A stretch of DNA of 64,000 nt. Origin: Pseudothermotoga elfii DSM 9442 = NBRC 107921 (GTDB taxonomy: Bacteria; Thermotogota; Thermotogae; Thermotogales; DSM-5069). Where the stretch lies: positions 620,001 to 684,000 of the forward strand of contig NC_022792.1 of NCBI RefSeq assembly GCF_000504085.1, read 5' to 3'. The position numbers were made by a program, and so were the translations under genes. The notes below the pieces were generated by a model. It saw only the letters and a list, made by a program, of their open reading frames with translations, did no database searches and had not been told where the DNA came from. Below are positions 1-64,000 of this stretch, one piece after another; position 1 is the stretch's first letter, and every line of letters begins with the position of its first letter.

Positions 1-66
1 TATGCGCTGGTGGAATTATGCAAAGATCACTTGAAAGTGGAATTCAAGAAATTGCAAGCGGATTGA
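1..66 (+). CDS. possible 3' end of an upstream gene (partial)
   Basis: Frame 1 is open from the window edge to a TGA at 64-66 and would encode about 21 residues ending in ...KKLQAD. It overlaps the next gene by 49 bases, long even for this compact genome, so it may be a chance open frame. No function can be read from so short a piece. Confidence 0.2.
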   Translation, partial: YALVELCKDHLKVEFKKLQAD

Positions 67-1004
67 TAGCAGATATAAGACGGACTGTTTCTGAAAAGTT
101 ACTTGTTGCATTTTCCGGTGGGGAAGACAGTACACTTGTAGCATACCTTGCAAAGCAAGCACTTGGTGAAAAAAAAGTAATCCTGGTTACCGTCGATTGG
201 GGAAAATTTACTTATGAAAAGGCAAGAAAGGGAGTTGCTGAAGTTTCTAAATTACTTGGACTGAGTCATTACTTCATTGACGGTGTGGAGAAACAATCGC
301 AGATCTGGAGATATGGCCCGAGTTGTAATATGTGTACAAGATATGCTAAATTGCAGTCAATTCTTGACTTTGGTGAAGAAGCTGTTGTTGCAACAGGAGC
401 AAACCGGTCAGACAGCTGGGGGATTAATGGTGTAAAAATTAACGGAAAATTTTACTCTCCTCTTATAGACCTTGATAAAGGTACTATTAGAAATATGTTA
501 TCTTTTTTTGGTTTGCAACCTGTTAAGATAGGTGAGTCGTCTCATAGAGAAGGTTGCAAATTAAAGCACTTGCTGAAGATGATGATAAATCCTGATTATC
601 ACGGTAATGCTGTTGCTCTCTCAAATGAAATCCTGCTTGATTTTCTTAAAGAGATAGACCACAAAGCTTCATTGGCAAATGTAAAGATAATTGGACCATT
701 GTCAAAAAATATAGCTCTTGTTAATGTCTTTCCCCATCTTGACGTTTTAGCCTCAAAAGAGGTGGTAAAAAGAATTAATAATCTCAGCTGCGTTGATGAA
801 GCTTATGTTTTAAACAATCCAATCAAACTCAAAGTACTTGCAAATCCAGGTTTGTTCAATGATTTCACTGCAAGAGATCATGTGTTGCAAGGATTCCTTC
901 AAAGAGATTTTTCTGTAGCTGTATCTGTGGAATGGATCAAATCATCAAATCCCCGGCTGAGAACCTTCCAAGTGATAGGATTTGATCATGAGGACAACAA
1001 TTGA
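18..1004 (+). CDS. PP-loop ATPase (adenine nucleotide alpha-hydrolase superfamily)
   Basis: A 328-residue cytoplasmic protein with an N-terminal PP-loop SGGEDST at about residues 33-39, the ATP-pyrophosphate-binding signature of N-type ATPases such as LarE, TtcA, ThiI and NAD synthetase. These enzymes adenylate a substrate before sulfur or nitrogen transfer. A CNMC pair near residue 103 and GANRSDSW near residue 131 resemble the metal/sulfur and substrate loops of the tRNA-thiolation/LarE-like group. The C-terminal 100 residues carry no motif I recognise. The ATG at 18 has a GGTGG only four bases upstream and the frame is open to the window edge, so the true start may lie outside. mfd begins inside its last codons. 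The exact substrate cannot be assigned. Confidence 0.75.
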   Translation: MQRSLESGIQEIASGLIADIRRTVSEKLLVAFSGGEDSTLVAYLAKQALGEKKVILVTVDWGKFTYEKARKGVAEVSKLLGLSHYFIDGVEKQSQIWRYGPSCNMCTRYAKLQSILDFGEEAVVATGANRSDSWGINGVKINGKFYSPLIDLDKGTIRNMLSFFGLQPVKIGESSHREGCKLKHLLKMMINPDYHGNAVALSNEILLDFLKEIDHKASLANVKIIGPLSKNIALVNVFPHLDVLASKEVVKRINNLSCVDEAYVLNNPIKLKVLANPGLFNDFTARDHVLQGFLQRDFSVAVSVEWIKSSNPRLRTFQVIGFDHEDNN

Positions 1005-3807
1005 TTTTCTGAAATTAAATCTTGAAAAGCCTGTCCTGATAGTGGTTCCAACTGAATATGAGGCGCAATTGCTTTCTCAGAAATTAAATGCGTTTTATTT
1101 TCCCAGTCATGATGTTTTTCCATTTGAAGAAGTAGCAGTTTCATTTGAAGTTCGATGTCGAAGGATAGAAATACTCTGGAAATTATTAAACGATCCAAAG
1201 ATCGTTATCGTGTGTACTTTGCATGCTATTAGCCGAAAAACGTTTTCACCCGTTCAGCTCAGACAAGCAGCGAGAATTCTGAGAAAGGGAGAAGTTTTTC
1301 ATAATCCTGAAGAAACAATGTTAAATCTTGGATATGATCGAACATATATAGTCCGCACTGGCGGAGAGTTTTCTGTAAGAGGTGATGTAATAGATTTTTT
1401 CGGACCACTGTATGATAATCCAGTTCGAGTAGAGCTTTTTGACCAAACGATAGAGGCAATTAGATGTTTCGATGCGTCAACTCAGAGATCTGTTTTCAAA
1501 GTGGAAGAAGCGTTTTTACTGCCTGTCCGTGAATATCTGTGTAATGAACATTTGTTTGATACTGTGCCAGCCAAACTGGGATCTAATTCCACAATACTTG
1601 ATTATTCAGATTTTGAGATTTTTGTGGCGGAGTTTGACCGGTGTCAGGAAGAATTTGCAAAAAGAGAAAGAGAAGCCCGGGAGATGCTTGAAAAGAAACA
1701 AATAGAGGATTATGTAGAAAATTCTCAGATAAGTTTTTCCAGTTTGGTAAAGCGCATAGAATTTTTCAAACCCCTGGAAATTGATTTGAATACCTTAAAA
1801 ATTCTTCCCCAGACGTCTCAGAAATCAAGAGATCAGATACCTATTTTTGATGAAGAAGAGTTGATTGAAGGTGAGTTTGTTGTTCATAGAGATTATGGAA
1901 TAGGTGTATATGACGGCGTGAAAAAGATTAGCAATCCTCTGGGAACGAGAGAATATTTTGTTTTGCGCTATGAAGATTCAACAGTTTATGTTCCCGTTGA
2001 AAGAATCCATAAAATACACAAATACATAGGAGACACCAGGAATGTTCAAATAGATAGAATCCACTCTGGAAACTGGAAAAAACGTATCGAGAGAGTAAAA
2101 AGGAATCTCAGGGAGAAGGTTGAAGAGTTAATAAGAATTTATGATACAAGGCAGAAAATAAGTGGATTAAGCTTACCGGGCGACCCGGAACTCGAGAAAA
2201 GATTCGCCGAATTTTTCCCATACGCAGAAACAGATGATCAGATGACGGCTATCGAGGAGGTTCTTTCAGATCTTGCGAACGATAAACCTATGGATCGACT
2301 TTTATGCGGGGATGCTGGATATGGAAAAACGGAAGTTGCTTTGAGAGCAGCTTTCAAGTGTGTTGTTTCTGGAAAACAGGTAGCTGTATTAGTTCCGACC
2401 ACGGTTTTGGCAAGACAGCATTATAAGATTTTCACTCAAAGGATGAGTCCATTTGGCATTCAGGTGAGGTTGCTTGATAGATCGATCAGCACAATTATGA
2501 AAAAAGAGATCCTCGACGGGCTTTTCAGGGGAGAGATTGATGTAATCATAGGCACACATGCTCTTCTTCAGAATAATGTTCGATTTTCTGATCTGGGTCT
2601 TGTAATAATAGATGAAGAACAGAGTTTCGGTGTAGAACAAAAGGAGAAATTTAAGCAGTTGAGAACAAATGTCAATGTACTTTCTCTGAGCGCCACACCG
2701 ATTCCGAGAACTCTTCATATGGCCATGACAGGTATGAAAGATCTGAGTGTAATTAACACACCACCGATTGGCAGGCTTCCGGTAATTACCTATGTAGCAA
2801 AGTACAGCAACCAGCTCGTGAGGGGCGCAGTGCTGAGAGAAATAAACAGAGGTGGTCAGGTTATATACGTTCATAACAGGATTCACGATATACAGGATGT
2901 GTATCAAAATTTGCAGCACATAATACCTGAAGCAAAAATAGTACTTGCACACGGAAAAATGGGTATTCGAAAACTTACGGAAGCTGTCAGAAGTTTCTAT
3001 GAACATGATTCAGATGTTATTCTTTGTACATCAATCCTTGAGAGTGGTATAGACATACCAAATGCCAACACAATAATAGTTGATGATTCTCACAGATATG
3101 GATTGGCTCAACTATACCAGCTGAGAGGGCGCGTAGGAAGAAGTACTAAGAGGGCATTCGCATATTTTTTGCACGACAGTGAAATAAGCGAAAAAGCTCT
3201 GCAGCGACTTCAGGCTATAAAACAGTTGACCGGTTCAGGCAGCGGATTTCAATTAGCACTCAGAGATATGCAGATTAGAGGTGTCGGATCTGTTTTTGGG
3301 TTTGAACAGCATGGGAATATAAACGATGTAGGTTTAAATTTATACCTTGAAATAATGAACCATCAGCTTAAGGGCATAAAAAAGGAGAAATCTGAATCCA
3401 GGAAGTTATTTGTTGACACTGAAATGGAAGGTATTCCGGGAGAACTTGTGATTCCTCCGGATTACGTTGAAAGTCCACTTGAGCGTATGAGGATATACAG
3501 AAGATTTGCATCGTGCGAAACTGTTTCTGAAATAGATGGCATGGTGGAAGAGTTACATGATAGATTTGGAAAACTTCCCAATCAGGCACTTATGCTTGTC
3601 GAGTTGTTCAAGATAAGATTGCTTGCCAGTTCAAAACATATAAGGAAGATCGAATACAGGGACAATATTTTAAAGTTAATCTACGAAAAGCAACCATCTT
3701 TAAAATTCAAAGGAAAATTTATATGCAACGAGAGAGAAAAAACTTATTTCTTTTATAATGTTGAACCAGGCCAGGTTGTAGGCTTTTTGAAAGAATTATT
3801 ATCTTAA
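988..3807 (+). CDS. mfd: transcription-repair coupling factor Mfd
   Basis: Mfd is a superfamily 2 translocase that pushes RNA polymerase stalled at lesions off DNA and recruits UvrA. The 939-residue protein has a shortened UvrB-like N-terminal part (first ~290 residues), a CarD-like RNA polymerase interaction domain starting [14 protein letters not shown], Walker [10 protein letters not shown], the DEEQSFGV box (DEEQRFGV in most homologues), [10 protein letters not shown] motif III, and a C-terminal TRCF domain. E. coli Mfd is 1148 residues; a short N-terminus is also known for the Thermotoga maritima protein. I prefer ATG 988 over TTG 982 because GATAGGA lies seven bases before it. It overlaps the upstream gene by 17 bases, and its TAA overlaps the stop of the convergent gene. 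Confidence 0.95.
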
Positions 3808-4463
3808 ATCCCAATTTTTTGAATAATGTATCTTCCTCTATTTTTGAATATGATTGCATCATAACGCTTGCTTTTCTTATCAGAAAGTTCTATAATCAAT
3901 TCTTTTCCCAGAACAAGAAATCTTTTCATGCTATCTAATGGAACAAATCGATAATACCCTATGAATTTGATATCTTTCAGATTTCCTCTGTATTCAGTGA
4001 AAAATTTTTCCAGTGCACGCAAGGATTTTTCATTTTTTGGCAGCGGTGAAGAATGGAATCTTGAAATCCAGAGAACCGGCAAGTTTTTGCTTTTTATTTG
4101 TGCAATGATCATTTTACCGTTTAGAACCTCTGCAAAATTGAGATTTGATTCGCTCTTTATGCTTAAAGGTATTTCCCTGCTAAAAAAAAGCTGGGAAGTA
4201 TTAGTTTTGCAGGTTAACATTTCTTGCTTAACAGAAATATCTGCTTTTGAGATAAGATTCCTTATCTTTACCATTTGATCTCCAAGATGCAATGAATTTA
4301 CAGATAATGAATCTTCGCATAATTTCTGAAGAGGTTCTTTAACTACAACATTAACCGGTAGATCACGAATACGTGGATGCTTTATGAGGTCGGTTGTTTC
4401 TTTTACCTGTATGATCCCAAGCTCCATTTTCAATGTCTCTATTAACTGCTTGATGATCTGCAT
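3804..4463 (-). CDS. unknown protein, last gene of the flagellar/chemotaxis operon
   Basis: 219 residues, no signal peptide or membrane segment, lysine-rich and basic. I do not recognise a family. The first ~60 residues look helical (MQIIKQLIETLKMEL...). The C-terminal half alternates beta-like hydrophobic stretches and ends with a basic tail ([11 protein letters not shown]). It overlaps the next upstream gene by 22 bases, so it is translationally linked to two other small unknowns and fliA. The position suggests a flagellar accessory role, which is inference only. A chaperone, export accessory or length-control factor are possible but nothing in the sequence selects among them. Its stop codon shares the TTAA at 3804-3807 with mfd. 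Confidence 0.7.
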   Translation of the reverse strand: MQIIKQLIETLKMELGIIQVKETTDLIKHPRIRDLPVNVVVKEPLQKLCEDSLSVNSLHLGDQMVKIRNLISKADISVKQEMLTCKTNTSQLFFSREIPLSIKSESNLNFAEVLNGKMIIAQIKSKNLPVLWISRFHSSPLPKNEKSLRALEKFFTEYRGNLKDIKFIGYYRFVPLDSMKRFLVLGKELIIELSDKKSKRYDAIIFKNRGRYIIQKIGI

Positions 4464-4930
4464 ACGTATTCAAGTGCCTTTTCTAATCTCTGAAATGGTT
4501 CTAAAACATCGACTTGGTCAAGTATTTGCTTTAATTTTTCCTCTTTTTCCTGGGAAATCTGCTGTTTGGACACAAATCTTATCGCGCTCGATCCGTATGG
4601 TATCACACATTCTTCTGGAGACGATTCTGTCTCATCTGCAGATGGGATGAATGAGGACGTGAAGAATACATTCTCTCCGCTTTCAATGAGAACTGGATTA
4701 TCTGTAAATATGATATCCGGTTTATTTTCGATTTTTTTCAGCAAAGATTTTGAAATTATTTCGACATGAAGGTATGTTTCGAGAGATTTCCCGTATAATA
4801 TTTTCTGCAACTGGTTGGGAATTATCGGATCTGTGTATTTAAACTCATGTGGTATGCCAGATTCATCAACCACAAGCAGGCCACCAACATGCTTTTCATC
4901 TATCTTTTTGACAGATAAATAGCCTATCAC
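4442..4930 (-). CDS. unknown protein in the flagellar operon
   Basis: 162 residues, cytoplasmic by composition. The N-terminal half (MIGYLSVKKIDEKHVGGLLVVDESGIPHEF...) reads as a beta-rich fold with a GGLLVVDE turn. The C-terminal third contains a charged helix (about residues 123-140, QQISQEKEEKLKQILDQVD) that could form a short coiled coil. It ends in a serine run. It overlaps both neighbours (4 bases upstream, 22 bases downstream), so it is a firm member of the fliA operon. I do not recognise the family. Confidence 0.7.
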   Translation of the reverse strand: MIGYLSVKKIDEKHVGGLLVVDESGIPHEFKYTDPIIPNQLQKILYGKSLETYLHVEIISKSLLKKIENKPDIIFTDNPVLIESGENVFFTSSFIPSADETESSPEECVIPYGSSAIRFVSKQQISQEKEEKLKQILDQVDVLEPFQRLEKALEYVCRSSSS

Positions 4931-5217
4931 AATCTCACATCCAGTATGGATCCTTTATTTTCTTCCTTATTCTGAGAACGCTGCTTTCCATAGCGAGAAT
5001 AGTATTTTGCTCCTCTTTCTTCAGTGGAAGATTTTACAAGTTTGCCCTCAACAGGATTTTTCGGATTAACCATTCTCGCCTGTTGTCTTGACTTTTCGGT
5101 CATCTGAGAGTTTAACAGCTGTCCAGCAGCTAATTGTGCTCCTATGATTTGAGCAATATTTGAGGATACTTCATTTCCTCTTACAATAATTGTATGAAAA
5201 TCAACTGGTGTTATCAT
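4927..5217 (-). CDS. small unknown protein following fliA
   Basis: 96 residues, hydrophilic C-terminal half rich in K, R, Q and E, ending GSILDVRL. The layout (short N-terminal hydrophobic helix, long polar linker, terminal I/L-D-V/I-R motif) reminds me of a small protein often encoded directly downstream of sigma-D/FliA in clostridia that ends in a similar motif. That comparison is from memory and untested. It overlaps fliA by 17 bases and the next gene by 4, so translation is coupled. No enzymatic motif is visible; a flexible adaptor is a reasonable but unproven guess. Confidence 0.65.
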   Translation of the reverse strand: MITPVDFHTIIVRGNEVSSNIAQIIGAQLAAGQLLNSQMTEKSRQQARMVNPKNPVEGKLVKSSTEERGAKYYSRYGKQRSQNKEENKGSILDVRL

Positions 5218-5911
5218 TGTTATCCCCCAGGATATATCTTTTAATTTTGATCAGAGAACTTGATAAAATTTGTGAAACTCTTGATTCACTTACACCTATA
5301 ACTGTCCCGATTTCCTTTAAAGACAAATCCTGCTCAAATCTTAATGATAGAACAAGCTGTTCCCTTTTAGACAGTGTTCTTATGGCTTCGGCCACCTTTT
5401 CCAAGATTATTTCTCTGAATGCGTTTTCTGATGGCTCATCATCTGCTTTGATGATATCAGAAAAACTGTCCATGCCTTCATATATAAACTCATCAAGTCG
5501 CAATAGTTGTTTTCTTACAGTTTCATCCAGCGCTCTTTTTACTTCATTTGTACTTAATCCTGTATGTAATGCTATCTCTTCAATAGAAGGGTGCTTGTTC
5601 AAGTGGTTTTCGAGTTCGTGAATAGCTTTCTCGACTTCTTTAACGTTCTTTCTCAAATTGCGTGGCATCCAGTCTATTTTTCTTAAATAGTCATACATTG
5701 CACCTTTTATTCTTTTTACCACGAAACTGTACATGCTTACACCTTTTTTCGGGTCGTACCTCCTTATAGCTGACAATAAAGCCAAAACTCCTTCTTGAAT
5801 TAAGTCATCAACTTCTACATTTTTTGGTAATGTATGGAGAAGGTCCATCGCTATTCTTTTCACACTTGGTAGCATTTCCTTTATTATCTCTTCTTCGTTC
5901 GTTCTGTACAT
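5201..5911 (-). CDS. fliA: flagellar sigma factor FliA (sigma-28/sigma-D)
   Basis: Sigma-28 directs RNA polymerase to late flagellar and chemotaxis promoters of the form TAAAGTTT-N11-GCCGATAA. The 236-residue protein contains region 2 (VDDLIQEGVLALLSAIRRYDPKKGVSMYSFVVKRIKG split over residues ~35-71), region 3 and a region 4 helix-turn-helix (LSLKEIGTVIGVSESRVSQI, ~199-218). Start ATG 5911 has GAGG eight bases upstream. Unlike the usual class II position near flhG alone, it sits downstream of cheC/cheD and is followed by three unknown genes. Two promoters matching its consensus occur at 60638-60664 and 59860-59886 before flgM and flgK, and its anti-sigma factor FlgM is encoded at 60349-60615. 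Confidence 0.96.
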   Translation of the reverse strand: MYRTNEEEIIKEMLPSVKRIAMDLLHTLPKNVEVDDLIQEGVLALLSAIRRYDPKKGVSMYSFVVKRIKGAMYDYLRKIDWMPRNLRKNVKEVEKAIHELENHLNKHPSIEEIALHTGLSTNEVKRALDETVRKQLLRLDEFIYEGMDSFSDIIKADDEPSENAFREIILEKVAEAIRTLSKREQLVLSLRFEQDLSLKEIGTVIGVSESRVSQILSSSLIKIKRYILGDNNDNTS

Positions 5912-5937
5912 TCAATCAGCCTCTTTTCACACTTTTT

Positions 5938-6417
5938 CTATATTTCTATGATCTGAACAGTTTCTCCTCCTCCGACTTTTCTTATCAGCAGTTTTCCACT
6001 TTCCACATTGTATTCTATGCTCCTGGCTCTGTTCCCACCAACATCCTGGGCCTTCAAAGCTATGTGAAAATAATTCAGCCAGTAAATCACTGCTTCGATG
6101 TTTTTTTGGCCTATATTCATGGTTCCTGATTCAAACATGGAAGCTCCGCCAGCTATTTTTGCTTCTAATCTATGGTGCTTTGCTCCCATTTCAATTAATT
6201 TCTCTACCAGATATTTGATGGCTGTGTTTGCATATTTTCCCGGATTTCTAACTTCTCTATTCATGCTTTCGGGTAACATCACGTGCGCCATGCCACCAAC
6301 GTGAGCGGTAGGATCTCTTAAACAGACCCCCACGCAAGAACCTAATCCGAGTGTTACTATAACAGCAGGGTTTCTTTCAACTGCTGCTTCACCAATTCCT
6401 ATTACGACTTTCTTCAT
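5938..6417 (-). CDS. cheD: chemoreceptor glutamine deamidase CheD
   Basis: CheD deamidates glutamines in chemoreceptors and binds CheC, stimulating its CheY-P phosphatase activity. The 159-residue protein has the papain-like catalytic cysteine in LGSCVGVCLRD and the histidine in HVGGMAHVMLPES about 15 residues later; GMAH is a family hallmark. It overlaps cheC by four bases, so the two partners are translated together. CheD normally acts on cytoplasmic receptor tips; the receptor at 38921-40894 in this window could be a substrate. Confidence 0.95.
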   Translation of the reverse strand: MKKVVIGIGEAAVERNPAVIVTLGLGSCVGVCLRDPTAHVGGMAHVMLPESMNREVRNPGKYANTAIKYLVEKLIEMGAKHHRLEAKIAGGASMFESGTMNIGQKNIEAVIYWLNYFHIALKAQDVGGNRARSIEYNVESGKLLIRKVGGGETVQIIEI

Positions 6418-7019
6418 TTCAATTCCACCTTAGAAAAGACTTTTTCAAGACTCCCACGCCCTGGGATCAAAAACATGTAAGATGTAACTGATTCAATACC
6501 CTCGATTTTCAACTGGGTTTCAACGAAAATTACATCATCCTCGTAACTTGCACTCATGAGGATGGTTTCCGAGACTATAGCAGCAAGCATGTCAACTGTT
6601 AATTCTGGTGGTAGAGGATCGAGATACAGTTGGGTGAACTCGGCCAGGGCAGTTATATAAGAGCCACACATGATGTTACCAATTTCTTTTAGAGCAGATG
6701 AAGTTAATTCGTCTAATTTGGTTATGTCTTCACATTGATTTCCCAGAAGATCATATATGATTTTCTTTGCTGCGAATCTATCGAGTACAAGAAGTACATT
6801 CATTTCAATATCACCTTTCACAAACATCTTTATTCCAACGACCAGGTCTTCTGGTTTTGGAAAAACAAATATTATCCTCTCTATTGCTATTACCTCAGCA
6901 TCAGGAACGGTTATCTCTATCTTTTTACCCGTCAGGGAAGAAAGAGCTGTGGCTGCATTTCCTGTGCCAATATTTCCTATTTCTTTCAGCAGATCAAGTT
7001 GTTTGTCTGTTAGATTCAA
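6414..7019 (-). CDS. cheC: CheY-P phosphatase CheC
   Basis: CheC dephosphorylates phospho-CheY. The 201-residue protein contains the two expected phosphatase helices: KEIGNIGTGNAATALS at about residues 11-26 and KEIGNIMCGSYITALAEF near residue 112. Each carries the E-x-x-N pair that inserts into the CheY active site. Length matches two-site CheC rather than CheX. It overlaps cheD downstream and the PilZ gene upstream by four bases each, placing it in the cheA-fliA operon. In Thermotoga and Bacillus CheC and CheD form a heterodimer that feeds back on receptor adaptation. Confidence 0.95.
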   Translation of the reverse strand: MNLTDKQLDLLKEIGNIGTGNAATALSSLTGKKIEITVPDAEVIAIERIIFVFPKPEDLVVGIKMFVKGDIEMNVLLVLDRFAAKKIIYDLLGNQCEDITKLDELTSSALKEIGNIMCGSYITALAEFTQLYLDPLPPELTVDMLAAIVSETILMSASYEDDVIFVETQLKIEGIESVTSYMFLIPGRGSLEKVFSKVELK

Positions 7020-7705
7020 TGTCCTGCCTCCTCTCCAGAAGAAGCTTTTTTCATTTTTAATTCCTGTTGAAATACGAACACAACCAAGGATTTTTCAAGT
7101 TCAGTGGAAAGGTCAAGAAACTGAACACCGTATTCATAGAGACCTGTTGTTTCATTTTTGCCATTAGATCTAACTATCTGAGCTTTTTGGCTGGTTAACC
7201 TGATACCTCCAAGATCCATGTTAACCGATATAGGTTGCCCGACAGAAAGGATATTTTTTGTGCACATCAGCATACCACCGGCGCTGAAATCGCGAGTTAA
7301 GAAACTATACTCTTTATCATCACCAGGAACAGTATAGGTTCCGTTCAGTACAATTGGTATTCTGACAAAACGCCTCCTTTGAATTCTTCTAACTTTGTCT
7401 GGTATAGTTATATACATTACCAAAAAATTTGACTCGTCTCTTCCGTAATCCAGAACACGCGAGCCAAAGGCATATACAACTTTGTCAGAAAGCGCTGTCA
7501 CATAAATAGAATCTCCTTTTGGTAATGGGATAAAACGCCCTTTTAAGCTTGGCATAGCTATTTTTAGTACGTTCTTTTCAAAATAAGTTTCGTGAACCAT
7601 ACTTTTAAGAACCGTTTTTTCACCGTTTTTGGATTCTATTTCTATTACAATCAACATTCCGGGTTTGATAACACTGTTAGCATCAATACGTGTTACCTGA
7701 TTCAT
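7016..7705 (-). CDS. PilZ-domain protein of YcgR type
   Basis: A flagellar-operon c-di-GMP receptor candidate. About 229 residues: an N-terminal YcgR-like beta domain (~1-95) followed by a PilZ domain with the c-di-GMP signature RRRFVRIP and, ~35 residues later, DFSAGGM (RxxxR...D/NxSxxG). In other bacteria such proteins brake the flagellar motor when c-di-GMP rises. I chose ATG 7705, which has GAGGTG nine bases upstream; ATG 7720, which overlaps the flhG stop as ATGA, is the alternative. The gene lies between flhG and cheC. Confidence 0.88.
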   Translation of the reverse strand: MNQVTRIDANSVIKPGMLIVIEIESKNGEKTVLKSMVHETYFEKNVLKIAMPSLKGRFIPLPKGDSIYVTALSDKVVYAFGSRVLDYGRDESNFLVMYITIPDKVRRIQRRRFVRIPIVLNGTYTVPGDDKEYSFLTRDFSAGGMLMCTKNILSVGQPISVNMDLGGIRLTSQKAQIVRSNGKNETTGLYEYGVQFLDLSTELEKSLVVFVFQQELKMKKASSGEEAGH

Positions 7706-7716
7706 TATTACACACC

Positions 7717-8547
7717 TCATCCAACTCCAAAAAAAGCTCTGATTTTGTCAAAAAATGAAAGTTTTTTGACAGTCTGTCGTTTTGTTATCATGTCAGCTAT
7801 TCCGTAAATTGCGAGAGATGGCTGAGCCGTTTTTCTGTTTGTAACGAATGGAATTTGCCTGTTGACACTGTCTTTTACAAGCATATCATAACGAATCAGA
7901 TGAGTGGATGTAATAGGGATGCCAGTGAATCTAGTTATCACTGAAATGAATCTATCCATAATTTTTCTTCCATCACGCATGTCCTTAACCATATTCATGA
8001 CAACATGAAAACCATCAGGATCCACACCTTTGATGGTCATAAGTTTCACAAATGTATAAGCGTTCACAAGAGATGTCGGTTCTGAAGCTGTTACCATCAC
8101 GAGGTGGTCTGAGCCGGCATAAAATCTTTCTAATTCTTCATTAAAACCTGGAGGAAAGTCGAATACTATATAGTCATATTCTGCAGAGATACGATAGAGA
8201 TCATTATAAAGTTCTGTTTTATCTTCCAAATTAAACGCTATTAAATCCTCTACATCCATTCCTGTGCTTATTAAATCCACATCGTAAGGAGTTTGAAAGA
8301 TAACTTTATCGAGCGAGATTTTCCTTTGCAGAAAATCTTTTATTGTATTTTTGGGGGTAATGCCCATAAGTATTTCGGCGTTCGCAAAGCCTGCATCGGC
8401 ATCAAAGAGTAACACTCTCATGCCTCTTTGCGCAAGTACTATCGCCAGATTCACGGCAACTATTGTTTTACCAACACCACCTTTTCCACTTGCGACACTA
8501 ACTATCCGGGGCTGACTTTTCAGAAGTCCTTCAGCCTGATTGCGCAA
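7717..8547 (-). CDS. flhG: flagellar number regulator FlhG (MinD-like ATPase, YlxH)
   Basis: FlhG is a MinD/ParA-family ATPase that works with FlhF to set the place and number of flagella. The 276-residue protein has the deviant Walker A SGKGGVGKT at residues 20-28 with the signature lysine, a switch I DADAGFANAEILMG, and switch II VFDFPPGF. The C-terminus (KLSFFDKIRAFFGVG) is a plausible amphipathic membrane-targeting helix, as in MinD. It overlaps flhF by 17 bases. FlhG is also known to stimulate the FlhF GTPase. Confidence 0.95.
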   Translation of the reverse strand: MRNQAEGLLKSQPRIVSVASGKGGVGKTIVAVNLAIVLAQRGMRVLLFDADAGFANAEILMGITPKNTIKDFLQRKISLDKVIFQTPYDVDLISTGMDVEDLIAFNLEDKTELYNDLYRISAEYDYIVFDFPPGFNEELERFYAGSDHLVMVTASEPTSLVNAYTFVKLMTIKGVDPDGFHVVMNMVKDMRDGRKIMDRFISVITRFTGIPITSTHLIRYDMLVKDSVNRQIPFVTNRKTAQPSLAIYGIADMITKRQTVKKLSFFDKIRAFFGVG

Positions 8548-9634
8548 CTTTCAGCACCTCTTTCGAAAGTATATGAGAAAGTTCCCTGCTATTAGCTTCA
8601 ATAATATCTTCAGGTACACGCTGACCGTTTGTGATATAAGCCAGCGGAATACCACTCAGCTGTGAAATGTTTATTATATGCCCATAAGATCTGGTTTCAT
8701 CCATCTTCGTTAAAATTGTATGCGTATATTTTGCTACATCAAATTTCTTGACTATATCCTTTAAGTCAGAGTATTTACAGTTCATGCCAACCACAAGAAA
8801 GCAAACACTTGGTGTAATTGTTTCTACGAGAGCTCTGAGTTCACTCATCTGTATATCGTTGTTTTGACTTCTTCCCGCCGTATCTATCAGGATTACATCG
8901 AAATCATGCATTGCATCCAGTTCTAATTTAGCTTCCTTGGGTGTATAGGCAACTCGCATCGGGATATCCATTATTGCAGCATAGGTTTTTAATTGTTCTG
9001 TAGCGGCTATTCTGTAAGTATCCAGTGTTAGAATAGCAACCTGTTTTTTGTGAATCAACTTTAATTTTGCTGCGATTTTGGCCAGCGTTGTTGTTTTTCC
9101 AACGCCTGTCGGTCCAACAAAAAGAACAGATTTTTCCAGAATAGGAACCTCAGTTTTAACAAAGGGGACAATATGTTCAGATAATCTTTGCTTAAAATTG
9201 TCATCGACGGGTACATCCCCATATGCTATGTGGATATATTCCATAATTTTATTTGAAACTACAGGGTCTACCTCATGTATCTGAAGAGCTTTGAGCAGCT
9301 TTTGCATATTTTGTGGTAAATCAACCTGCTTTGAAAACATCATTGATTTCATCTCTTGAAGCATTTGTTTTAGCTCTCTTATTTCTTCTTCCTGACGTTT
9401 TTCTCTGTTTTTAACTAAGATTTCCTCGAATCGATAGATGTCCTTGTTAGCATGCTGCTCATTTTTTTCTTCGGCAACCGCTGTAACTTCTAAAAATCTT
9501 CTGCTACCAATACCAAAAAAACCCCCTTTTTTGATGCTGCGAGTACTCAATATAACAGCATCTTCACCTAAATCTTTTTTAATTTGGTCAAGTGCTTCTC
9601 TAATATCATTAACCATATATTTCTTTATTTTCAC
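8531..9634 (-). CDS. flhF: flagellar SRP-type GTPase FlhF
   Basis: FlhF is the third SRP-family GTPase and localises early basal-body assembly. The 367-residue protein has a variable basic N-terminal B-domain (MKIKKYMVNDIREALDQIKK...), a coiled linker around residues 85-120, then the NG domain with G1 GPTGVGKTTTLAKIA near residue 170, G3 DTAGRSQND, and G4 TKMDET. It overlaps flhA upstream by four bases and flhG downstream. The order flhA-flhF-flhG is conserved across many flagellates. Confidence 0.96.
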   Translation of the reverse strand: MKIKKYMVNDIREALDQIKKDLGEDAVILSTRSIKKGGFFGIGSRRFLEVTAVAEEKNEQHANKDIYRFEEILVKNREKRQEEEIRELKQMLQEMKSMMFSKQVDLPQNMQKLLKALQIHEVDPVVSNKIMEYIHIAYGDVPVDDNFKQRLSEHIVPFVKTEVPILEKSVLFVGPTGVGKTTTLAKIAAKLKLIHKKQVAILTLDTYRIAATEQLKTYAAIMDIPMRVAYTPKEAKLELDAMHDFDVILIDTAGRSQNNDIQMSELRALVETITPSVCFLVVGMNCKYSDLKDIVKKFDVAKYTHTILTKMDETRSYGHIINISQLSGIPLAYITNGQRVPEDIIEANSRELSHILSKEVLKVAQSG

Positions 9635-11673
9635 AATCTAACCACACCTTCTACTTGCATTGTAACATCGTCAGGCAATTCCTCGTAAGCAATTACAGGG
9701 ACATTTGGCAGGAAACGTTTAATTGTTTCAGAAAGATAAGGTCTTATGGCACCAGAGCAGACGGCAACGGGCGAAAAACCCTTTTTCATCAACGTTTCAA
9801 GCTGCTTTGACAGATTTTCCATGAGTTCCCTTAATATTTGTGGATTCAGTGATATCCTTTTCTCCCCATTTATATCTTGAAGGGAATCGGCTATCTTTTT
9901 TTCTAAATCATGATCAAAAGCAACGGCGTGGAGTTTCCCATCATCAGATATTAAAGGCTGTACTATCTGCCTTTTCAAGGCTCTCCTAATCTGTTCTGAG
10001 AAATATATGATATCTGTTGTTTTCTCGCCATATTCCAGAAGAGTTTCAAAAATCAAGGGTAAGTTTCTTATTGATACTCCTTCACTTAGGAGTTTTTGAA
10101 GTATTTTTTTCAGTTCAGACTGCTTCATAACGGATGGTATCAGATCACTCACGAGTTGCGGAAATTTTTCTCGTAATCCTTCTATCAACAGGTTAAATTC
10201 CCTTGCTCCGAGAAGATCAGCTGCATTTCTTTTCAAAACCTCAGTCAAGTGGGTTGCAAAAACTGTTGGGGGATCAACAACTGTGTATCCAAGCTTTGTG
10301 GCTTCTTCTTTACGAACAGGTTCGATCCAGTATGCGTTTAAGCCAAAGGCAGGTTCTTTAGCGGGTATACCTGCTATTCTTTCGGAAGCAGTACCAGGAT
10401 TGATAGCCAGCAATCGATTGGGCATTAATTCATATTTGGCTATCTCAGCACCTCTTATTTTTATCAAATATTCATTAGGTTTGAGCAGAACACTATCTCT
10501 AATCCTTATTGGCGAAACAACCAGCCCCAAATCAAAAGCTATTTGCTTTCTTATCATAGTTACTCTTTCCAGTAAATCTCCGCCCTGAGATGGATCGGCA
10601 AGTGGTATCAAACCGTAACCTATCTCTACTTCTACTGTATCTGTTTGAAGTACATCCGCCACTTCCTGAGGTGTGCTCAAAATGGGTCTGGAAGGCGCAG
10701 ATGGTGCAGGACCTGCCGGGGCAGTTACTGGCTTTTCTTTAACTGCCCTGGCTGTATAGATTGCGAGAATAACAAAGGTAAACCCAATTATAGTACTTGT
10801 TATTGGAAGAGGAGTTGCTATTCCGAGCAAAACCAATATTAAACCAGTAACTATCATTACTTTCCTTTCAGAGGAAAGTTCTTTCACAAGATCTTGACCG
10901 AGATTTTCTTTCGAAGCAGCTCGAGAAACAAGTATACCGGTAGCAGTTGAGACCAGCAAAGCAGGAATTTGAGTAACCAGGCCATCTCCAACTGTGAGCA
11001 ATGTATAAACTTTAGCAGCGTCGGCTATTGAGAGTCCGTGCCTTATCACGCCTATCACAATGCCACCGACTATGTTAACAAGAACTATTATTATACTTGC
11101 TATTGCATCACCACGAACGAATTTCGTGGCACCATCCATTGCACCATAAAAATCAGCTTCTCTTCGTATATTTTCACGTCTTTCTCTTGCTTCCTGTTCT
11201 GTTATCAAACCGGCGTTCAGGTCAGCATCTACACTCATCTGTTTTCCGGGCATTGCATCGAGGGTGAAACGTGCGGCCACTTCAGCAATTCTTTCGGCGC
11301 CTCGCGTAATTACTATGAACTGGATAATAACCAGAATTATGAAAATCACCAGTCCCACTATATAATCTCCTTTTACGACAAACTCTCCAAATGTTCTTAT
11401 AACTCTCCCTTGAAATTTGTCTCCCTCAAGGAGAATTAGCCTGGTTGAGGCCACATTAAGCCCTAAACGAAATAAGGTAATGATCAGTAACAATGTTGGA
11501 AAGGATGACATCTCAAGGGCGTGCCTTATGTACATAGTTGAAAGAATTATTACCAAAGAAAAGGCAATGTTCAAAAGCTGGAAGAAATCCAGCATGGAAT
11601 CTGGTATTGGTAGAACCATTAAAAAAACTATTGATACCACAAGAACAGCAACAAAGACATCAAGATTTTTCAT
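9631..11673 (-). CDS. flhA: flagellar type III export gate protein FlhA
   Basis: FlhA is the largest subunit of the flagellar export gate and forms a nonameric ring that receives substrates and uses proton motive force. About 680 residues: an N-terminal membrane half with eight predicted segments and the conserved FHIPEP-type cytoplasmic loop region (ARFTLDAMPGKQMSVDADL, near residue 140), then the cytoplasmic domain from ~330. The start is probably ATG 11673 with GGGAG seven bases upstream; ATG 11679 lies immediately after that site. The gap to flhB is about 39 bases, the largest within this part of the operon. Confidence 0.97.
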   Translation of the reverse strand: MKNLDVFVAVLVVSIVFLMVLPIPDSMLDFFQLLNIAFSLVIILSTMYIRHALEMSSFPTLLLIITLFRLGLNVASTRLILLEGDKFQGRVIRTFGEFVVKGDYIVGLVIFIILVIIQFIVITRGAERIAEVAARFTLDAMPGKQMSVDADLNAGLITEQEARERRENIRREADFYGAMDGATKFVRGDAIASIIIVLVNIVGGIVIGVIRHGLSIADAAKVYTLLTVGDGLVTQIPALLVSTATGILVSRAASKENLGQDLVKELSSERKVMIVTGLILVLLGIATPLPITSTIIGFTFVILAIYTARAVKEKPVTAPAGPAPSAPSRPILSTPQEVADVLQTDTVEVEIGYGLIPLADPSQGGDLLERVTMIRKQIAFDLGLVVSPIRIRDSVLLKPNEYLIKIRGAEIAKYELMPNRLLAINPGTASERIAGIPAKEPAFGLNAYWIEPVRKEEATKLGYTVVDPPTVFATHLTEVLKRNAADLLGAREFNLLIEGLREKFPQLVSDLIPSVMKQSELKKILQKLLSEGVSIRNLPLIFETLLEYGEKTTDIIYFSEQIRRALKRQIVQPLISDDGKLHAVAFDHDLEKKIADSLQDINGEKRISLNPQILRELMENLSKQLETLMKKGFSPVAVCSGAIRPYLSETIKRFLPNVPVIAYEELPDDVTMQVEGVVRL

Positions 11674-11712
11674 TTTCATGCTCCCTTAAATAAAAATTAT
11701 ATCAAACGAATT

Positions 11713-12843
11713 TTACCTGAGCGAATAAACGTACGCTAATATTTCTGCTACTGCGCGGTACATATTTGGCGGAATTTGCTCACCAATATCAGTTGTTTTA
11801 TAAAGTTCGCGGGCAACTTGTGGGTTTCTGACTACCGGTATATTGTTTTCTTTCGCAATCTGTATAATCTTTTGAGCTATCTCATCTGCTCCTTTTGCAA
11901 GAACCACAGGTGCTTCCATTTCTTCAGATTTGTATTCTATTGCTACGGCTATGTGCGATGGGTTAGTTATAACCACGTCAGCTTCTGGAACTTGCTGCAG
12001 CATCCTTCCACGGGCAAGTCTTGCCATGATTTCACGCTGCCTCCTCCTTACTTCCGGACTTCCTTCGATCTCCCTGTACTCCTCTTTGATCTCTTGCTTA
12101 GTCATTCGAATGCTCTTTTCAAACTCCCATCTCTGGTAAAAATAATCCACTATGGCAAGAATAAAGAGTGCTATTGCACACTTTAACATGACTTCATAAG
12201 TAAGGTTAAAAATCAATTTCAAAGAATCTACCGTTTCCATGTCTGAGTAAAATCTGAAAAGTATCCAATTTGATCTGATAACGCTATAAGCTACAAAACC
12301 CACTATAACCATTTTCAGTATGGATTTCAGTAATTCAAAAAGACTTCTCATTGAGAAAAATCTTTTGAAGCCTTCAACGGGGTTTATTCTTTTTAAATCC
12401 ATTTTCAGTGGTTTGAAGGAAAGTAAAAACTTTGTCTGCATAGCACCTGCGAAAATAACAGAGATGATAAGCGATAAAAATAACAAGACCAGTAAGAATA
12501 TGGTATCTTTGAAAGATTGATATATCCGTCCAGATAAATTGTTCAAGAAATCGTTCTCTTCAAGACTGAAAAACAATATGCTTCCATTTTCCAGAAACAT
12601 TATCAATCTTTGAAAGATGAATCTCATTACAAAAACAGCCACAAGAAATGTCACTGCCATGTTCAATTCATTTGATGTAGCAACCTGGCCTTCTTCTCGT
12701 GCCTTTCTTCGTCTTCGGGGGGTTGGCTTTTCTGTTTTTTCCGGATCTGCAAAAAGTTGTATATCTATTTTGAAAAGCTTCTTACAAAAAATTCCAGAAA
12801 ATTTATAGTCCTGGCTGCTATTTGTGAAAAAACATCTGCCCAT
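11713..12843 (-). CDS. flhB: flagellar export switch protein FlhB
   Basis: FlhB sits in the export gate and switches secretion from rod/hook to filament substrates after self-cleavage. It has a basic N-terminus (EKPTPRRRRKAREEGQ), four transmembrane helices, and a cytoplasmic FlhBC domain. The autocleavage motif, usually N-P-T-H, reads NPSH here. The usual start would be close to KIDIQLFADPEK, but no ATG/GTG/TTG occurs there; the only standard in-frame start is ATG 12843, with GGTGGGG 11 bases upstream. This adds about 25 residues and overlaps fliR by 79 bases. An ATA codon overlapping the fliR stop is the alternative. Confidence 0.95.
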   Translation of the reverse strand: MGRCFFTNSSQDYKFSGIFCKKLFKIDIQLFADPEKTEKPTPRRRRKAREEGQVATSNELNMAVTFLVAVFVMRFIFQRLIMFLENGSILFFSLEENDFLNNLSGRIYQSFKDTIFLLVLLFLSLIISVIFAGAMQTKFLLSFKPLKMDLKRINPVEGFKRFFSMRSLFELLKSILKMVIVGFVAYSVIRSNWILFRFYSDMETVDSLKLIFNLTYEVMLKCAIALFILAIVDYFYQRWEFEKSIRMTKQEIKEEYREIEGSPEVRRRQREIMARLARGRMLQQVPEADVVITNPSHIAVAIEYKSEEMEAPVVLAKGADEIAQKIIQIAKENNIPVVRNPQVARELYKTTDIGEQIPPNMYRAVAEILAYVYSLR

Positions 12844-13541
12844 ACTGGTATCATCCCCACCATTAGTATGAAGCCCACCAAAATTTTCAGCGGCATTCCA
12901 ACCATAAACACATTCATTTGCGGAACAAGCCTTGAGATAATTCCAAGTGATATGGAAGTCACGAACATGAAACCAATCATTGGCATACCGATTTTCATGG
13001 CTATAGAAAACATTTCAGAGATTTTTTCTGTCAATACACTGACAAAATTGAAATCGATAAGCGTTTTAGATACAGGAATTGAGTTTAAAGAGTCAACTAC
13101 CGCCTGGTAAATCAACAGATGTCCTTTGAGGGCAACGAAAATATATAACCCGAATACATATAATAATTCCCCATGGATAGGAACTTCTTCGCGCTGTGGA
13201 TCGAAAACAGATGAAAGTGCAAACCCCATTTGTGTCCCAAATACCTCGCCAGCAATACTCAACGCTATAACTGGAAGGAGTGCCAGAAATCCTATTGTTA
13301 ATCCGATTACATAATTGCTAAGCATTGATAACACGATCTGTGCCACGGGAGTATGCAGGGGAATTACTTCGCTGATTGATGGCAATACAGTCCAGCTTAA
13401 GAAAACAACAAGCAAAACTTTAACTTGAAGCGGGACGAACCAATCTGCAAAAAAAGGTGCTATTGTAAACATACCAGCATTGCGTGTTACAATCAAAACC
13501 CACGCAAGAAATTTTGTTTCCACAAATTCTCTAAGTTCCAC
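12765..13541 (-). CDS. fliR: flagellar export gate protein FliR
   Basis: FliR forms with FliP and FliQ the helical export gate core through which flagellar subunits pass. 258 residues, the usual length, with at least six hydrophobic segments and conserved elements such as the loop GTQMGFALSSVFDPQ and the C-terminal helix region. It starts one base after the fliQ stop region and its 3' end overlaps flhB. Order fliP-fliQ-fliR-flhB-flhA is the canonical gate cluster. Confidence 0.96.
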   Translation of the reverse strand: MELREFVETKFLAWVLIVTRNAGMFTIAPFFADWFVPLQVKVLLVVFLSWTVLPSISEVIPLHTPVAQIVLSMLSNYVIGLTIGFLALLPVIALSIAGEVFGTQMGFALSSVFDPQREEVPIHGELLYVFGLYIFVALKGHLLIYQAVVDSLNSIPVSKTLIDFNFVSVLTEKISEMFSIAMKIGMPMIGFMFVTSISLGIISRLVPQMNVFMVGMPLKILVGFILMVGMIPVWADVFSQIAARTINFLEFFVRSFSK

Positions 13542-13542
13542 T

Positions 13543-13809
13543 TCAAATCATTCCTATCAGTTTTTCCCACATTTCTTTGGCATATTCAACTATCTTTTCC
13601 AGCATCCATCCGCCCAGAAACATTACTGTCAGGAGAACCACGATAATTTTCGGGGCAAAAGTAAGGGTTTGCTCGTGGATTTGTGTAACAGCCTGAAAAA
13701 TACTTATTATAAGTCCGACCACAAGGCTTATCAATAAGGCTGGTGTCACGACAACCAATACCGTCTCGATGCCATTTTTGAAAGCATCTATAAAAACTTC
13801 TATCGTCAA
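13543..13809 (-). CDS. fliQ: flagellar export gate protein FliQ
   Basis: 88 residues with two transmembrane helices (about 17-40 and 50-75), matching FliQ length and the conserved stretch VGLIISIFQAVTQIHEQTL. Four FliQ copies pack around the FliP5-FliR core in known structures. Lies six bases downstream of fliP and directly before fliR. Confidence 0.95.
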   Translation of the reverse strand: MTIEVFIDAFKNGIETVLVVVTPALLISLVVGLIISIFQAVTQIHEQTLTFAPKIIVVLLTVMFLGGWMLEKIVEYAKEMWEKLIGMI

Positions 13810-13815
13810 TATTGA

Positions 13816-14571
13816 TCACCTCGCGAAACTTTTTATCAAGCCAGAAACAAGCAAATCCCATCCATTTACAACTATGAATAGTAACACCTTAAAAGGGAGT
13901 GAAATAAGTACAGGCGGTATCATTATCATTCCCATAGCGAGTAATATACTTGAGACTATCATGTCTATTACAATGAAAGGTATGTACAGAAGCACTCCCA
14001 TTTTAAAACCTATTTCGAGTTCACCAAGCACAAAGGCAGGTATCAAAATTGAATTTGGCGCATCTTCAATTTTATCAAATTTTTTTCCCACACTCGATGC
14101 GAGTAAGAAAACGTTATCTTCATTATGATGATCCACGAGTTCTTTCAGCATAAACTGCCGTACTCGGCCCATCATTCGCGAGAATAGCTCTTCATAGCCT
14201 ATTTCTTTTTCCATATATGGGGTCAAAGCATTGTTATATATGTCATTCCATACAGGTTGCATAATGAAAAATGTCAAAAATAGGGCCAGGCCTATAAGCA
14301 CCTGGGATGGAGGTGTTTGCCTTGTTCCAAGGGCATTTCTTAAAAATGAAAATACGACTATAATTCTTGTGAAAGATGTAAAAAGTATCAGTATACTTGG
14401 AGCAAGTGCGAGAATAGTAATGATTAAAAGGATCTCGAGTGTTGTAACCAAATCACGTTCATTTCCAACAGGAGAGATTTCGATGCCAATAGATGGAAAA
14501 GGCAATTCTTCCTGTGGATGAATTAGTACTGGTAGAAGCAGAAGAATAAAAATCAGGATCTTCCGCATCAA
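13816..14571 (-). CDS. fliP: flagellar export gate protein FliP
   Basis: FliP is the pentameric core of the flagellar export gate. The 251-residue protein has an N-terminal signal peptide (MMRKILIFILLLLPVLIHP), which is cleaved in characterised FliP, then four membrane segments and the conserved SFTRIIVVFSFLRNALGTRQ region and LPFKVLLFIVVNGWDLL at the C-terminus. It overlaps the FliO-like gene upstream by four bases. FliP assembly usually needs FliO, consistent with the adjacent gene. Confidence 0.97.
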   Translation of the reverse strand: MMRKILIFILLLLPVLIHPQEELPFPSIGIEISPVGNERDLVTTLEILLIITILALAPSILILFTSFTRIIVVFSFLRNALGTRQTPPSQVLIGLALFLTFFIMQPVWNDIYNNALTPYMEKEIGYEELFSRMMGRVRQFMLKELVDHHNEDNVFLLASSVGKKFDKIEDAPNSILIPAFVLGELEIGFKMGVLLYIPFIVIDMIVSSILLAMGMIMIPPVLISLPFKVLLFIVVNGWDLLVSGLIKSFAR

Positions 14572-14903
14572 CTTCCATCCTTCTTTTCATTTTTTCCAAG
14601 TTTTTTGAAAAAAATGCTGGAAAATTTTTCAGCTTCTTCCAAATGGTCGGCTTCGGACTCCGATAATTCTTTTAAAACAGTTCCACCGCCGGGGGTAATG
14701 AGTAGTACATAGTAGCTATCTATCAAACGAACCAATACTATCGAGCTGTTCCGATCCAGGTAGCAGCGTTCAATCACTCTGATATTTTTAGATGAAGCAA
14801 AAGGATTCCGTCTCCTGACGAAAAAATAAACAACACCCAGAAAAGCTACTAAAAAAGCGAAAGCAAGAAAAACTTGCCAGAATAACTCTCCTATTTCCCC
14901 CAC
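14568..14903 (-). CDS. fliO: FliO/FliZ-family flagellar biosynthesis protein
   Basis: 111 residues with one N-terminal membrane helix (about 7-28) and a small cytoplasmic domain of the FliO type (IRVIERCYLDRNSSIVLVRLIDSYYVLLITPGG). FliO is a short-lived membrane chaperone for the FliP ring. Assignment rests on size, topology, the beta-strand pattern and position directly before fliP; FliO sequences diverge strongly. Five bases separate it from cheY. Confidence 0.85.
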   Translation of the reverse strand: MGEIGELFWQVFLAFAFLVAFLGVVYFFVRRRNPFASSKNIRVIERCYLDRNSSIVLVRLIDSYYVLLITPGGGTVLKELSESEADHLEEAEKFSSIFFKKLGKNEKKDGS

Positions 14904-14908
14904 CTCTA

Positions 14909-15268
14909 TTAATTGATTTTTTGAAGAGCTTCTACCACTCTGCTGTGCTGGAACGGCTTGACAATAAAATCTTTTGCTCCAGCCTGTATGGCCTCTACGA
15001 CCATTGCTTGCTGCCCCATAGCACTACAAACAATTATTTTTGCGTCTGGTGCGAACTCTCGGATTTTCTTTATGGCTTCTATGCCATTCATTTCTGGCAT
15101 AGTTATATCCATAGTCACAATATCGGGTTTGAGTTCTCTGTATTTTTCCACAGCTTCAGCACCGTTTGAGGCTTCCCCAACAACTTCATATCCAGCTTTG
15201 GTTATGATATCCTTCAAAAGCATTCTCATGAACGCAGCATCATCAACTATGAGCACTCGTTTTGCCAT
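14909..15268 (-). CDS. cheY: chemotaxis response regulator CheY
   Basis: A single-domain receiver of 119 residues. It has the acidic pair D9/D10, the phospho-acceptor D54 (TMDITMP), S82 (VCSAMG) and K104 (FIVKPF). Phospho-CheY binds the flagellar switch and is reset by CheC. I chose ATG 15268 because GGGGG lies seven bases upstream and the resulting protein starts MAKRVLIVDD; the longer frame begins two codons earlier. The start overlaps the cheW TAA by one base. Confidence 0.97.
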   Translation of the reverse strand: MAKRVLIVDDAAFMRMLLKDIITKAGYEVVGEASNGAEAVEKYRELKPDIVTMDITMPEMNGIEAIKKIREFAPDAKIIVCSAMGQQAMVVEAIQAGAKDFIVKPFQHSRVVEALQKIN

Positions 15269-15729
15269 TACCATACCCCCTCATTGCTATACTCGGAAGC
15301 AGCCATCAGTTCACCGAGTGTTTTTTCAAGGTTTAAGTAAACTATTAATTCTTCTCCCTTTTTAATAATTCCTTTGCTCTTTTCACCAAATTTCTCAAGT
15401 TTTTGTAATTTTTCAACTTCAGTGACTTTACATGTCAAAACACCTTTTACTTTATTGACAATGAAACCGGCTTCGACATCCTCGCAGTTAACAACAACCA
15501 CCTTCTCCTCCAAATCATCACTTGATTCAATATCCAGCAGCAAATTGAGGCTTACAACGGGCACTATTCTACCACGTAGATTCATGACGCCCAATACTGT
15601 TTTTTTGGATTTTGGGACAGGCGTAATCTCCGGCTTCTCTATGACCATACTTACATAATCAACATCGAAGGCCATTTCCTGTTCACCTATGCTGAATACA
15701 AACACCTCAAATTCATTCTCGTTTGCCAT
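15268..15729 (-). CDS. cheW: chemotaxis coupling protein CheW
   Basis: CheW links chemoreceptors to the kinase CheA in the receptor array. The 153-residue protein is one CheW/SH3-like domain with the typical motifs VFSIGEQEMAFDVDYV near the start, NLRGRIVPVVSL near the middle, and VVNCEDVEAGFIVNKVKGV. Seventeen bases separate it from cheA. Order cheA-cheW-cheY-fliO matches other Thermotogales as I remember it. Confidence 0.96.
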   Translation of the reverse strand: MANENEFEVFVFSIGEQEMAFDVDYVSMVIEKPEITPVPKSKKTVLGVMNLRGRIVPVVSLNLLLDIESSDDLEEKVVVVNCEDVEAGFIVNKVKGVLTCKVTEVEKLQKLEKFGEKSKGIIKKGEELIVYLNLEKTLGELMAASEYSNEGVW

Positions 15730-15746
15730 ATAATCCCTCCTGAAAA

Positions 15747-17723
15747 TCAGACAATATTTGCTACATCTAATATCAGTGCAATACTTCCATCACCGAGAAT
15801 CGCACCACCACTGAAGATTCTAACATCGCTGAAGATTTTCCCCAAGGATTTTATAACTATGTCCTCTTGCCCGATCAATGTATCTACTGCCAAACCGTAT
15901 TTCCTGTTTCCTATTCTAACTATGACTGTGTTGTAAGTTCCATTCTCCTTATCGTGTGGAAGTTCAAGAACATCCCAGAGTTTGGCAATAGGTATTATTT
16001 CTCCTCTTATAACTGTCACCTGACGATCTTGGATTCTTTGTATTTGTTCTTTTGATATATTCAACGTACTGTCGATATTTGCAATTGGTATGGCATATAC
16101 GTATTTATTCACTTTAACAAGTAAAGCTTGAATGATTGCCAGAGTAAGGGGTAATCTCATGGTTATGGTGGTTCCTCTATTTTTAACACTTTCAATACCC
16201 ACGGTGCCATTTAAAGACTCAACGACATTCCTTACAACATCCATGCCAACGCCACGACCAGATAGCTCGTTCGCCTCAGTTCTGGTTGAAAATCCCGGAG
16301 CAAAAAGAAATTCATAAACTTTCTCATCCGGAAGAGTTTCGGCCTGGGATTCGTTTATAAGACCTTTTTCAATCGCTTTTTTTAGAACAGAGGCCCTGTC
16401 TATACCACGACCATCGTCTTTTACTTCAATAACCACATTGTTTCCTTCATGTCTCGCAGACAAGATCACTTTCCCGACGGGAGGCTTACCCTTTGCTAAG
16501 CGCTCTTCTTTGGGCTCTATTCCATGATCTATAGCATTTCTGAGCATGTGAAGAAGTGGTTCACCTATATCTTCAACGAAAGTTCTATCAAGTTCTGTAT
16601 CCTCGCCTTCTATCACAAAATCAATTTCTTTGTCGAGTTGTTTTGCAAGATCTCTGACCATTCTCGGAAATCTGTTGAAAACGAAAGCAATAGGTACCAT
16701 TCTGACCTTCATAACAACATTTTGGAGATCAAGTGTAATCCTATTTAATTGTGAAAGGCTCTCATCGACTTCTTTTATGTCGTATTTTCTCAAAGTATCT
16801 GCTATTCGACTTCTTGATATAACCAGTTCTCCCATAAGATTCATCAAATTATCGAGTTTATCTATGTCAACTCGGACCGTTTGAACAAGTCTCTTTTTTT
16901 CCTTGCTTTGTTCTGTTTTTTCCTCCTGAGTTTTCTCATCAATTTTCCTGACTTCTTCGGTTTCTTCTGCATAGTCTGCCAGTATATCCCGGATGGTTAC
17001 TTTCTCTATCTCAGATATTGACATTAGTATATTACGAAGATTTTCCTTATCTTCCTTAATTATCACAATCAACTCTACATCCAGGTCAAATTTTTCCTGT
17101 TCTATATCTTCTACTGATGGTTCAGAATTGAGTATCTGGCCTCCATGGTCTTCTATCGCCTTAAAAACCATATACATTCTGACGGCTTTGAATTGAGTTC
17201 CTTCAGATAAGGTAATTGCAAGATGATAAGCTCTGTACCCCTCTTTTTCAGCTTCTGAGATGACTTTTTTTATGGAATCAGTTACAGTAATCGCTTTATT
17301 TGTCTTTTCTGCTGTTTTTTCACTTTTTTTCTCTGTTTGGATGTTCGATTCTACCTCGTAACTTTCCATCATGCTTTGAACATCAACATTGGGTACTTTG
17401 TCGGTGCCATTTTTAACAATTTCTGAGATCATTTTGTCGAGGACGTCAACACCAGCAAAAAGCTTATCAAGCAGGTCGGAATCCAGCGTTATTTTTTTGC
17501 TTCTGATTTTATCAAGCAATTGTTCCATTTTATGACAAAGTTTGGACATCGTTTCAAATCCCATTGTTCCGGACATACCTTTTAGAGTATGGAGAGCTCT
17601 AAAAGTTTCGTTTATTGCTTCCGAGTCATGATAGTCTTTTTCAAGCCTTAGCAAAGAGTCATTAAGTGTTTGTATATATTCCTTACTCTCATCAATAAAA
17701 ACACTCAAATATTGTTCATTCAT
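15747..17723 (-). CDS. cheA: chemotaxis histidine kinase CheA
   Basis: CheA autophosphorylates on receptor signal and passes phosphate to CheY. The 658-residue protein has P1 with phospho-histidine H45 (LHTLKGMSG), a P2 region around 145-255, a P3 dimerisation helix pair, the P4 kinase domain with N box [10 protein letters not shown] boxes DDGRGID and GRGVGMDVV, and a P5 CheW-like C-terminus (from ~530). A charged linker near residues 265-280 joins P2 and P3. The ATG has GGGAGG seven bases upstream. It is the first gene of the operon that runs to 3804; a promoter is visible at 17756-17783. Confidence 0.98.
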
Positions 17724-17755
17724 TACTATTCCTCCCGTTAGTTCTTGTGAAAATT

Positions 17756-17783
17756 ATTATAACATGTTACTAAGACACTTCAA
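17756..17783 (-). promoter_or_regulatory. housekeeping-type promoter of the cheA-fliA operon
   Basis: On the minus strand, TTGAAG (17778-17783) and a perfect TATAAT (17756-17761) are 16 bases apart. The box pair overlaps the cinA stop codon and lies 33 bases before cheA. No sigma-28 consensus is seen here, so the kinase and export-gate operon seems to be under the primary sigma factor. Confidence 0.65.
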
Positions 17784-18980
17784 AATTAAATATAATCCAT
17801 ATGCCGATACACGTGATCTGAAGACATTTCTCTGTTGTGGGTAAAAAAGTCTTTGTATATCTTTAATCGATTCGCCTGCTATACAAAAATAAACAGTACC
17901 AACAGGTTTTTTCTCACTTCCACCGGTTGGACCAGCAATGCCCGATACAGCAAGAGCTAAATCGCTTTTCATTATTTTGCGAACCCCTTCAGCCATTTCA
18001 GCCACACATTGCTGACTAACAGCACCATATTTTTCAAGTATTTTGTTTGACACGTTTAAAATATTTCTTTTAACAGAGTTGTTGTAAGCAACAATTGCAC
18101 CAAGAAAGACTTCTGAGGCTCCAGGAATATTTACTAACCTTGAGCTGATCATACCGCCTGTGCATGATTCAGCAATAGAGAGAGTTTGATGTTTCTTTTT
18201 TAGAAGTTTTATCACGGCTTCTTCAAGAGTTATATTTCCATAACCGATAAATTTTTCTCCTGTAAGTTCAATAATTTTTTTTGAAAGTTTCGTTAACTCT
18301 TCGGCCTTTGCTTTTGGGGCAGATAATCTGACTCTCACGCCATCAAAATAGGAAGCCTGAGTTGCTATTTTTACCGAGGTATCGTGCACAATACTGGTTA
18401 TGATCTCGTCTAACTCTGCTTCTGGTATAGAAAAAAATAACATCGACAGTGTTGATAAATCTGGTTGAGGCTTGATCTCGTTCAATGCATTATTCAGCAT
18501 TGGCTCCAATTCCTGCGGAGGTCCGGGGAGCAATACCAGGATTTTCCCCTTATGAAACACTAATTGCCCTGGAGCACTTCCAACATGGTTTTCCAGAATT
18601 TTTGCATTTTCAATTACCATAGCCTGTTTTGCTATGTTTGAAGGGACGTATCTATGGTATTTGGAAATTCTCTTTTCGATTGCTTTTTTGAGTTCTTCGT
18701 TCAAAGCAATTTTGAGTTTCAAAGATTCTGCAACTGCTTCGCGTGTCTTATCGTCTTCAGTTGGACCAAGTCCACCGCTCAGGACAATCACATCCGAATC
18801 ATTCAGAGAATAGTTCACGGCATTCTTGATAGATTCGATATCATCATCAACAGATATTGTTCTAATAACTTTTAATCCAGCTTCAGTTAATTTATAACAA
18901 ATGTATTTTTCGTTTGTGTTCAGGATAATTCCTTCGATTATCTCACTTCCAACAGTTATGATTGAAGCTGTTTTCATCAT
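17757..18980 (-). CDS. cinA: CinA-family protein (nicotinamide mononucleotide deamidase / ADP-ribose pyrophosphatase)
   Basis: 407 residues in two domains: an N-terminal COG1058 molybdopterin-binding-like domain (SGGLGPTEDDKTRE near residue 70) with ADP-ribose pyrophosphatase activity in studied homologues, and a C-terminal CinA domain (SIAESCTGGMISSRL near 265; GIAGPTGGSEKKPVGTV near 340) with NMN deamidase activity. It thus recycles NAD by-products. The start is ATG 18980 (or the adjacent ATG 18977). No good ribosome binding site directly precedes it: an inserted RNA element (18981-19317) separates the ATG from a perfect GGGAGG at 19327-19332. Translation may depend on RNA folding or on coupling to a 28-codon frame ending across the ATG. 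Confidence 0.93.
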   Translation of the reverse strand: MMKTASIITVGSEIIEGIILNTNEKYICYKLTEAGLKVIRTISVDDDIESIKNAVNYSLNDSDVIVLSGGLGPTEDDKTREAVAESLKLKIALNEELKKAIEKRISKYHRYVPSNIAKQAMVIENAKILENHVGSAPGQLVFHKGKILVLLPGPPQELEPMLNNALNEIKPQPDLSTLSMLFFSIPEAELDEIITSIVHDTSVKIATQASYFDGVRVRLSAPKAKAEELTKLSKKIIELTGEKFIGYGNITLEEAVIKLLKKKHQTLSIAESCTGGMISSRLVNIPGASEVFLGAIVAYNNSVKRNILNVSNKILEKYGAVSQQCVAEMAEGVRKIMKSDLALAVSGIAGPTGGSEKKPVGTVYFCIAGESIKDIQRLFYPQQRNVFRSRVSAYGLYLILKCLSNML

Positions 18981-19063
18981 AAACCAGCGCGGGAGACTCC
19001 ATCTTCTTTAAGATGGAAAGGAATGCGCTGTTTCCTCCTTTCCAATGAAATTACATAAACCAC
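18977..19063 (-). CDS. possible 28-codon leader frame coupled to cinA
   Basis: Within the RNA element a frame opens at GTG 19063 (V-V-Y-V-I-S...) and ends at a TGA that overlaps the cinA ATG as ATGA. An AAAGGAGG (19032-19039) lies inside it, followed by an in-frame ATT codon nine bases later (CAGCGC-ATT). Ribosomes ending here could restart at cinA. I do not claim that a peptide is made. The AAAGGAGG is more simply the ribosome binding site that would precede iscB in a complete element. Confidence 0.2.
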   Translation of the reverse strand: MVYVISLERRKQRIPFHLKEDGVSRAGL

Positions 19064-19317
19064 ACAATCACTTCCAATCGTCTTTTGACGATAACTCAGG
19101 GATTATCCCTGTTAGTTGCTCATCCCCAAAGTTAGACAGGCTTGTTATGTGCAGATCACTGTCCCCACCCCTCAGGGCTGTTTAGACCTGCACGACAGAG
19201 CCCGGAACTTGAGCAACATCCCAAGGTGTACCTGTCTAACGTAGCCACTTGTGTGGCTGAGGGTAGTCAACCGGGCTTTTTTCAAGCCCCCGCTTCTACA
19301 GGCGGTGGGTAGTTAAC
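18981..19317 (-). ncRNA. HEARO-like / IscB-type omega-RNA element lacking its ORF
   Basis: A 337-base structured segment, the only gene-free stretch over 300 bases. Read on the minus strand it contains nested perfect pairings: 19231-19240 with 19131-19140 (10 bp), 19211-19217 with 19115-19121 (7 bp), 19188-19193 with 19149-19154 (6 bp), and hairpins at 19284-19289/19273-19278, 19253-19258/19243-19248, 19111-19097 (CAGGG/CCCTG) and 19092-19077 (6 bp, AAAA loop). An AAAGGAGG follows (19032-19039), then a terminal hairpin (19030-18985). HEARO RNAs, now known as IscB omega-RNAs, are described as complex structured RNAs inserted directly upstream of ATGA or GTGA and often lacking the nuclease gene; the 3' junction here is ATGATGA, the start of cinA. 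I assign the family from architecture and junction, not from an alignment. Confidence 0.7.
18985..19030 (-). repeat. terminal hairpin of the inserted element
   Basis: CAGCGC (19030-19025 on the other strand, GCGCTG) pairs with its complement at 18985-18990, and an inner AAGATGG/CCATCTT stem (19010-19016 with 18999-19005) continues it after an asymmetric bulge. Such imperfect subterminal hairpins mark the ends of IS200/IS605-type and IscB-associated elements. Here it lies four bases from the cinA ATG. Confidence 0.6.
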
Positions 19318-19344
19318 AATATTGATCCTCCCTAAGGAATTATA
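19318..19344 (-). promoter_or_regulatory. cinA promoter -10 and stranded ribosome binding site
   Basis: A perfect TATAAT (19339-19344, minus strand) follows the tctA terminator, with a TG directly before it and no clear -35. Five bases downstream of the start region lies GGGAGG (19327-19332), then ATCAATATT up to the element boundary. If the element is removed, GGGAGG stands nine bases before ATGATG, an ideal cinA ribosome binding site. A transcript starting about seven bases past the -10 would begin with AGGGAGGATCAATATT, 16 bases, then the element. Confidence 0.6.
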
Positions 19345-19345
19345 C

Positions 19346-19375
19346 AAGAAAAAACAGCCCGAAGGCTGTTTTTTC
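19346..19375 (-). terminator. intrinsic terminator of tctA
   Basis: Directly after the tctA stop, AAAAAACAGCC-TTCG-GGCTGTTTTTT on the minus strand gives a short GC stem with a stable TTCG loop and a run of six T. The palindrome is symmetrical in A and T tails, so it could act in both directions. Confidence 0.85.
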
Positions 19376-20863
19376 TTATTTGGGACGATTCTTTTTCATC
19401 AGTGAGAAAAACTGCGGACCGGCCAGAATAAGAATAATCATGATAAAGAGAATTAACGAGATCGGTCTACTGAGAAACGGACCAAAATTACCTTTTGTTT
19501 TTATCAGCCCAACTCTAAGGTTATCCTCGATCATCGGTCCAAGGATTAACCCGAGTATCATAGGTGCCAATGGGACAGATATTTTTTCCAAGCAATATCC
19601 TATCAATCCAAAGATTAACATTATATAGATATCAAAAAAACTATTTCTTATCGCATATGCTCCTATGATAGAAAAGAAGACAACAGCTGTTAGTACAATA
19701 CCCGACCTTAGCCTCAAAATTAACGAGAAGGTTTTTATACCGAGCCACCCGATAGGTATTAACAGAATTTGAACCAGAATAGCGATTATAAAGAGCTGAT
19801 TCACAAGCTCTCGTGATTCAGTAAATATCAAAGGACCTGGCCTCAAGCCATACATAAGCATTGCGCCCAAAACTATTGCTGTTATAGAATCTCCAGGAAC
19901 GCCAAATACGAGAGCGGGAATCCACGTACCACCTATAGCAGCATTATTTGCACTTGTTGGCGCGATAACTCCTCGCAAACTACCTTTTCCAATGTTTTTG
20001 TCTCTTGATATGTTTTTTTCAACTCCGTAAGATACCCATGCTGCGATATCCGCTCCTGCTCCAGGAAGAGCACCTGTAAACGTACCTATGAATGAGCCCC
20101 TGATTAAAGTAAATATGTGTTTTCCTATCGATGAAAAGGCCTCTTTTATGCTGAGTTTTGATTTATCTTTAATAGCGGGAAGCTCTAAGTTTTCTGATCC
20201 AAGTTGAACTCTTTTCAAGACTTCTGAAAGCCCGAACAACCCTATCATCGCCGGGATAAAACTAACACCGTCCATCAGTTCGGTTATACCAAAAGTAAAT
20301 CTCGGGTAACCAGTTGTAACATCTATACCTATAGTAGATATAAGTACCCCGATAACCGCTGAAACAAAACCTTTAATTGTATTACCTTTGCTCAGAACTG
20401 CCGCCATACTCAATCCGAATATACCGAGCCAAAAATACTCAAAATTTGTGAATTTGAGGGCAAATTTTGCCATTGGCGGAGCCACCATAATCAACAAGAA
20501 AACTCCTATTAATCCTCCGAGAGAAGAACAAAGTAAATCAAGAGTCAGAGCAAGAGATCCCTTTCCTTTTTTTGATAGCTCAAATCCATCGAGAGTGGCT
20601 GCGCCAGAAGCGGGAGTACCAGGAATTCTAAGAAATGTTGCTGGTATGTCTCCAGCAAAAATAGCAGTAAAAGACACACCTAAAACCATGGCTAATCCAG
20701 CCAAAGGATTCATGTAATAAGTAATGGGAATTATCAATGCTACTCCCATAGTTGCTGTCAACCCTGGTATAGCTCCAACAAAGACACCAAAAACCATCGC
20801 AAGTATCAGTGGAATTATTACATCGGGACTGATTACTTGTAGAAATTGGTTCACTTTATTCAC
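19376..20863 (-). CDS. tctA: tripartite tricarboxylate transporter large permease TctA
   Basis: The large membrane subunit (about 12 helices) of a tripartite tricarboxylate (TTT) transporter, a secondary importer that takes a carboxylate from a periplasmic binding protein. 495 residues, close to the family norm of ~500. Recognisable family blocks are GALPGLTATMGVALIIPIT-like at residues ~30-50 (here VGAIPGLTATMG), SFTAIFAGDIPATFLRIPGTP, and the mirrored GTFTGALPGAGADIAAWVSYG near residue 260 and FGVPGDSITAIVLGAML near 320. It overlaps tctB by four bases. Substrate is not fixed by sequence; the adjacent eda gene hints at a sugar acid. Confidence 0.95.
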   Translation of the reverse strand: MNKVNQFLQVISPDVIIPLILAMVFGVFVGAIPGLTATMGVALIIPITYYMNPLAGLAMVLGVSFTAIFAGDIPATFLRIPGTPASGAATLDGFELSKKGKGSLALTLDLLCSSLGGLIGVFLLIMVAPPMAKFALKFTNFEYFWLGIFGLSMAAVLSKGNTIKGFVSAVIGVLISTIGIDVTTGYPRFTFGITELMDGVSFIPAMIGLFGLSEVLKRVQLGSENLELPAIKDKSKLSIKEAFSSIGKHIFTLIRGSFIGTFTGALPGAGADIAAWVSYGVEKNISRDKNIGKGSLRGVIAPTSANNAAIGGTWIPALVFGVPGDSITAIVLGAMLMYGLRPGPLIFTESRELVNQLFIIAILVQILLIPIGWLGIKTFSLILRLRSGIVLTAVVFFSIIGAYAIRNSFFDIYIMLIFGLIGYCLEKISVPLAPMILGLILGPMIEDNLRVGLIKTKGNFGPFLSRPISLILFIMIILILAGPQFFSLMKKNRPK

Positions 20864-21351
20864 CTCACAAGAAGAGAAATCAGCGCTCCTTCTGGCAATG
20901 GAATTTTAAAAAGTAATTGGAAAATCAGATATATCAAAATAGCCAAGATGGTTGAGTAAATTACTGACCGGTACCACTTTACATATAACAAAGTCATCAG
21001 TGAGCTTCCCAGAATTATTATTGTTAAAATCAGCCCAATCAGATTAACAAAAGGAACAAACAAAATAACACTCATTATTGAAAAAAGAACATTTATGACA
21101 ACCCTTGTTGAATGCTTTTCCATTGATCTATTCTGTTTTTTATCCAGTGTTAATCTTATTAAACCAGTTACAGTGTAGAAAATGCCAAAACCAAAAAGAA
21201 TAAATGCAAGTATTGAAGGAAAAAATCTCGGACCTGGCAATCTTTCTCCTCTAACGGCAAACTCAGGAAATGTTGAGGAATAAATAAAAACAAAAACAGA
21301 CAAAATCACCAGTACTATTCCAAAAATCATATCCTTCGTAGTTGTGTTCAT
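20860..21351 (-). CDS. tctB: tripartite tricarboxylate transporter small subunit TctB
   Basis: 163 residues with four predicted transmembrane helices, the hallmark of the poorly conserved TctB subunit. The motif PGPRFFPSILAFILFGFG near residues 39-56 is typical (GPxxFP). It lies between tctC and tctA in the normal order, separated from tctC by 73 bases containing a hairpin with a T run. Confidence 0.92.
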   Translation of the reverse strand: MNTTTKDMIFGIVLVILSVFVFIYSSTFPEFAVRGERLPGPRFFPSILAFILFGFGIFYTVTGLIRLTLDKKQNRSMEKHSTRVVINVLFSIMSVILFVPFVNLIGLILTIIILGSSLMTLLYVKWYRSVIYSTILAILIYLIFQLLFKIPLPEGALISLLVR

Positions 21352-21394
21352 TTTTCACCATCCTCTTAAGGTGCATTGGAACTAAATTGTATGA

Positions 21395-21426
21395 GAAAAA
21401 ACAGGTAGCCAGAAGGCTACCTGTTT
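21395..21426 (-). terminator. terminator-like hairpin between tctC and tctB
   Basis: An 11-bp perfect stem (AACAGGTAGCC / GGCTACCTGTT) followed on the minus strand by a T-rich run begins at the tctC stop codon. Because tctB and tctA lie downstream in the same direction, it probably ends part of the transcripts, leaving more mRNA for the binding protein than for the permeases. Confidence 0.75.
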
Positions 21427-22378
21427 ATTTTGCGTATCCTCCAAGCTCTAAAACGTGTTTCCAGGCCCTGTCCTGCTCTTTGACAAATTCATAGAATTGC
21501 TCACCATTTCTCACCTTAATCCCAAATCCGTTTTTATTCATGAATTCCTTAAATTCCTCGGAGTGAGATATTTCAAGTATAGCCTTCTCAAGAATCTCCT
21601 TAATTTCAGTCGGAGTGTTTTTTGGGACAGCAATGCCTCTCCATGTACCAGCTGACCAATTTATACCAAATTCCTTTAGAGTGGGAACATCTGGAAATCT
21701 TGGATCTCGCTCATCCGCCATTATAGCAAGAGCCCTGACTTGCCCGCTTTGAATTTGGGATATAGCCTCAGCAAGTGAGCAAGTCACTACATCCACGTGA
21801 CCGCCAAGTAATTCTATTAATGCCTGAGCAGCTCCAGTGGTTGGTATCCAAGTTACAGAATCAACTGATAATCCTGCTGCATCGAGCATCCCAATTCTGG
21901 CAAGATCCCAGATGCCACCAGAAGCTGTACCGGAAAAGAGGAATTTCCCAGGGTTCGATTTTATGTCTTCAAGAAGGTCATTAAGTGTTTTCCACGAAGC
22001 ATCAGCTTTAACAAGAACTCCCGCTGAATCTTCATTCACCTGTGCTATATAATCAAAAGCTTCGAAAGAGAGATTTGTCAGGCCCATCCAGTGCATGGAT
22101 GCAATTTCCATAGTCACAAGAGTTAATGTGTATCCATCCGGGGAGGCATATGCACCAGCACTGTGACCTACAGCACCGCCACCACCAGTTTTATTAACAA
22201 CCACAAATGGTTGGCCGAGCTTTTTGCTCAATTCGTCAGCCAGGAAACGAGCAAGCCTGTCTGTCCCGCCTCCTGCGCCCCATGGGCAAATGATCGTGAC
22301 AGGTTTTCTCGGATAATTTGCGGCCATTATAGCTATTGAGAAGGCCATTATCAGCAGGAATGTTACAAATTTTTTCAT
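21425..22378 (-). CDS. tctC: tripartite tricarboxylate transporter solute-binding protein TctC
   Basis: A periplasmic Bug-type binding protein. 317 residues from ATG 22378, which has GGAGGTG six bases upstream; the open frame extends seven codons further but without a binding site. Signal peptide MKKFVTFLLIMAFSIAIMAA, then the family N-terminus YPRKPVTIICPWGAGGGTDRLAR, followed by VVVNKTGGGGAVG. These loops hold the ligand carboxylate in Bug structures. The gene follows eda by 17 bases. T. maritima and relatives have similar TTT systems; the ligand here is unknown. Confidence 0.95.
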   Translation of the reverse strand: MKKFVTFLLIMAFSIAIMAANYPRKPVTIICPWGAGGGTDRLARFLADELSKKLGQPFVVVNKTGGGGAVGHSAGAYASPDGYTLTLVTMEIASMHWMGLTNLSFEAFDYIAQVNEDSAGVLVKADASWKTLNDLLEDIKSNPGKFLFSGTASGGIWDLARIGMLDAAGLSVDSVTWIPTTGAAQALIELLGGHVDVVTCSLAEAISQIQSGQVRALAIMADERDPRFPDVPTLKEFGINWSAGTWRGIAVPKNTPTEIKEILEKAILEISHSEEFKEFMNKNGFGIKVRNGEQFYEFVKEQDRAWKHVLELGGYAK

Positions 22379-22395
22379 ACTTTCCACCTCCGTAT

Positions 22396-23013
22396 TCACT
22401 CTCGGGCTTCTTTGACAGCCTGAACGAGCTTCTTTGCCCTTTCAGCTATTTCTTTCCTTGAGCCTTTTGTTAATCCTCCCCCAACTCCAACAGCTGCTGC
22501 GCCTGCCTTAATCCAATCTTTGACATTTTCCACACTTACTCCTCCTGTCGGCAAAAGTTTTGCTTGTGGAAGCGGTCCATGAATGGCTTTTATATAAGAT
22601 GGTCCAACGGCAGAGGCAGGAAAAAGTTTTATCAATGGAACGCCAAGTTCAAGTGCTTTGACAATTTCTGTTGGGGTGAGAACTCCTGGTATGTATGGTA
22701 CTCTGTGCTTGTTACACAGTAAAGCAGTTTCCTCAGAAAGATTCGGAGCTACTATGTATTTTGCACCAGCTTCTATTGCTATCTTGGCTGTGTATGGGTC
22801 AAGAACTGTACCAGCTCCAAGTAAAATTTCGTTTCCAAGTTCTTTATCTATCTGCTGGATAACTTCTACCGCACGCGGCACACTGAATGTAATCTCAATA
22901 GCAATAATTCCACCTTCTTTACATGCATGACAAATTTCCACCGCTTTTTCTGGAGAGTCTGTTCTAACAACGGCTACTACGCCACTTTCGATAATTTTCT
23001 CAACAAGATCCAT
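22396..23013 (-). CDS. eda: 2-keto-3-deoxy-6-phosphogluconate aldolase
   Basis: KDPG/KHG aldolase splits 2-keto-3-deoxy-6-phosphogluconate into pyruvate and glyceraldehyde 3-phosphate in the Entner-Doudoroff and hexuronate pathways. 205 residues, single TIM barrel. Catalytic glutamate in IEITF (residue ~38), Schiff-base lysine in KYIVAPN (near 107-113, T-x-A-K region), phosphate loop LPTGGVS and KLFPASAVG. It is the first gene of the eda-tctC-tctB-tctA operon, with a clear promoter at 23043-23071, and is transcribed away from murD. Confidence 0.95.
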   Translation of the reverse strand: MDLVEKIIESGVVAVVRTDSPEKAVEICHACKEGGIIAIEITFSVPRAVEVIQQIDKELGNEILLGAGTVLDPYTAKIAIEAGAKYIVAPNLSEETALLCNKHRVPYIPGVLTPTEIVKALELGVPLIKLFPASAVGPSYIKAIHGPLPQAKLLPTGGVSVENVKDWIKAGAAAVGVGGGLTKGSRKEIAERAKKLVQAVKEARE

Positions 23014-23042
23014 GACCTCATTCCTCCTTTCAACCAGGACTT

Positions 23043-23071
23043 ATTATAAACCACGTTTAATAAATAGGCAA
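23043..23071 (-). promoter_or_regulatory. promoter of the eda-tctCBA operon
   Basis: Minus-strand TTGCCT (23066-23071), 17-base spacer, and perfect TATAAT (23043-23048), ending about 30 bases before the eda ATG. The rest of the 176-base eda-murD gap is AT-rich and contains an imperfect inverted repeat (AACAAATGT near 23125 and ACATATTTGTT near 23148) that might bind a regulator. I saw no convincing murD promoter boxes. Confidence 0.75.
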
Positions 23072-23189
23072 AAATATTATCTAATAGGAAATCTTAAAAT
23101 ATGGTGCGTGAAAACAGAAACAAATGTACCTTCTCTGACGTGTTAACATATTTGTTGAGGAAAATAAGCGATTCCTGGGAGGGAAATTG

Positions 23190-24482
23190 ATGTACTATGC
23201 TCTGGTAGGATACGGTGTAAGTAATAAGGCGTTGTGTGAAAAATTGATAAGCATGGGACACAAAATTTTCGTAAGTGAATTAAGAAAATTCACAGATGAG
23301 GAGAAAGAATGGTTTTCTAAAAAAGGTATAGATTTTGAGGAAGGCAAAAACAGCGACAGGATATGTGAAGCTGATAGAATAATAGTGAGTCCTTCGGTTA
23401 GATTTGATCACCCTGCTCTGGCAAAGTGCAGAGGAAAAACTTTCTCAGACATAGAGGTAGTTTTGGATATGAATAAACCTAACTTTGTGATTGCCGTGAC
23501 AGGTTCAAATGGAAAAACTACGAGCTGTAAATTGTTATCTTTCGTTTTTCAAAAACTTGGTCTGGATAGTTACGCCTGTGGAAACATCGGTACTCCTGCC
23601 GCTGATGTGCTTGGTTTTAAAACGAAATACTTAGTACTTGAGATAAGCAGTTTTCAGCTTTTCTGGTCAAAAATGTTGCATATAGATATCGGTGTGGTAC
23701 TGAATATTCAACCAAATCACCTTGACTGGCATCCTTCTTTAGAGCATTATGCAAAATCAAAATTGAAACTACTTGAGTTTTCTAAAACGGGGATTTACAA
23801 CTGCTCTGATCAAAATATAATGAAATTCATTTCTGAAAAATCAAATCTTTGTGCTTTCGACCCATTAAAGATTCGTAAGGTTGATGATGGTATTGTTTAT
23901 GAAGGTGAGTACTATACTTTCAAAAATGATTTCTTGAAAACACACCAGAATCTTCAAAATTTATCAGCGATTTTGAAAATATTCTCTGTGATGAATTTTG
24001 ATTTGAAGCAGGTTCTGGAAATACTCGAGGATTTCAAGCCTTTAAAACATCGCATGGAATTTGTCGATGAAATAAACGGTGTTGTTTTTCTGAATGATTC
24101 AAAAGCCACAAGTTCGGCTGCTACCATATCTGCCCTTGAAAATTTCAACTCAAGAAACGTTATTTTGCTTCTGACGGGCAGAGGTAAAAACGAAGACTAC
24201 GCAGACCTGATAGCCCAGATAAAGCGCAAAGCAAAACACGTAATTGTCTTTGGGGAAATGGTAGAACTGCTTCGAGATGAGTTGAAATTATCAGATATAC
24301 CGTATACGATATCAGAAAACATGCAAAAAGCAGTTTTAAAAGCATTTGAAATATCCGAAAAAGGCGATGTAGTTCTACTCAGCCCAGCAGGTGCAAGTTT
24401 CGACATGTACAGAAATTATCAGGAGAGAGGAGAACATTTTATAAATATGGTAAAATTACTAAGGGGGAAATTACTTGAATGA
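23190..24482 (+). CDS. murD: UDP-N-acetylmuramoylalanine--D-glutamate ligase MurD
   Basis: MurD adds D-glutamate to UDP-MurNAc-L-Ala in cytoplasmic peptidoglycan synthesis. 430 residues: N-terminal Rossmann domain, central ATPase domain with VTGSNGKTTS near residue 108, and C-terminal domain with NDSKATSSAATISAL and LLTGRGKNEDY. ATG 23190 has GGGAGGG six bases upstream; the adjacent TTG 23187 is a less likely start. It opens a murD-ftsW-murG-murC operon with overlaps of 8, 4 and 4 bases. Thermotogae murein contains both L- and D-lysine at position three, formed by the next ligase MurE, not encoded here. Confidence 0.96.
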   Translation: MYYALVGYGVSNKALCEKLISMGHKIFVSELRKFTDEEKEWFSKKGIDFEEGKNSDRICEADRIIVSPSVRFDHPALAKCRGKTFSDIEVVLDMNKPNFVIAVTGSNGKTTSCKLLSFVFQKLGLDSYACGNIGTPAADVLGFKTKYLVLEISSFQLFWSKMLHIDIGVVLNIQPNHLDWHPSLEHYAKSKLKLLEFSKTGIYNCSDQNIMKFISEKSNLCAFDPLKIRKVDDGIVYEGEYYTFKNDFLKTHQNLQNLSAILKIFSVMNFDLKQVLEILEDFKPLKHRMEFVDEINGVVFLNDSKATSSAATISALENFNSRNVILLLTGRGKNEDYADLIAQIKRKAKHVIVFGEMVELLRDELKLSDIPYTISENMQKAVLKAFEISEKGDVVLLSPAGASFDMYRNYQERGEHFINMVKLLRGKLLE

Positions 24483-25554
24483 AGCGATTTCCGTCCTCTT
24501 GGTTGTTGCTATTTTGATCTCTGTGGGAATTGTGGCTATTGCAAGTATAGATATAGCTGCCCAGATGAATGTTTTTGGCAATTTCTCCCGTGACCTGCTT
24601 TACTCTCATGCCGGCAAGCTCTGTGTTGGTGTAGTTTTAATGATAATTGCATCAATGTTTGATTATCGTAATCACATCAAATTTTCATGGTTCTATTATT
24701 TTTTTGCCCTTGGATTGCTTTCACTTCCGTTTTTCTTTCCCGGTGCTAACGGTTCCAGAAGGTGGGTGAGTATTTCAGGTGCTAATTTTCAACCTTCCGA
24801 GTTTGCAAAAATTATTTTCATTATAATCATAGCAACTTATATCTCTCAAAACAAAGAGCGAATGGGAGAGTTTGTGAGTGGTTTTCTGAAACCCCTTCTG
24901 TACAGTTTTCCTTTTTTTGCTCTCATAGTATTAGAACCAGATTTGAGCACGACGATGATATTCATATTTCTGGCTTTGTTAATGCTTTATTCTCATGGGA
25001 CGAAAGGGAGGTATATATTTCTTACTCTTCTTGGTTTATTTAGTGTATTTTACATAGCCGGTAAAACAGGAATTATCTTGAAAGATTATCAGATTTGGCG
25101 CCTCAGAACATTTATAAACGGTCAGGTACCAGAACAGGTTTCAAAAGCTCTTCAGGCTATAAGAGAAGGTGGATTGACTGGTAAAGGACTTGGCATAGGT
25201 GAGGTAAAAGTTTCTGTGCCTGCTGTGGTTTCTGATTTTATACTTGCGGCTGTTGGTGAAGAACTTGGATTAATTGGCATTCTGGGGATTATTATTTTGT
25301 TTTTTATTTTAATTGCTTTGCTTTTGAAACACGCAGAGAAATTACAAGATACTTTTGCAACAGCTTATATTTCTGGTTTTTCGTTTTTGATCATGTTACA
25401 GGTCATGGTTAACCTTGGAGTAGTCACAGGTACACTACCTGTAACAGGAGTTACCATGCCATTCATGAGCTATGGTGGGAGTTCTATTGTGACTATGATG
25501 GCAGGTCTTGGTATAGTTATAAACATACTTACACGGGGAAGTGAAGAACCTTGA
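24475..25554 (+). CDS. ftsW: SEDS-family peptidoglycan polymerase FtsW (or RodA)
   Basis: A membrane glycosyltransferase that polymerises lipid II, normally paired with a class B penicillin-binding protein. 359 residues, about ten helices. SEDS signatures are GANFQPSEFAK near residue 100 and MPFMSYGGSSIVTMMAGLG at the C-terminus; the position between murD and murG favours FtsW over RodA. The start is TTG 24475, overlapping murD by eight bases with GGGGG upstream. The protein is slightly shorter than proteobacterial FtsW because it lacks the cytoplasmic tail. Confidence 0.92.
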   Translation: MNEAISVLLVVAILISVGIVAIASIDIAAQMNVFGNFSRDLLYSHAGKLCVGVVLMIIASMFDYRNHIKFSWFYYFFALGLLSLPFFFPGANGSRRWVSISGANFQPSEFAKIIFIIIIATYISQNKERMGEFVSGFLKPLLYSFPFFALIVLEPDLSTTMIFIFLALLMLYSHGTKGRYIFLTLLGLFSVFYIAGKTGIILKDYQIWRLRTFINGQVPEQVSKALQAIREGGLTGKGLGIGEVKVSVPAVVSDFILAAVGEELGLIGILGIIILFFILIALLLKHAEKLQDTFATAYISGFSFLIMLQVMVNLGVVTGTLPVTGVTMPFMSYGGSSIVTMMAGLGIVINILTRGSEEP

Positions 25555-26570
25555 GAATATCTGCAGCGGGTGGAGGTACAGGAGGACATCTTTACCCAGC
25601 AGTTTCTATTCTTGAAAAATTGGCTGAAATGAAAAAGTTAGATGTCACATATTTTTGTTTAGAAAAGGGAATCGAAAGCAAGATATTACCATTAGAACAT
25701 CCTGAGTATAAATTGATAAAAATTGATTTGAAGGGACTTGAAAGACCTATATGGAAACCAAGTAATTTTACCAGGCTATTGAAAATTTCTCAATCCGAGA
25801 GTATTATAGCCTTGGAAATTAAACAGTGTGACTTTGGTCTGATGACAGGTGGATACATATCTTATCCAGTTGGAAAGGTTTGTAAAAAATTGAAGAAACC
25901 TTTTTTTATTCAAGAACAGAATGTGGTACCAGGACTTGCAAATAAGGCTTTGAGTCTATCAGCTAAGAAAATTTTTGTAGCCTTCGATAAAACTGTTGAG
26001 TTTTTTCCAAAATCCGTGCGAAACAGAATTTTAGTTACAGGAAATCCGGTGAGAGAGAAGGACAATGAAGAAATGTTGTTTGGAAAAGACTACGTTCTTG
26101 TTTTAGGAGGTAGCAGAGGTAGTGAATTTATAAATAACTTGATGGAGGAAGTTTACAAAGTTGAGCACAACTTGAAATTCGTTCACAGTACAGGAAGTAA
26201 AGAATGGGTAGATAGATTGTCAATTTTTGAAAATGTTAAAGCTGTTGATTACATATACAACGCATCTGCTGCCTGGAAAGGTGCCAGAGCAGTCATAGCA
26301 CGGGCGGGTGCTACAACAATTGGTGAGATGTTATATTATGGTTTACCAGGTATTCTGGTGCCATGGGATGGCGCAACAGGATCACATCAGCTTTATAACG
26401 CACTTGAAGTTGAAAAAATGGGAAAAGCTTTGGTGCTTAAAGAATGCGATGCTACTGTTTCAACTCTGTTGAAAAAACTTTATCAAGTTTTGGAGATGGA
26501 TAAAAAGCCAAAGATGAAAATCAATCCAGCAGAAATAATAGCAAAAACTATCCTGGAGGAATTGAAATGA
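25551..26570 (+). CDS. murG: UDP-GlcNAc--lipid I transferase MurG
   Basis: MurG converts lipid I to lipid II on the inner face of the membrane. 339 residues, GT-B fold, with the N-terminal GGGTGGHLYPA loop at residues 7-17, a C-terminal donor-site stretch IARAGATTIGEMLYYGLPGILVP split at ~230-255, and GSHQLYNA. It starts with TTG at 25551 inside the ftsW stop (TTGA). Shares four bases with murC. Confidence 0.95.
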   Translation: MRISAAGGGTGGHLYPAVSILEKLAEMKKLDVTYFCLEKGIESKILPLEHPEYKLIKIDLKGLERPIWKPSNFTRLLKISQSESIIALEIKQCDFGLMTGGYISYPVGKVCKKLKKPFFIQEQNVVPGLANKALSLSAKKIFVAFDKTVEFFPKSVRNRILVTGNPVREKDNEEMLFGKDYVLVLGGSRGSEFINNLMEEVYKVEHNLKFVHSTGSKEWVDRLSIFENVKAVDYIYNASAAWKGARAVIARAGATTIGEMLYYGLPGILVPWDGATGSHQLYNALEVEKMGKALVLKECDATVSTLLKKLYQVLEMDKKPKMKINPAEIIAKTILEELK

Positions 26571-27904
26571 GAATTCATTTTGTGGGAATCGGTGGTATTG
26601 GAATGAGCTCTTTAGCTTTACACAGCAGATTAATTGGCGAGGAGGTTTACGGTTCTGATATATACGAAAGCGAACAAACAGAGATTTTGAGAAAACTTGG
26701 CGTGAAGATTTTTATAGGACACAATTATAATAACTGGCTATATCCTGACATAGTTGTTCACACCCCCGCTGTACATTCTGACAATCCCGAGATAATAAGA
26801 GCACGTTCTAATGGCATCAGGGTTGTGAGCAGATTCGAATTTTTGTATGATATTTTGAACAATGGCAAAACCCAGTTTGCAGTTACCGGGTCAGATGGAA
26901 AAACAACAACAACAGCAATGCTTGCGCACTGCTTAAAGGTTCTTGGAGAGGATCCAACAGTGTTCTTAGGTGGTATCCATAGATCACTTGAATTCGGTAA
27001 TTACCGTCCTGGTAAAGGTCCATATGTTTATGAACTTGATGAAAGCCAACCAGAATTTTCACGCTTTTCCCCGGATTACATGATCATAACAAATGCCCGT
27101 GGCGATCATCTTGAAAACTACAGCGGTGATAGACAGTTGTATAGAGATTGTTTCAGGTCAGTAGTAATGAGTACTCGCAAAAGTGTAGTTACCTTCTCTG
27201 AAGATGAAAATACTTCTGATCTTGGAACGTGGACATTCGGCAAATCGATAAATAGCACATGCAGGTTGATAGATAGAAATAGAAATGGATTGTTTCAATT
27301 TGCGAAGATAGAAATCAACGGAAAAGAATACAACTTGACTTTAAAGGTACCCGGTGAACACAATATTTTAAATGCAATGGCAGTAATCACATTATTGTGG
27401 AGCGCCGGACACGAAGTTGAGAAAGTTTTAAAGGCACTTGAAGATTTCACAGGAACTTACAGAAGATTCACAGTGACGGTTATAGATGAAAAGCGAAAAG
27501 TTTACATGATAGATGATTATGCGCATACGCCAGATGAAATAAAATCTTTGCTTTCTACAACACGGGAAGTTTTCCCTTCTCAGAAAAGAGTAGTTATCTT
27601 CCAGCCACACAGATACAGCAGATTGATGAGAGAAGATGGAAATTTTGCGAAAGCCCTCAAGGATGCTGACGAGATATATATTACAGAGGTTTACAGTGCA
27701 TTTGAGCAAACAATTCCCCAGATTTCCTCGAAGGTCATTGCAGATGGTTTGGTCAGTTATGGTAAAAAAGCGCAGTACGTTGCCGATGCGGATTTATTAA
27801 TTGAGAATTTCCAGCTTCAGGAAAATACAATCTATCTTTTTGTCGGTGCAGGTGATATTATTAGGATCTCTCAAAAATTTGCAAAGATGCATGCCAAAAA
27901 ATAA
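26567..27904 (+). CDS. murC: UDP-N-acetylmuramate--L-alanine ligase MurC
   Basis: MurC adds the first amino acid to UDP-MurNAc. 445 residues with the N-terminal FVGIGGIGMSSLA nucleotide-binding loop, the ATP loop VTGSDGKTTTTAML near residue 105 (GTHGKTTT in most homologues), the acidic ELDESQPEF segment, and the C-terminal FQPHRYSR and LFVGAGDI motifs. The final gene of the mur cluster; its stop codon lies in the stem of the hairpin at 27901-27928, shared with the convergent transporter operon. Confidence 0.95.
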   Translation: MRIHFVGIGGIGMSSLALHSRLIGEEVYGSDIYESEQTEILRKLGVKIFIGHNYNNWLYPDIVVHTPAVHSDNPEIIRARSNGIRVVSRFEFLYDILNNGKTQFAVTGSDGKTTTTAMLAHCLKVLGEDPTVFLGGIHRSLEFGNYRPGKGPYVYELDESQPEFSRFSPDYMIITNARGDHLENYSGDRQLYRDCFRSVVMSTRKSVVTFSEDENTSDLGTWTFGKSINSTCRLIDRNRNGLFQFAKIEINGKEYNLTLKVPGEHNILNAMAVITLLWSAGHEVEKVLKALEDFTGTYRRFTVTVIDEKRKVYMIDDYAHTPDEIKSLLSTTREVFPSQKRVVIFQPHRYSRLMREDGNFAKALKDADEIYITEVYSAFEQTIPQISSKVIADGLVSYGKKAQYVADADLLIENFQLQENTIYLFVGAGDIIRISQKFAKMHAKK

Positions 27905-27928
27905 AGCGGCCAGAGTGAGCCGCTTTAT
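27901..27928 (-). terminator. terminator between convergent murC and oppC
   Basis: A 10-bp perfect stem (ATAAAGCGGC / GCCGCTTTAT) with an 8-base loop contains the stop codons of both convergent genes. The minus-strand side continues TTTATTTTTT, so it is a good terminator for the transporter operon; in the plus direction only a short T stretch (TTTAT) is present. Confidence 0.8.
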
Positions 27929-29445
27929 CCAAGAGATCTTGGATCAAGTGCATCGCGCAAAGCATCACCAACAAAATTGAATGATATCACCGTGATAAAA
28001 ATGAAAATACCTGGTATCAAAAGCCACGGTGCTTTAGTCATAACGTAAACATCCTGAGCTTGAGCGAGCATCAATCCCCATGAAGCGGAAGGCTCTCTGA
28101 TTCCCAATCCCAAGAAACTCAAACCTGCTTCACCGAGAATATAACCTGGAATTCTCAATGTTGCATTCACAATTAAATAAGTTGCTGTGTTGGGTAAGAC
28201 GTGTCTTGCAAGCACTTTTCTATTTGGTAATCCTATAGCTATAGCTGCTTCCACAAACTCTCTTTGCCTTATCGAAAGAACCATACCTCTTATGACACGG
28301 GAAGTACCCGCCCATCCTATGAATGATAAGATGAAAACCAGCAATATGTATATCTGAGTAGATGGTAAATCAAGTGGGAGCATAGCACGCAACATGATCA
28401 TCAAATAGAATCCAGGTATTGACATGATTATTTCTGCAAATCTCATCAACCCTTCATCAATAAGACCACCATAGTACCCGGAAACTCCGCCAAAAAACAA
28501 AGCCAGAGCAAATGTTATAACCATTCCTATAATTCCTATGGAAAGAGAAATCCTTGAGGCAAAAACTATTCTTGACCAGACATCTCTTCCGTAAAGATCT
28601 GCTCCAAGTATATAAAATCTAACATATTGATTGTTGTCGTAATTATCCACACCGAATAGGTGAAGGTTCATGGGGAAAATCCATAAGAGCTTTCCTTCCC
28701 AGCTTTTAACGAACCATTTGACGGGGTAGGTTTTATAATCGTAATCAATCACTTTGCCTTTTATCATTTCGAATTTTCCATTCTTTTTTACAACAATTGT
28801 ATCGAGTGTTTCAGTTATTGCAACAGCTTCTATTTGATCTTCATCAGTTAATCCAAATCTACTGCCATAGCTTTTGAAATACATTTCTTTTGCAACGGCT
28901 GATGAAGTTTCAATTCTGCCAGTACCTTTTGTGAGTGTTTCTTCGTTGTAATCAAAAAGGAAGTAATCAGAAATCTTTGGTGTTTTTTTCACATCATGCC
29001 ATTCTCCATTGATTTTAATGCTTTCCACAGTATTTATAGAAAATTTGAAACTCTCGACACCATCATTCCCAATTTCATAAACTGCTGTTGAACCGTCAGC
29101 ATTTTCCACGACCAATCTCCTGGGAAAGATCATTTCCTTATAACTTCTCTCATAGGTAACTTTGTCAACGTAGGTGATTACCGGGAGGATATAAGCTTTT
29201 GTCTTTGTTCCTTTGTAAGATCTATGAATTCTCGTTGGTGGGGCATAAGTATGTTTTAGCGATTGATCTATCGGATTATAAGGAGAGAAAAAGTCTGCAA
29301 ATAGCGCGAGCATGTACAGGATTATCAAAATGCCAAGGGAAATCACTCCAAGCTTGTGTCTGAGAAAAGCACGCCAGATAAGCTGGCCTCTGGTCATATA
29401 TTTTTCTTCAAATTCTATCTTCTGGTTGTTTTTCGCCTGAGCCAT
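27925..29445 (-). CDS. Opp/Dpp-type ABC permease with large periplasmic insert (OppC)
   Basis: One of two membrane subunits of a peptide/oligosaccharide-type ABC importer. 506 residues instead of the usual ~290-300. One transmembrane helix at about 34-52, then about 210 residues of predicted extracytoplasmic sequence (from HTYAPPTRIHRSY to about residue 250), then five helices with the ABC-binding EAA-type loop (EAAIAIGLPNRKVLARHVLPN). It pairs with the oppB at 29461-30426. The long insert is beta-rich with several charged strands and may contact the binding protein. Last gene of the operon, ended by the hairpin at 27901. Confidence 0.93.
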   Translation of the reverse strand: MAQAKNNQKIEFEEKYMTRGQLIWRAFLRHKLGVISLGILIILYMLALFADFFSPYNPIDQSLKHTYAPPTRIHRSYKGTKTKAYILPVITYVDKVTYERSYKEMIFPRRLVVENADGSTAVYEIGNDGVESFKFSINTVESIKINGEWHDVKKTPKISDYFLFDYNEETLTKGTGRIETSSAVAKEMYFKSYGSRFGLTDEDQIEAVAITETLDTIVVKKNGKFEMIKGKVIDYDYKTYPVKWFVKSWEGKLLWIFPMNLHLFGVDNYDNNQYVRFYILGADLYGRDVWSRIVFASRISLSIGIIGMVITFALALFFGGVSGYYGGLIDEGLMRFAEIIMSIPGFYLMIMLRAMLPLDLPSTQIYILLVFILSFIGWAGTSRVIRGMVLSIRQREFVEAAIAIGLPNRKVLARHVLPNTATYLIVNATLRIPGYILGEAGLSFLGLGIREPSASWGLMLAQAQDVYVMTKAPWLLIPGIFIFITVISFNFVGDALRDALDPRSLG

Positions 29446-29460
29446 CTAAATCCTCCTTTA

Positions 29461-30426
29461 TCAACTCAATCTAACGCGCGGGTCAACCAGTGCAAGCAAA
29501 ATATCCGCAACAAGATTGCCGATAACCAAAAGAATGGCACTGATCAGACCACTTGCCATAACTATATACATATCTTGTTGAATCAATGCTTGGTATATAA
29601 GTCTTCCCATTCCTGGCCAACCAAAAACATTCTCGATAAACAAAGCACCTCCAAGTAATCCAGAAATACTGAAACCAAGAAATGTTATCATCGGGTTTAT
29701 TGCATTTCTCATCGCATGTTTAAATATTACTACTCGCTCAGGCATACCTTTAGCCCGAGCAAATGTAACGTAATCTTCATTCAATACATCAAGTAATGAA
29801 CCTCTCATATATCTCATCAAACCAGCGAATGAGCCTAAACTCAAAGCAGTCGCCGGCAGGATTAAATGCCATAATATGTCTTTGAACCTTTCCCATGTAC
29901 TCAGAGAAGAATAATACACAGATTTCATACCTGAAATAGGAAACCATCCTGATTTTGCAGCAAAATACAGCATTACGAGTCCTAAGAAAAATTCTGGTAT
30001 GGCAACAAAGGCAAAAGCCAGGAAAGTCAGCAGTTTATCTGCAAATGAGTATTTTTTCAGGGCAGAAAAGACACCGAGTGCGATGCCAAAAATCCAGGAA
30101 CTTGCGAGCGAAATCAAAGAGAGAATAAGCGTTGCAGCAACACGTTCCCAGATAAGATCTGAAACGGGTCTACGGTAGGAAAAAGAATAACCTAAATTTC
30201 CTTTAAGCAAATTTTTCAACCATACGAGGTACTGGATTACGGGTGGTTTATTTAAACCAAATTCTTCTTCCATCGCTTCAAGTTGCTTTTGCGAAACAGA
30301 TGGATCGAGTCTGTACTGGTCAAGAAAATCTCCTGGTGCAGCGTACATGATCAAAAATATCATCATAGTAATTACAAGAAGCTCTGGAATTGATATTACA
30401 AGTCTTCTACCTATGTATTTGAGCAA
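29461..30426 (-). CDS. Opp/Dpp-type ABC permease (OppB)
   Basis: 321 residues with six helices and the EAA-like loop FARAKGMPERVVIFKHAMRNAINP near residue 235. The amino terminus (MLKYIGRRLVISIPELLVIT) and the DQYRLDPSVSQKQLEAMEEEFGL soluble segment are typical of OppB/DppB. Forms the transport channel with the downstream OppC. A 22-base hairpin in the 49-base gap separates it from the binding-protein gene. Confidence 0.94.
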   Translation of the reverse strand: MLKYIGRRLVISIPELLVITMMIFLIMYAAPGDFLDQYRLDPSVSQKQLEAMEEEFGLNKPPVIQYLVWLKNLLKGNLGYSFSYRRPVSDLIWERVAATLILSLISLASSWIFGIALGVFSALKKYSFADKLLTFLAFAFVAIPEFFLGLVMLYFAAKSGWFPISGMKSVYYSSLSTWERFKDILWHLILPATALSLGSFAGLMRYMRGSLLDVLNEDYVTFARAKGMPERVVIFKHAMRNAINPMITFLGFSISGLLGGALFIENVFGWPGMGRLIYQALIQQDMYIVMASGLISAILLVIGNLVADILLALVDPRVRLS

Positions 30427-30447
30427 ACTATATCACCTCGTTAGACA

Positions 30448-30469
30448 TGGTGGGGCCTTAGCCCCACCA
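30448..30469. other. intercistronic hairpin between oppA and oppB
   Basis: A 9-bp perfect stem (TGGTGGGGC / GCCCCACCA) with a 4-base loop. In the transcribed (minus) direction no T run follows, so it is not an ordinary terminator; it may protect the 3' end of the binding-protein mRNA. A T run is present on the plus-strand side. Confidence 0.6.
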
Positions 30470-30475
30470 GATTTT

Positions 30476-32236
30476 TTATTGTTCTTTCCAGATCCATTCT
30501 TCGTTCCAGGCCCAAATACCACCAAAGGCAGTCGGCTCTGCGTTGTGAAGTTTATCTGTATATGCATACAGGTACAGCTGCTGGATTGTGTAAATAAGTG
30601 GAAGATGCTCAGAAACAAGTTCTTGGTATCTTGAGAACATTTCGTAAACTTTTTGTTGATCAAGAATTCTAACATTCTCTGTGAATATTCTGTCTATCTC
30701 TGCTTCCCATTCGGGCACTTCATAGATGTCTGGGCTCACAAAATCTTTGACCTCCGGGCTGTAGTTCCAGAAGTGCAAAGCGCCATCCAACTTCCAGACA
30801 TTTGCTCCACCCTGAGGCTCATCTGAGCCGGTGAGACCAATAACGATTGCCTCCCAATCACCTGTTGAAACCAGTTTCTGAACCAGTGTATTGAAATCTA
30901 TCGGAGAGAAAGTGACTTTTATTCCAAGTTTAGAAAGTTCGTCTCTGAGTATATTACATACACCCTCTCGGGTGGTGTTCCCAGCATTTGTCATGAGTAT
31001 AAACTCAACCTTGTTGCCATCTTCGTCTATAAGATTACCATCTTTATCCCAGCTGAAGCCGCCCATCTGGAGCATCATGCGCGCATAGTCAAGATCATAC
31101 GGGTATTTTCTCAGAGCATCATCGTTGTAGTAAGCCGCTGCAGCTGCGCTTATGGGTCCCCATTGTGCCGTACCAAGTCCAGCCATCAGTGTATCTATCA
31201 TTGCATCTTTATCCATAGAGTAGGCTATTGCTTTTCTGAAAAATTCATTTCTGAACCATTTTCTTTTGACAGGATCCGGACAATTGAAGTTAAGTGTCAG
31301 GAAAGTTGTACCAAATGTTGGCCCACCTGTTCCAACTATCCAGCCCTTTTCTTTTGCCTTGTTTTTAATATCCGGATAGAATTGCGCGGTGACTCCGTAA
31401 ACATCAACTTCTCCGTTTTCAAAAGCAAGTCTGATAGCGTTCAGGTCAGGTATAATTTTGAACACAAGCCCATCCAGATAAGGAAGCTGTTGACCATTTG
31501 CATCTTTTTTGAAATAATAAGGATTTCTTTCTAATCTTACGTATTGATCTGGTACATATTCGACTGGTATATATGGTCCGAGTCCCACAAGTTCTCTCTT
31601 ATTGATTGATTCTACTGTCCACATTTCTTTGAATTTTCCTTCTTTTACCCACGGCTCGGCTATATGTTTTGGAAATATCTGAATACCGGCGGCATATCTA
31701 ACAGCAAGTCTGTATGGTTCTTGATAGACTATTCTAACAGTATAATCATCGACTTTTTCCGCGACAGGCAATCTTCCCTGTGAGTCTTCAAGAAGATCAG
31801 CCATGTCATTTGGTATATCAGGGTTGCAATAAATTTCATTCATGCTGAAAACAAAATCATCTGCTGTAAAAGGTGTGCCATCAGACCATCTTACTCCTTC
31901 TCTTAACCAGAGTGTGATGATCATTTTTTCATCGTCTGTGACCTCTAACTCGCACTTTTTTGCCAGAGCAGGGTGCATTCTTGCATAATTATCAAGCTGG
32001 ATCAATGTCTCCATGAATCTGTCAATGACATCTGTGGAACTTGTTTCCTGTGCAACGACCGCATTCATCGTTTTTGGACCACTTCCAAGCGATGGGATGA
32101 TGAGTGTACCACCGTATTTTCCTGTCGCGTTAGCACCTAAGTACGGTGTGTTTTCGTCAAAGTACACGTATTTTTCGGCTGCAAAAACCGATACGAAGAT
32201 TAACACAGCAAATACTACCACAAGAAACTTTTTCAT
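30476..32236 (-). CDS. ABC transporter solute-binding protein, family 5 (OppA-like)
   Basis: The only binding protein in this double transporter cluster. 586 residues with signal peptide MKKFLVVVFAVLIFVSVFAA and the family 5 segment LREGVRWSDGTPFTADDFVFSMNEI near residue 112. The family binds peptides, nickel chelates and, in Thermotoga, often oligosaccharides; the ligand cannot be read from sequence. An aromatic-rich C-terminus (GGIWAWNEEWIWKEQ) would suit a sugar-binding cleft, as inference only. It follows oppF by 13 bases and precedes oppB. Confidence 0.94.
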   Translation of the reverse strand: MKKFLVVVFAVLIFVSVFAAEKYVYFDENTPYLGANATGKYGGTLIIPSLGSGPKTMNAVVAQETSSTDVIDRFMETLIQLDNYARMHPALAKKCELEVTDDEKMIITLWLREGVRWSDGTPFTADDFVFSMNEIYCNPDIPNDMADLLEDSQGRLPVAEKVDDYTVRIVYQEPYRLAVRYAAGIQIFPKHIAEPWVKEGKFKEMWTVESINKRELVGLGPYIPVEYVPDQYVRLERNPYYFKKDANGQQLPYLDGLVFKIIPDLNAIRLAFENGEVDVYGVTAQFYPDIKNKAKEKGWIVGTGGPTFGTTFLTLNFNCPDPVKRKWFRNEFFRKAIAYSMDKDAMIDTLMAGLGTAQWGPISAAAAAYYNDDALRKYPYDLDYARMMLQMGGFSWDKDGNLIDEDGNKVEFILMTNAGNTTREGVCNILRDELSKLGIKVTFSPIDFNTLVQKLVSTGDWEAIVIGLTGSDEPQGGANVWKLDGALHFWNYSPEVKDFVSPDIYEVPEWEAEIDRIFTENVRILDQQKVYEMFSRYQELVSEHLPLIYTIQQLYLYAYTDKLHNAEPTAFGGIWAWNEEWIWKEQ

Positions 32237-32249
32237 CCTAAAACACCCC

Positions 32250-33230
32250 CTATTTCACCAGGTGGCATGCCACCCAGCGATTTTGAGATATTTTTTTGAA
32301 TTCTGGATACTCTTTCTCACAAATTTCCAATTTATACGGACATCTTGGATTGAAGAAACATCCACTTGGTCTTGAAATAGGACTTGGCACTCCTCCTTTC
32401 AGGATAATCCTCTGCCTTGCTTTTTCCACTTTTGGATCTGGTATTGGTGTAGCAGAAAGCAAAGCTTTACTGTAAGGATGAAGTGGTTCATCAAAAATCT
32501 CATCGGTGTCACCCAGCTCAACTATCCTACCAAGATACATTATACCAACTGTGTCGCTTATAAATCTTACGAGTCCCAAGTTGTGTGATATGAACAAATA
32601 GGTAAAACCGAACTTTTCCTGAAATTCGAGGAATAGGTTTATTATTTGAGCCTGTACAGAAACATCAAGAGAAGAGGTTGGTTCGTCAAGTACAAGAAAC
32701 TCCGGTTCTATAGAAATAGCTCTCGCAACGGCAATCCTCTGCCTTTGTCCACCGCTGAATTGATGTGGATATCTATCGAGATGAAAAGTTTTTAATCCAA
32801 CCATCTCCATCAATTCCTTGGCTTTTTCATAAGCTTCCTGCTTTGTTTTAACAACCCCATGAAACAACATGGGTTCTGTAACGATCTGTCCAACAGTCAT
32901 TCTTGGGTTTAGTGAACCCATTGGATCTTGAAAAACTATCTGCATTCTCCTTCTGAATGGAAGAAGGTCTTTATAACGGAGTTTTGAAATGTCTTTTCCA
33001 TCGAAGGTAATTTCCCCGGAAGTTGGATCTGTTAATCTCAAAATAGTCCTCGCGGCTGTCGTCTTTCCACATCCAGATTCTCCAACCAGAGCAAAAGTAG
33101 TTCCTTTCACTATTTCAAAACTTACGTCATCAACTGCTTTTATCTGAGCCACGACTTTTTTTACCAGAAACCCTTGCTTTATGGGAAAATATTTCTTTAG
33201 CCCCTGCACATTCAAAAGAATTTCAGGCAC
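32250..33230 (-). CDS. ABC transporter ATPase OppF
   Basis: Cytoplasmic ATPase of the downstream Opp system. About 326 residues with Walker A GESGCGKTT, Q-loop FQDPMGSLNPRM, signature FSGGQRQRIAVARA, Walker B FLVLDEP, and the C-terminal OppF extension with the cysteines of CFFNPRCPYKLEICEKEYPE that bind an Fe-S cluster in Opp/Dpp ATPases. I prefer GTG 33230, ten bases after GGAGG, over the longer frame to 33269, which would overlap oppD by 47 bases. Confidence 0.94.
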   Translation of the reverse strand: MPEILLNVQGLKKYFPIKQGFLVKKVVAQIKAVDDVSFEIVKGTTFALVGESGCGKTTAARTILRLTDPTSGEITFDGKDISKLRYKDLLPFRRRMQIVFQDPMGSLNPRMTVGQIVTEPMLFHGVVKTKQEAYEKAKELMEMVGLKTFHLDRYPHQFSGGQRQRIAVARAISIEPEFLVLDEPTSSLDVSVQAQIINLFLEFQEKFGFTYLFISHNLGLVRFISDTVGIMYLGRIVELGDTDEIFDEPLHPYSKALLSATPIPDPKVEKARQRIILKGGVPSPISRPSGCFFNPRCPYKLEICEKEYPEFKKISQNRWVACHLVK

Positions 33231-34212
33231 CTTCTTTGCCACCTCCAAATGGATTGAAACAGCGCACAAAGTGATCAGGTGATATCTCTACCATTTCTGG
33301 TATTTTTTCATTACATTTATCAATGTTTCTCGGGCACCTTGGAAGGAAAGGACATACTTTTGGAATATCTATCATCCTTGGTGGTTGCCCGGGTATTGGC
33401 TCAAGTCGATCTATTCTTTTGTCAACACGTGGAATACTTCTTAACAACATATGTGTATAAGGGTGAGCAGGGTTGTAGAATATATCATCCGAATTTCCTA
33501 TTTCCATTTGTTTGCCTCCATACATAACAATAATTCTGTGGGCCATGGATGCAATAACTCCTAAGTCATGTGTGATAAAAATTGTAGCAGTATTAAGTGT
33601 TTGCTGCAAATTTTTCATCAAATCCAGAATCTGAGCCTGGATAGTAACATCAAGAGCAGTGGTTGGTTCATCTGCTATAAGAACAGATGGATTGCAACTC
33701 AGAGCAATAGCAATTACGACTCTTTGCCTCATTCCACCACTGAATTCGAATGGATATGATTTCATTCTTTTCTCTGGTTCTGGAATCTGAACCAGTCCGA
33801 GCATTTCAACGGCCCTCTTATAGGCTTCCTGTTTTGATACCTTCTGATGCTGCACAATTGTTTCTATTAATTGATCCCCGACTGTATAGAGTGGATTTAA
33901 AGAAGTCATGGGGTCTTGAAAGACCATACTTATTTCTTTTCCTCGAATCTTATACATTTCTTTTTCATCAAGCTTAAGAATATCCTGATTTTTGTAGATT
34001 ATTTCTCCTCTAACTATCTTTCCTGGTGGTTTGATAAGCCTCATAATAGATTTTACCGTGACACTCTTTCCAGAACCTGTTTCGCCCACAATTCCTAAAA
34101 CTTCTTTGGGTGACAGATCAAAACTCACATCATCGACAGCTGCGACAACGCCTTCGTCCATATAGAAATATGTCGAAAGATTTCTAACAGATAAGACTTT
34201 GTCCAACTTCAT
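33223..34212 (-). CDS. ABC transporter ATPase OppD
   Basis: Partner ATPase of the OppF above. 329 residues with Walker A GETGSGKSV, signature FSGGMRQRVVIAIAL, Walker B VLIADEPTTALDVT, switch histidine FITHDLG, and the C-terminal cysteine cluster VCPFLPRCPRNIDKCNE. It overlaps the small membrane-anchored gene upstream by four bases, coupling the two halves of the cluster. Confidence 0.94.
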   Translation of the reverse strand: MKLDKVLSVRNLSTYFYMDEGVVAAVDDVSFDLSPKEVLGIVGETGSGKSVTVKSIMRLIKPPGKIVRGEIIYKNQDILKLDEKEMYKIRGKEISMVFQDPMTSLNPLYTVGDQLIETIVQHQKVSKQEAYKRAVEMLGLVQIPEPEKRMKSYPFEFSGGMRQRVVIAIALSCNPSVLIADEPTTALDVTIQAQILDLMKNLQQTLNTATIFITHDLGVIASMAHRIIVMYGGKQMEIGNSDDIFYNPAHPYTHMLLRSIPRVDKRIDRLEPIPGQPPRMIDIPKVCPFLPRCPRNIDKCNEKIPEMVEISPDHFVRCFNPFGGGKEGA

Positions 34213-34796
34213 TTCCCTCCCGATTCTGTTGACAAAACTGCTTCTGAATTTTTCGCATCAAATGAAAAAGAAATATCACCATCAATTTCTTTTACAGATA
34301 ATGGTATCAAAAGATAGCCGTTTTCGAAAACATTTTCACCTTTTCCAAGAATACTCTTTATAACTATGTATACAATATTGTTGAAATCAAAATAACCCTC
34401 TGGTTCTACAACAAATGTAGATTTCTTGTTAGCAAAAGTGATCTCTATCATTTGTACAAAAGGGAAAGACTTCGTCTTGATCGATACATTTTCTCTTTCA
34501 ATGATAAAGGATAATACCATGTCTTCAACCTGTTTTGCAAGTTCACTGTTCCATGTAAGTCTATATATCTGGTCCGAATAAATTATTTTGTCGTCAAATA
34601 CGATCATATCTATTTGCCCGGAATCTTTCTCCATGTATGGAACATCAAGCTTCTCAAGAGACAATCTCACTGACTCACGAAGTCGTTCAGAACATTTGAA
34701 CTGTACAGTAAGTTTTCCCGGATTTGTGATTCTATAAAAAACAAGCAATAAAGCAACTATCGTCAAAACAGCTATCCAGCTTAACTTACTTCTCAT
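34209..34796 (-). CDS. unknown membrane-anchored extracytoplasmic protein within the ABC cluster
   Basis: 195 residues: a short basic start, one membrane helix (about residues 7-22, IAVLTIVALLLVFY), and about 170 residues predicted outside the membrane with alternating beta-like strands. No lipobox cysteine follows the helix, so it is likely an uncleaved anchor. I do not recognise the family. It overlaps the ATPase genes on both sides (4 and 11 bases), so it is made with the transporter and may help docking or assembly. That role is inference. Confidence 0.75.
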   Translation of the reverse strand: MRSKLSWIAVLTIVALLLVFYRITNPGKLTVQFKCSERLRESVRLSLEKLDVPYMEKDSGQIDMIVFDDKIIYSDQIYRLTWNSELAKQVEDMVLSFIIERENVSIKTKSFPFVQMIEITFANKKSTFVVEPEGYFDFNNIVYIVIKSILGKGENVFENGYLLIPLSVKEIDGDISFSFDAKNSEAVLSTESGGK

Positions 34797-35961
34797 CTGA
34801 TCTCACTATATGACATGCCACATAGTGATTTGGTTCGATCTCTCTGAGTTCCGGTTCCACTGCAGAGCATTTATCTACTGCCATGAAGCATCTTGTATGA
34901 AAACGACAACCTGAAGGTGGATTTATCGGACTTGGTACGTCTCCCTTGAGGATTATGCGCTCCTTTTTCACATTTGGATTTGGTATAGGTATAGCGCTCA
35001 TCAAAGCCCGCGTATACGGGTGGAGAGGATTATCAAATAATGTCTTTTTTGGAGCAGATTCAACAATCTTTCCAAGATACATTACTATGACTCTGTCGCA
35101 AATGTATTTTATCACTGATAGATCATGCGAGATGAACAGATAGGTAAGTTTGTGCTCTTTCTGGAGGTCTTTCATCAAATTGATTACTTGCGAGCGAATT
35201 GATACATCTAAAGCCGCAACTGCTTCGTCGGCTATTATAAGTTTTGGAGACAGGGCTAATGCGCGGGCGATACCTATTCTCTGTCTCTGCCCCCCTGAAA
35301 ATTCATGCGGGAATCTATAGATATACTCGCCACTTATTCCGACATCTTCCAACGCAGATTTCACTTTCTCGATGACCTGTTTTTCGCCGTGGACAAGTTT
35401 ATGCGTTACAGGCCCTTCACCGACGATGGTTTTCACTCTCATGCGAGGATTTAGAGAGCTGTAAGGATCTTGAAAAACAATTTGCAAATCCCTTCTGAAT
35501 TTTTTTCGTTTTTCGTCTACATTTGACAGAAGTAATGAGATAAATTTTGAATCAGATTCTTTTGAATGATCAAAATAAAGTTCAGCATAGTGTCTGTCCA
35601 CGCCACTCAGTGACTCAATGACAGATTTCGATGAACCTTTCTCCTCAGCCAATCTTCGGAATCTTTGAATGTAATTTTTCTTCAAATATTTTTTTGCCCT
35701 GTGTGTTGGAAGAAAAAGATATGTAGTGTCTTCATTTTCCACAACGATTCTTCCGGAAGTCGGTTCGTAAAGTCGAAGCAGAGTCATTCCAATTGTGGTT
35801 TTTCCACATCCAGATTCTCCAACGAGCCCGAGGGTCTCTCCCTCATATACATCAAATGAAACGTCGTCAACGGCTTTAACATGAGCTACAACACGTTTGA
35901 AAACCCCTGCTCTAATTGGAAAATATTTTACAAGATGCTCAATTTTTATTATTGGTTTCAT
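34786..35961 (-). CDS. ABC transporter ATPase OppF with a ~70-residue insertion
   Basis: ATPase of the upstream Dpp-like system. 391 residues instead of ~325. Walker A GESGCGKTTIGMT is followed by an insertion at about residues 72-150 (TYLFLPTHRAKKYLKKNYIQ through SNVDEKRKKF) before the Q-loop FQDPYSSLNPRMRV. The insertion is lysine-rich and predicted helical. Signature FSGGQRQRIGIARAL, Walker B LIIADEAVAALDVS (DEA instead of the usual DEP), and a C-terminal cysteine cluster CRFHTRCFMAVDKC are intact. Such inserted OppF variants exist in other thermophiles to my memory; their function is not known to me. Confidence 0.92.
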   Translation of the reverse strand: MKPIIKIEHLVKYFPIRAGVFKRVVAHVKAVDDVSFDVYEGETLGLVGESGCGKTTIGMTLLRLYEPTSGRIVVENEDTTYLFLPTHRAKKYLKKNYIQRFRRLAEEKGSSKSVIESLSGVDRHYAELYFDHSKESDSKFISLLLSNVDEKRKKFRRDLQIVFQDPYSSLNPRMRVKTIVGEGPVTHKLVHGEKQVIEKVKSALEDVGISGEYIYRFPHEFSGGQRQRIGIARALALSPKLIIADEAVAALDVSIRSQVINLMKDLQKEHKLTYLFISHDLSVIKYICDRVIVMYLGKIVESAPKKTLFDNPLHPYTRALMSAIPIPNPNVKKERIILKGDVPSPINPPSGCRFHTRCFMAVDKCSAVEPELREIEPNHYVACHIVRSDEK

Positions 35962-36980
35962 CCTACCTCACCAACCTCTTTTTTCTTTGCTTCTTCAACT
36001 TTATGCCAGAAAAAACATCTCACAAGATGCCCTTTGGCAACTTCAACAAGTTCCGGTTCTTCTTTTGTACATTTTTCTTCTTTAAATTCACATCTTGGAT
36101 TGAATTTGCACCCTGATGGGAATTTCAACGGGTTTGGTACAACACCAGGTATGTTGTACAGACGAGTCTGTTCTATATCAAGCCTTGGAATAGCGTGCAG
36201 CAATCCCCAGGTATATGGGTGTTTTGGATCACCAAATAATGTTTTAACTTCTGCATATTCAACGACTTTTCCGGCGTACATAACTGCTACTCTATTTGCA
36301 TTTTCAGCGATTACTCCCATATCGTGGGTAATCAAAACGATTGCCATACCGTACTCTTTTTGCAGCTGTTTCATCAGATCCATTATTTGAGCCTGGATAG
36401 TGACATCAAGGGCTGTAGTTGGTTCATCTGCTATCAAAATCTTTGGCCTGCATGATAATGCCATTGCAATCATTGCCCTTTGTCTCATCCCTCCTGAGAG
36501 CTCGTGGGGATATTCATCAACTCTCTTTTCCGGCTCAGGTATGCCGACTTTTCTCAATAGATCAACAGCCATTTTTTTTGCGGTTGTTTCATCTACTTTC
36601 TGGTGAAGTACTATAGCCTCAACTATCTGCTCTCCTACCGTAAAAACGGGATTTAGTGCAACCATTGGTTCTTGAAAAATCATTGCAATGTCTTTGCCTC
36701 TTATTTTTCTCATCTGTTCCTCTGGTATTTTTGTTAAATCAATCCCGTTGAAAATTATTGAGCCATCAACTATTTTCCCCTTTTCATCTAAGATTCTAAG
36801 TACAGAGAGGGATGTAACACTTTTTCCACAACCTGATTCTCCAACTATGCCGAGAGTCTCTCCTTGATAAACTTCGAAATCGACACCATCAACAGCTTTT
36901 ACTACACCGTCTTCGGTATAGAAATACGTCTTCAAGTTTTTCACAGTTAGTATCGGTTCGTTCACAGTATCACTCCTCAT
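35958..36980 (-). CDS. ABC transporter ATPase OppD
   Basis: 340 residues with Walker A GESGCGKSVTSLS, Q-loop FQEPMVALNPVF, signature LSGGMRQRAMIAMAL, Walker B ILIADEPTTALDVT, switch ITHDMG, and the C-terminal cysteine cluster CKFNPRCEFKEEKCTKEEP. It overlaps dppC by four bases and oppF by four. Serves the dppB/dppC pair upstream. Confidence 0.94.
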   Translation of the reverse strand: MRSDTVNEPILTVKNLKTYFYTEDGVVKAVDGVDFEVYQGETLGIVGESGCGKSVTSLSVLRILDEKGKIVDGSIIFNGIDLTKIPEEQMRKIRGKDIAMIFQEPMVALNPVFTVGEQIVEAIVLHQKVDETTAKKMAVDLLRKVGIPEPEKRVDEYPHELSGGMRQRAMIAMALSCRPKILIADEPTTALDVTIQAQIMDLMKQLQKEYGMAIVLITHDMGVIAENANRVAVMYAGKVVEYAEVKTLFGDPKHPYTWGLLHAIPRLDIEQTRLYNIPGVVPNPLKFPSGCKFNPRCEFKEEKCTKEEPELVEVAKGHLVRCFFWHKVEEAKKKEVGEVG

Positions 36981-37855
36981 CCTCTGAGTCTCGGGTCAAA
37001 GACGTCTCGCAAAGCATCACCAACGAGATTCCATGCAAGTACAAAAAGCACCATAGCTGTTCCGGGGTATACTATCGCGTACCAGTATTTGAAAGCTTCC
37101 CCCGAGGCACCGAGAAGCCAGTTTCTTGCAAAATTCAAAAGAGCTCCCCAGTCAGCGTATCCCACAGGTGCACCGAGGCCGAGGAAACTGAGTGCTGCCG
37201 CGGTGATCACCAGAGATCCTATTCTCATTGTAGCTTGTATTACAACGGGAAATATAGTATTCGGAAGTACATGACGAAGGATTACCAGATAATCGTTCAC
37301 ACCAAGAGCACGTGCTGCTAACACATATTGTTCTTCTCTTACCTGAAGTATGTTTCCTCTTATTAACCTTGCGGTCGCCATCCAACCAAAGACTGTTAAA
37401 GATATCATAACTTTGTCCAGTCCCATTCCAAGAAAAGCAGTGACAACTATAGCTGCCAGTATATATGGGATAGAGAGAAAGATATCTGTGATTCTCATCA
37501 AAATTTCATCAAGCCATCCTCCAAAATACCCCGCAATTGAACCTATTATCAGTCCAATAAGTGTTGATACAAGCGTTACAATCAGTCCTACTTTAAAAGC
37601 TGTTCTTGTACCCCATACAACTCCGTAGAATATGTCCCTACCATCTATTACCCCAAATGGGTGCCCTTCAGCAGGTGGTTGTGGAGTTTTGTCCCAGGTT
37701 ACTATCGGTATCATGTACGGATCATACGATTGAGGAGGGCATATCAGCGGAGCAAATATCGCTACTATTGCAAAAAAAATAAGTAGCGAAAAACCAAGAA
37801 CAGCTGATGGATTTCTCAATAACTTTTTTATGATTCTTCTGGTCTCTGTTCTCAC
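36977..37855 (-). CDS. Dpp-type ABC permease (DppC)
   Basis: 292 residues, the normal length for DppC/OppC, unlike the 506-residue paralogue at 27925-29445. Six membrane segments and the EAA-like loop AARALGVNDYLVILRHVLPN near residue 185. The N-terminal IKKLLRNPSAVLGFSLLIFF helix and the FGVIDGRDIFYGVVWGTR loop are family typical. It follows dppB by 12 bases. Confidence 0.94.
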   Translation of the reverse strand: MRTETRRIIKKLLRNPSAVLGFSLLIFFAIVAIFAPLICPPQSYDPYMIPIVTWDKTPQPPAEGHPFGVIDGRDIFYGVVWGTRTAFKVGLIVTLVSTLIGLIIGSIAGYFGGWLDEILMRITDIFLSIPYILAAIVVTAFLGMGLDKVMISLTVFGWMATARLIRGNILQVREEQYVLAARALGVNDYLVILRHVLPNTIFPVVIQATMRIGSLVITAAALSFLGLGAPVGYADWGALLNFARNWLLGASGEAFKYWYAIVYPGTAMVLFVLAWNLVGDALRDVFDPRLRG

Positions 37856-37867
37856 ATCAAAACCTCC

Positions 37868-38905
37868 TCAACTAAAGCGTATTCTTGGATCTATAGCAGC
37901 ATAAAGTATATCAATTATAAGATTACCCACAACAAGTATCAGGGAATAAAAAAGGGTTGAAGCCATGATAGATGCATAATCAAGCTGGGTAGCCGCAGTT
38001 GCTGTAAAACTTCCCATACCGGTTCTGTTAAAGACCATTTCTACGATCACAGTTCCTGCAAAAAGCTGTATGACCATAGCCCCTCCAACTGTTACAACGG
38101 GTATCATCGCGTTTTTTCTTGCGTGTTTGTGTATAACCACGTTTTCTGCCAGCCCTTTTGCTCGGGCTGTTCTTATGTATTCTTTCGTAAGGACTTCGAG
38201 CATACTTGAACGTGTTATTCTTAAAAGATAGGCCCACCAGAGCCAGGAAAGGGTCATTATCGGAGCAATTAAATGGCGTAATGCATCGACAAAAACATCG
38301 AATCTTCCATTTAATAAAGCGTCAATGGTTATTAAAGACGTATACCTGTTGAATTCTGGCGATTTCACCACAGCCTCTGCCCAGAAACTCAGATTTCCTG
38401 GAGGAAACCATCCAAGAACACTGTAAAAAACCATCAGAACAACCAAGCCGAACACGAAATCTGGAAAACTCCAGCCAATAACTGCAAAAATTCGGACAAA
38501 ATGATCCACGAATTTGTCCCTATTCACAGCGGCTATTATTCCAAGCCACACACCAACAAACACAACAGGTATAATCGAATATAGCGCAAGTTCGACAGTC
38601 CATGGCAACCTGTTCAATATAGCATCTTTTACAGGTTCTTTGCCAACAACCGACCATCCGAGATCACCAGAGAGGGTATTTTTAAGCCATTTTAGATATC
38701 TCATAACGACCGGATCAGTAAGACCGTATTTTTCTTTTATTTTCTCTAACTGGTTGGGCGTTAATTTGTCAAGCAGTCCGGGATTTACGTATGCTGCCAG
38801 AAGTCTGTCAGAACCAAGACTTTGAACCATCCCGAATACTATCAGCGATATTCCAAATAATATCAACGGCAAAAGCAAAAGTCTTCTTATGATGTAAGCT
38901 GTCAA
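37868..38905 (-). CDS. Dpp-type ABC permease (DppB)
   Basis: 345 residues, six helices, EAA-like loop TARAKGLAENVVIHKHARKN near residue 240. A soluble segment GLTDPVVMRYLKWLKNTLSGD follows the first helix. First transporter gene after the chemoreceptor, 15 bases downstream of it, so receptor and importer are probably co-transcribed. Confidence 0.94.
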   Translation of the reverse strand: MTAYIIRRLLLLPLILFGISLIVFGMVQSLGSDRLLAAYVNPGLLDKLTPNQLEKIKEKYGLTDPVVMRYLKWLKNTLSGDLGWSVVGKEPVKDAILNRLPWTVELALYSIIPVVFVGVWLGIIAAVNRDKFVDHFVRIFAVIGWSFPDFVFGLVVLMVFYSVLGWFPPGNLSFWAEAVVKSPEFNRYTSLITIDALLNGRFDVFVDALRHLIAPIMTLSWLWWAYLLRITRSSMLEVLTKEYIRTARAKGLAENVVIHKHARKNAMIPVVTVGGAMVIQLFAGTVIVEMVFNRTGMGSFTATAATQLDYASIMASTLFYSLILVVGNLIIDILYAAIDPRIRFS

Positions 38906-38920
38906 AATCTCTCACCTCCA

Positions 38921-40894
38921 TCAAACTTTGAAGCGATCAGAAAGATTTCTCAATTCTTCAACTGTTTGAACCATTTCATCAATTTTTCCTGTTAGACCTT
39001 GTGTCTGTTCTGCCTGACTTGAAATTGCATCGGCCATTTTATCCATAATTTTTACAACTTCTTCTGTATTCTTTGAAATTCGATCAATCGCGCTGCTTAT
39101 TTCTTCCACAGCGCCGCTTTGCTCCTCGCTGGTCGCTGCTAAATCGTTTGTCATTGAAACGAAACTTTCGACACTTTTAACCATGCTTTCCATTTGATCG
39201 ACGCTTTCTTTCAACGTAATCATTGAATTTTGTAGCTGATTCACAACTTCCTGACCACCCTTAGCTACAAGTTCTGTTTGAGATTTTATTTTCTTCAGGG
39301 TATCAGCTACTTCCTGTGTAGCTTTTCTGCTTTCTTCAGCAAGTTTTCTTATTTCGTCAGCAACTACCGCAAATCCCTTGCCTGCTTCCCCTGCTCTGGC
39401 TGCCTCTATTGCCGCATTGAGCGCTAAGAGATTGGTTTGTTCAGCTATATTGTAAATGACATCTGTAATTTCTCCTATTCGATTTGATAGATCGACAAGT
39501 TCTTGAACAACTCTCATAGACATCTGGCCTTCTGCAGCTGCTTTTTCCATAGCTTTTGCAAGTTGTCTCATAGATTCCTCCGTTTTGATTGTGGTTGATC
39601 GAACCCTTTCGGAATTTTCAGCAAGTGTTGAAGCATGCTTGGCGGTGTTCTCGGCGCCGGATGCTACTTCTTCCATGCCAGAGTTGACTTCTTCAATCGA
39701 AGAGGATATATCTTCGACATTTCCGTTAACTGTTATTGCAGACGATTTTGCTTCTTCAGATAATCTGATAGTATTCTCAATGCTGAGTTTTAAGTCTTTG
39801 GAAAATTGTTCCATCTGGAAACCGAGATTTTTGATTTTCACAATGCTTTCTTTCAGGCTATCACTTACAGCCGTGAAAGCTCTGGAAAGCTCGCCTATTT
39901 CATCTTTGCTTTCAAAGGTCTGTGATGCGCTCAGATCTCCCTGGGCAACGCGTTGAGCGTTCGATGTCAGCAACGTAAGAGGTTTTGTGATTCTGCGTCC
40001 AAAAATAATTCCGACAACCACACTTATTCCTATAACTAATGCTGCTACAGTCAGGGTTATCCAGAGCGTTTCAGTGAAAACTGAGCTTATTTCCCTGTGT
40101 GGCAGAGTCAGAAATAAACCCCATCCAGCAGATTTTATTGGTGAAAAAGCTGCTACCCTTCTATCTCCATTAAAAACATATTCTGTACTTGTAGAATCGC
40201 CTGTCATAGCAATTTTTTCGATAATAGACAAAGAATCGCTTATCTGGCTCAAGGTTTTTCCAATGTACTCCTTTGCAGGGTGGGCAATCACCATTCCCGC
40301 ATTGTTGACGAGATAACTATATCCTGTTTCTCCATAGGTACATGATTCTATCATCGACCAGAATTGTTCTTGAGGTATTATCGACACTAATACGCCAGCA
40401 GTGCTCCCATCGTAAGATATCACCCTTGAGGCCAGGGCAACTGATCTAACACCTTTCCAATCAAAATTATCCTGCACAAAGAAATCTTTGTTTTCTGAAA
40501 CTACTGCTTGAAAAAATCTGTAACTTGATACATCAGTCTCTTCTTCATCCTTATATGTGAACGCTTTGCCAGATGTGTTAGCAAGTATGTAATCCGAAAA
40601 TCCGAGTTTATTAAATGTATCCGCGTGTGATTTAAGGGCCATGCTCACCATGGATTTTTCAAAGAGCATCAAATAGCTTTCAAAAGTTGAAGCTGCATTT
40701 GCAAGTTCAGACTCTCTTTGCATAAACCAGTGATCCAAAACCAAAGCTTCCCTATCTACCTTTTGCTCAATTGCACTGAGCGCAAAACTCATCAATCGAT
40801 CTTTTGTGGTGAAAATGTTTAATACGGTAACCACTGTTACAGAAATCACCACGAAAACCACGGTAATAAGAATAATTTTTGTACGAACTGACAC
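38921..40894 (-). CDS. methyl-accepting chemotaxis protein with double-Cache sensor
   Basis: A transmembrane chemoreceptor. 658 residues from GTG 40894, which has GGAGG eight bases upstream; the longer frame to 40975 runs into comF and is unlikely. First helix at about residues 5-25, a periplasmic sensor of ~250 residues with dCache-like features ([31 protein letters not shown]), second helix near 285-310 ([21 protein letters not shown]), HAMP, then the signalling domain with the hairpin tip [19 protein letters not shown]. Position ahead of the transporter suggests it senses the same nutrient, which is inference. Confidence 0.95.
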
Positions 40895-40908
40895 AAATTG
40901 CACCTCCT

Positions 40909-41520
40909 CTACGCCCTTGCGACACAATACACATAGACTTTCTGAACACCAGATTTTCTGAGTAAATTGACGCACTCTTTGACTGTTGAACCAGTGGTGT
41001 ATACATCATCAATTAGTATAAACCTTCCGTACATTTTTCTGATGTATGTGAAAGATTCCTTAGCCAGAGCAAGTCTTTCAGAAACGGACATACCTTTTTT
41101 AGTTGATTTTGCATAGGAATCAAGAATTTTTACGACTTTGATATTTAATGATTTTCCAATTGATTTAGCAATCAACCCCATTGTATCAAAACCACGACTT
41201 TCAAGAGAAGAGAAACTCGAGGGAACCCATGTAACAAAATCGGCATCATGCTGGTAGCGTGTAATAGTTTTAAGTAACAGTTGTGAGATTAGTTTGTACA
41301 ATCTCCAGTGGTGTCCGTTTTTGTAAACGAGGATCAATTTTTTGAGCATGGATTCATATCTACCATAGAAATATACATCGAAAAATTCATTTTTTTCTCG
41401 TAATGGCACAGGACCTCGGAAAAGCTCTGAGAGGCAAGATTGGCACAGTAGTTCTGTGATCTTGATATTTTTTCCGCATAACAAACATTTATTTGGAAAG
41501 ACCATTTCTAAGAAATTCAA
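40909..41520 (-). CDS. comF: ComF-family phosphoribosyltransferase-like protein
   Basis: 203 residues: an N-terminal zinc-ribbon CLLCGKNI...CQSC and a C-terminal PRTase fold with the PRPP loop [17 protein letters not shown] near residue 170. ComF is required for DNA uptake in naturally competent bacteria, although many non-competent species keep it. The start is TTG 41520 with GAGGT ten bases before it. It precedes the chemoreceptor by 14 bases and follows the IMP cyclohydrolase domain by 51. Confidence 0.9.
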
Positions 41521-41571
41521 GGTTAGTACAACCTCGATTTTTTAGTTTTTGTGAACACATCAAGAATTTTA

Positions 41572-42138
41572 TCATAAATCTACAGCGAAAAGCTCTCTAA
41601 GAATCTCAAAAAGTTTTGCATCATACTTTGAACACACAAGAAATGCTTTTGCACATAATTTTCTCCTGTGTTGTAAAACAACATCTCCACATGTATCTAT
41701 TGATTTGAGAATTTCGTCATAATCTTCTGGGTCGCATACAGGAACAACATCTCTGTAATTTTTGGCAGCGGCTCTTAAAAGGGCCACACCACCTATATCA
41801 ATGCTATCAAACAGGGTTTTTTCATCAGATGACTTTTCGATTGGTCTGAAATTAATCACAACCATATCTATCGGCTCGGCACCCAGTTTATAGAGTTGTT
41901 CTAAATGCTCTTTGTTTGATAGTTGAGCAAGAACTCCGGCAAAAATTTTCGGATGGATGGTCTTCACTCTACCATTTAAAAGCTCTGAAAACCCTGTAAT
42001 TTGGTCAATATTAGCCACATTAATTCCCTGTTCTTTCAAATATTTCCATGTTCCAAATGTCGCGGTGATTCTTATTCCCATGTCAGTGAGTTTTTTTGCA
42101 AATTTAGCAATATCTGTTTTGTCCCAGACGCTTATCAA
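41572..42138 (-). CDS. stand-alone IMP cyclohydrolase domain (PurH N-terminal half)
   Basis: Closes the last ring of inosine monophosphate. Normal PurH (~450-510 residues) fuses this ~200-residue MGS-like domain to AICAR transformylase; here only the N-terminal domain is present, 188 residues. Family blocks are ISVWDKTDI (usually SVSDKTGI), TGFSELLNGRVKTIHPKI, SIDIGGVALLRAAAKNY, VCDPEDY and RRKLCAKAF. Two departures: ATFGT replaces STGGT, and NFRPI replaces NLYPF. TTG 42138 is the only standard in-frame start, but codons just upstream spell I-K-R-A-L-I-S-V, matching the usual M-K-R-A-L-I-S-V, so an ATA start at 42150 is likely. The transformylase must lie elsewhere or be absent. Confidence 0.85.
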   Translation of the reverse strand: MISVWDKTDIAKFAKKLTDMGIRITATFGTWKYLKEQGINVANIDQITGFSELLNGRVKTIHPKIFAGVLAQLSNKEHLEQLYKLGAEPIDMVVINFRPIEKSSDEKTLFDSIDIGGVALLRAAAKNYRDVVPVCDPEDYDEILKSIDTCGDVVLQHRRKLCAKAFLVCSKYDAKLFEILRELFAVDL

Positions 42139-42186
42139 AGCTCTTTTTATATTCGTAAAATCACATCCTTTCGATATTAAATTTTA

Positions 42187-42217
42187 TCAAAAAAAGGCGG
42201 CTTGAAAGCCGCCTTTT
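42187..42217 (-). terminator. intrinsic terminator of uraA
   Basis: AAAGGCGGCT-TTCA-AGCCGCCTTT with a run of seven T on the minus strand, starting about 17 bases after the uraA stop. Strong GC stem; it separates uraA from the IMP cyclohydrolase gene. Confidence 0.9.
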
Positions 42218-42233
42218 CAAATAATATTTTTGT

Positions 42234-43439
42234 TTAATTCTGTTTATCAGGCATTATCAAATTTGCAATTATTCCAATAATAGCAGCAAGGCTAATACCT
42301 TTCAGTTCAATCAATCCGATCTTTAAAGATGCTCCTCCTATTCCTATCGTAAGTATCAGTGAGGCTACTAAAAGGTTTTTTGGTTTTGAAAAATCGACTC
42401 TGGCATTTACAAGTGTTCTGATACCAACTGAGGCTATCATGCCAAAAAGAACAAGACTTATACCACCTATTACAGCAGTTGGAATAGATCTGAGAATGGC
42501 ACCGAATTTAGATACAAATGCTATTATAATTGCGAATATTGCTGCTCCTCTTAATACTCTTGGGTCATAAACTCGAGTCAGTGCAAGAACCCCTGTGTTT
42601 TCGCTGTAAGTTGTGTTAGCCGGACCACCAAATATCGCTGCAATAGCAGTAGCGAGCCCATCTCCAATTAATGTTCTGTGAAGCCCAGGATATTCAAAGA
42701 AATTTCTTCCAACAACCGCTCCGTTCGTTGTAATGTCGCCTATGTGTTCCATAAAGGTTGCGATAGACACAGGAGCAATTATTGAAATAGCCGTCCAGTT
42801 AAAGCGTGGAAAAATAAATTTTGGAATACTAAACCAGGATACTCTGACTATAGAGGCTGTATCTACCTCTCCTGTTATGAGTGAGATTCCATACCCAACT
42901 GCCACACCTGTTAGAACAGGAATCAGGTTCCAGAATCCCTTTAGAAAAACAGAGACAATTATTACTGTGAATAAGACGACAATTGCTATCAACCAATTTG
43001 AACTTGCCATTTCTATTGCGGTTGGGCTTAATGAAAGACCTATTACCACTATCATAGGACCTGTGACTATCGGTGGAAAAAGTTTTTTCACTTTGTCAAC
43101 CCCGATTAGCCAGACAATCAGCGCAAATAAAAGATAGGCAAGCCCTGCAACAAAAATTCCTCCAGTTGCGAAAGACAGGTCATTGAATTTTTCCTTCACC
43201 ATGAGAATGGGAGCTATGAAAGCAAAACTGGAACCGAGAAATACTGGAACTACCCCTTTAGTTATCAGGTGAAAAACGATGGTCCCGGTGCCTGCAGTAA
43301 ATAATGCAACAAGAGGATCAAGACCTGTAAGCAGCGGTACAAGAACTGTCGCACCAAACATTGCCAGAAAATGTTGAAAGGAAAGCACAAGAAACTTTAG
43401 ACCACCAACTTTCTGCTCGGTGAGCGTGATCTGATCCAC
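42234..43439 (-). CDS. uraA: uracil/xanthine permease (UraA/NCS2 family)
   Basis: A proton-coupled nucleobase importer with 14 membrane segments in two inverted repeats. About 401 residues, close to E. coli UraA (429). NCS2 signatures include QHFLAMFGATVLVPLLTG near the start and the central ATFMEHIGDITTNGAVVGR (glutamate and histidine of the uracil site) with AIFGGPANTTYSENTGVLALT. I chose GTG 43439, six bases after AGGAGG; ATG 43445 directly abuts the binding site. Flanked by terminators and served by its own promoter, it is a single-gene unit. Confidence 0.93.
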   Translation of the reverse strand: MDQITLTEQKVGGLKFLVLSFQHFLAMFGATVLVPLLTGLDPLVALFTAGTGTIVFHLITKGVVPVFLGSSFAFIAPILMVKEKFNDLSFATGGIFVAGLAYLLFALIVWLIGVDKVKKLFPPIVTGPMIVVIGLSLSPTAIEMASSNWLIAIVVLFTVIIVSVFLKGFWNLIPVLTGVAVGYGISLITGEVDTASIVRVSWFSIPKFIFPRFNWTAISIIAPVSIATFMEHIGDITTNGAVVGRNFFEYPGLHRTLIGDGLATAIAAIFGGPANTTYSENTGVLALTRVYDPRVLRGAAIFAIIIAFVSKFGAILRSIPTAVIGGISLVLFGMIASVGIRTLVNARVDFSKPKNLLVASLILTIGIGGASLKIGLIELKGISLAAIIGIIANLIMPDKQN

Positions 43440-43490
43440 AAACATCCTCCTTTCTGCCCTCACAGGAGCAAATTAAAGGAACCCTTAGAC

Positions 43491-43519
43491 AGTTTATCAC
43501 TGAACGTATGTTGTGTCAA
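43491..43519 (-). promoter_or_regulatory. uraA promoter
   Basis: Minus-strand TTGACA (43514-43519, perfect), 17-base spacer, TAAACT (43491-43496, 4 of 6). The leader to the GTG is about 45 bases; it holds no terminator-antiterminator pair that I can see, so no PyrR-type attenuation is evident. Confidence 0.75.
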
Positions 43520-43523
43520 TTAC

Positions 43524-43546
43524 AAAAAAACCCCCGTGAGGGGGTT
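43524..43546 (-). terminator. intrinsic terminator after osmC
   Basis: AACCCCC-TCAC-GGGGGTT followed by a run of seven T on the minus strand, two bases past the osmC stop. It ends the long flgM-to-osmC transcript. Confidence 0.9.
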
Positions 43547-43547
43547 A

Positions 43548-43985
43548 TCAGAACTTTTCGAAGGTTATCTTTAATGGGGTTGGATTTGAGAGATTATCAG
43601 ATACAGGGCATCTCTCTTCCACAGTTTTCAACCATTTTTCCAGTATTTCAGGGGAAGCATCTGTTTTTACTTTCATTTTGACATTTATTTGTTTATAGCC
43701 TGCCCTCTCTTCAGATGATTTTCCTTGAAATTTGGCAGGATTCAACGTGCCCTCAATCTCTATTAATAGATCCTGCAGTTTAACATCCATTTCCTTAGCG
43801 ACAAGGTTTCCGACGACGTTTAAACAACCTGCCAGTGCTGCAAGAACATACTCGACAGGATTTGCTCCTCTGTCATCTCCACCAAGTTGTGGCGGCTCAT
43901 CAACATACATTGTGAAATTTCTCGCTTTCACAGCTACCCTTGTGGCACTCTCAGATTTTGCAGAAATTGAAAACTTTATATCCAT
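43548..43985 (-). CDS. OsmC/Ohr-family protein
   Basis: 145 residues from ATG 43985 (GGAGG eight bases upstream). OsmC proteins are dimeric peroxide reductases with two cysteines. Here the first is in LAALAGCLNVVGN (residue ~53) and the second in VEERCPVSDNLSNPTP (~125), the YhfA/OsmC pattern. T. maritima TM0919 is a related protein of known structure, from memory. The gene follows ispG by 48 bases and precedes the terminator, so it may be the last gene of the long operon; a TATAAT near 44033 could also give it a promoter. Confidence 0.9.
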   Translation of the reverse strand: MDIKFSISAKSESATRVAVKARNFTMYVDEPPQLGGDDRGANPVEYVLAALAGCLNVVGNLVAKEMDVKLQDLLIEIEGTLNPAKFQGKSSEERAGYKQINVKMKVKTDASPEILEKWLKTVEERCPVSDNLSNPTPLKITFEKF

Positions 43986-44033
43986 ACATTTCACCTCCAG
44001 TATTTAGAATATCATTACGTTATTCCGATTATA

Positions 44034-45071
44034 TTACTCTAATTTATCGGTTCTGTTCACTATCAGCTCTGTCAGGACTTCTACAATCTTTTCTTTCGGT
44101 ATTGTTTTTACAATCTTGCCTTTCATGAATAAAACTGCTCCATTCTTTGTCCCTGCCACACCAATGTCCGCGTGGCCTCCTTCACCGATTCCATTGACCA
44201 CACATCCCATAACCGCGACAGTAAGGTTATTTTTTTCAACAAGTGCTTCGATTGTTTTTGCTATCTGCTCCACATTTATCTCACATCTTGAACATGTTGG
44301 GCAGGCGATAACTTGGCCTTCTTTTCTCAAATGGAGCGACATAAGAATTTTTCTGGCTATTATGACTTCTTCGACAGGGTCACCAGATATAGAAACTCTG
44401 ATTGTATCTCCTATGCCTTTTAAAAGTAGATAACCTATAGCGATTGAAGATTTCACAGTAGAAGTTATGTGAGTACCTGCTTCAGTCACACCAAGGTGTA
44501 TCGGATAATCTACTTTTTGTGATATGTATTCATTTGCTTTGATTGTTTCAATAACATCACTGCTTTTCGCAGAAATAACGATGTTATAGAATCCTTCTTT
44601 CTCCAAAATTGAAACTTCTTTCAAAGCAGATTCAGCCAGAGCAGTTGCTCGATCATGCTTTTGCTCGTAATCTTTTCTTAGAGACCCACTGTTAGAACCA
44701 ACGCGAATCGCTACTCCATAATCTTTGGCCACTTTTGCAAGTTCTCTGATTTTCCACTCTGGACCGATATTCCCGGGATTAATCCTGATTTTATCAGCAC
44801 CACTTTTGATGGCTTCTATAGCAAGCTTATGATCGAAGTGAATATCGGCTATGATTGGAATTCTCACTTTTTGTTTTATCAATTTTATTGATTGAGCACT
44901 CTCCAGGTCTGGTACTGAAACTCTAACCATTTCACAGCCGGCAGACATTAAATCATTGATCTGTCTGATTGTTTTCTCTACTTCCTGTGTTTTTGTATTT
45001 GTCATAGATTGAATCACTACTGGATTATTACCGCCCAGAAAAATATTTGCTATTTTTAGTGTTTTGCTCAT
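44034..45071 (-). CDS. ispG: 4-hydroxy-3-methylbut-2-enyl diphosphate synthase IspG
   Basis: A 4Fe-4S enzyme of the non-mevalonate isoprenoid pathway (also GcpE). 345 residues: N-terminal TIM barrel and C-terminal Fe-S domain with three cysteine ligands, two in [10 protein letters not shown] and one in [18 protein letters not shown]. The genes dxr, rseP and ispG are adjacent, a common arrangement in which a site-2 protease sits between the two isoprenoid genes. It overlaps rseP by four bases. Confidence 0.96.
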
Positions 45072-46555
45072 CTGCCAATCAACCTTCCAATGTCCGAGAA
45101 GGTTATAGAAAGCATCAAAATTATAAGTATGACGAAACCCACAAAATGTATGATGCCTTCAATTTTTGGGTCTACTCTCCTGCGAGACACAATTTCAATG
45201 AGCGAAAATACAATTCTTCCGCCATCAAGAGCAGGCAATGGTAAAAGATTTACGATACCGATGTTCATTGTTATAAAGGCGATCAATGTTAGAACCTGTT
45301 CTAATCCAACTTTTACTGCCTCTCCTACAAGGCTTACCAAACCCACCGGGCCAACCACGCCATTCTGTTCCTGCCCGCGAAAAACACCGATAAGAGTTTT
45401 ATACATCAAAAATAAAAGGTTATTGCACCTGTCTACTGCAAGTGAAACCGCTTCAAAGAAATTGCTGGGTTTTATATTTGAAGCATATGGCTTGAAAACC
45501 CCGGCACTCTCCATAATTTGCTTAATCAAATCTCTCGACACATTGAGAAAAATTTGCTTTCCATCTCTCAGAATTTCTACATTCAATTGCTCAGGAAACC
45601 CTTCGTGTACCCAGGCTATTTTTTTCCCTTCGATCTCTAAATAAATGCCACCATCTCCGGTAATTATCGTCTGATAAATTCTGGAGAGATCCACGCTACT
45701 CTGAATCTTGATGTCCTCTATGGAAACAAGCTGGTCGCCTTCCTGAAAAGGTCCTATGGCCTTCTGAAAGATATTTGAGACACTTGCAAAATAAAAACCC
45801 AGAGCATACCTCTGAGCGTCGTATTGATATTGTTTTAACAGTCCCTTCAATTGAGTTGTGTCGAAATCTATCACGATATACTGATTTAAAAGAGCGGCAA
45901 AATTACTCATTTCAAATGGCTTTCCTGATATAGCTTTAATGATTTCTCCAGGTTTACCAGTTGTATCACTTAAAATAAGAAAATGGGACTCATCAAATAG
46001 TTTCGGTTTTGCGGATAGTGTGATTTTTTTACCATTTCTCAGCACTTGTATTTGTAATTGTTTTCCCTGTCTGATAATTTGGCTGACTGTATAGGTATCA
46101 TAGACTCTTTTTCCATTCACTGAAAGTATGATGTCGTCAGCCATTAATCCGGCTTCATAGGCAGGGGAATTTGCTTCCACAAGAGCAACAGTTACAGAAG
46201 GTATGCCCCAGAATCCAACAATAATTACGAAAAGAGCGTATCCAGCGAGAATTGAAAAAAGAGGCCCTGAAAAAAAGATTAAAAGTCTCTGCCAGGCTGA
46301 TTTGCTGTAAAGCCCAACAATTCCTTCCTGGGTTTCTTCCATTGGATCTTCTCCGGCCAACCTCACATATCCACCTATCGGAAAAAGATTAATTCTGAAG
46401 GCGGTTTTCTTGCCTTTTTTTTCATACAATTTTGGTCCAAAACCAATTGCAAATTCAAGTACATCAACACCAAATATTTTTGCAAAAATAAAATGTCCCA
46501 GTTCATGTACAGTTATGATCCCAACAAGAATAAGGAGAAAATATATCACAAACAT
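45068..46555 (-). CDS. rseP: site-2 membrane metalloprotease RseP
   Basis: An intramembrane zinc protease that cleaves membrane-bound anti-sigma factors and remnant signal peptides. 495 residues, longer than E. coli RseP (450). The catalytic HELGH is at residues 17-21 in the first helix, and the third ligand in [12 protein letters not shown] near 435. Two PDZ-like regions lie between (about 110-185 and 255-340), the second carrying the residues [14 protein letters not shown]. The first PDZ contains [19 protein letters not shown]. Overlaps dxr by ten bases. Confidence 0.94.
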
Positions 46556-47625
46556 CTGATCACCTCTAAAGCTTTTTTTCTGCTTTCTTTATCTATTTGA
46601 ATAAGATCTTTTAAATCCCTTACCTGTCCATTAGTCGATTCTACAACCTTTTCAATAACCTTCGGTATATCCGTGAATTTTATCTTTTCTTTAAGAAAGT
46701 TCTGAACAGCAATTTCATCACTTGCGTTGTATGCAGTTCTTTTTGCATAATTTTCGGAGATTTCATACAATAATTTAAAAGCTGGATATCTTGTTTCGTC
46801 AACATTTTCAAACGACAGGTTTGTATTCACAAGATCAGGCCATGAAGGTTTTTTATACTTTCTCTCCGGATATGTAAGTGCGTAAGCTATGGGAACTTTC
46901 ATATCGGCAAAGCCGAGATGTAACTTGATGGTACTGTCGCAAAGAAGTATGCCTGCATGTACTATGCCTTCTTTATGTATAAGTACGCGTATTTTCGATA
47001 TTGGTATGTTGAAATACTCGGAAGCCTCAAAAACTTCAAACGCCTTGTTGACCATCGTGGCGGAGTCAACAGTTATTCTTTCCCCCATTTTCCATACAGG
47101 ATGCTTCAACACATCTTTGGGTTTTGCGTTGTGAAGGTTGTGCAGTTCCCAATCTCTCAAAGCTCCTCCAGAAGAGGTTATGATAACTTCTTCAAATGGT
47201 TCTTCATATATCTGCATCAATGCTGTGTGTTCGCTATCGACAGGAATTAGATTGGTTTCACAATTTTTCAGTTTTTCTTTTATAAGCCAGCCGCCACAAA
47301 CAAGAGCTTCTTTACTTGCAAGGAGCACTCTTTTCGATACTTCTATGGCTTTTAAGGCCAGAATAAGACTCGAAAAACCTGGTATAGCTACAAGGGTAAT
47401 ATCCGGTCTCAGCTTTTCGAGCATTTCGATAGCTAAATCATATCCCCGGGAGGTTGATATTAAGTTGCTCAGATTGTGTTTCTGTGATATGGCATCAGCC
47501 AGATCCTTATTTTTGTGATATGTTCCACCCAGAATGTGAAAATTACCTAATGATTGGATTACTTCAACAGTCTGTATACCTATTGAACCAGTTATTCCCA
47601 GTATCACGATGGTTCTATTATCCAT
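46546..47625 (-). CDS. dxr: 1-deoxy-D-xylulose 5-phosphate reductoisomerase
   Basis: Second step of the non-mevalonate isoprenoid pathway, NADPH-dependent conversion of DXP to MEP. 359 residues from ATG 47625 (GGTGG ten bases upstream); the longer frame to 47712 would add 29 basic residues inside the neighbouring gene. Blocks: GITGSIGIQT (NADPH loop), ASKEALVCGG, VDSEHTALMQ (metal-binding D and E), SSGGALRD, and ATMVNKAFEVFEASEYF. Overlaps the thiamine pyrophosphokinase gene by 22 bases. Confidence 0.95.
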   Translation of the reverse strand: MDNRTIVILGITGSIGIQTVEVIQSLGNFHILGGTYHKNKDLADAISQKHNLSNLISTSRGYDLAIEMLEKLRPDITLVAIPGFSSLILALKAIEVSKRVLLASKEALVCGGWLIKEKLKNCETNLIPVDSEHTALMQIYEEPFEEVIITSSGGALRDWELHNLHNAKPKDVLKHPVWKMGERITVDSATMVNKAFEVFEASEYFNIPISKIRVLIHKEGIVHAGILLCDSTIKLHLGFADMKVPIAYALTYPERKYKKPSWPDLVNTNLSFENVDETRYPAFKLLYEISENYAKRTAYNASDEIAVQNFLKEKIKFTDIPKVIEKVVESTNGQVRDLKDLIQIDKESRKKALEVIRCL

Positions 47626-48236
47626 CTGAAATAAACCACCTTTCCTTCTTTGACAGAAATTTTTACTCTGTTTTTTTTCGCAATGTTGCTGATGCCGAAC
47701 GGCTTTTCGCAAGGCATATCAACGCAATTGATTTCATATTTGAAGCCGCTCAAAGTCACGCATTTGGCGTTGCCACACACCGGCAGGATAGACCATTTCT
47801 CGCCAGCTTTTGATTCGAGCACAAGCTCATCACATACCACGCCCATTTCCAATTCGTGATCTTTTGCAACTATCTTAACATTGTTCTGCTTGCTCATAAT
47901 AGATATCAGAGCCAGCATCATGTCAAGTCTTTCTCCACGCCATCCATGTATAATAATCTCATTTGCCCCGAATTCTAAAGCTTTTTTTATAGCTAATTCA
48001 GCGTCTATTTCATCTTTATCTTCCGGATAAAGAAATATGCTCACCCCTTTTTTTGACAAACCATCAAGTACTTCTTTTTGAACAGAATCTCCATCTCCAA
48101 CGAAAATATCCGGAACTATTCCAAGGCGAAAAAGATAATTTGCTCCTCCATCGACAGCAATGATCAAGGCATTTTTTTCTATTTTGGGATAATCTTTCCA
48201 AAGATATCTACCATTGAGAAATACAAACGCCTTCAA
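47604..48236 (-). CDS. thiN: thiamine pyrophosphokinase
   Basis: Transfers pyrophosphate from ATP to thiamine. 210 residues: N-terminal catalytic domain with AVDGGANYLFRLG, DIFVGDGDSV and DKDEIDAELAI (aspartates for magnesium), GWRGERLDMML, and a C-terminal beta domain (from ~135) that forms part of the thiamine pocket in the dimer. Overlaps rpoN by four bases. The gene symbol follows the bacterial naming; other names are tpk or YloS. Confidence 0.92.
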   Translation of the reverse strand: MKAFVFLNGRYLWKDYPKIEKNALIIAVDGGANYLFRLGIVPDIFVGDGDSVQKEVLDGLSKKGVSIFLYPEDKDEIDAELAIKKALEFGANEIIIHGWRGERLDMMLALISIMSKQNNVKIVAKDHELEMGVVCDELVLESKAGEKWSILPVCGNAKCVTLSGFKYEINCVDMPCEKPFGISNIAKKNRVKISVKEGKVVYFRWIIEPS

Positions 48237-49189
48237 AATTTACCATTCCTTTCTAAAATCTCTGCAGCCCTTCTTCTATAATTGTTCACAGTTCTTCGAC
48301 TTACTTCGATACCTTGAGAGTTCAGGATAATAGTTATTTCTCTGTCAGTTATTGACTTGCCTTTTTCAAGAATGATCTTTGCAATCTCGGCTGTGAGATA
48401 ATCACCGGCTACATGCCTGCCAAAAAAAGTTTTAAGTTCAAAGATTCTGGAGGGTGTTTTGACGTATTTTCCGGAGATTGCTTTTGAAACCGTCGAAATA
48501 CTTATATTCATGGTATTGGCAATATCAGTCATCTTAGTTTTTTTCGGATAGGTGGATTTTCCAAGTATGAATAGCGCATTTTCTTTAAGCAACGTCTTTC
48601 CAAGAAACAGTAGCAACTCTTTCCTGCGATTTAAAGCTTCATTCAGAAAAGAGATAATCTTAAGCTGGGTTTTAGTAGCATTGCGAGGTACTTTCATCTC
48701 AAAACTTCTTACAGATACATTTAAATCTTCAGTAATTATTATATCTGGTTCCACATATATCGAGGCATCTCCATATCCTGCAACTTTTCCATCCAGAATT
48801 CCCTCAGGACCAGATTCTCTTATAGCATCAATTGCTCTTTTCACGATCTGTTCAGAAACGCCAAATTTCTCACATATCTCCTGTACTGAAACAAGCATTT
48901 TACCTTTATTGTCAAGATTGTAAGCAATATACTCTGCAACTTTTTCTGTTTCATCGTCAAGATTTGCAAAGATGATATTTTCCATGATCTCTTCTGGGAG
49001 TGACTTTTCATAATCAACAACTGTTTCAACAAATGACTCGTTTTTTTCTGGAATTTGTACATCGAGACTTACACCCGAGAAACTGTTTTGCAAATACTCA
49101 ACAAGCGCTGAAAATGGTAGCTCTATTATTTTGAAGAAAGCGTTTTTGTTATAAAATGCAGTTGTTTCTATCCGCAGCCTGTTTTCCAT
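48233..49189 (-). CDS. rpoN: RNA polymerase sigma-54 factor RpoN, short form
   Basis: Sigma-54 recognises -24/-12 promoters and needs AAA+ activators. 318 residues versus ~450-480 in proteobacteria. The N-terminal region I is short and poor in glutamine (FKIIELPFSALVEYLQ), and the acidic region II is largely missing. The core-binding and DNA-binding parts are present: a helix-turn-helix (MTDIANTMNISISTVSKAIS) and the RpoN box SRRTVNNYR (ARRTVAKYR in most) near the C-terminus. A similarly short RpoN is known in Thermotoga. Located between queA and thiN. Confidence 0.93.
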   Translation of the reverse strand: MENRLRIETTAFYNKNAFFKIIELPFSALVEYLQNSFSGVSLDVQIPEKNESFVETVVDYEKSLPEEIMENIIFANLDDETEKVAEYIAYNLDNKGKMLVSVQEICEKFGVSEQIVKRAIDAIRESGPEGILDGKVAGYGDASIYVEPDIIITEDLNVSVRSFEMKVPRNATKTQLKIISFLNEALNRRKELLLFLGKTLLKENALFILGKSTYPKKTKMTDIANTMNISISTVSKAISGKYVKTPSRIFELKTFFGRHVAGDYLTAEIAKIILEKGKSITDREITIILNSQGIEVSRRTVNNYRRRAAEILERNGKF

Positions 49190-49205
49190 AAATTCACCTG
49201 CTTTT

Positions 49206-50195
49206 TTATGTTATAAACATGGCATCGCCAAAAGAATAGAAACGATAACGCTTCTCGATGGCTTCTCTGTATGCCTCCATAATGAAATCATATCCAGCAA
49301 AAGCTGCAACAAGCATCAGTAGAGTTGATTTGGGAAGATGGAAATTTGTTATCATTGCATCTACAATTTTGAAGTTGAACGGTGGGTATATGAAGAGCCT
49401 GGTTTCTCCTTCAAGCTTGCCATTTATTCCATATTCTTCCAGTGCTCGAACCACAGTTGTCCCAGTTGCTATGACGCGGCCACCAGACCGTTTAGTTTTT
49501 TCTACTAACTTAACAGTGTCCTGGCTAATTTGATATCGTTCTGGATGCATTTTATGATCCTGAACAAATTGGGTCTTCACCGGTCTAAAAGTACCAATTC
49601 CGACATGTAAAGTTATCTCTGTAACTGTCACACCAATTGACTTAATTTTTCTCAAAAGTTCTTCTGTAAAGTGAAGTCCAGCTGTTGGAGAAGCAATTGC
49701 ACCATTTATTTTCGCATAAATTGTTTGATATCTTTCTATTGGTATCTTTGAGTGAACATATGGAGGTAGAGGAGCTTCACCGAGCTTAAAAAGATCTTCA
49801 TCAGTGGTTTCAAATTTCAAAGTTCTCATTCCCTGATCAGCTTTTGATAAACACTCAGCAGTGAAAGTTTCAAAATTCAGAATATCTCCAGGTTTCACCT
49901 TTTTTCCAGGTTTAACCATGCAATTCCACAAATTCGTTCCAATTTTCTCAACCAGAAGTACTTCAATTGTTGAATTGGCTTTTTTTGCGAAAAGCCTTGC
50001 TGGGATAACACGTGTGTTGTTGAGTACCAGCAAGTCCTTAGGATTCAGATACTCGACTATATCTCGAAATATCCTATGTTCTATATTCCTACTTTTCCTA
50101 TTCAAAATCATCAAACGCGAGGTATCACGTGGTTCGACAGGGTTCTGAGCTATCAATTCATTCGGTAAAATGTAATCGAAGTCAGAAACTTTCAT
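49206..50195 (-). CDS. queA: S-adenosylmethionine:tRNA ribosyltransferase-isomerase QueA
   Basis: Builds epoxyqueuosine in the anticodon of tRNAs from SAM and preQ1-modified tRNA. 329 residues, close to T. maritima QueA (335), whose structure is known. Hallmarks: FDYILPNELIAQNPVEPRDTSRLM at the start, LVLNNTRVIPARLF, SPTAGLHFTEELL, and THLHVGIGTFRPV-like TEITLHVGIGTFRPV. Overlaps the next gene upstream by four bases. Confidence 0.96.
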   Translation of the reverse strand: MKVSDFDYILPNELIAQNPVEPRDTSRLMILNRKSRNIEHRIFRDIVEYLNPKDLLVLNNTRVIPARLFAKKANSTIEVLLVEKIGTNLWNCMVKPGKKVKPGDILNFETFTAECLSKADQGMRTLKFETTDEDLFKLGEAPLPPYVHSKIPIERYQTIYAKINGAIASPTAGLHFTEELLRKIKSIGVTVTEITLHVGIGTFRPVKTQFVQDHKMHPERYQISQDTVKLVEKTKRSGGRVIATGTTVVRALEEYGINGKLEGETRLFIYPPFNFKIVDAMITNFHLPKSTLLMLVAAFAGYDFIMEAYREAIEKRYRFYSFGDAMFIT

Positions 50196-51142
50196 TCAAA
50201 AAACCTCCTTGGATCTATTCTCAAAATACCTGGATTCCATTCTGAAAATCTATCACTGCTGATAACAATTGCCTTTTTCTGCATTGATAATTTTATTATC
50301 AGTTCATCTGCTGGGGAATGCAGGATGATTGAAGGGCTGTGGTACCAGGGAGAGTCTGTGAACCCTGGAAAATACAATATATTTTTGTCAAAAACTATCA
50401 AAAATGGATAGTAGAATTCTTTGTTCTGAGAAATTCTTTCGAGAATGAAATCGATATCGAATATCCTCTGTCTGTACATAACAATGTTACTGCCATCCAG
50501 AATCATTGGGCAAACAATTCTACGAGTTAGAATTGCTTCGATGTATGGATGACATCTTAATTTTTCGATTACAGATGATCTTTCAATGTAACTGAGATCT
50601 AAATAAAGTTGTTTAAATGTTTCAACATCACCGAGATTATAAATCGTTAATTGGTTGATTTCATTGACTAACCAGTCTATATTACTGTTTTCAGCTTTCA
50701 TAAGAGCAGCTTGCAATTCAACAAAATTTTCAAGTCCTGATTTTTTCAGTAACTGCCGGCATTTCAAAACAAATGTTTCTATATCGTTTTCTCCGGTCAT
50801 ATCGATCATTTCTGTACTTGGTGGAGGGTAAAGGGAAGGTTTTACCCAAAATAACCATTCAAGAGCGGCAATAGGCGGCAATGAGAAGTCTTTAGAAAAT
50901 TCTTCAAGTCTCATAATAAGTGGTTTTTTCCCGTGAAGAAGCCTTTTTACTGCTTTTTGCATAGAGAAAAGATTTTCGATTCTTATAATGGTTTTTAAAG
51001 GACCGATCAAATTGGATTGAAATACCTTTAATATATTAAAATCCCAATCCTCTAAGGAAAGTGATTTCAGAATTTTTTTTCTTCTGATTTGTAATTTTTC
51101 TAATCTCAGGAGATAATCTGGATCATAAATGTTCAACTTCAT
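50192..51142 (-). CDS. unknown protein with a PIN/NYN-like C-terminal region
   Basis: 316 residues without membrane segments. The N-terminal ~190 residues are helical and unlike anything I recognise. The C-terminal ~110 residues have ILDGSNIVMY, FLIVFDKN, SPADELIIKLS and AIVISSDRF, which is the spacing of acidic residues in Zc3h12a/NYN or PIN-type ribonucleases (D-x-S-N, D/E, D). This would make it a candidate RNase. It overlaps both queA and the membrane protein gene by four bases. The family assignment is tentative. Confidence 0.7.
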   Translation of the reverse strand: MKLNIYDPDYLLRLEKLQIRRKKILKSLSLEDWDFNILKVFQSNLIGPLKTIIRIENLFSMQKAVKRLLHGKKPLIMRLEEFSKDFSLPPIAALEWLFWVKPSLYPPPSTEMIDMTGENDIETFVLKCRQLLKKSGLENFVELQAALMKAENSNIDWLVNEINQLTIYNLGDVETFKQLYLDLSYIERSSVIEKLRCHPYIEAILTRRIVCPMILDGSNIVMYRQRIFDIDFILERISQNKEFYYPFLIVFDKNILYFPGFTDSPWYHSPSIILHSPADELIIKLSMQKKAIVISSDRFSEWNPGILRIDPRRFFE

Positions 51143-52425
51143 TTTGTTCTCCCTACAATCCAGTAAGTCAAATAACCAACTAATATAGAAAACATGGATC
51201 TGTAAAGCGAAACTACCATAGGTGATTTAATGTGGCAAAAGGTATTAAAAGTAGATAGAAGTGCGATTGCTCCTATGATTTCAAGAATGAAATTCCATTT
51301 GAACTTTTTCAATCTTAAAGACATAAAATATGCTGGATAGCCAACTATTTCTTTGAATCTTGGTCTAATCCAGAGTAATCCTTCAATACTATCTCTGAGT
51401 TTTCGTTCGAATTCAGATACAAAGGACACATTCCCTGATCGGGAAATATAATATAATCCTGCTGTTGCAACAACAATTAAAAGAAAAGGAAAGTATTTTT
51501 TGAGCCATTTCCACTCTTTGATGAATGTTTTAACGATTAGCAAGCTTGGTAAGGCTATCAGAGATATTTTTACCCCTCTGTATTGAAGAATATCATTTAT
51601 ATGCAAAAAATCTGAAAGGGCTGCGTAAGTTAAAATACCAATGATGAGATAAAGTAATGGCAGAAGCTCCTTTTTTTTGGCGCTAAAGTAAATTGCAACT
51701 GTGGCAATTATTGAAGCTGTTGAGACTGCCAGCGGAAAGCTAAAAAAAACTACAAATAATGGTATTACAGCCAGTACTATGTTGAAAGAACCTATTGCAA
51801 ATAAAATAGCTAAAAAAGGTATGAACTGAAGATTTGCAAAATTGTTTTGAGGAATGGGTAATGGCGACGGTCTACCGAATTCGCTTTCAATCTTTTTCAG
51901 TACATAATTCATATTGATATTTTTTACTGGTTGCACCCAAATAAAATCTATACTTCTTTCAAGAATAGCCCTTCTCAATCTGTAGTAAACCATAGACTCA
52001 TTCATCCTGAGTTTCTCAACTTCTTCTTCTCTTACAGTATGAACACGGAAGACGGCTTCTTTTTTTAATCTATCTTGCACAACTTGTTTTGCGAATGGTG
52101 TACTTTCATTGAACTCAAGAATACCTATGTTCGTGCCGTATTCGTCCGCCATGACTGTATAGTCAGCAGGATCAAATGTGGAAAAATCGCCTTTGAAAAT
52201 TACATATTTCATGAAAGGTTGAAGAATCTCCCCTGGTTCAACAATCCAAATTATCTCGCCAGTTTCCGTTGTGATTCTTTTTTCATCCAGGGTATAACCA
52301 AGTGAATATTTAATCCCACATAGATCGCTTTTAATTCTCATTGGGGTAAAATAAGCAAGATAAAAAAATGAAACTATTATAAACACAGTTCCGCTAACGC
52401 GCCTCAATTGAATAGCTTTCCCCAT
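51139..52425 (-). CDS. unknown polytopic membrane protein (DUF5693-like)
   Basis: 428 residues: one N-terminal helix (~12-28), a soluble domain of ~160 residues, then eight or so helices (from ~195). The segments IDFIWVQP and LLWIRPRFKEIVGYPAYFM recall the conserved R-P-R-x-K-E motif of DUF5693 membrane proteins in Firmicutes; this is a memory-based comparison. Function is unknown. Overlaps the secreted-protein gene upstream by 32 bases and the NYN-like gene by four, so the three unknowns form a translational unit. Confidence 0.75.
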   Translation of the reverse strand: MGKAIQLRRVSGTVFIIVSFFYLAYFTPMRIKSDLCGIKYSLGYTLDEKRITTETGEIIWIVEPGEILQPFMKYVIFKGDFSTFDPADYTVMADEYGTNIGILEFNESTPFAKQVVQDRLKKEAVFRVHTVREEEVEKLRMNESMVYYRLRRAILERSIDFIWVQPVKNINMNYVLKKIESEFGRPSPLPIPQNNFANLQFIPFLAILFAIGSFNIVLAVIPLFVVFFSFPLAVSTASIIATVAIYFSAKKKELLPLLYLIIGILTYAALSDFLHINDILQYRGVKISLIALPSLLIVKTFIKEWKWLKKYFPFLLIVVATAGLYYISRSGNVSFVSEFERKLRDSIEGLLWIRPRFKEIVGYPAYFMSLRLKKFKWNFILEIIGAIALLSTFNTFCHIKSPMVVSLYRSMFSILVGYLTYWIVGRTK

Positions 52426-53653
52426 TTACTCTCACCTTTACCGAGTTACCTTTGCCGATCCACCATTTTAGATATGGCGAAGAAAACCAAAAACCTCCAA
52501 TTTCGGTTACAAACTCATTTTTCTCTGCTATTATTCCCTCTGGAGGCAATTTTTTATTGAAGATATTCTCAACAGCATAAGACCTATTTCCAAAATTATC
52601 ACGTGCCATCACAATTAACACGTGTTTTCCCTCACTAAGACTTATTAACCCTTTGGTAAGTTCTATCTTTTGATCATCTATATAAACCTGTACATTGTAG
52701 CTACTTTTATCAATTGTTTTAATGTTTATTTCAAACAAATTTGATCCTCTCTCAGTGATTGAATTACTTATTTGTGGAGGTGTAGTGTCCAAAACAGTGG
52801 TTTTTAAAAGCTCTATTTTGCAGGGTTCAATCTTTACAAATGTTACTGTTCCAGGAAAATCAAATTTCTGCATATGAAACCCACTCAGAGATATATATCC
52901 TTTGGGGAGATATGAGCCGAGTTCAGCAGTTCTCACATTTTCTTGCCACTCTTGTTCGTCGATTTTAACTTCGAAAACATGGTGTGTGTTTTGAAAATTT
53001 GCCTCTATTGTGTGAGATCCTGTTGAAAATACAGCACATGGGCTGTCTACGTGTACTCCATTAATAATCCAATCGATCTTTTGCATTGGCGTGCTGGTGA
53101 AAACTGGTATTATAGCTCCACCGAACCCGGGATATTTTGTCAACACGTAATCAATCTGACTTTTAGACACATTTATTGGATATTTACCTGGTTTGGAGAC
53201 CATAAAGGGGTCATATTTCACAAAATGTGGTAGAAACTCGTTCAATCTTTTTTGATCGATTTCTTCTAATAAGATAAAGTAATCTGCATATACTTCGATA
53301 GGGTAGCTGTCTATGATTATAGAAATAGATTGACTCGATGAAAAAAGTTCAATAAGTTTTTCAAATACCTCTTCTGGAACAATCACATCTGTTGAAGACG
53401 TTCCTAATGTCAGACCAGAGTCAGTAATAAAAAATTTTGTTTTTGGTAAGGGGATATACTCGACATCTATTCGAGGAGGAATATAAAATTCCTTAACGAC
53501 TCCTCTATATTTCAAATTTTTTGGAATCTCTGCTTTGAATGTCATTTTGAAATCATCGGTAAAAAGATAGCCACTACTATCATAGGTGTTCAGAAGTAAC
53601 GTTTGTGAAAAACATATGGTTGTTAACAATGCACAGATGAGAAAGATTCTCAT
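52394..53653 (-). CDS. unknown secreted beta-rich protein
   Basis: 419 residues with signal peptide MRIFLICALLTTICFS. The rest reads as repeated beta-sandwich segments, including two Ig-like stretches: around residues 310-355 (TTPPQISNSITERGSNLFEI) and 240-265. No cell-wall anchor or enzymatic motif is visible. I do not recognise the family. A surface or periplasmic role alongside the DUF5693-like membrane protein is plausible. It overlaps the pseudouridine synthase gene by four bases. Confidence 0.75.
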   Translation of the reverse strand: MRIFLICALLTTICFSQTLLLNTYDSSGYLFTDDFKMTFKAEIPKNLKYRGVVKEFYIPPRIDVEYIPLPKTKFFITDSGLTLGTSSTDVIVPEEVFEKLIELFSSSQSISIIIDSYPIEVYADYFILLEEIDQKRLNEFLPHFVKYDPFMVSKPGKYPINVSKSQIDYVLTKYPGFGGAIIPVFTSTPMQKIDWIINGVHVDSPCAVFSTGSHTIEANFQNTHHVFEVKIDEQEWQENVRTAELGSYLPKGYISLSGFHMQKFDFPGTVTFVKIEPCKIELLKTTVLDTTPPQISNSITERGSNLFEINIKTIDKSSYNVQVYIDDQKIELTKGLISLSEGKHVLIVMARDNFGNRSYAVENIFNKKLPPEGIIAEKNEFVTEIGGFWFSSPYLKWWIGKGNSVKVRVNGESYSIEAR

Positions 53654-54534
53654 TTTTTTAGCCCCTTAATCACACGCTCAAGATCATCCGGTAAGGGTGC
53701 TTTAATGGATATAACACCAGGTTCAGAAGGATTTGTAAAACTTATACGAATACAGTGGAGGAATTGTCTTCTCAGGTTATGCTTTTTTTTGAATAACTCA
53801 TTTACTTTTTTATCTCCGTAAAGGATATCGCCAACAACTGGATTTCCTATTAACGCAAAGTGTTTTCTTATCTGGTGAGTCCTTCCGGTGTGAAGGATTA
53901 CTCTCAATAAAGAAGTATCCCTGAAGTTTTCGAGAACTTTGTATTCTGTCAGCGCTTCTGAACCATCAAGGGGTTTGTCTATGAATCCATCTCCGAAAAT
54001 TTTTCCTGAAACTAAGGTAATGTATTCTTTTTTGACCAATCTATTTCTAAACATGTGGCTCAACGTTCTTGCCGTTTTTACATTTTTTGCTATAACCAGT
54101 GCTCCTGAAGTATCCCTGTCCAATCTGTGAACCAAGTGTGGTTTAAATCCCTTTTTTGCTCCGTAGAAATGAAGCCCCTGGATAAGAGTAGTTGATCTGG
54201 TTTTTTCAGATGGATGAATCGTTATACCAGCTTTTTTGTTCAGAATCAAAAGATTATCATCTTCATAGAGAATATCGAGTTTAAGTGGAATTGAAGGCAG
54301 ATCTTTTTTTTGTCGATAAATGGCTAAATCTGCCTTTATAGTAACTTTATCTCCCACATAAAGCTCTGTGTATGGTTTGCGCACAGTCTTCCCGTTGACC
54401 TGTACACAGCCAGTTCTCAGAAGTTTATAAATTTCCGATAATGGAACTGCTTTCAGTTCATTTCTTAAAAATTTGTCGAGTCTTCTGTATGAATTCTCTT
54501 CGTTAATAGACAGTTCAACAATTTTATTCTCCAT
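53650..54534 (-). CDS. RluA-family pseudouridine synthase
   Basis: 294 residues: S4 RNA-binding domain (about 17-75) and a catalytic domain with the active-site aspartate in HRLDRDTSGALV near residue 135, then LHTGRTHQIRKHFA. RluC/RluD-type enzymes modify 23S rRNA. Which site is modified cannot be told. It overlaps smpB by 11 bases. Confidence 0.93.
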   Translation of the reverse strand: MENKIVELSINEENSYRRLDKFLRNELKAVPLSEIYKLLRTGCVQVNGKTVRKPYTELYVGDKVTIKADLAIYRQKKDLPSIPLKLDILYEDDNLLILNKKAGITIHPSEKTRSTTLIQGLHFYGAKKGFKPHLVHRLDRDTSGALVIAKNVKTARTLSHMFRNRLVKKEYITLVSGKIFGDGFIDKPLDGSEALTEYKVLENFRDTSLLRVILHTGRTHQIRKHFALIGNPVVGDILYGDKKVNELFKKKHNLRRQFLHCIRISFTNPSEPGVISIKAPLPDDLERVIKGLKK

Positions 54535-54970
54535 ACTTCAAGTAAGTTTTAATTTTCCTGTTTATCTCCTTTCTCTTAATTTCTTCGCGTTTGTCATATC
54601 GTTTCTTTCCTCTGACCAGTGCTATTTCTACTTTTGCCAATCCGTGGTCGTTGAAATATATTTTCGTTGGTATAAGAGTCAACCCTGTGGTTGTCAATTT
54701 TCCTATCAATCTTTTAATTTCTCTTTTATGGAGCAGTAACTTTCTTGGTCTTTCAGGATCATGATTAAATCGATTTGCAAACTTATAGGGACTTATATGG
54801 AGGTTCAGCATATATATCTCGTTGTCTCTCACTCGACAGAAAGCGTCTTTAAACGAAACGTTTCTCTCTCTCAGAGATTTTACCTCTGTTCCCTTCAATT
54901 CTATACCTGCTTCGTAAGTTTCCAGAATCTCATAATCACGGATCTTTTTGTTCGTAGCTACTATTTGCAC
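54524..54970 (-). CDS. smpB: tmRNA-binding protein SmpB
   Basis: SmpB carries tmRNA to stalled ribosomes for trans-translation. 148 residues from GTG 54970, six bases after GAGGTGG; this start gives M-Q-I-V-A-T-N-K-K, matching the family N-terminus, while the longer frame (TTG 54985) overlaps the ribosome binding site. Motifs: YEILETYEAGIELKGTEVKS and NHDPERPRKLLLHKRE. The basic C-terminal tail (KKRYDKREEIKRKEINRKIK) that enters the mRNA channel is intact. The tmRNA gene is not in this window. Confidence 0.96.
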   Translation of the reverse strand: MQIVATNKKIRDYEILETYEAGIELKGTEVKSLRERNVSFKDAFCRVRDNEIYMLNLHISPYKFANRFNHDPERPRKLLLHKREIKRLIGKLTTTGLTLIPTKIYFNDHGLAKVEIALVRGKKRYDKREEIKRKEINRKIKTYLKYGE

Positions 54971-54985
54971 AAGATACCACCTCAA

Positions 54986-55309
54986 TCATATCTGAATATC
55001 TTCAAAGTGTTCTATGCCTTTTTCTGTTACTTCAATTACATCTATCCTGTAACCTTTAAAGCTGTCTTTCGTATTCATAATGTAATCATTGGCAGCTAAC
55101 TGTATGTGCCGTATTTTCTGCAAATCTACCCTGGTTCTTGGTAAAAAGAAACTGTTCCCACTTTTTACTTCAACAAAAACGAGGTACCCTCTGTACCTCG
55201 CTATTATATCAATTTCGCCAAACCTGGTTCTATAATTTCTGGCAAGTATTTTAAAACCCTTGTGTCTAAGGTATCTGGAAGCCTTTTCTTCTGCTTCTTT
55301 CCAGTTCAA
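54986..55309 (-). CDS. UPF0102 family protein YraN
   Basis: 107 residues with the restriction-endonuclease-like core GEIDIIARYRGYLVFVEVKS (D, E-x-K), typical of the YraN/UPF0102 family. A nuclease role is suspected from fold but not established. The gene is often next to rnhB or translation genes; here it follows gatC with a four-base overlap. Confidence 0.9.
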   Translation of the reverse strand: MNWKEAEEKASRYLRHKGFKILARNYRTRFGEIDIIARYRGYLVFVEVKSGNSFFLPRTRVDLQKIRHIQLAANDYIMNTKDSFKGYRIDVIEVTEKGIEHFEDIQI

Positions 55310-55596
55310 ATGTGAATACCAGGGACAACTATTTGGCCGGAACGTTCCTTTGGAAAAGCGGATTTTATTAAATCAACGCAATCGAAATCTCTCACAAAAT
55401 CTTCCCTCAGTTCTACAAATCTTTCAACAGGAGTGTACATGGGCTCGGTGCTTTCCACATTCACCTCATCCAGTAGTTCCATATATCCAAGAATTTCCCT
55501 CATATCTTTTTCAATCAATTTTCTCTGATCTGCTGTTAATTTCAAACGCGCTAATTGTTCTAAGTGTTCTATTAGACTCTCATTTATTTCTATCAA
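55306..55596 (-). CDS. gatC: Asp/Glu-tRNA amidotransferase subunit C
   Basis: GatC wraps around GatA and GatB in the enzyme that makes Gln-tRNA and/or Asn-tRNA by transamidation. 96 residues, typical N-terminal LEQLARLKLTADQRKLIEKDMREIL and a C-terminal proline-rich segment with a short FVRDF region. gatA and gatB are not in this window. It overlaps csrA by 17 bases, an odd neighbour for a translation factor. Confidence 0.9.
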   Translation of the reverse strand: MIEINESLIEHLEQLARLKLTADQRKLIEKDMREILGYMELLDEVNVESTEPMYTPVERFVELREDFVRDFDCVDLIKSAFPKERSGQIVVPGIHI

Positions 55597-55810
55597 GAAA
55601 AATCACCTCACTCAGATCCACAATATCAGCCTGAACAGCCATCTTGTTTTCTTTTACTATCTTTTGGTATATCTCTGCTCTATATATTTTAACATGAGAC
55701 GGTGCAGATATACCTATCTTAACTTCGCTTCCCTCTATCCTCAAGATTTTTACTTCTATGCTATCACCTATCATAAAACTTTCTCCAGATTTTCTTGAGA
55801 TCACCAGCAA
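55580..55810 (-). CDS. csrA: translational regulator CsrA
   Basis: CsrA binds GGA motifs in mRNA leaders, for example repressing flagellin translation, and is titrated by FliW. 76 residues from TTG 55810, seven bases after GGGAG; this start gives the family N-terminus M-L-V-I-S-R-K-S-G-E-S-F. The longer frame (GTG 55819) starts inside the ribosome binding site. The RNA-binding strands (SRKSGESFMIGDSIEVKILR; IGISAPSHVKIYRAEIYQKI) are intact. Confidence 0.95.
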   Translation of the reverse strand: MLVISRKSGESFMIGDSIEVKILRIEGSEVKIGISAPSHVKIYRAEIYQKIVKENKMAVQADIVDLSEVIFLDRNK

Positions 55811-55811
55811 A

Positions 55812-56282
55812 CTATTCACTCCCTGTTTTGCTCTTTTTGAGTAGACTCTGACTTCTCTCTATTTCATCTTTTACAAGGTGTTTCACAGAATAAGAGCTGT
55901 TTTCTTGAATGATCTGTTTTGCCTTTCGGTTTTTCAAGTTTATAACAATGGGAGCCAGCAGATTGATTGTTGTTTTTTCGGGACATCCTTTTGGTATTGT
56001 TAATATCGATAAGATACCCACGTCATTCTTATCCTTAATGTCAAGATCTTGGATATCTTCGTCAGTAAGAGTGAGAGAATAGTCAATGCAAACAAGCCAG
56101 GGATCCACCACAGGTAAAGCAACAAATGGATCTTCGATAGATGTAAGCCACTGAATTGGTTGATTCTGGATGGGGATTAACGCAAATTTTCGCAGATGCG
56201 TAAAGCCGGGAATACCTTCATTAAAATACAAAATATCTTCGTCGCGTATATCAATTTCACCCAGCTTTGTCTTGTAAATCAT
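55812..56282 (-). CDS. fliW: flagellar assembly factor FliW
   Basis: FliW binds CsrA and flagellin alternately, coupling flagellin translation to secretion. 156 residues; family blocks are LGEIDIRDEDILYFNEGIPGF at the start, WLTSIEDPFVALPVVDPWL near 45-63 and TINLLAPIVINLKNRKAKQII. It is followed at once by csrA (gap one base), the conserved pair. Confidence 0.95.
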   Translation of the reverse strand: MIYKTKLGEIDIRDEDILYFNEGIPGFTHLRKFALIPIQNQPIQWLTSIEDPFVALPVVDPWLVCIDYSLTLTDEDIQDLDIKDKNDVGILSILTIPKGCPEKTTINLLAPIVINLKNRKAKQIIQENSSYSVKHLVKDEIERSQSLLKKSKTGSE

Positions 56283-56309
56283 TATCTGTCCACCTCTTAT
56301 CTTTTCTTT

Positions 56310-57200
56310 CTATTCTATAAAATCCACGAGTGTACTTGTTAAAACATTTGCTGCTGACTTTAAAGCAGCTGTTAAAGCAGCCTGGTGCGTTGAAAGTTTT
56401 GTCAACACCTCTGTTATATCTGCGTCTGTTTCCTTGGAAATGTATTCGGTCATGAATGTATTTAAGTCTTCTATTCGTGTGGAGATCATCTCAACCATTC
56501 TCTGATCAGCCCCAATTTTTGCTAACCCTTTCGATACTGTATCTTCGAGATAATCCATACTCATCAACGAGATTCCACCGAGAGTTTCCTGATCATTAGA
56601 TTCAAGAGCGTTTATTGTTATATCGATAAGCTGGAAAACACTCATTCCACTATCAGTTTGGAACACATCTTTTGCAGAAAGTCCATATTCAACTCTATAT
56701 CCGAGCGCATTAACAAAGCGGGATTTTGCCGAGTCAGGATTCAAAACAATATTTCCATCTTGATCAACAGGCGGCTTGTTGCTTGCATAACCAGCAAATA
56801 TATAATCTGTTCCTATCTGCGTGTTTGCAATTTGTATAAGCTGCTCTTTTATTTGTTTAACTTCCTGGGATATCGCTTTTCGTTGTTCATCGGTTAAAAT
56901 TCCATTGGCACCCTGAGTAATAAGTTCTCTCAATCTCTGATAAATGCTACTGATTTCTTGCAGTGATGTATCGTAAGAATTCAGAATATTTTCCGCGTGA
57001 TCTATATTTCTCTCGTATTGCTCTAATTCACGGAGTCTGCTCTTTAAGTTGGATGTTCTTGTTGCAGTTACAGCATCGTCGCTCGGATATCTGACTTTCA
57101 AACCAGATGAAAGTTGATCGTGGAATTTGGCAATACTGTTTATATTTTTTTGGATGTTGGTAAGAACTCTCTCACCAATCATTTTATTGGTAATTCTCAT
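56310..57200 (-). CDS. flgL: hook-filament junction protein FlgL
   Basis: FlgL (HAP3) joins hook and filament. 296 residues with flagellin-like terminal helices: MRITNKMIGERVLTNIQKN at the N-terminus and TKLSTHQAALTAALKSAANVL at the C-terminus. It follows flgK by six bases. A FlgL of this size lacks large central insertions. Confidence 0.94.
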   Translation of the reverse strand: MRITNKMIGERVLTNIQKNINSIAKFHDQLSSGLKVRYPSDDAVTATRTSNLKSRLRELEQYERNIDHAENILNSYDTSLQEISSIYQRLRELITQGANGILTDEQRKAISQEVKQIKEQLIQIANTQIGTDYIFAGYASNKPPVDQDGNIVLNPDSAKSRFVNALGYRVEYGLSAKDVFQTDSGMSVFQLIDITINALESNDQETLGGISLMSMDYLEDTVSKGLAKIGADQRMVEMISTRIEDLNTFMTEYISKETDADITEVLTKLSTHQAALTAALKSAANVLTSTLVDFIE

Positions 57201-57205
57201 TTTTA

Positions 57206-59800
57206 CTACCTCCCTACGACACCCAGCTTATCTATAACCCTTCCTATCATTTCATCGATAGTTGTTATAACCCGAGCTGAAGCATTAAATGCATGCTGAT
57301 ATTGTATCATGTTAGTCATTTCCTCATCTAAGGAAACACCCTTTACACTCTCTCTTGCTTGATCAATCTCGCTTCGCAAGAGTTCGGTATTATCTTTCAT
57401 TTTTGAGGCGCTTTCTGATTCAACTCCGAGTTCAGCAACAATACCACTCATAAATTCATAAAAGCTTTCTTTGCCGTCTGAAAGCAACGTCTCATATCTT
57501 GAAGAAGATATGAGATTTACTATTTCAACGTTGCTCTCTCCTGTTGGCAGAAAATCTGTTGCGTTCCATGTGATGTTCCACAATGTTTTGCCTATATCTA
57601 CAGCGAGAGATTCCGCGTTTAAAAGTAAAGCATTTGACACATTCCATTGGTCTACAAAGAAATAAGGTTCATAACTCTGACGTTTATCAACGGTCAGAAA
57701 TTCACTCAAAGAAAGCCTGTTTCTGGCAGAATCAAAGTCCTCGTTTCTTGATATTAAAGTATAAGAAACAGACCAGTCCGCATCAAAATTTACTGGGTCT
57801 GAGTTTGTATCTATAAGCCCAAGCATTTCAAATAACCCCTGAGGACCTTCGATTGTAAATGACATGAGATCAAATCCGTAACTTTCTCCAGCTCTGAGGA
57901 CAAAAGCACTGTGAGGGGTCAGATCAGCCGTAACACCGGTATTTGCTGAATTTATCTTTGTTACGAGGTCTTCGAGAGTATCTCTGGTTGGATCAATATG
58001 AATTTTTGTATTGTTTATAATTATGTCAAAACCGTTTGTCGCATCAAAATTAGTCATCGAAAAAGCTATATTTTCCAGAGTTTCTGAAGGATCAAGTACA
58101 GTGTATGTTTTATAATCAGCACCAGCCTGAACAAAAAAGCCTCCGTCATCGACGATACTTAATCTGTCCGGGTCAAACTCCATTTGCCCATTAGGAATTA
58201 TTAAAAGGGTGTCATTTACTATCAGGGCATGTACATTTGATAGCTGGCTGTTTACCTGATTTGCTATATCATTCAGGGTTGTTGAAGAATCAACTGCTAT
58301 GTTCAGTGTCTCTGTGATTTTTGTACCATCAGAGAGCGTTTCTTCAAAATTGATCGTGTATGATCCACTTTGAACATTTGAAAGATCTGAAAAAGATAGT
58401 AATTCAAGTTGCTTTGTTGAAAATCCCAATTTGCTGAGAACACCGCCGTTTTCATCTATTACAAGTGTGTTTCTGAGATTTTCTGAACTTTCAAAATACA
58501 GCCTGTAAAAAGAGTTTACGCCGTCAGGGCTGTGCTGCCCTGTATTCAGCGTCAGCCAAGTAGTCGATAATTGTGTAATTAAATCGCTCACGTTGCTTCC
58601 GCTGCTGATAGAAATATTAGTGCTGTTAGATCCGTCAAACAGAACCAGAGATCCATCTGAAGTAAAAGTGAGATTTTGTAACTGTGATTCACTGGTATAC
58701 CCACTCAAACCTGTAGCATAATATAAAGGTCCGGATGAAATCTTTCTGCTTCCTAAGATTCTGTATAAAGCGGGATCATCATTCCCATAGGAAGACACAA
58801 TGGGGTTAAACAAATTCAGGCCAGTAATTTTACCTGATGAGTCAAATCCTTCCCTGTGAATCAGATTCAGTTTATCTGTCAATGAAAGAGCGAATTCGTC
58901 GAGGTAATTCATGTATTTGACGATGCCGCCATCTCTCAGATCAAACAATGCCTTAAGTTTTCCGTCAGAAACCGTTATTTTTGAATTCCCAGCAAACAAT
59001 TCAAAAAAACCTTTTGCATAGGGTCTTTGCTCAGCTCTGATTTCTGTTTGAACCGAGCCAGATAGCACTACCTGATCACCGAACATCAATATTGTCTGCC
59101 CGTCAGAAGTCTCGTAATATGAGATATTTGCGTATTGTGAAAGCTCATCGAGTATTCTGTCTCGCTCATCAAGTAAATCATTTGGTGTCGTCCCAAAAGC
59201 TACCGATATTCTGATTTGTTCATTTATCTGCGCGAGCCTTTCTACCATTGAGTTTATATCATCTGTTGTTTGATAAATCTCCTGATTGATATCTTCTCTA
59301 AGTTGTTGAAGGCGGGTATAAAGATCTTTAATATTTGTGACAAGCTCTTCTGCACGTGATATAAACTCTCTTTTTGCTGCAACATTTGTTGGATCTGTTA
59401 TGATTTCTTCCGCAGCGGAGAGAAAGGAATCGTATAAACTCCTTATTCCAGAATCTCCAGGTTCTGAAAAAAGCTGCTCAATGTAATGAAGGTTAGAGTA
59501 AATTGTATCGAAATAACTATACCTGTTTGAAGTTTGTCGATACTGAATATCGAGAAATAAATCTCTGACTCTCTGAACATCTGTAACCTGAGAACCTGTT
59601 CCAAGCATCAAAGGAATAGATGGTTGAGTTAAGGTTGCTAAAGGGATTGGTGATGTTGTTTGAATAACAGGCCTCTGCCTTGAATAACCATCAGTACTGG
59701 AATTCGCTATATTATGAGCCACGACATTCATAGCCAGTTTATGTGTGTAAACACCGAGTAACGCTGTGTTTAAAGAACCAAAAAGGCTTAAATTTGCCAG
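57206..59800 (-). CDS. flgK: hook-filament junction protein FlgK, probable CTG start
   Basis: FlgK (HAP1) is the first junction protein after the hook. With the first ATG (59731) the protein would begin M-N-V-V-A-H-N-I-A and lack the terminal helix that every FlgK needs for polymerisation. Upstream codons continue the family N-terminus without a stop (A-N-L-S-L-F-G-S-L-N-T-A-L-L-G-V), and the codon at the expected start is CTG (59798-59800), seven bases after GAGGAGG. The resulting 864-residue protein is longer than E. coli FlgK (547) owing to a large central domain. The C-terminal helix (EEMTNMIQYQHAFNASARVI) is intact. Confidence 0.92.
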   Translation of the reverse strand: MANLSLFGSLNTALLGVYTHKLAMNVVAHNIANSSTDGYSRQRPVIQTTSPIPLATLTQPSIPLMLGTGSQVTDVQRVRDLFLDIQYRQTSNRYSYFDTIYSNLHYIEQLFSEPGDSGIRSLYDSFLSAAEEIITDPTNVAAKREFISRAEELVTNIKDLYTRLQQLREDINQEIYQTTDDINSMVERLAQINEQIRISVAFGTTPNDLLDERDRILDELSQYANISYYETSDGQTILMFGDQVVLSGSVQTEIRAEQRPYAKGFFELFAGNSKITVSDGKLKALFDLRDGGIVKYMNYLDEFALSLTDKLNLIHREGFDSSGKITGLNLFNPIVSSYGNDDPALYRILGSRKISSGPLYYATGLSGYTSESQLQNLTFTSDGSLVLFDGSNSTNISISSGSNVSDLITQLSTTWLTLNTGQHSPDGVNSFYRLYFESSENLRNTLVIDENGGVLSKLGFSTKQLELLSFSDLSNVQSGSYTINFEETLSDGTKITETLNIAVDSSTTLNDIANQVNSQLSNVHALIVNDTLLIIPNGQMEFDPDRLSIVDDGGFFVQAGADYKTYTVLDPSETLENIAFSMTNFDATNGFDIIINNTKIHIDPTRDTLEDLVTKINSANTGVTADLTPHSAFVLRAGESYGFDLMSFTIEGPQGLFEMLGLIDTNSDPVNFDADWSVSYTLISRNEDFDSARNRLSLSEFLTVDKRQSYEPYFFVDQWNVSNALLLNAESLAVDIGKTLWNITWNATDFLPTGESNVEIVNLISSSRYETLLSDGKESFYEFMSGIVAELGVESESASKMKDNTELLRSEIDQARESVKGVSLDEEMTNMIQYQHAFNASARVITTIDEMIGRVIDKLGVVGR

Positions 59801-59859
59801 AAGATCCCCTCCTCAATCAATTGATCTTTCTCTATATTAAGGATTGTTTCCTAAGAATA

Positions 59860-59886
59860 TTATCGGCAAGGCCAAAGAGGAGATTA
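59860..59886 (-). promoter_or_regulatory. probable sigma-28 promoter upstream of flgK
   Basis: Minus-strand GCCGATAA (59860-59867), a perfect match to the FliA -10 box, preceded at 15 bases by TAAT (59883-59886, consensus TAAA). It overlaps the flgN stop region and lies about 60 bases before flgK. It would boost late transcription of flgK, flgL, fliW and csrA. Confidence 0.6.
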
Positions 59887-60345
59887 GCTTTGAGCTTCGA
59901 ATCTGTGTGAAGAGCTTTTTCTCAGCGATGCATCACCATTGTATGTTGATTGAACAGGATTGCTGAATGTCGAAATCAGCATATCTATATAATCAAGCTG
60001 AAATTTAGACAGTGTTTTCAATCTATCCATCTGTACTGAAATCTCGTTGAATAATTTTACGATTTTAAAAACCATTTCAAGAATAGTTCCACCGGTTTGT
60101 TTGGCAAATTTGTAAAATGAAATTTCCTGAGGATAATTCAAATTTCTCTTCAAAGATTCAAAACATTCTTTTCTTTCATCTTCAAGCTTTTCAAAAGAGC
60201 AGATCAACTGTTCCAGCGTAACAGTGGTACTGCTCATTTCATTCAGATTTTTAGATAACATGGATTTCTCGTGCTGATAAAGGCTTTTGGAAATTTCCAA
60301 AAGCACAACTTCCTCATTTGAGAGGATTCTAACCAGCTCTTCCAT
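59884..60345 (-). CDS. flgN: FlgN-family export chaperone
   Basis: FlgN is the cytosolic chaperone of FlgK and FlgL. 153 residues, helical throughout, with heptad-like stretches (about 1-60 and 95-125) and no membrane segment. FlgN proteins are weakly conserved; the assignment rests on length, helical character and position between flgM and flgK. Confidence 0.8.
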   Translation of the reverse strand: MEELVRILSNEEVVLLEISKSLYQHEKSMLSKNLNEMSSTTVTLEQLICSFEKLEDERKECFESLKRNLNYPQEISFYKFAKQTGGTILEMVFKIVKLFNEISVQMDRLKTLSKFQLDYIDMLISTFSNPVQSTYNGDASLRKSSSHRFEAQS

Positions 60346-60348
60346 TTG

Positions 60349-60615
60349 TTACATCTCTCTGAGTAAATGTCTGGCTATTCTGTTCACGTCTATATTGTAT
60401 ATGTTTTGCTCAACAGCTTTTTTGATCTCATTTACGAGCTGCTCTCTAATTTCTGGTGATTCCTTGGCTGTTTTTATCATTTCTGCAATATTCAAACTGA
60501 TATCTATACTCTCACCAGGAGCAGATTGCTTTATTTTTGCTTTTTTCTCAACTTTCTCAACGTTCTCTGCCTTCTGTGGCTGGAGAGGACCACCAATTCT
60601 GTTTATTTCCTGCAC
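60349..60615 (-). CDS. flgM: anti-sigma-28 factor FlgM
   Basis: FlgM holds sigma-28 (FliA) inactive until it is exported through the finished hook. 88 residues, start GTG 60615 eight bases after GGAGG. The N-terminal half is polar and likely disordered; the C-terminal half carries the sigma-binding helices (IDISLNIAEMIKTAKESPEIR and ...IYNIDVNRIARHLLREM). A sigma-28 promoter lies directly upstream (60638-60664), giving negative feedback. First gene of the long operon. Confidence 0.9.
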   Translation of the reverse strand: MQEINRIGGPLQPQKAENVEKVEKKAKIKQSAPGESIDISLNIAEMIKTAKESPEIREQLVNEIKKAVEQNIYNIDVNRIARHLLREM

Positions 60616-60635
60616 TCAAAACCCCTCCTGAAGTG

Positions 60636-60641
60636 TATAAT
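60636..60641 (+). promoter_or_regulatory. possible ecfT -10 box overlapping the flgM promoter
   Basis: A perfect TATAAT on the plus strand 42 bases before ecfT, preceded by TG but without a recognisable -35. It overlaps the minus-strand sigma-28 -10 box (60638-60645), so the two divergent units may compete for polymerase. Confidence 0.35.
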
Positions 60642-60664
60642 CGTCCAAAAGAGAAATTTCTTTA
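60638..60664 (-). promoter_or_regulatory. sigma-28 promoter of the flgM operon
   Basis: Minus-strand TAAAGAAA with its TAAA at 60661-60664, 15 bases, then GACGATTA (60638-60645), against the consensus TAAAGTTT-N11-GCCGATAA: the TAAA is perfect and the -10 matches 6 of 8. It ends 22 bases before the flgM GTG. Confidence 0.7.
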
Positions 60665-60682
60665 ATCTGGAGGTAATTGACA

Positions 60683-61447
60683 ATGTCTGAAATAAATTTT
60701 GGAAAATACATTGCATTAAGCTCTTTTGTTCACAAGTTAAACCCCGTTTCGAAAATATTTTTCGTCATTTTTCTTATCATAGAGACATTTTTGATCTCTA
60801 ACTGGCTGTATTATATCATACCTGGAACTCTGTTGGTGATTTTTATGCTTGGTTCAAAAATCCGGATTTCTTTGTATTTTGAAGATGTAAAAAAACTCTG
60901 GTTTTTGATCCTGATAATTTTTTTATTACAGTTTACCAGTGGGGTTAATCTGCACAATTTATTTAATGCAATTGAAACAGTTTTAAGAATAATCATCATT
61001 GTACTACTGTCATCAATTTTTATTCGCACAACCCGACCTGTTGAGCTTGCTCGTTCAGTTGAAAAAGGATTGATTTTGATACGAGTCAGAAGATCTTTAT
61101 CGAGAGATATATCGATGACATTAGTGCTTGTTATGCAATTTATTCCGGTACTTCTTAAAGAAATTAATAGAATAAGAACAGCTCAGATGATAAGAGGCTC
61201 AAAGATGTCGAGGGGAATTTTCAAAGGCTTGCAAACTGTTATATCCATAATGATACCTCTTGTGATTTCAACTATAAGGCGTGCAGAACAGGTTGCAATA
61301 GCTATGGAAAGTAGAAGATATGGTATGTATGATAACACCACGAGTTATTATAAAAGTGAAATAAATCTTCCAGATGTAGTCGTTATAGTCTTGTCTGTTG
61401 TCTTGCTAATCTTGCCAGCGGTTTTATCCAAATTATTGATAAAATAA
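60683..61447 (+). CDS. ecfT: ECF transporter transmembrane subunit EcfT
   Basis: EcfT links the vitamin-binding S component to the ATPases EcfA in energy-coupling-factor importers. 254 residues, about five helices, with the two cytoplasmic coupling-helix motifs containing A-x-x-x-R-G: AQMIRGSKMSRG near residue 165 and AIAMESRRYG near 200 (A-R-G degenerate in the second). ATG 60683 is nine bases after GGAGG; TTG 60677 is too close. No ecfA or S-component gene is adjacent; they are probably elsewhere, as in group II ECF systems. Confidence 0.92.
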   Translation: MSEINFGKYIALSSFVHKLNPVSKIFFVIFLIIETFLISNWLYYIIPGTLLVIFMLGSKIRISLYFEDVKKLWFLILIIFLLQFTSGVNLHNLFNAIETVLRIIIIVLLSSIFIRTTRPVELARSVEKGLILIRVRRSLSRDISMTLVLVMQFIPVLLKEINRIRTAQMIRGSKMSRGIFKGLQTVISIMIPLVISTIRRAEQVAIAMESRRYGMYDNTTSYYKSEINLPDVVVIVLSVVLLILPAVLSKLLIK

Positions 61448-61464
61448 AACTGGAGGTGAATTTC

Positions 61465-62454
61465 GTGAAAAGAGTTATTTTTGCTGCAATATTGTTAATA
61501 TCCGTGCTTACTTTAGCTGCACCAAAAAAAGTGGCATATGTGATTAATGGCTCACTGGGTGATCAATCTTTTTACGATTCTGGCTATGCGGGTATCAAAG
61601 AACTTGAGGAAAGGTACGGCGTTCAAACGAGAGTTGTCGAGTGCAACTTTGATCCTTCTTTATATTATCCGAGCTTGATGACAGCAGCACAGTGGGCTGA
61701 TGTAATATTTGTTATATCCTACGGTTTTGAAGAAGAGCTGAAAGAAATAGCCATGAAATTCCCTGATAAGATATGGGTCAATATTGATACTGTTGTTCAG
61801 GATGAAAAAGGGGTTATATCAAGTGTAGATTATAGAGAAGAAGAAGGAGCATTTCTCGCTGGTGTTGTAGCTGCGATAACCACGAACATGACAGAGTTAG
61901 CGGGCATTAATCCTCAAAAAATCATTGGCGCTGTTGGAGGAGATGATGACATAGTCATCAGATCGTTTGTTTATGGATACGAAATGGGTGCAAGGTATAT
62001 TGATCCGGAAATTCAGGTGAAGGTAATTTATGTGGGTACCTGGGATGATCCTTCCAAGGGAAAACAGGCTGCTCTGCAACTTTATGCACAGGGAGCAGAT
62101 GTAATTTTTCAAATCGCTGCCCTAACAGGTTTTGGCGTTTTGCAAGCGGCTCAGGAAGTAGGAAAGTATGCAATAGGGGTTGATTCTAATCAGAATCCGT
62201 TAGCACCCGGTCATGTGATAACAAGTGATCTAAAAGAAGTCGGAAAGTCGATTCTCATGATCTATGATATGATTGTTAATAATTCTTTTGAAAAAGGGAA
62301 GATATACAGCCTCGGCGTAAAAGAGGGAGCTGTTGGGCTGGCAATAGACGAGTATACTCGGAAGATTTTGCCACAGGCAGTGATCGACAGAGTTATCGAT
62401 ATTCAGAACAAAGTTGCTTCTGGAGAGATAAAGATAGAACCATATAGGCCCTGA
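61465..62454 (+). CDS. BMP-family solute-binding protein (PnrA/TmpC-like)
   Basis: A periplasmic binding protein of the basic membrane protein family, whose studied members bind purine nucleosides. 329 residues from GTG 61465 (GGAGG eight bases upstream). Signal peptide MKRVIFAAILLISVLTLAA; family signatures KVAYVINGSLGDQSFYDSGYAGI (N-terminus), VDYREEEGAFLAGVVAA, ADVIFQIAALTGFGVLQAA, and VDSNQN. No lipobox cysteine, so probably soluble. It is followed by its ABC ATPase at nine bases. Confidence 0.92.
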   Translation: MKRVIFAAILLISVLTLAAPKKVAYVINGSLGDQSFYDSGYAGIKELEERYGVQTRVVECNFDPSLYYPSLMTAAQWADVIFVISYGFEEELKEIAMKFPDKIWVNIDTVVQDEKGVISSVDYREEEGAFLAGVVAAITTNMTELAGINPQKIIGAVGGDDDIVIRSFVYGYEMGARYIDPEIQVKVIYVGTWDDPSKGKQAALQLYAQGADVIFQIAALTGFGVLQAAQEVGKYAIGVDSNQNPLAPGHVITSDLKEVGKSILMIYDMIVNNSFEKGKIYSLGVKEGAVGLAIDEYTRKILPQAVIDRVIDIQNKVASGEIKIEPYRP

Positions 62455-62462
62455 GGAGGATT

Positions 62463-63980
62463 TTGAAGTTGCCTTATATAGAAATGGTAGGGATATACAA
62501 AGTCTATCCTCCAGATGTGGTTGCTCTAAGTGGAGTGGATCTCTCTTTTGAGAGAGGAGAGATCCATTCTATTGTTGGTGAAAATGGTGCGGGTAAATCG
62601 ACTTTGATGAAAATCCTTTATGGAATGATTAAACCTTCTGCGGGTATGATAAAGATCAACGGGCAAAAAGTACAAATATCCAATCCTTTAAAAGCAAGAG
62701 AACTTGGTATAGGTATGGTTCATCAAGAATTCATGCTGATTCAATCTTTCAAAGTGTATGAAAATGTCATTCTTGGCCAGGAAATGACATTAGCTGGTTT
62801 TATAGACCGAAAACATGCCAAACAGCGTGTACAAAAAATTGTTGATAAATATGGATTCAAAATAGATATTGAAGCAGTAACATCGCAACTATCAGTTGCT
62901 GCACAGCAGAAAATAGAGATAGTAAAACAACTTTACAGGGAAGCCGAGACCCTGATATTAGATGAACCTACAGCTGTCCTGACACCACAAGAAAGTGAGG
63001 AGCTCTTCGAAGAAATTTTTGAACTTCGCGATCAGGGAAAAACGGTAATATTTATAAGTCACAAATTGGAAGAAGTTTTAAGAATATCGGACAGAATCAC
63101 GGTAATGAGGAAAGGCAAAAAAATAGCAACACTTGAGAATAAGGGTATCAATCCGGAAGATCTCGCAAAAATGATGGTTGGAAAATCAATTGTTTTTCAA
63201 CTTGAAAAATCTCGAATTGAACCGGGAAGAGTTGTTTTGTCTATTGAAGATCTTTCGCTGAAATCAAGAAGATCAGATAGATATGTTCTGAGAAACGTGA
63301 ACATCACTGTCAAATCTGGAGAAATTGTAGGGATAGCAGGTATAGAAGGAAATGGACAATTTGAGTTAGTTCAAACTTTAATTGGTTCCTTAAAACCAAG
63401 CACGGGAAAGATAACAATAGACGGTATTGATGTTACAAATATGACTATTAGAGAGAGAAGAAAATTGATGAGTTATGTCCCGCAGGACAGGAAATTTACA
63501 GGACTGGCTCTTAAAGCGACTATTCTTGAAAATTTGCTGATGACACATCATTTAAAAAAAGAATTTCAAAAGGGAATCTTATCGATAAACTGGAAAAAGG
63601 CTCAGGAATTTAGTAAAAAAGTCGCGCACGAATTCGAGGTTGTTTACAGGAATTTGGACGAATCTCCATCTACACTTTCGGGCGGCAATCAGCAGAAAAT
63701 AGTTGTTGGGAGAGAATTGTCGCTCGGATACAATTTAATTGTGCTTGATCAACCAACGCGTGGTTTAGACGTAGCCTCGGCTGAATATATAAGAAATCTT
63801 ATTATCAAAATGAGAGATGCTGGCAAAGCCGTGCTTCTAATTTCCGCAGATCTTGAAGAACTCATGCAATTATCAGATAGAGTATATGTAATGAGACAGG
63901 GAAAAATCGTGGCATCTCTTGACGAGAAAACTATTGATTTACAAACCATTGGAAATTACATGCTGGGGGTAGTGAATTGA
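62463..63980 (+). CDS. BMP-type ABC transporter ATPase with two nucleotide-binding domains
   Basis: 505 residues holding two fused ABC domains, as in RbsA/MglA/YufO-type ATPases. Domain 1: Walker A GENGAGKST, degenerate signature LSVAAQQKIEIVKQL, Walker B LILDEPTAVLTP. Domain 2: Walker A degenerate (GIEGNGQFE), signature LSGGNQQKIVVGREL, Walker B LIVLDQPTRGLDV with Q in place of E. So only site 1 has a full Walker A and site 2 a full signature, the usual asymmetry in this family. It serves nucleoside import with the BMP protein. Start TTG 62463, four bases after GAGGAGG, with TTG 62469 as the alternative. Confidence 0.93.
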   Translation: MKLPYIEMVGIYKVYPPDVVALSGVDLSFERGEIHSIVGENGAGKSTLMKILYGMIKPSAGMIKINGQKVQISNPLKARELGIGMVHQEFMLIQSFKVYENVILGQEMTLAGFIDRKHAKQRVQKIVDKYGFKIDIEAVTSQLSVAAQQKIEIVKQLYREAETLILDEPTAVLTPQESEELFEEIFELRDQGKTVIFISHKLEEVLRISDRITVMRKGKKIATLENKGINPEDLAKMMVGKSIVFQLEKSRIEPGRVVLSIEDLSLKSRRSDRYVLRNVNITVKSGEIVGIAGIEGNGQFELVQTLIGSLKPSTGKITIDGIDVTNMTIRERRKLMSYVPQDRKFTGLALKATILENLLMTHHLKKEFQKGILSINWKKAQEFSKKVAHEFEVVYRNLDESPSTLSGGNQQKIVVGRELSLGYNLIVLDQPTRGLDVASAEYIRNLIIKMRDAGKAVLLISADLEELMQLSDRVYVMRQGKIVASLDEKTIDLQTIGNYMLGVVN

Positions 63981-64000
63981 GGAAATTAAAGAGGATAGGT
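63977..64000 (+). CDS. first codons of the next gene (partial; expected ABC permease)
   Basis: A TTG overlapping the ATPase stop (TTGA) opens a frame M-R-K-L-K-R-I-G that runs to the window edge. By family habit the next gene should be the inner-membrane permease of the BMP-type transporter, but only eight codons are visible. Confidence 0.45.

What the first reader, a model, noticed from the sequence alone, without database searches (positions are those of the whole stretch)
18981..19317. ORF-less HEARO/IscB-type omega-RNA inserted between ribosome binding site and start codon of cinA
Seen: a 337-base segment with at least eight perfect intramolecular pairings (10-bp 19231-19240/19131-19140, 7-bp 19211-19217/19115-19121, several hairpins), a terminal hairpin at 18985-19030, an AAAGGAGG near its 3' end, and a 3' junction that is exactly ATGATGA. 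Known: HEARO RNAs (now IscB omega-RNAs) are complex, often ORF-less, and integrate upstream of ATGA/GTGA. Inferred: this is a solo omega-RNA that lost or never carried iscB and may be mobilised or used by a nuclease encoded elsewhere.
Basis: partly seen in the sequence, partly recalled or inferred. Interest (0 to 1): 0.9.

Follow-up and report, generated by a model that had tools for sequence, protein, structure and literature searches.

The report
Mobile guide RNA carrying spare ribosome site
A small mobile piece of DNA, the stripped remains of a transposon with a guide-RNA nuclease, has landed exactly between a gene's ribosome-binding site and its start codon, and its end carries a replacement ribosome-binding site folded to the right distance, which probably lets it sit on gene starts without silencing the gene.

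Summary
Rfam HEARO (RF02033) matches 19317-19111(-) at 147.6 bits (cut-off 83), full length. The element is 18981-19317, inserted between the native RBS and the ATG of cinA. Three congeners have cinA and its RBS but no HEARO. The genome holds 7 HEAROs and three iscB genes, all damaged.

'ORF-less' is only partly right: this copy keeps a 28-codon in-frame fusion of the IscB N- and C-termini whose TGA overlaps cinA's ATG (ATGA).

The new point is the 3' end. AAGGAGG is followed at once by a two-tier hairpin and then the target ATGA, whose ATG is the host gene's start codon. SD-ATG distance is 51-94 nt along the sequence, but in most copies 7-13 nt once the hairpin is excluded. Of 57 reconstructed HEARO/IscB insertion sites in Thermotogota, Clostridia, Spirochaetes and archaea, 32 are exact gene starts (background 3-4% of ATGA). 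The SD is conserved at nucleotide level.

Best reading: the transposon end is a portable, hairpin-bridged ribosome-binding site that replaces the one it displaces. HEARO membership is firm; translational rescue is inferred. A start-codon bias beyond 'tolerated there' is not shown.

The parts
18981..19317 (-). whole solo HEARO element, inserted between RBS and ATG of cinA
   Evidence: same two ends in three solo copies with different flanks; absent from cinA of three congeners
19111..19317 (-). HEARO / IscB omega-RNA scaffold
   Evidence: Rfam RF02033 147.6 bits, model 1-211
19318..19333 (-). host leader AGGGAGGATCAATATT: the displaced native RBS of cinA; by IscB logic it would be the 16-nt guide, matching the empty site (inferred)
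   Evidence: homologous RBS directly abuts ATG in congeners; guide role from published IscB biology, not tested
19339..19344 (-). TATAAT, likely -10 of the cinA promoter, which would start the RNA close to the guide
   Evidence: GTATAAT at the same place upstream of cinA in three congeners; not scored as a full sigma-70 promoter by the simple scan
18977..19063 (-). 28-codon mini-ORF VVYVISLERRKQRIPFHLKEDGVSRAGL*, in-frame fusion of IscB N- and C-termini; its TGA overlaps the cinA ATG
19034..19040 (-). AAGGAGG Shine-Dalgarno-like sequence of the element's right end
18985..19030 (-). two-tier terminal hairpin between the SD-like sequence and the start codon; leaves 7 unpaired nt between SD and ATG
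18977..18980 (-). ATGA target motif: cinA start codon overlapping the mini-ORF stop codon
17757..18980 (-). cinA, 407 aa, intact; downstream gene
   Evidence: NCBIfam NF001813 384.8 bits over cut-off, aligned from residue 4

Best explanation
A solo HEARO (IscB omega-RNA) transposon derivative has inserted precisely between the RBS and the ATG of cinA, using the gene's own ATGA as target motif. It is an internally deleted IscB element that kept the omega-RNA, 28 codons of IscB and the right end. The right end is a portable translation-initiation module: AAGGAGG, then a stable two-tier hairpin, then a few bases, then the target's ATG. The hairpin brings the SD within about 7-13 nt of the start codon, so the element hands the gene a new RBS in place of the one it pushed 337 nt upstream. 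In this lineage the IscB frame, even when reduced to the mini-ORF, also ends on the target's TGA, which gives ATGA stop-start coupling as a second route. Shown: identity, ends, the empty site in relatives, start-codon position here and at about half of related insertions, structure, and nucleotide-level conservation of the SD. Inferred: that ribosomes use it, and that tolerance by the host is why it is kept.
For: HEARO match and genome copies. No HEARO in three congeners, whose cinA has RBS then ATG with no insert. Reconstructed empty sites are exact gene starts with an SD in 11/16 and 10/17 Thermotogota and 11/24 other elements, against 30/692 and 39/1229 ATGA sites in background sequence. 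Downstream proteins begin at position 1-5 of their family models: CinA, CobT, RimO, PurH, lipid kinase, NpdG. AAGGAGG lies at about -60 in Thermotogota, Clostridia, Spirochaetes and Methanobrevibacter. The hairpin follows it with mean z about -3.9; linear distance is 51-94 nt and hairpin-excluded distance mostly 7-13 nt. The outer stem takes many sequences and stays paired. The terminal Arg codons that make AGGAGG are AGG in 50/55 cases against 279/1202 elsewhere in the same genes. In two archaeal copies the amino acids differ (QEV) but AGGAGGTG stays. Elements of genome G060, which insert before ATGATAAA or ATAATAAA and are never at starts (0/14), lack it. Five copies with a damaged SD are not at starts, against 28/45 with it (p = 0.012). 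Precedent: T4 genes 38 and 25, where a hairpin between SD and AUG restores spacing (PMC3014915).
Against: No expression or ribosome data. The right end must also serve transposition, so some conservation may be for DNA-level recognition. The enrichment at starts is against all ATGA sites. Among sites outside coding interiors, starts are common (rough gene calls), so a targeting bias is not shown, only tolerance. Copies are related and a few sites are orthologous (L204/L205), so p-values are too small. The stop-start overlap is lineage-specific: absent in the G034 and G041 genomes and many others. In 14 of the 46 copies folded the minimum-energy fold also pairs the A/U tails and leaves only 1-4 nt between SD and ATG.
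Confidence: 0.7

Rival explanations
1. The GGAGG and hairpin are only the transposon end recognised by a Y1 transposase. Gene starts are occupied merely because insertions inside genes are lost, and the downstream genes are poorly or not translated.
For: Terminal hairpins are needed by IS200/IS605-type transposases (general knowledge). A Y1 transposase is present at 1481632 in this genome. Starts make up a large share of non-coding ATGA sites.
Against: Elements in G060, Methanosarcina and L115 keep the hairpin without AGGAGG, so GGAGG is not needed for mobility there. Intact, probably important genes (purH, rimO, cinA) lie downstream with the insert between their RBS and ATG. SD-damaged copies are not at gene starts. 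The geometry fits SD-AUG spacing.
Confidence: 0.2
2. Downstream translation is maintained mainly by stop-start (ATGA or TGATG) coupling from the IscB ORF or mini-ORF, not by a hairpin-bridged SD.
For: IscB or mini-ORF stop overlaps the target ATG in all complete copies of this genome, in Caldicoprobacter and Methanosarcina (ATGA), and in Spirochaetes (TGATG). NTGA coupling is widespread (PMC12548453).
Against: The overlap is missing in the G034, G041 and G075 copies and many others that still sit at starts. The SD and hairpin are more widely shared.
Confidence: 0.3
3. The solo omega-RNA is a working trans-acting guide for an IscB made elsewhere in the cell, and this is what keeps it.
For: The RNA scaffold is intact and its 5' flank would give a guide against the empty cinA site. 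One iscB copy at 829 kb keeps RRXRR and HNH.
Against: That copy has an altered N-terminus and loses about 60 C-terminal residues to a stop. The other two lack HNH or RuvC parts.
Confidence: 0.15
4. An ancestral cis-regulatory leader of cinA, not an insertion.
For: It lies in the 5' leader.
Against: Three congeners lack it; other copies of it precede unrelated genes.
Confidence: 0.01

Closest known systems
HEARO RNA (Rfam RF02033; Weinberg et al. 2009) / IscB omega-RNA (Altae-Tran et al. 2021)
   Same: Covariance-model match, insertion upstream of ATGA, copies with and without the HNH ORF. That ORF-less copies exist and that ATGA/GTGA follows them is prior knowledge, from memory; the papers are not held.
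   Different: Here the ATG of ATGA is shown to be a host start codon at about half of the sites, and the element's end carries SD plus hairpin. I found no description of this in the library searched, but the original papers could not be read.
T4 genes 38 and 25 hairpin-bridged ribosome-binding sites
   Same: SD and AUG too far apart in sequence, brought to 5-11 nt by a hairpin between them (PMC3014915)
   Different: There it belongs to fixed phage genes; here it is part of a mobile element and would serve whatever gene it lands on. The hairpin is larger (51-94 nt bridged against 22-27).
ATGA/TGATG stop-start translational coupling
   Same: The IscB-derived frame ends in TGA overlapping the next ATG (PMC12548453)
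   Different: The stop codon is supplied by the insertion target, so the coupling is created by transposition.
MITE-like derivatives of IS200/IS605 elements
   Same: Internally deleted, several copies, complete ends, presumably moved in trans
   Different: Retain a complete structured guide RNA and an in-frame remnant ORF.

Membership tests
HEARO RNA (RF02033) | score above Rfam gathering threshold over the whole model | tested here: met
   147.6 bits against 83, positions 1-211
HEARO RNA (RF02033) | mobile: several copies, absent from orthologous sites | tested here: met
   7 copies in the genome; no HEARO in three congeners, whose cinA has no insert
HEARO RNA (RF02033) | integration immediately upstream of ATGA/GTGA | tested here: met
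   all six complete HEARO-bearing copies of the genome end at RTGATGA
HEARO RNA (RF02033) | adjacent HNH/RuvC ORF (common, not obligatory) | tested here: not met
   this copy keeps only a 28-codon fusion; three other copies have iscB-like ORFs
functional IscB OMEGA system | intact IscB with RuvC, HNH and C-terminal domain in the genome | tested here: not met
   all three copies truncated or internally deleted
functional IscB OMEGA system | guide-directed cleavage | not testable with these tools
   needs biochemistry
hairpin-bridged ribosome-binding site (T4 gene 38 type) | SD separated from AUG by a stable helix that brings spacing into functional range | tested here: met
   AAGGAGG - hairpin - ATG, 53 nt linear, 7 nt hairpin-excluded
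hairpin-bridged ribosome-binding site (T4 gene 38 type) | mutation of the SD or helix lowers translation | not testable with these tools
   needs reporter assays
ATGA translational coupling | upstream ORF stop overlaps downstream start | tested here: met
   mini-ORF TGA 18979-18977 overlaps ATG 18980-18978

The most novel reading that the evidence does not exclude
HEARO/IscB transposons carry at their right end a portable, hairpin-bridged Shine-Dalgarno module that re-supplies translation to the gene whose start codon they land on. Their known ATGA/GTGA preference would then reflect landing on start codons (ATGA), or, in a sister subtype, within the SD itself (GGAG|GTGA), without silencing the gene.
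Probability: 0.65. Interest if true: 0.78.

Novelty: new variant of a known kind. Interest (0 to 1): 0.68.

Why it matters
It offers a concrete explanation for the unexplained ATGA/GTGA insertion preference of HEARO elements. It shows how the ancestors of Cas9 could persist in compact genomes by sitting on gene starts and replacing the RBS they displace. It also gives a compact natural part, a mobile ribosome-binding site bridged by a hairpin, that can be tested with simple reporters, and it shows that 'ORF-less' omega-RNAs can keep a remnant reading frame with a possible regulatory role.

Tried and rejected
Conserved cinA leader: rejected, since congeners lack it. Phage origin: no match among phage records. 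Plasmid relatives: only weak HEARO similarity in Paenibacillus. Stop-start coupling as the universal rule: rejected, because many lineages lack the overlap. A first codon test used a pattern that required AGG and was circular; redone by protein motif. A first gene-start criterion was too strict and missed obvious starts; relaxed equally for elements and background. Targeting of starts beyond tolerance: not supported, since starts are already common among non-coding ATGA sites (rough gene calls). The literature search found no report of the SD-hairpin, but the founding papers are not in the library.

Full report
Identity. Rfam's HEARO model matches 19317-19111 on the minus strand over its full length with 147.6 bits (cut-off 83). 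The same genome (2.17 Mb, one contig) has seven HEAROs, all above the cut-off. Three have iscB-like ORFs just downstream, at 20.2, 829 and 1828 kb. Three others, including the one in the window, are solo elements of 332-337 bp with the same two ends. One, at 1250 kb, is decayed beyond the RNA. An eighth right end without HEARO lies at 1998 kb. Three genomes of the same genus have no HEARO. Their cinA genes have an RBS directly before the start codon, preceded by a terminator and GTATAAT as here, with no insert.

Not strictly ORF-less. IscB in this genome starts at a GTG after the RNA (VVYVIS...), and its frame ends ...LERRxQR...AGL followed by TGA. In the solo copies the middle of iscB is deleted in frame, leaving VVYVISLERRKQRIPFHLKEDGVSRAGL*. 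The TGA overlaps the start codon of the next gene: cinA here, cobT at 1317 kb, a GntR regulator at 1159 kb. A solo element of another genus (L059, genome G058) has an independent in-frame fusion that also ends in ATGA. The three iscB genes are all damaged: 265 aa without HNH, 284 aa with internal loss, and 371 aa with RRXRR and HNH but an altered N-terminus and a premature stop. One Y1 transposase is present at 1481.6 kb.

Where such elements insert. I joined left and right flanks of elements with defined ends and asked whether the ATGA at the junction starts an ORF of at least 100 codons with an SD in the left flank. The answer is yes for 11/16 and 10/17 Thermotogota elements and 11/24 elements from Clostridia, Spirochaetes, archaea and others, against 30/692 ATGA in the window and 39/1229 in flanking DNA. 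Family models confirm the starts: RimO residue 3 to model 1, PurH 2 to 4, lipid kinase 1 to 1, NpdG 1 to 1, CinA 2 to 1. Two cautions apply. Copies are related, and L204/L205 share an orthologous site. Against sites outside coding interiors only, starts are already frequent (rough gene calls). The data therefore show that landing between RBS and ATG is tolerated, not that it is preferred.

The right end. In nearly all of these elements AAGGAGG (in some archaea AGGAGGTG) lies 58-63 nt before the junction. It is followed within a few bases by an outer stem, a conserved symmetric internal loop (ATTCC / TCTCC) and an inner stem, and then 4-9 nt to ATGA. Mean folding z is about -3.9. Linear SD-ATG distance varies from 51 to 94 nt, because some copies have enlarged hairpins. 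The hairpin-excluded distance is mostly 7-13 nt; where A/U tails also pair it is 1-4 (14 of 46 copies). The outer stem differs widely between clades (CAGCGC/GCGCTG, GAGCGC/GCGCTC, GCCGA/TCGGC, GGCAA/TTGCC, TCTGCA/TGCAGA, GGCGG/CCGCC) and stays paired. Copies L001 and L004 differ by a compensatory C-G to T-A change in the inner stem.

Selection on nucleotides. The SD is encoded by GAA AGG AGG (ERR) near the IscB C-terminus. Located by protein motif, its arginine codons are AGG in 50 of 55 cases against 279 of 1202 elsewhere in the same genes. In two archaeal copies the residues are QEV in the same place and AGGAGGTG is kept. Solo elements that no longer make IscB keep it. Elements of genome G060, which insert before ATGATAAA or ATAATAAA and never at a start (0/14), have lost it while keeping a hairpin. 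Five copies of SD-bearing clades with a damaged SD are all away from starts, against 28/45 with it (p = 0.012).

Mechanism. The best reading is that the right end doubles as a portable ribosome-binding site. The hairpin bridges SD and AUG, as documented for T4 genes 38 and 25 (PMC3014915). In some lineages stop-start overlap adds termination-reinitiation (PMC12548453). Here the native RBS becomes part of the 16-nt sequence just upstream of the RNA, which by published IscB logic would be the guide against the empty site. With TATAAT 22 nt before the RNA, the cinA promoter could make an omega-RNA of about the right 5' length. That part is inference. Translation itself was not tested.

Known and new. 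HEARO elements without ORF and their ATGA/GTGA flank are known (Weinberg 2009, from memory). That ATGA is a host start codon at about half the sites, and the SD-hairpin module, I did not find in the library searched. The founding papers are not held there, so priority is uncertain.

Noticed in passing
L047, L049, L050, L053 (genome G041, same order): A sister HEARO/IscB subtype inserts before GTGA that is part of the host SD (GGxG|GTGA), and the element's own 3' end (CGGAG, GTGGAG or similar) rebuilds an SD: the second half of the 'ATGA or GTGA' rule.
   Followed up: partly
L177 (own genome, 1998 kb): A 5'-truncated iscB element fused to the end of one glycosyltransferase gene; its remaining 69-codon frame ends in ATGA at the start of the next glycosyltransferase.
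   Followed up: partly
L005 (own genome, 1828 kb): Element inserted at the last codon of a glycerate-kinase-like gene; TA of the gene plus G of the element recreates a TAG stop.
   Followed up: no
L176 (own genome, 1480.6-1483.2 kb): Y1 transposase plus full TnpB on one strand and a separate IscB/IsrB-like HNH fragment on the other, with two copies of a GTCTCCATCTT...AAGATGGAGATGAATTG hairpin resembling the G060-type ends.
   Followed up: no
L062-L076 (genome G060, same class): About 15 near-identical HEARO elements, mostly with an internally deleted iscB (211 aa), inserted before ATGATAAA or ATAATAAA: a recently active, IscB-deficient family.
   Followed up: partly
L128, L133: iscB stop codon overlaps the start of a Y1-transposase-like ORF within the same element.
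   Followed up: no

Follow-up and report, generated by a model that had tools for sequence, protein, structure and literature searches.

A probable CTG start codon of flgK in Pseudothermotoga elfii and the recurrence of CTG starts in its lineage

The flgK locus and its leader

The window analysed here comprises 64,000 nucleotides at contig positions 620001-684000 of the 2.17 Mb Pseudothermotoga elfii genome (G000; one contig, 99.96% complete). A run of flagellar genes lies on its minus strand in the order flgM, flgN, flgK, flgL, fliW and csrA. The features that bear on the start of flgK are the following, in window positions:

60615-60349, minus strand: flgM
59884-60345, minus strand: flgN, upstream of flgK (Pfam FlgN, 35.1 bits)
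59860-59867, minus strand: GCCGATAA, resembling a sigma-28 -10 element, likely flgK promoter (CGATAA conservation)
59849-59854, minus strand: TTAGGA, conserved start-proximal motif after GCCGATAA
59813-59815, minus strand: in-frame TGA, upstream limit for the flgK start (read from the sequence)
59808-59813, minus strand: Shine-Dalgarno (SD) sequence AGGAGG, 7 nt from CTG (read from the sequence; aligned spacing d=4)
59798-59800, minus strand: CTG, very likely start codon of flgK (homologous start position and family N-terminus)
57206-59800, minus strand: flgK coding sequence as read from CTG, 864 aa (TIGR02492 and Pfam FlgK_D1, Flg_bbr_C and Flagellin_IN matches)
59729-59731, minus strand: first in-frame ATG of flgK, internal Met (SD run of 2 nt; relatives start 23 codons upstream)
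57200-56310, minus strand: flgL (named from a reading of its translation)
56282-55812, minus strand: fliW (named likewise)
55819-55580, minus strand: csrA (named likewise)

The flgK leader (59883-59801, minus strand) holds CGATAA and TTAGGA motifs that are invariant in all 8 aligned genomes, this one included. GCCGATAA resembles the consensus of the sigma-28 -10 element. The window contains 2 matches to it against 1.05 expected, so it is by itself not rarer than chance, and we read it as the likely sigma-28 promoter of flgK because it is conserved and not because it is rare. Transcription from this promoter would give flgK a short leader and allow its production independently of flgN. The leader also contains two AGGA motifs, one of them within the SD sequence, and fliW and csrA belong to the same gene run; CsrA-type translational control of flgK is possible. 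A CTCCTC (59877-59882, minus strand) that directly follows the flgN stop is able to base-pair with the SD region of flgK (59808-59814). We rejected sequestration of the SD sequence as a conserved switch, as the fold is no better than that of shuffled sequences (z -0.33) and none of the 8 relatives examined has CTCCT.

Evidence for the start of flgK

The flgK frame runs from the TGA (59815-59813) through GGA GGG GAT CTT to CTG (59800-59798) and on through GCA AAT TTA to the first ATG (59731-59729). Reading it through, we found no in-frame ATG, GTG or TTG between the TGA and this ATG, in agreement with an earlier note on this DNA, which had stated that no standard start exists upstream of 59731. 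An open reading frame restricted to standard starts would begin at 59731 and encode 841 aa, its ATG lying 23 codons past the CTG. The N-terminus of the FlgK family (xANLSLFGSLNTALLGVYTHKLAMNVVAHNIAN) begins exactly at the CTG. Two other candidates were discarded: a TTG at 59820 is out of frame and reaches a stop after 10 codons, and the CTT at 59803 was judged implausible.

The CTG lies, as that note had also observed, seven bases after GAGGAGG (59814-59808; spacer 59807-59801, 7 nt). An SD sequence thus stands at functional spacing before the CTG, as is expected of a CUG-initiated gene. Its aligned spacing (d=4) is the commonest class among first starts in G000. The SD run here is 6 nt, against 7 nt in the sister genomes that have TTG, and the ATG at 59731 is preceded by an SD run of just 2 nt. 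The CTG does not overlap an upstream stop, the flgN stop ending 83 nt before it.

To compare start codons between genomes, we read the homologous codon 27 positions upstream of the conserved HN[IVL][AS]N anchor in fetched flgK loci. A total of 108 loci were examined, of which 36 could be anchored; the 72 others, more distant, failed the anchor pattern. One Clostridiaceae locus (L012) was anchored at another offset, with AAG. In the other 34 anchored loci, all from Thermotogota, the homologous codon was a standard start in 34/34 cases (ATG in 23, TTG in 7 and GTG in 4), although one contig accounts for two of the anchored loci (L004 and L110), leaving at most 33 distinct genomes. This uniformity indicates that the start position of flgK is fixed across the phylum and that the codon alone differs here. 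The three other genomes of the genus (G001-G003; loci L082-L084) all have TTG, and CTG occurs in only one genome among the anchored loci. The comparison of flgK starts that had been proposed as a check thus shows a shared start position, with TTG and not CTG as the codon in the sister genomes. The sister genes otherwise have the same place in the operon, start position, SD sequence and CGATAA-TTAGGA leader as the gene described here.

The codons between CTG and ATG behave as coding sequence. Across codons 2-24, the codons with synonymous differences number 12, 12 and 14 against G002, G003 and G001, respectively, and those with nonsynonymous differences 1, 0 and 3, the FlgK proteins of the genus being 72-74% identical. 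Read from the CTG, the protein scores 334.8 bits against TIGR02492 (flgK_ends; cut-off 170.75) and is matched from profile position 2 (residue 9), well above the cut-off of this FlgK equivalog profile, as compared with 323.5 bits and a match only from position 17 when read from the ATG. N-terminal matches to the FlgG, FlgE and FlgC models are likewise present with the CTG start and gone with the ATG start, and the N-terminal segment common to rod and hook proteins is thus present in FlgK read from CTG, with no match of this protein to the Pfam rod-domain model at E 0.001. The gene therefore shows what is expected of a CUG-initiated gene: its conserved coding sequence extends beyond all standard starts, and the codon at the homologous start is CTG. 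The start at CTG 59800 that the earlier note had put forward is strongly favoured by position-specific homology, by the mostly synonymous divergence before the ATG, by SD spacing and by profile coverage, and we consider this start very likely.

CTG starts in other genes and their frequency

That note had called CTG initiation rare in bacteria. In this lineage the flgK CTG does not stand alone: dtd, uppP, mnmG, a Cof-type HAD phosphatase gene, smpB and trmFO also appear to start at CTG in this or in sister genomes. Further cases came from a pairwise survey with the sister genome G002, after which five proteins were searched in 25 genomes and the homologous starts read; the start anchor failed in 5 (mnmG), 8 (uppP), 3 (HAD), 16 (smpB) and 0 (dtd) of 25 loci each, so the counts below refer to readable loci. 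In G000, four of these genes have no standard start at the family N-terminus and have a CTG behind an SD sequence:

contig 693447, minus strand: dtd CTG start (locus L117)
contig 150361, plus strand: uppP CTG start (locus L142)
contig 697479, minus strand: mnmG CTG start (locus L117)
contig 557782, minus strand: Cof-type HAD phosphatase CTG start (locus L113)

The dtd start is CTG in all four genomes of the genus (G000-G003) and also in G004 and G005; elsewhere among the 25 genomes it is TTG in G007-G010, GTG in G006 and G023, and ATG in the other 13. The uppP start is also CTG in 4/4 members of the genus, with GGAGGAAGGATTCTG in all four; the ATT immediately before this CTG is an alternative start that is spaced less well. 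As both genes carry CTG throughout the genus, these codons are not sequencing errors. The other cases are more scattered. The HAD phosphatase has CTG in G000 only, as against TTG in all nine other members of the family that were read, and mnmG has CTG in G000 and G006 and TTG, GTG or ATG in G001, G005 and G007-G009. Starting at the next standard codon would cost mnmG of G000 its FAD-binding GAGHAG region and the HAD gene its DLDGT motif; both genes therefore need the CTG for a working protein. The mnmG of G024, from another family of the order (locus L214), reads ggaggtataattCTGTTTTTC, has no standard start ahead of its FAD-binding motif and apparently begins at CTG; CTG starts may therefore extend beyond this family. 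The smpB start is CTG in G001, G002 and G003 (G003 has CTG TTG, either of which is possible), with a GTG (54970-54968, minus strand) at the homologous place in G000, and trmFO starts at CTG in G002 and at TTG in G000. The longest-ORF start of smpB in G000, TTG 54985 (minus strand), falls inside the SD sequence (TTGAGGTGG).

Several of these starts form CTGA overlaps with the TGA stop of the upstream gene: dtd in both G000 and G002, uppP and HAD in G000, trmFO in G002, and mnmG in G006. They resemble the NTGA stop-start overlaps known from translational coupling, and reinitiation by terminating ribosomes may help at these sites. In contrast, flgK, with its gap of 83 nt, and mnmG of G000 have free-standing CTG starts, so an overlap is not required.

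A larger survey compared 664 kb of G000, 680 kb of G002 and 200 kb each of G007, G006, G023 and G016. Among reciprocal-best orthologs of at least 45% identity, it looked for genes whose conserved sequence extends 8 or more codons beyond all standard starts; this rule misses genes in which a standard start happens to occur further upstream. In G000 it picked out 16 genes and in G002 17, of which 11 and 13 were dropped by eye as antisense ORFs, chance-conserved leaders (SD region or upstream gene end) or cases without CTG plus an SD sequence. After this inspection, CTG was required in 5/253 orthologous genes of G000 (flgK, mnmG, HAD, uppP and dtd), or 4/252 without flgK, which was the ascertained case, and in 4/264 of G002 (trmFO, uppP, smpB and dtd), where the sample was partly chosen around the known uppP, HAD and infC so that uppP is no independent draw. 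The four smaller samples gave 5, 5, 7 and 7 flags in G007, G006, G023 and G016 (3, 4, 7 and 7 under a 10-residue rule), many of which look like rRNA-region artefacts, and among them one convincing CTG, that of mnmG in G006. We found no convincing CTG in G023 and G016, an absence that is weak given the small sample of 200 kb each. In a homology-free test on G000, 7/84 CTG codons upstream of the first standard start had an SD sequence (8.3%) as compared with 216/5,367 of all codons there (4.0%); ATT and ATA score about like CTG, so the test does not single out CTG and is weakly in its favour.

Taken together, the comparisons make it likely that CTG is a regular and evolutionarily stable fourth start codon of the genus, used in about 1.5-2% of conserved genes (among them dtd, uppP, mnmG, smpB, trmFO and flgK, free standing or in CTGA overlaps) and overlooked by gene finders that recognise only ATG, GTG and TTG and so truncate or miss such genes. 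CUG initiation as such is of an already known kind, and flgK alone would be a modest addition; the habit at the level of the genus would be the interesting part if confirmed. In the occasional CUG-initiated genes of bacteria, initiator tRNA likewise reads an NTG codon preceded by an SD sequence, but such genes are single and rare, whereas here several genes in one genus are concerned, some of them in all sampled members. Non-canonical starts have reportedly also been found by N-terminal proteomics in Deinococcus deserti. In a reconstruction over 36 groups, only 4 ancestral starts out of about 68,900 changed to CUG (PMC5622118), a figure that we take to be limited by annotation. Our literature search, in a corpus mostly without subscription papers, retrieved no paper describing repeated use of CTG starts in Thermotogota.

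Proposed initiation at CTG and alternative explanations

For flgK, we propose that the AGGAGG 7 nt away would position the 30S subunit at the CUG and that the ordinary initiator tRNA-fMet would read this codon through its second and third bases. The first residue of FlgK would then be fMet and not Leu, and the Met would probably be removed before Ala to leave the N-terminus ANLSLFGSLNTALLGVYTHK. The anticodon CAU is described as pairing with the UG of CUG, the first-position C-U contact being weaker than the contacts at GUG and UUG, and in E. coli CUG initiation complexes are reported to be less stable and CUG is termed an uncommon bacterial start (PMC11497404). CTG was reported at 0.03% in a mycobacterial SD reporter library (PMC4633059). 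The lineage nonetheless seems to tolerate CTG at low frequency beside ATG, GTG and TTG, and strong SD sequences are a plausible reason, SD binding being reported as strong in Thermotogae (PMC3636130). The most probable origin of the flgK CTG is a T to C substitution in a TTG that the three sister genomes have kept. TTG is one transition from CTG and is the first in-frame standard start in 170/624 sampled G000 genes, so given strong SD sequences such a change may cost little and persist.

The initiation machinery appears unremarkable. IF3 of G000 is ordinary in an alignment of 18/25 genomes (the anchor missed 7), as is its tRNA-fMet, found by ARAGORN, which keeps the three G-C pairs of the anticodon stem; we saw nothing in either to account for the tolerance of CTG. 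The start of infC is known as an autoregulation device of IF3. As in the known AUU, AUC or AUA starts of infC, a non-standard start lies behind a strong SD sequence in the CTG genes, and infC of this lineage also seems to lack an NTG: in G000 it has ATC or ATA after the SD sequence, and all infC loci read (L320-L344) have ATC, ATA or ATT there. That infC has kept a non-NTG start suggests that discrimination against non-NTG codons remains. The autoregulatory infC start differs in being other than NTG, and the CTG genes have no regulator or function in common.

Could the start position be right and the base wrong, because of an error in sequencing or assembly or a mutation that arose in this culture, the real codon being TTG as in G001-G003? 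The occurrence of CTG at flgK in one genome only would fit, but dtd and uppP show throughout the genus that CTG works, so that no error is needed, and the genome is a single contig of 99.96% completeness; we regard this as quite unlikely. It is highly improbable that FlgK starts instead at ATG 59731 without its N-terminal helix, or that both forms are made, since this first in-frame standard start follows an SD run of just 2 nt, corresponds to an internal Met in relatives and is preceded by sequence whose divergence is mostly synonymous. A loss of the start codon in a decaying flagellar gene, which at first would look just like a weak start in a single genome, is equally improbable given that the rest of flgK is open and matches its family profile and that the surrounding flgM, flgN, flgL, fliW and csrA frames are intact.

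A further possibility accepts the CTG start and assumes that it was selected to lower FlgK output relative to the other hook proteins. CUG is expected to be a weaker start than UUG, and few copies of FlgK are needed per flagellum. However, the CTG is not conserved, with TTG in the three sisters and ATG, TTG or GTG elsewhere, and in unrelated housekeeping genes, too, CTG stands in place of other NTG starts, which points to drift. We found neither a conserved weak start nor compensation by the SD sequence (a run of 7 nt in the sisters and 6 nt here), so the earlier suggestion that the CTG tunes the level of FlgK is unsupported. We consider such selection unlikely; drift from TTG under strong SD sequences would explain the flgK CTG as well as tuning does.

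Models of bacterial initiation usually allow three start codons, and in biochemical work CUG is seen as discriminated against. A genus of thermophiles whose housekeeping genes keep CUG starts over deep divergence, as judged by the 72-74% identity of its FlgK proteins, would be a natural system for studying this discrimination, with SD strength, high temperature and the initiation factors as candidate determinants. Annotation that allows only ATG, GTG and TTG would truncate or miss such genes and mislead work on structure and function, the lost N-termini leaving MnmG without its FAD-binding motif, the HAD phosphatase without its DxDGT motif and FlgK without its first helix.

Two further loci of G000 are of note. 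At contig position ~549738 (plus strand, L113), a conserved LSLGFSGVRP lies upstream of the first standard start, preceded by ATT or CTC with no clear SD sequence, which may reflect a non-standard start, a frameshift or an error. At contig positions ~174697-174769 (plus strand, L143), all standard starts lie downstream of the conserved N-terminus DFAKLFDSTLLKP, and there is no CTG; here AGAGGGG is followed by ATT TTT ATA, and an ATT or ATA start is possible.
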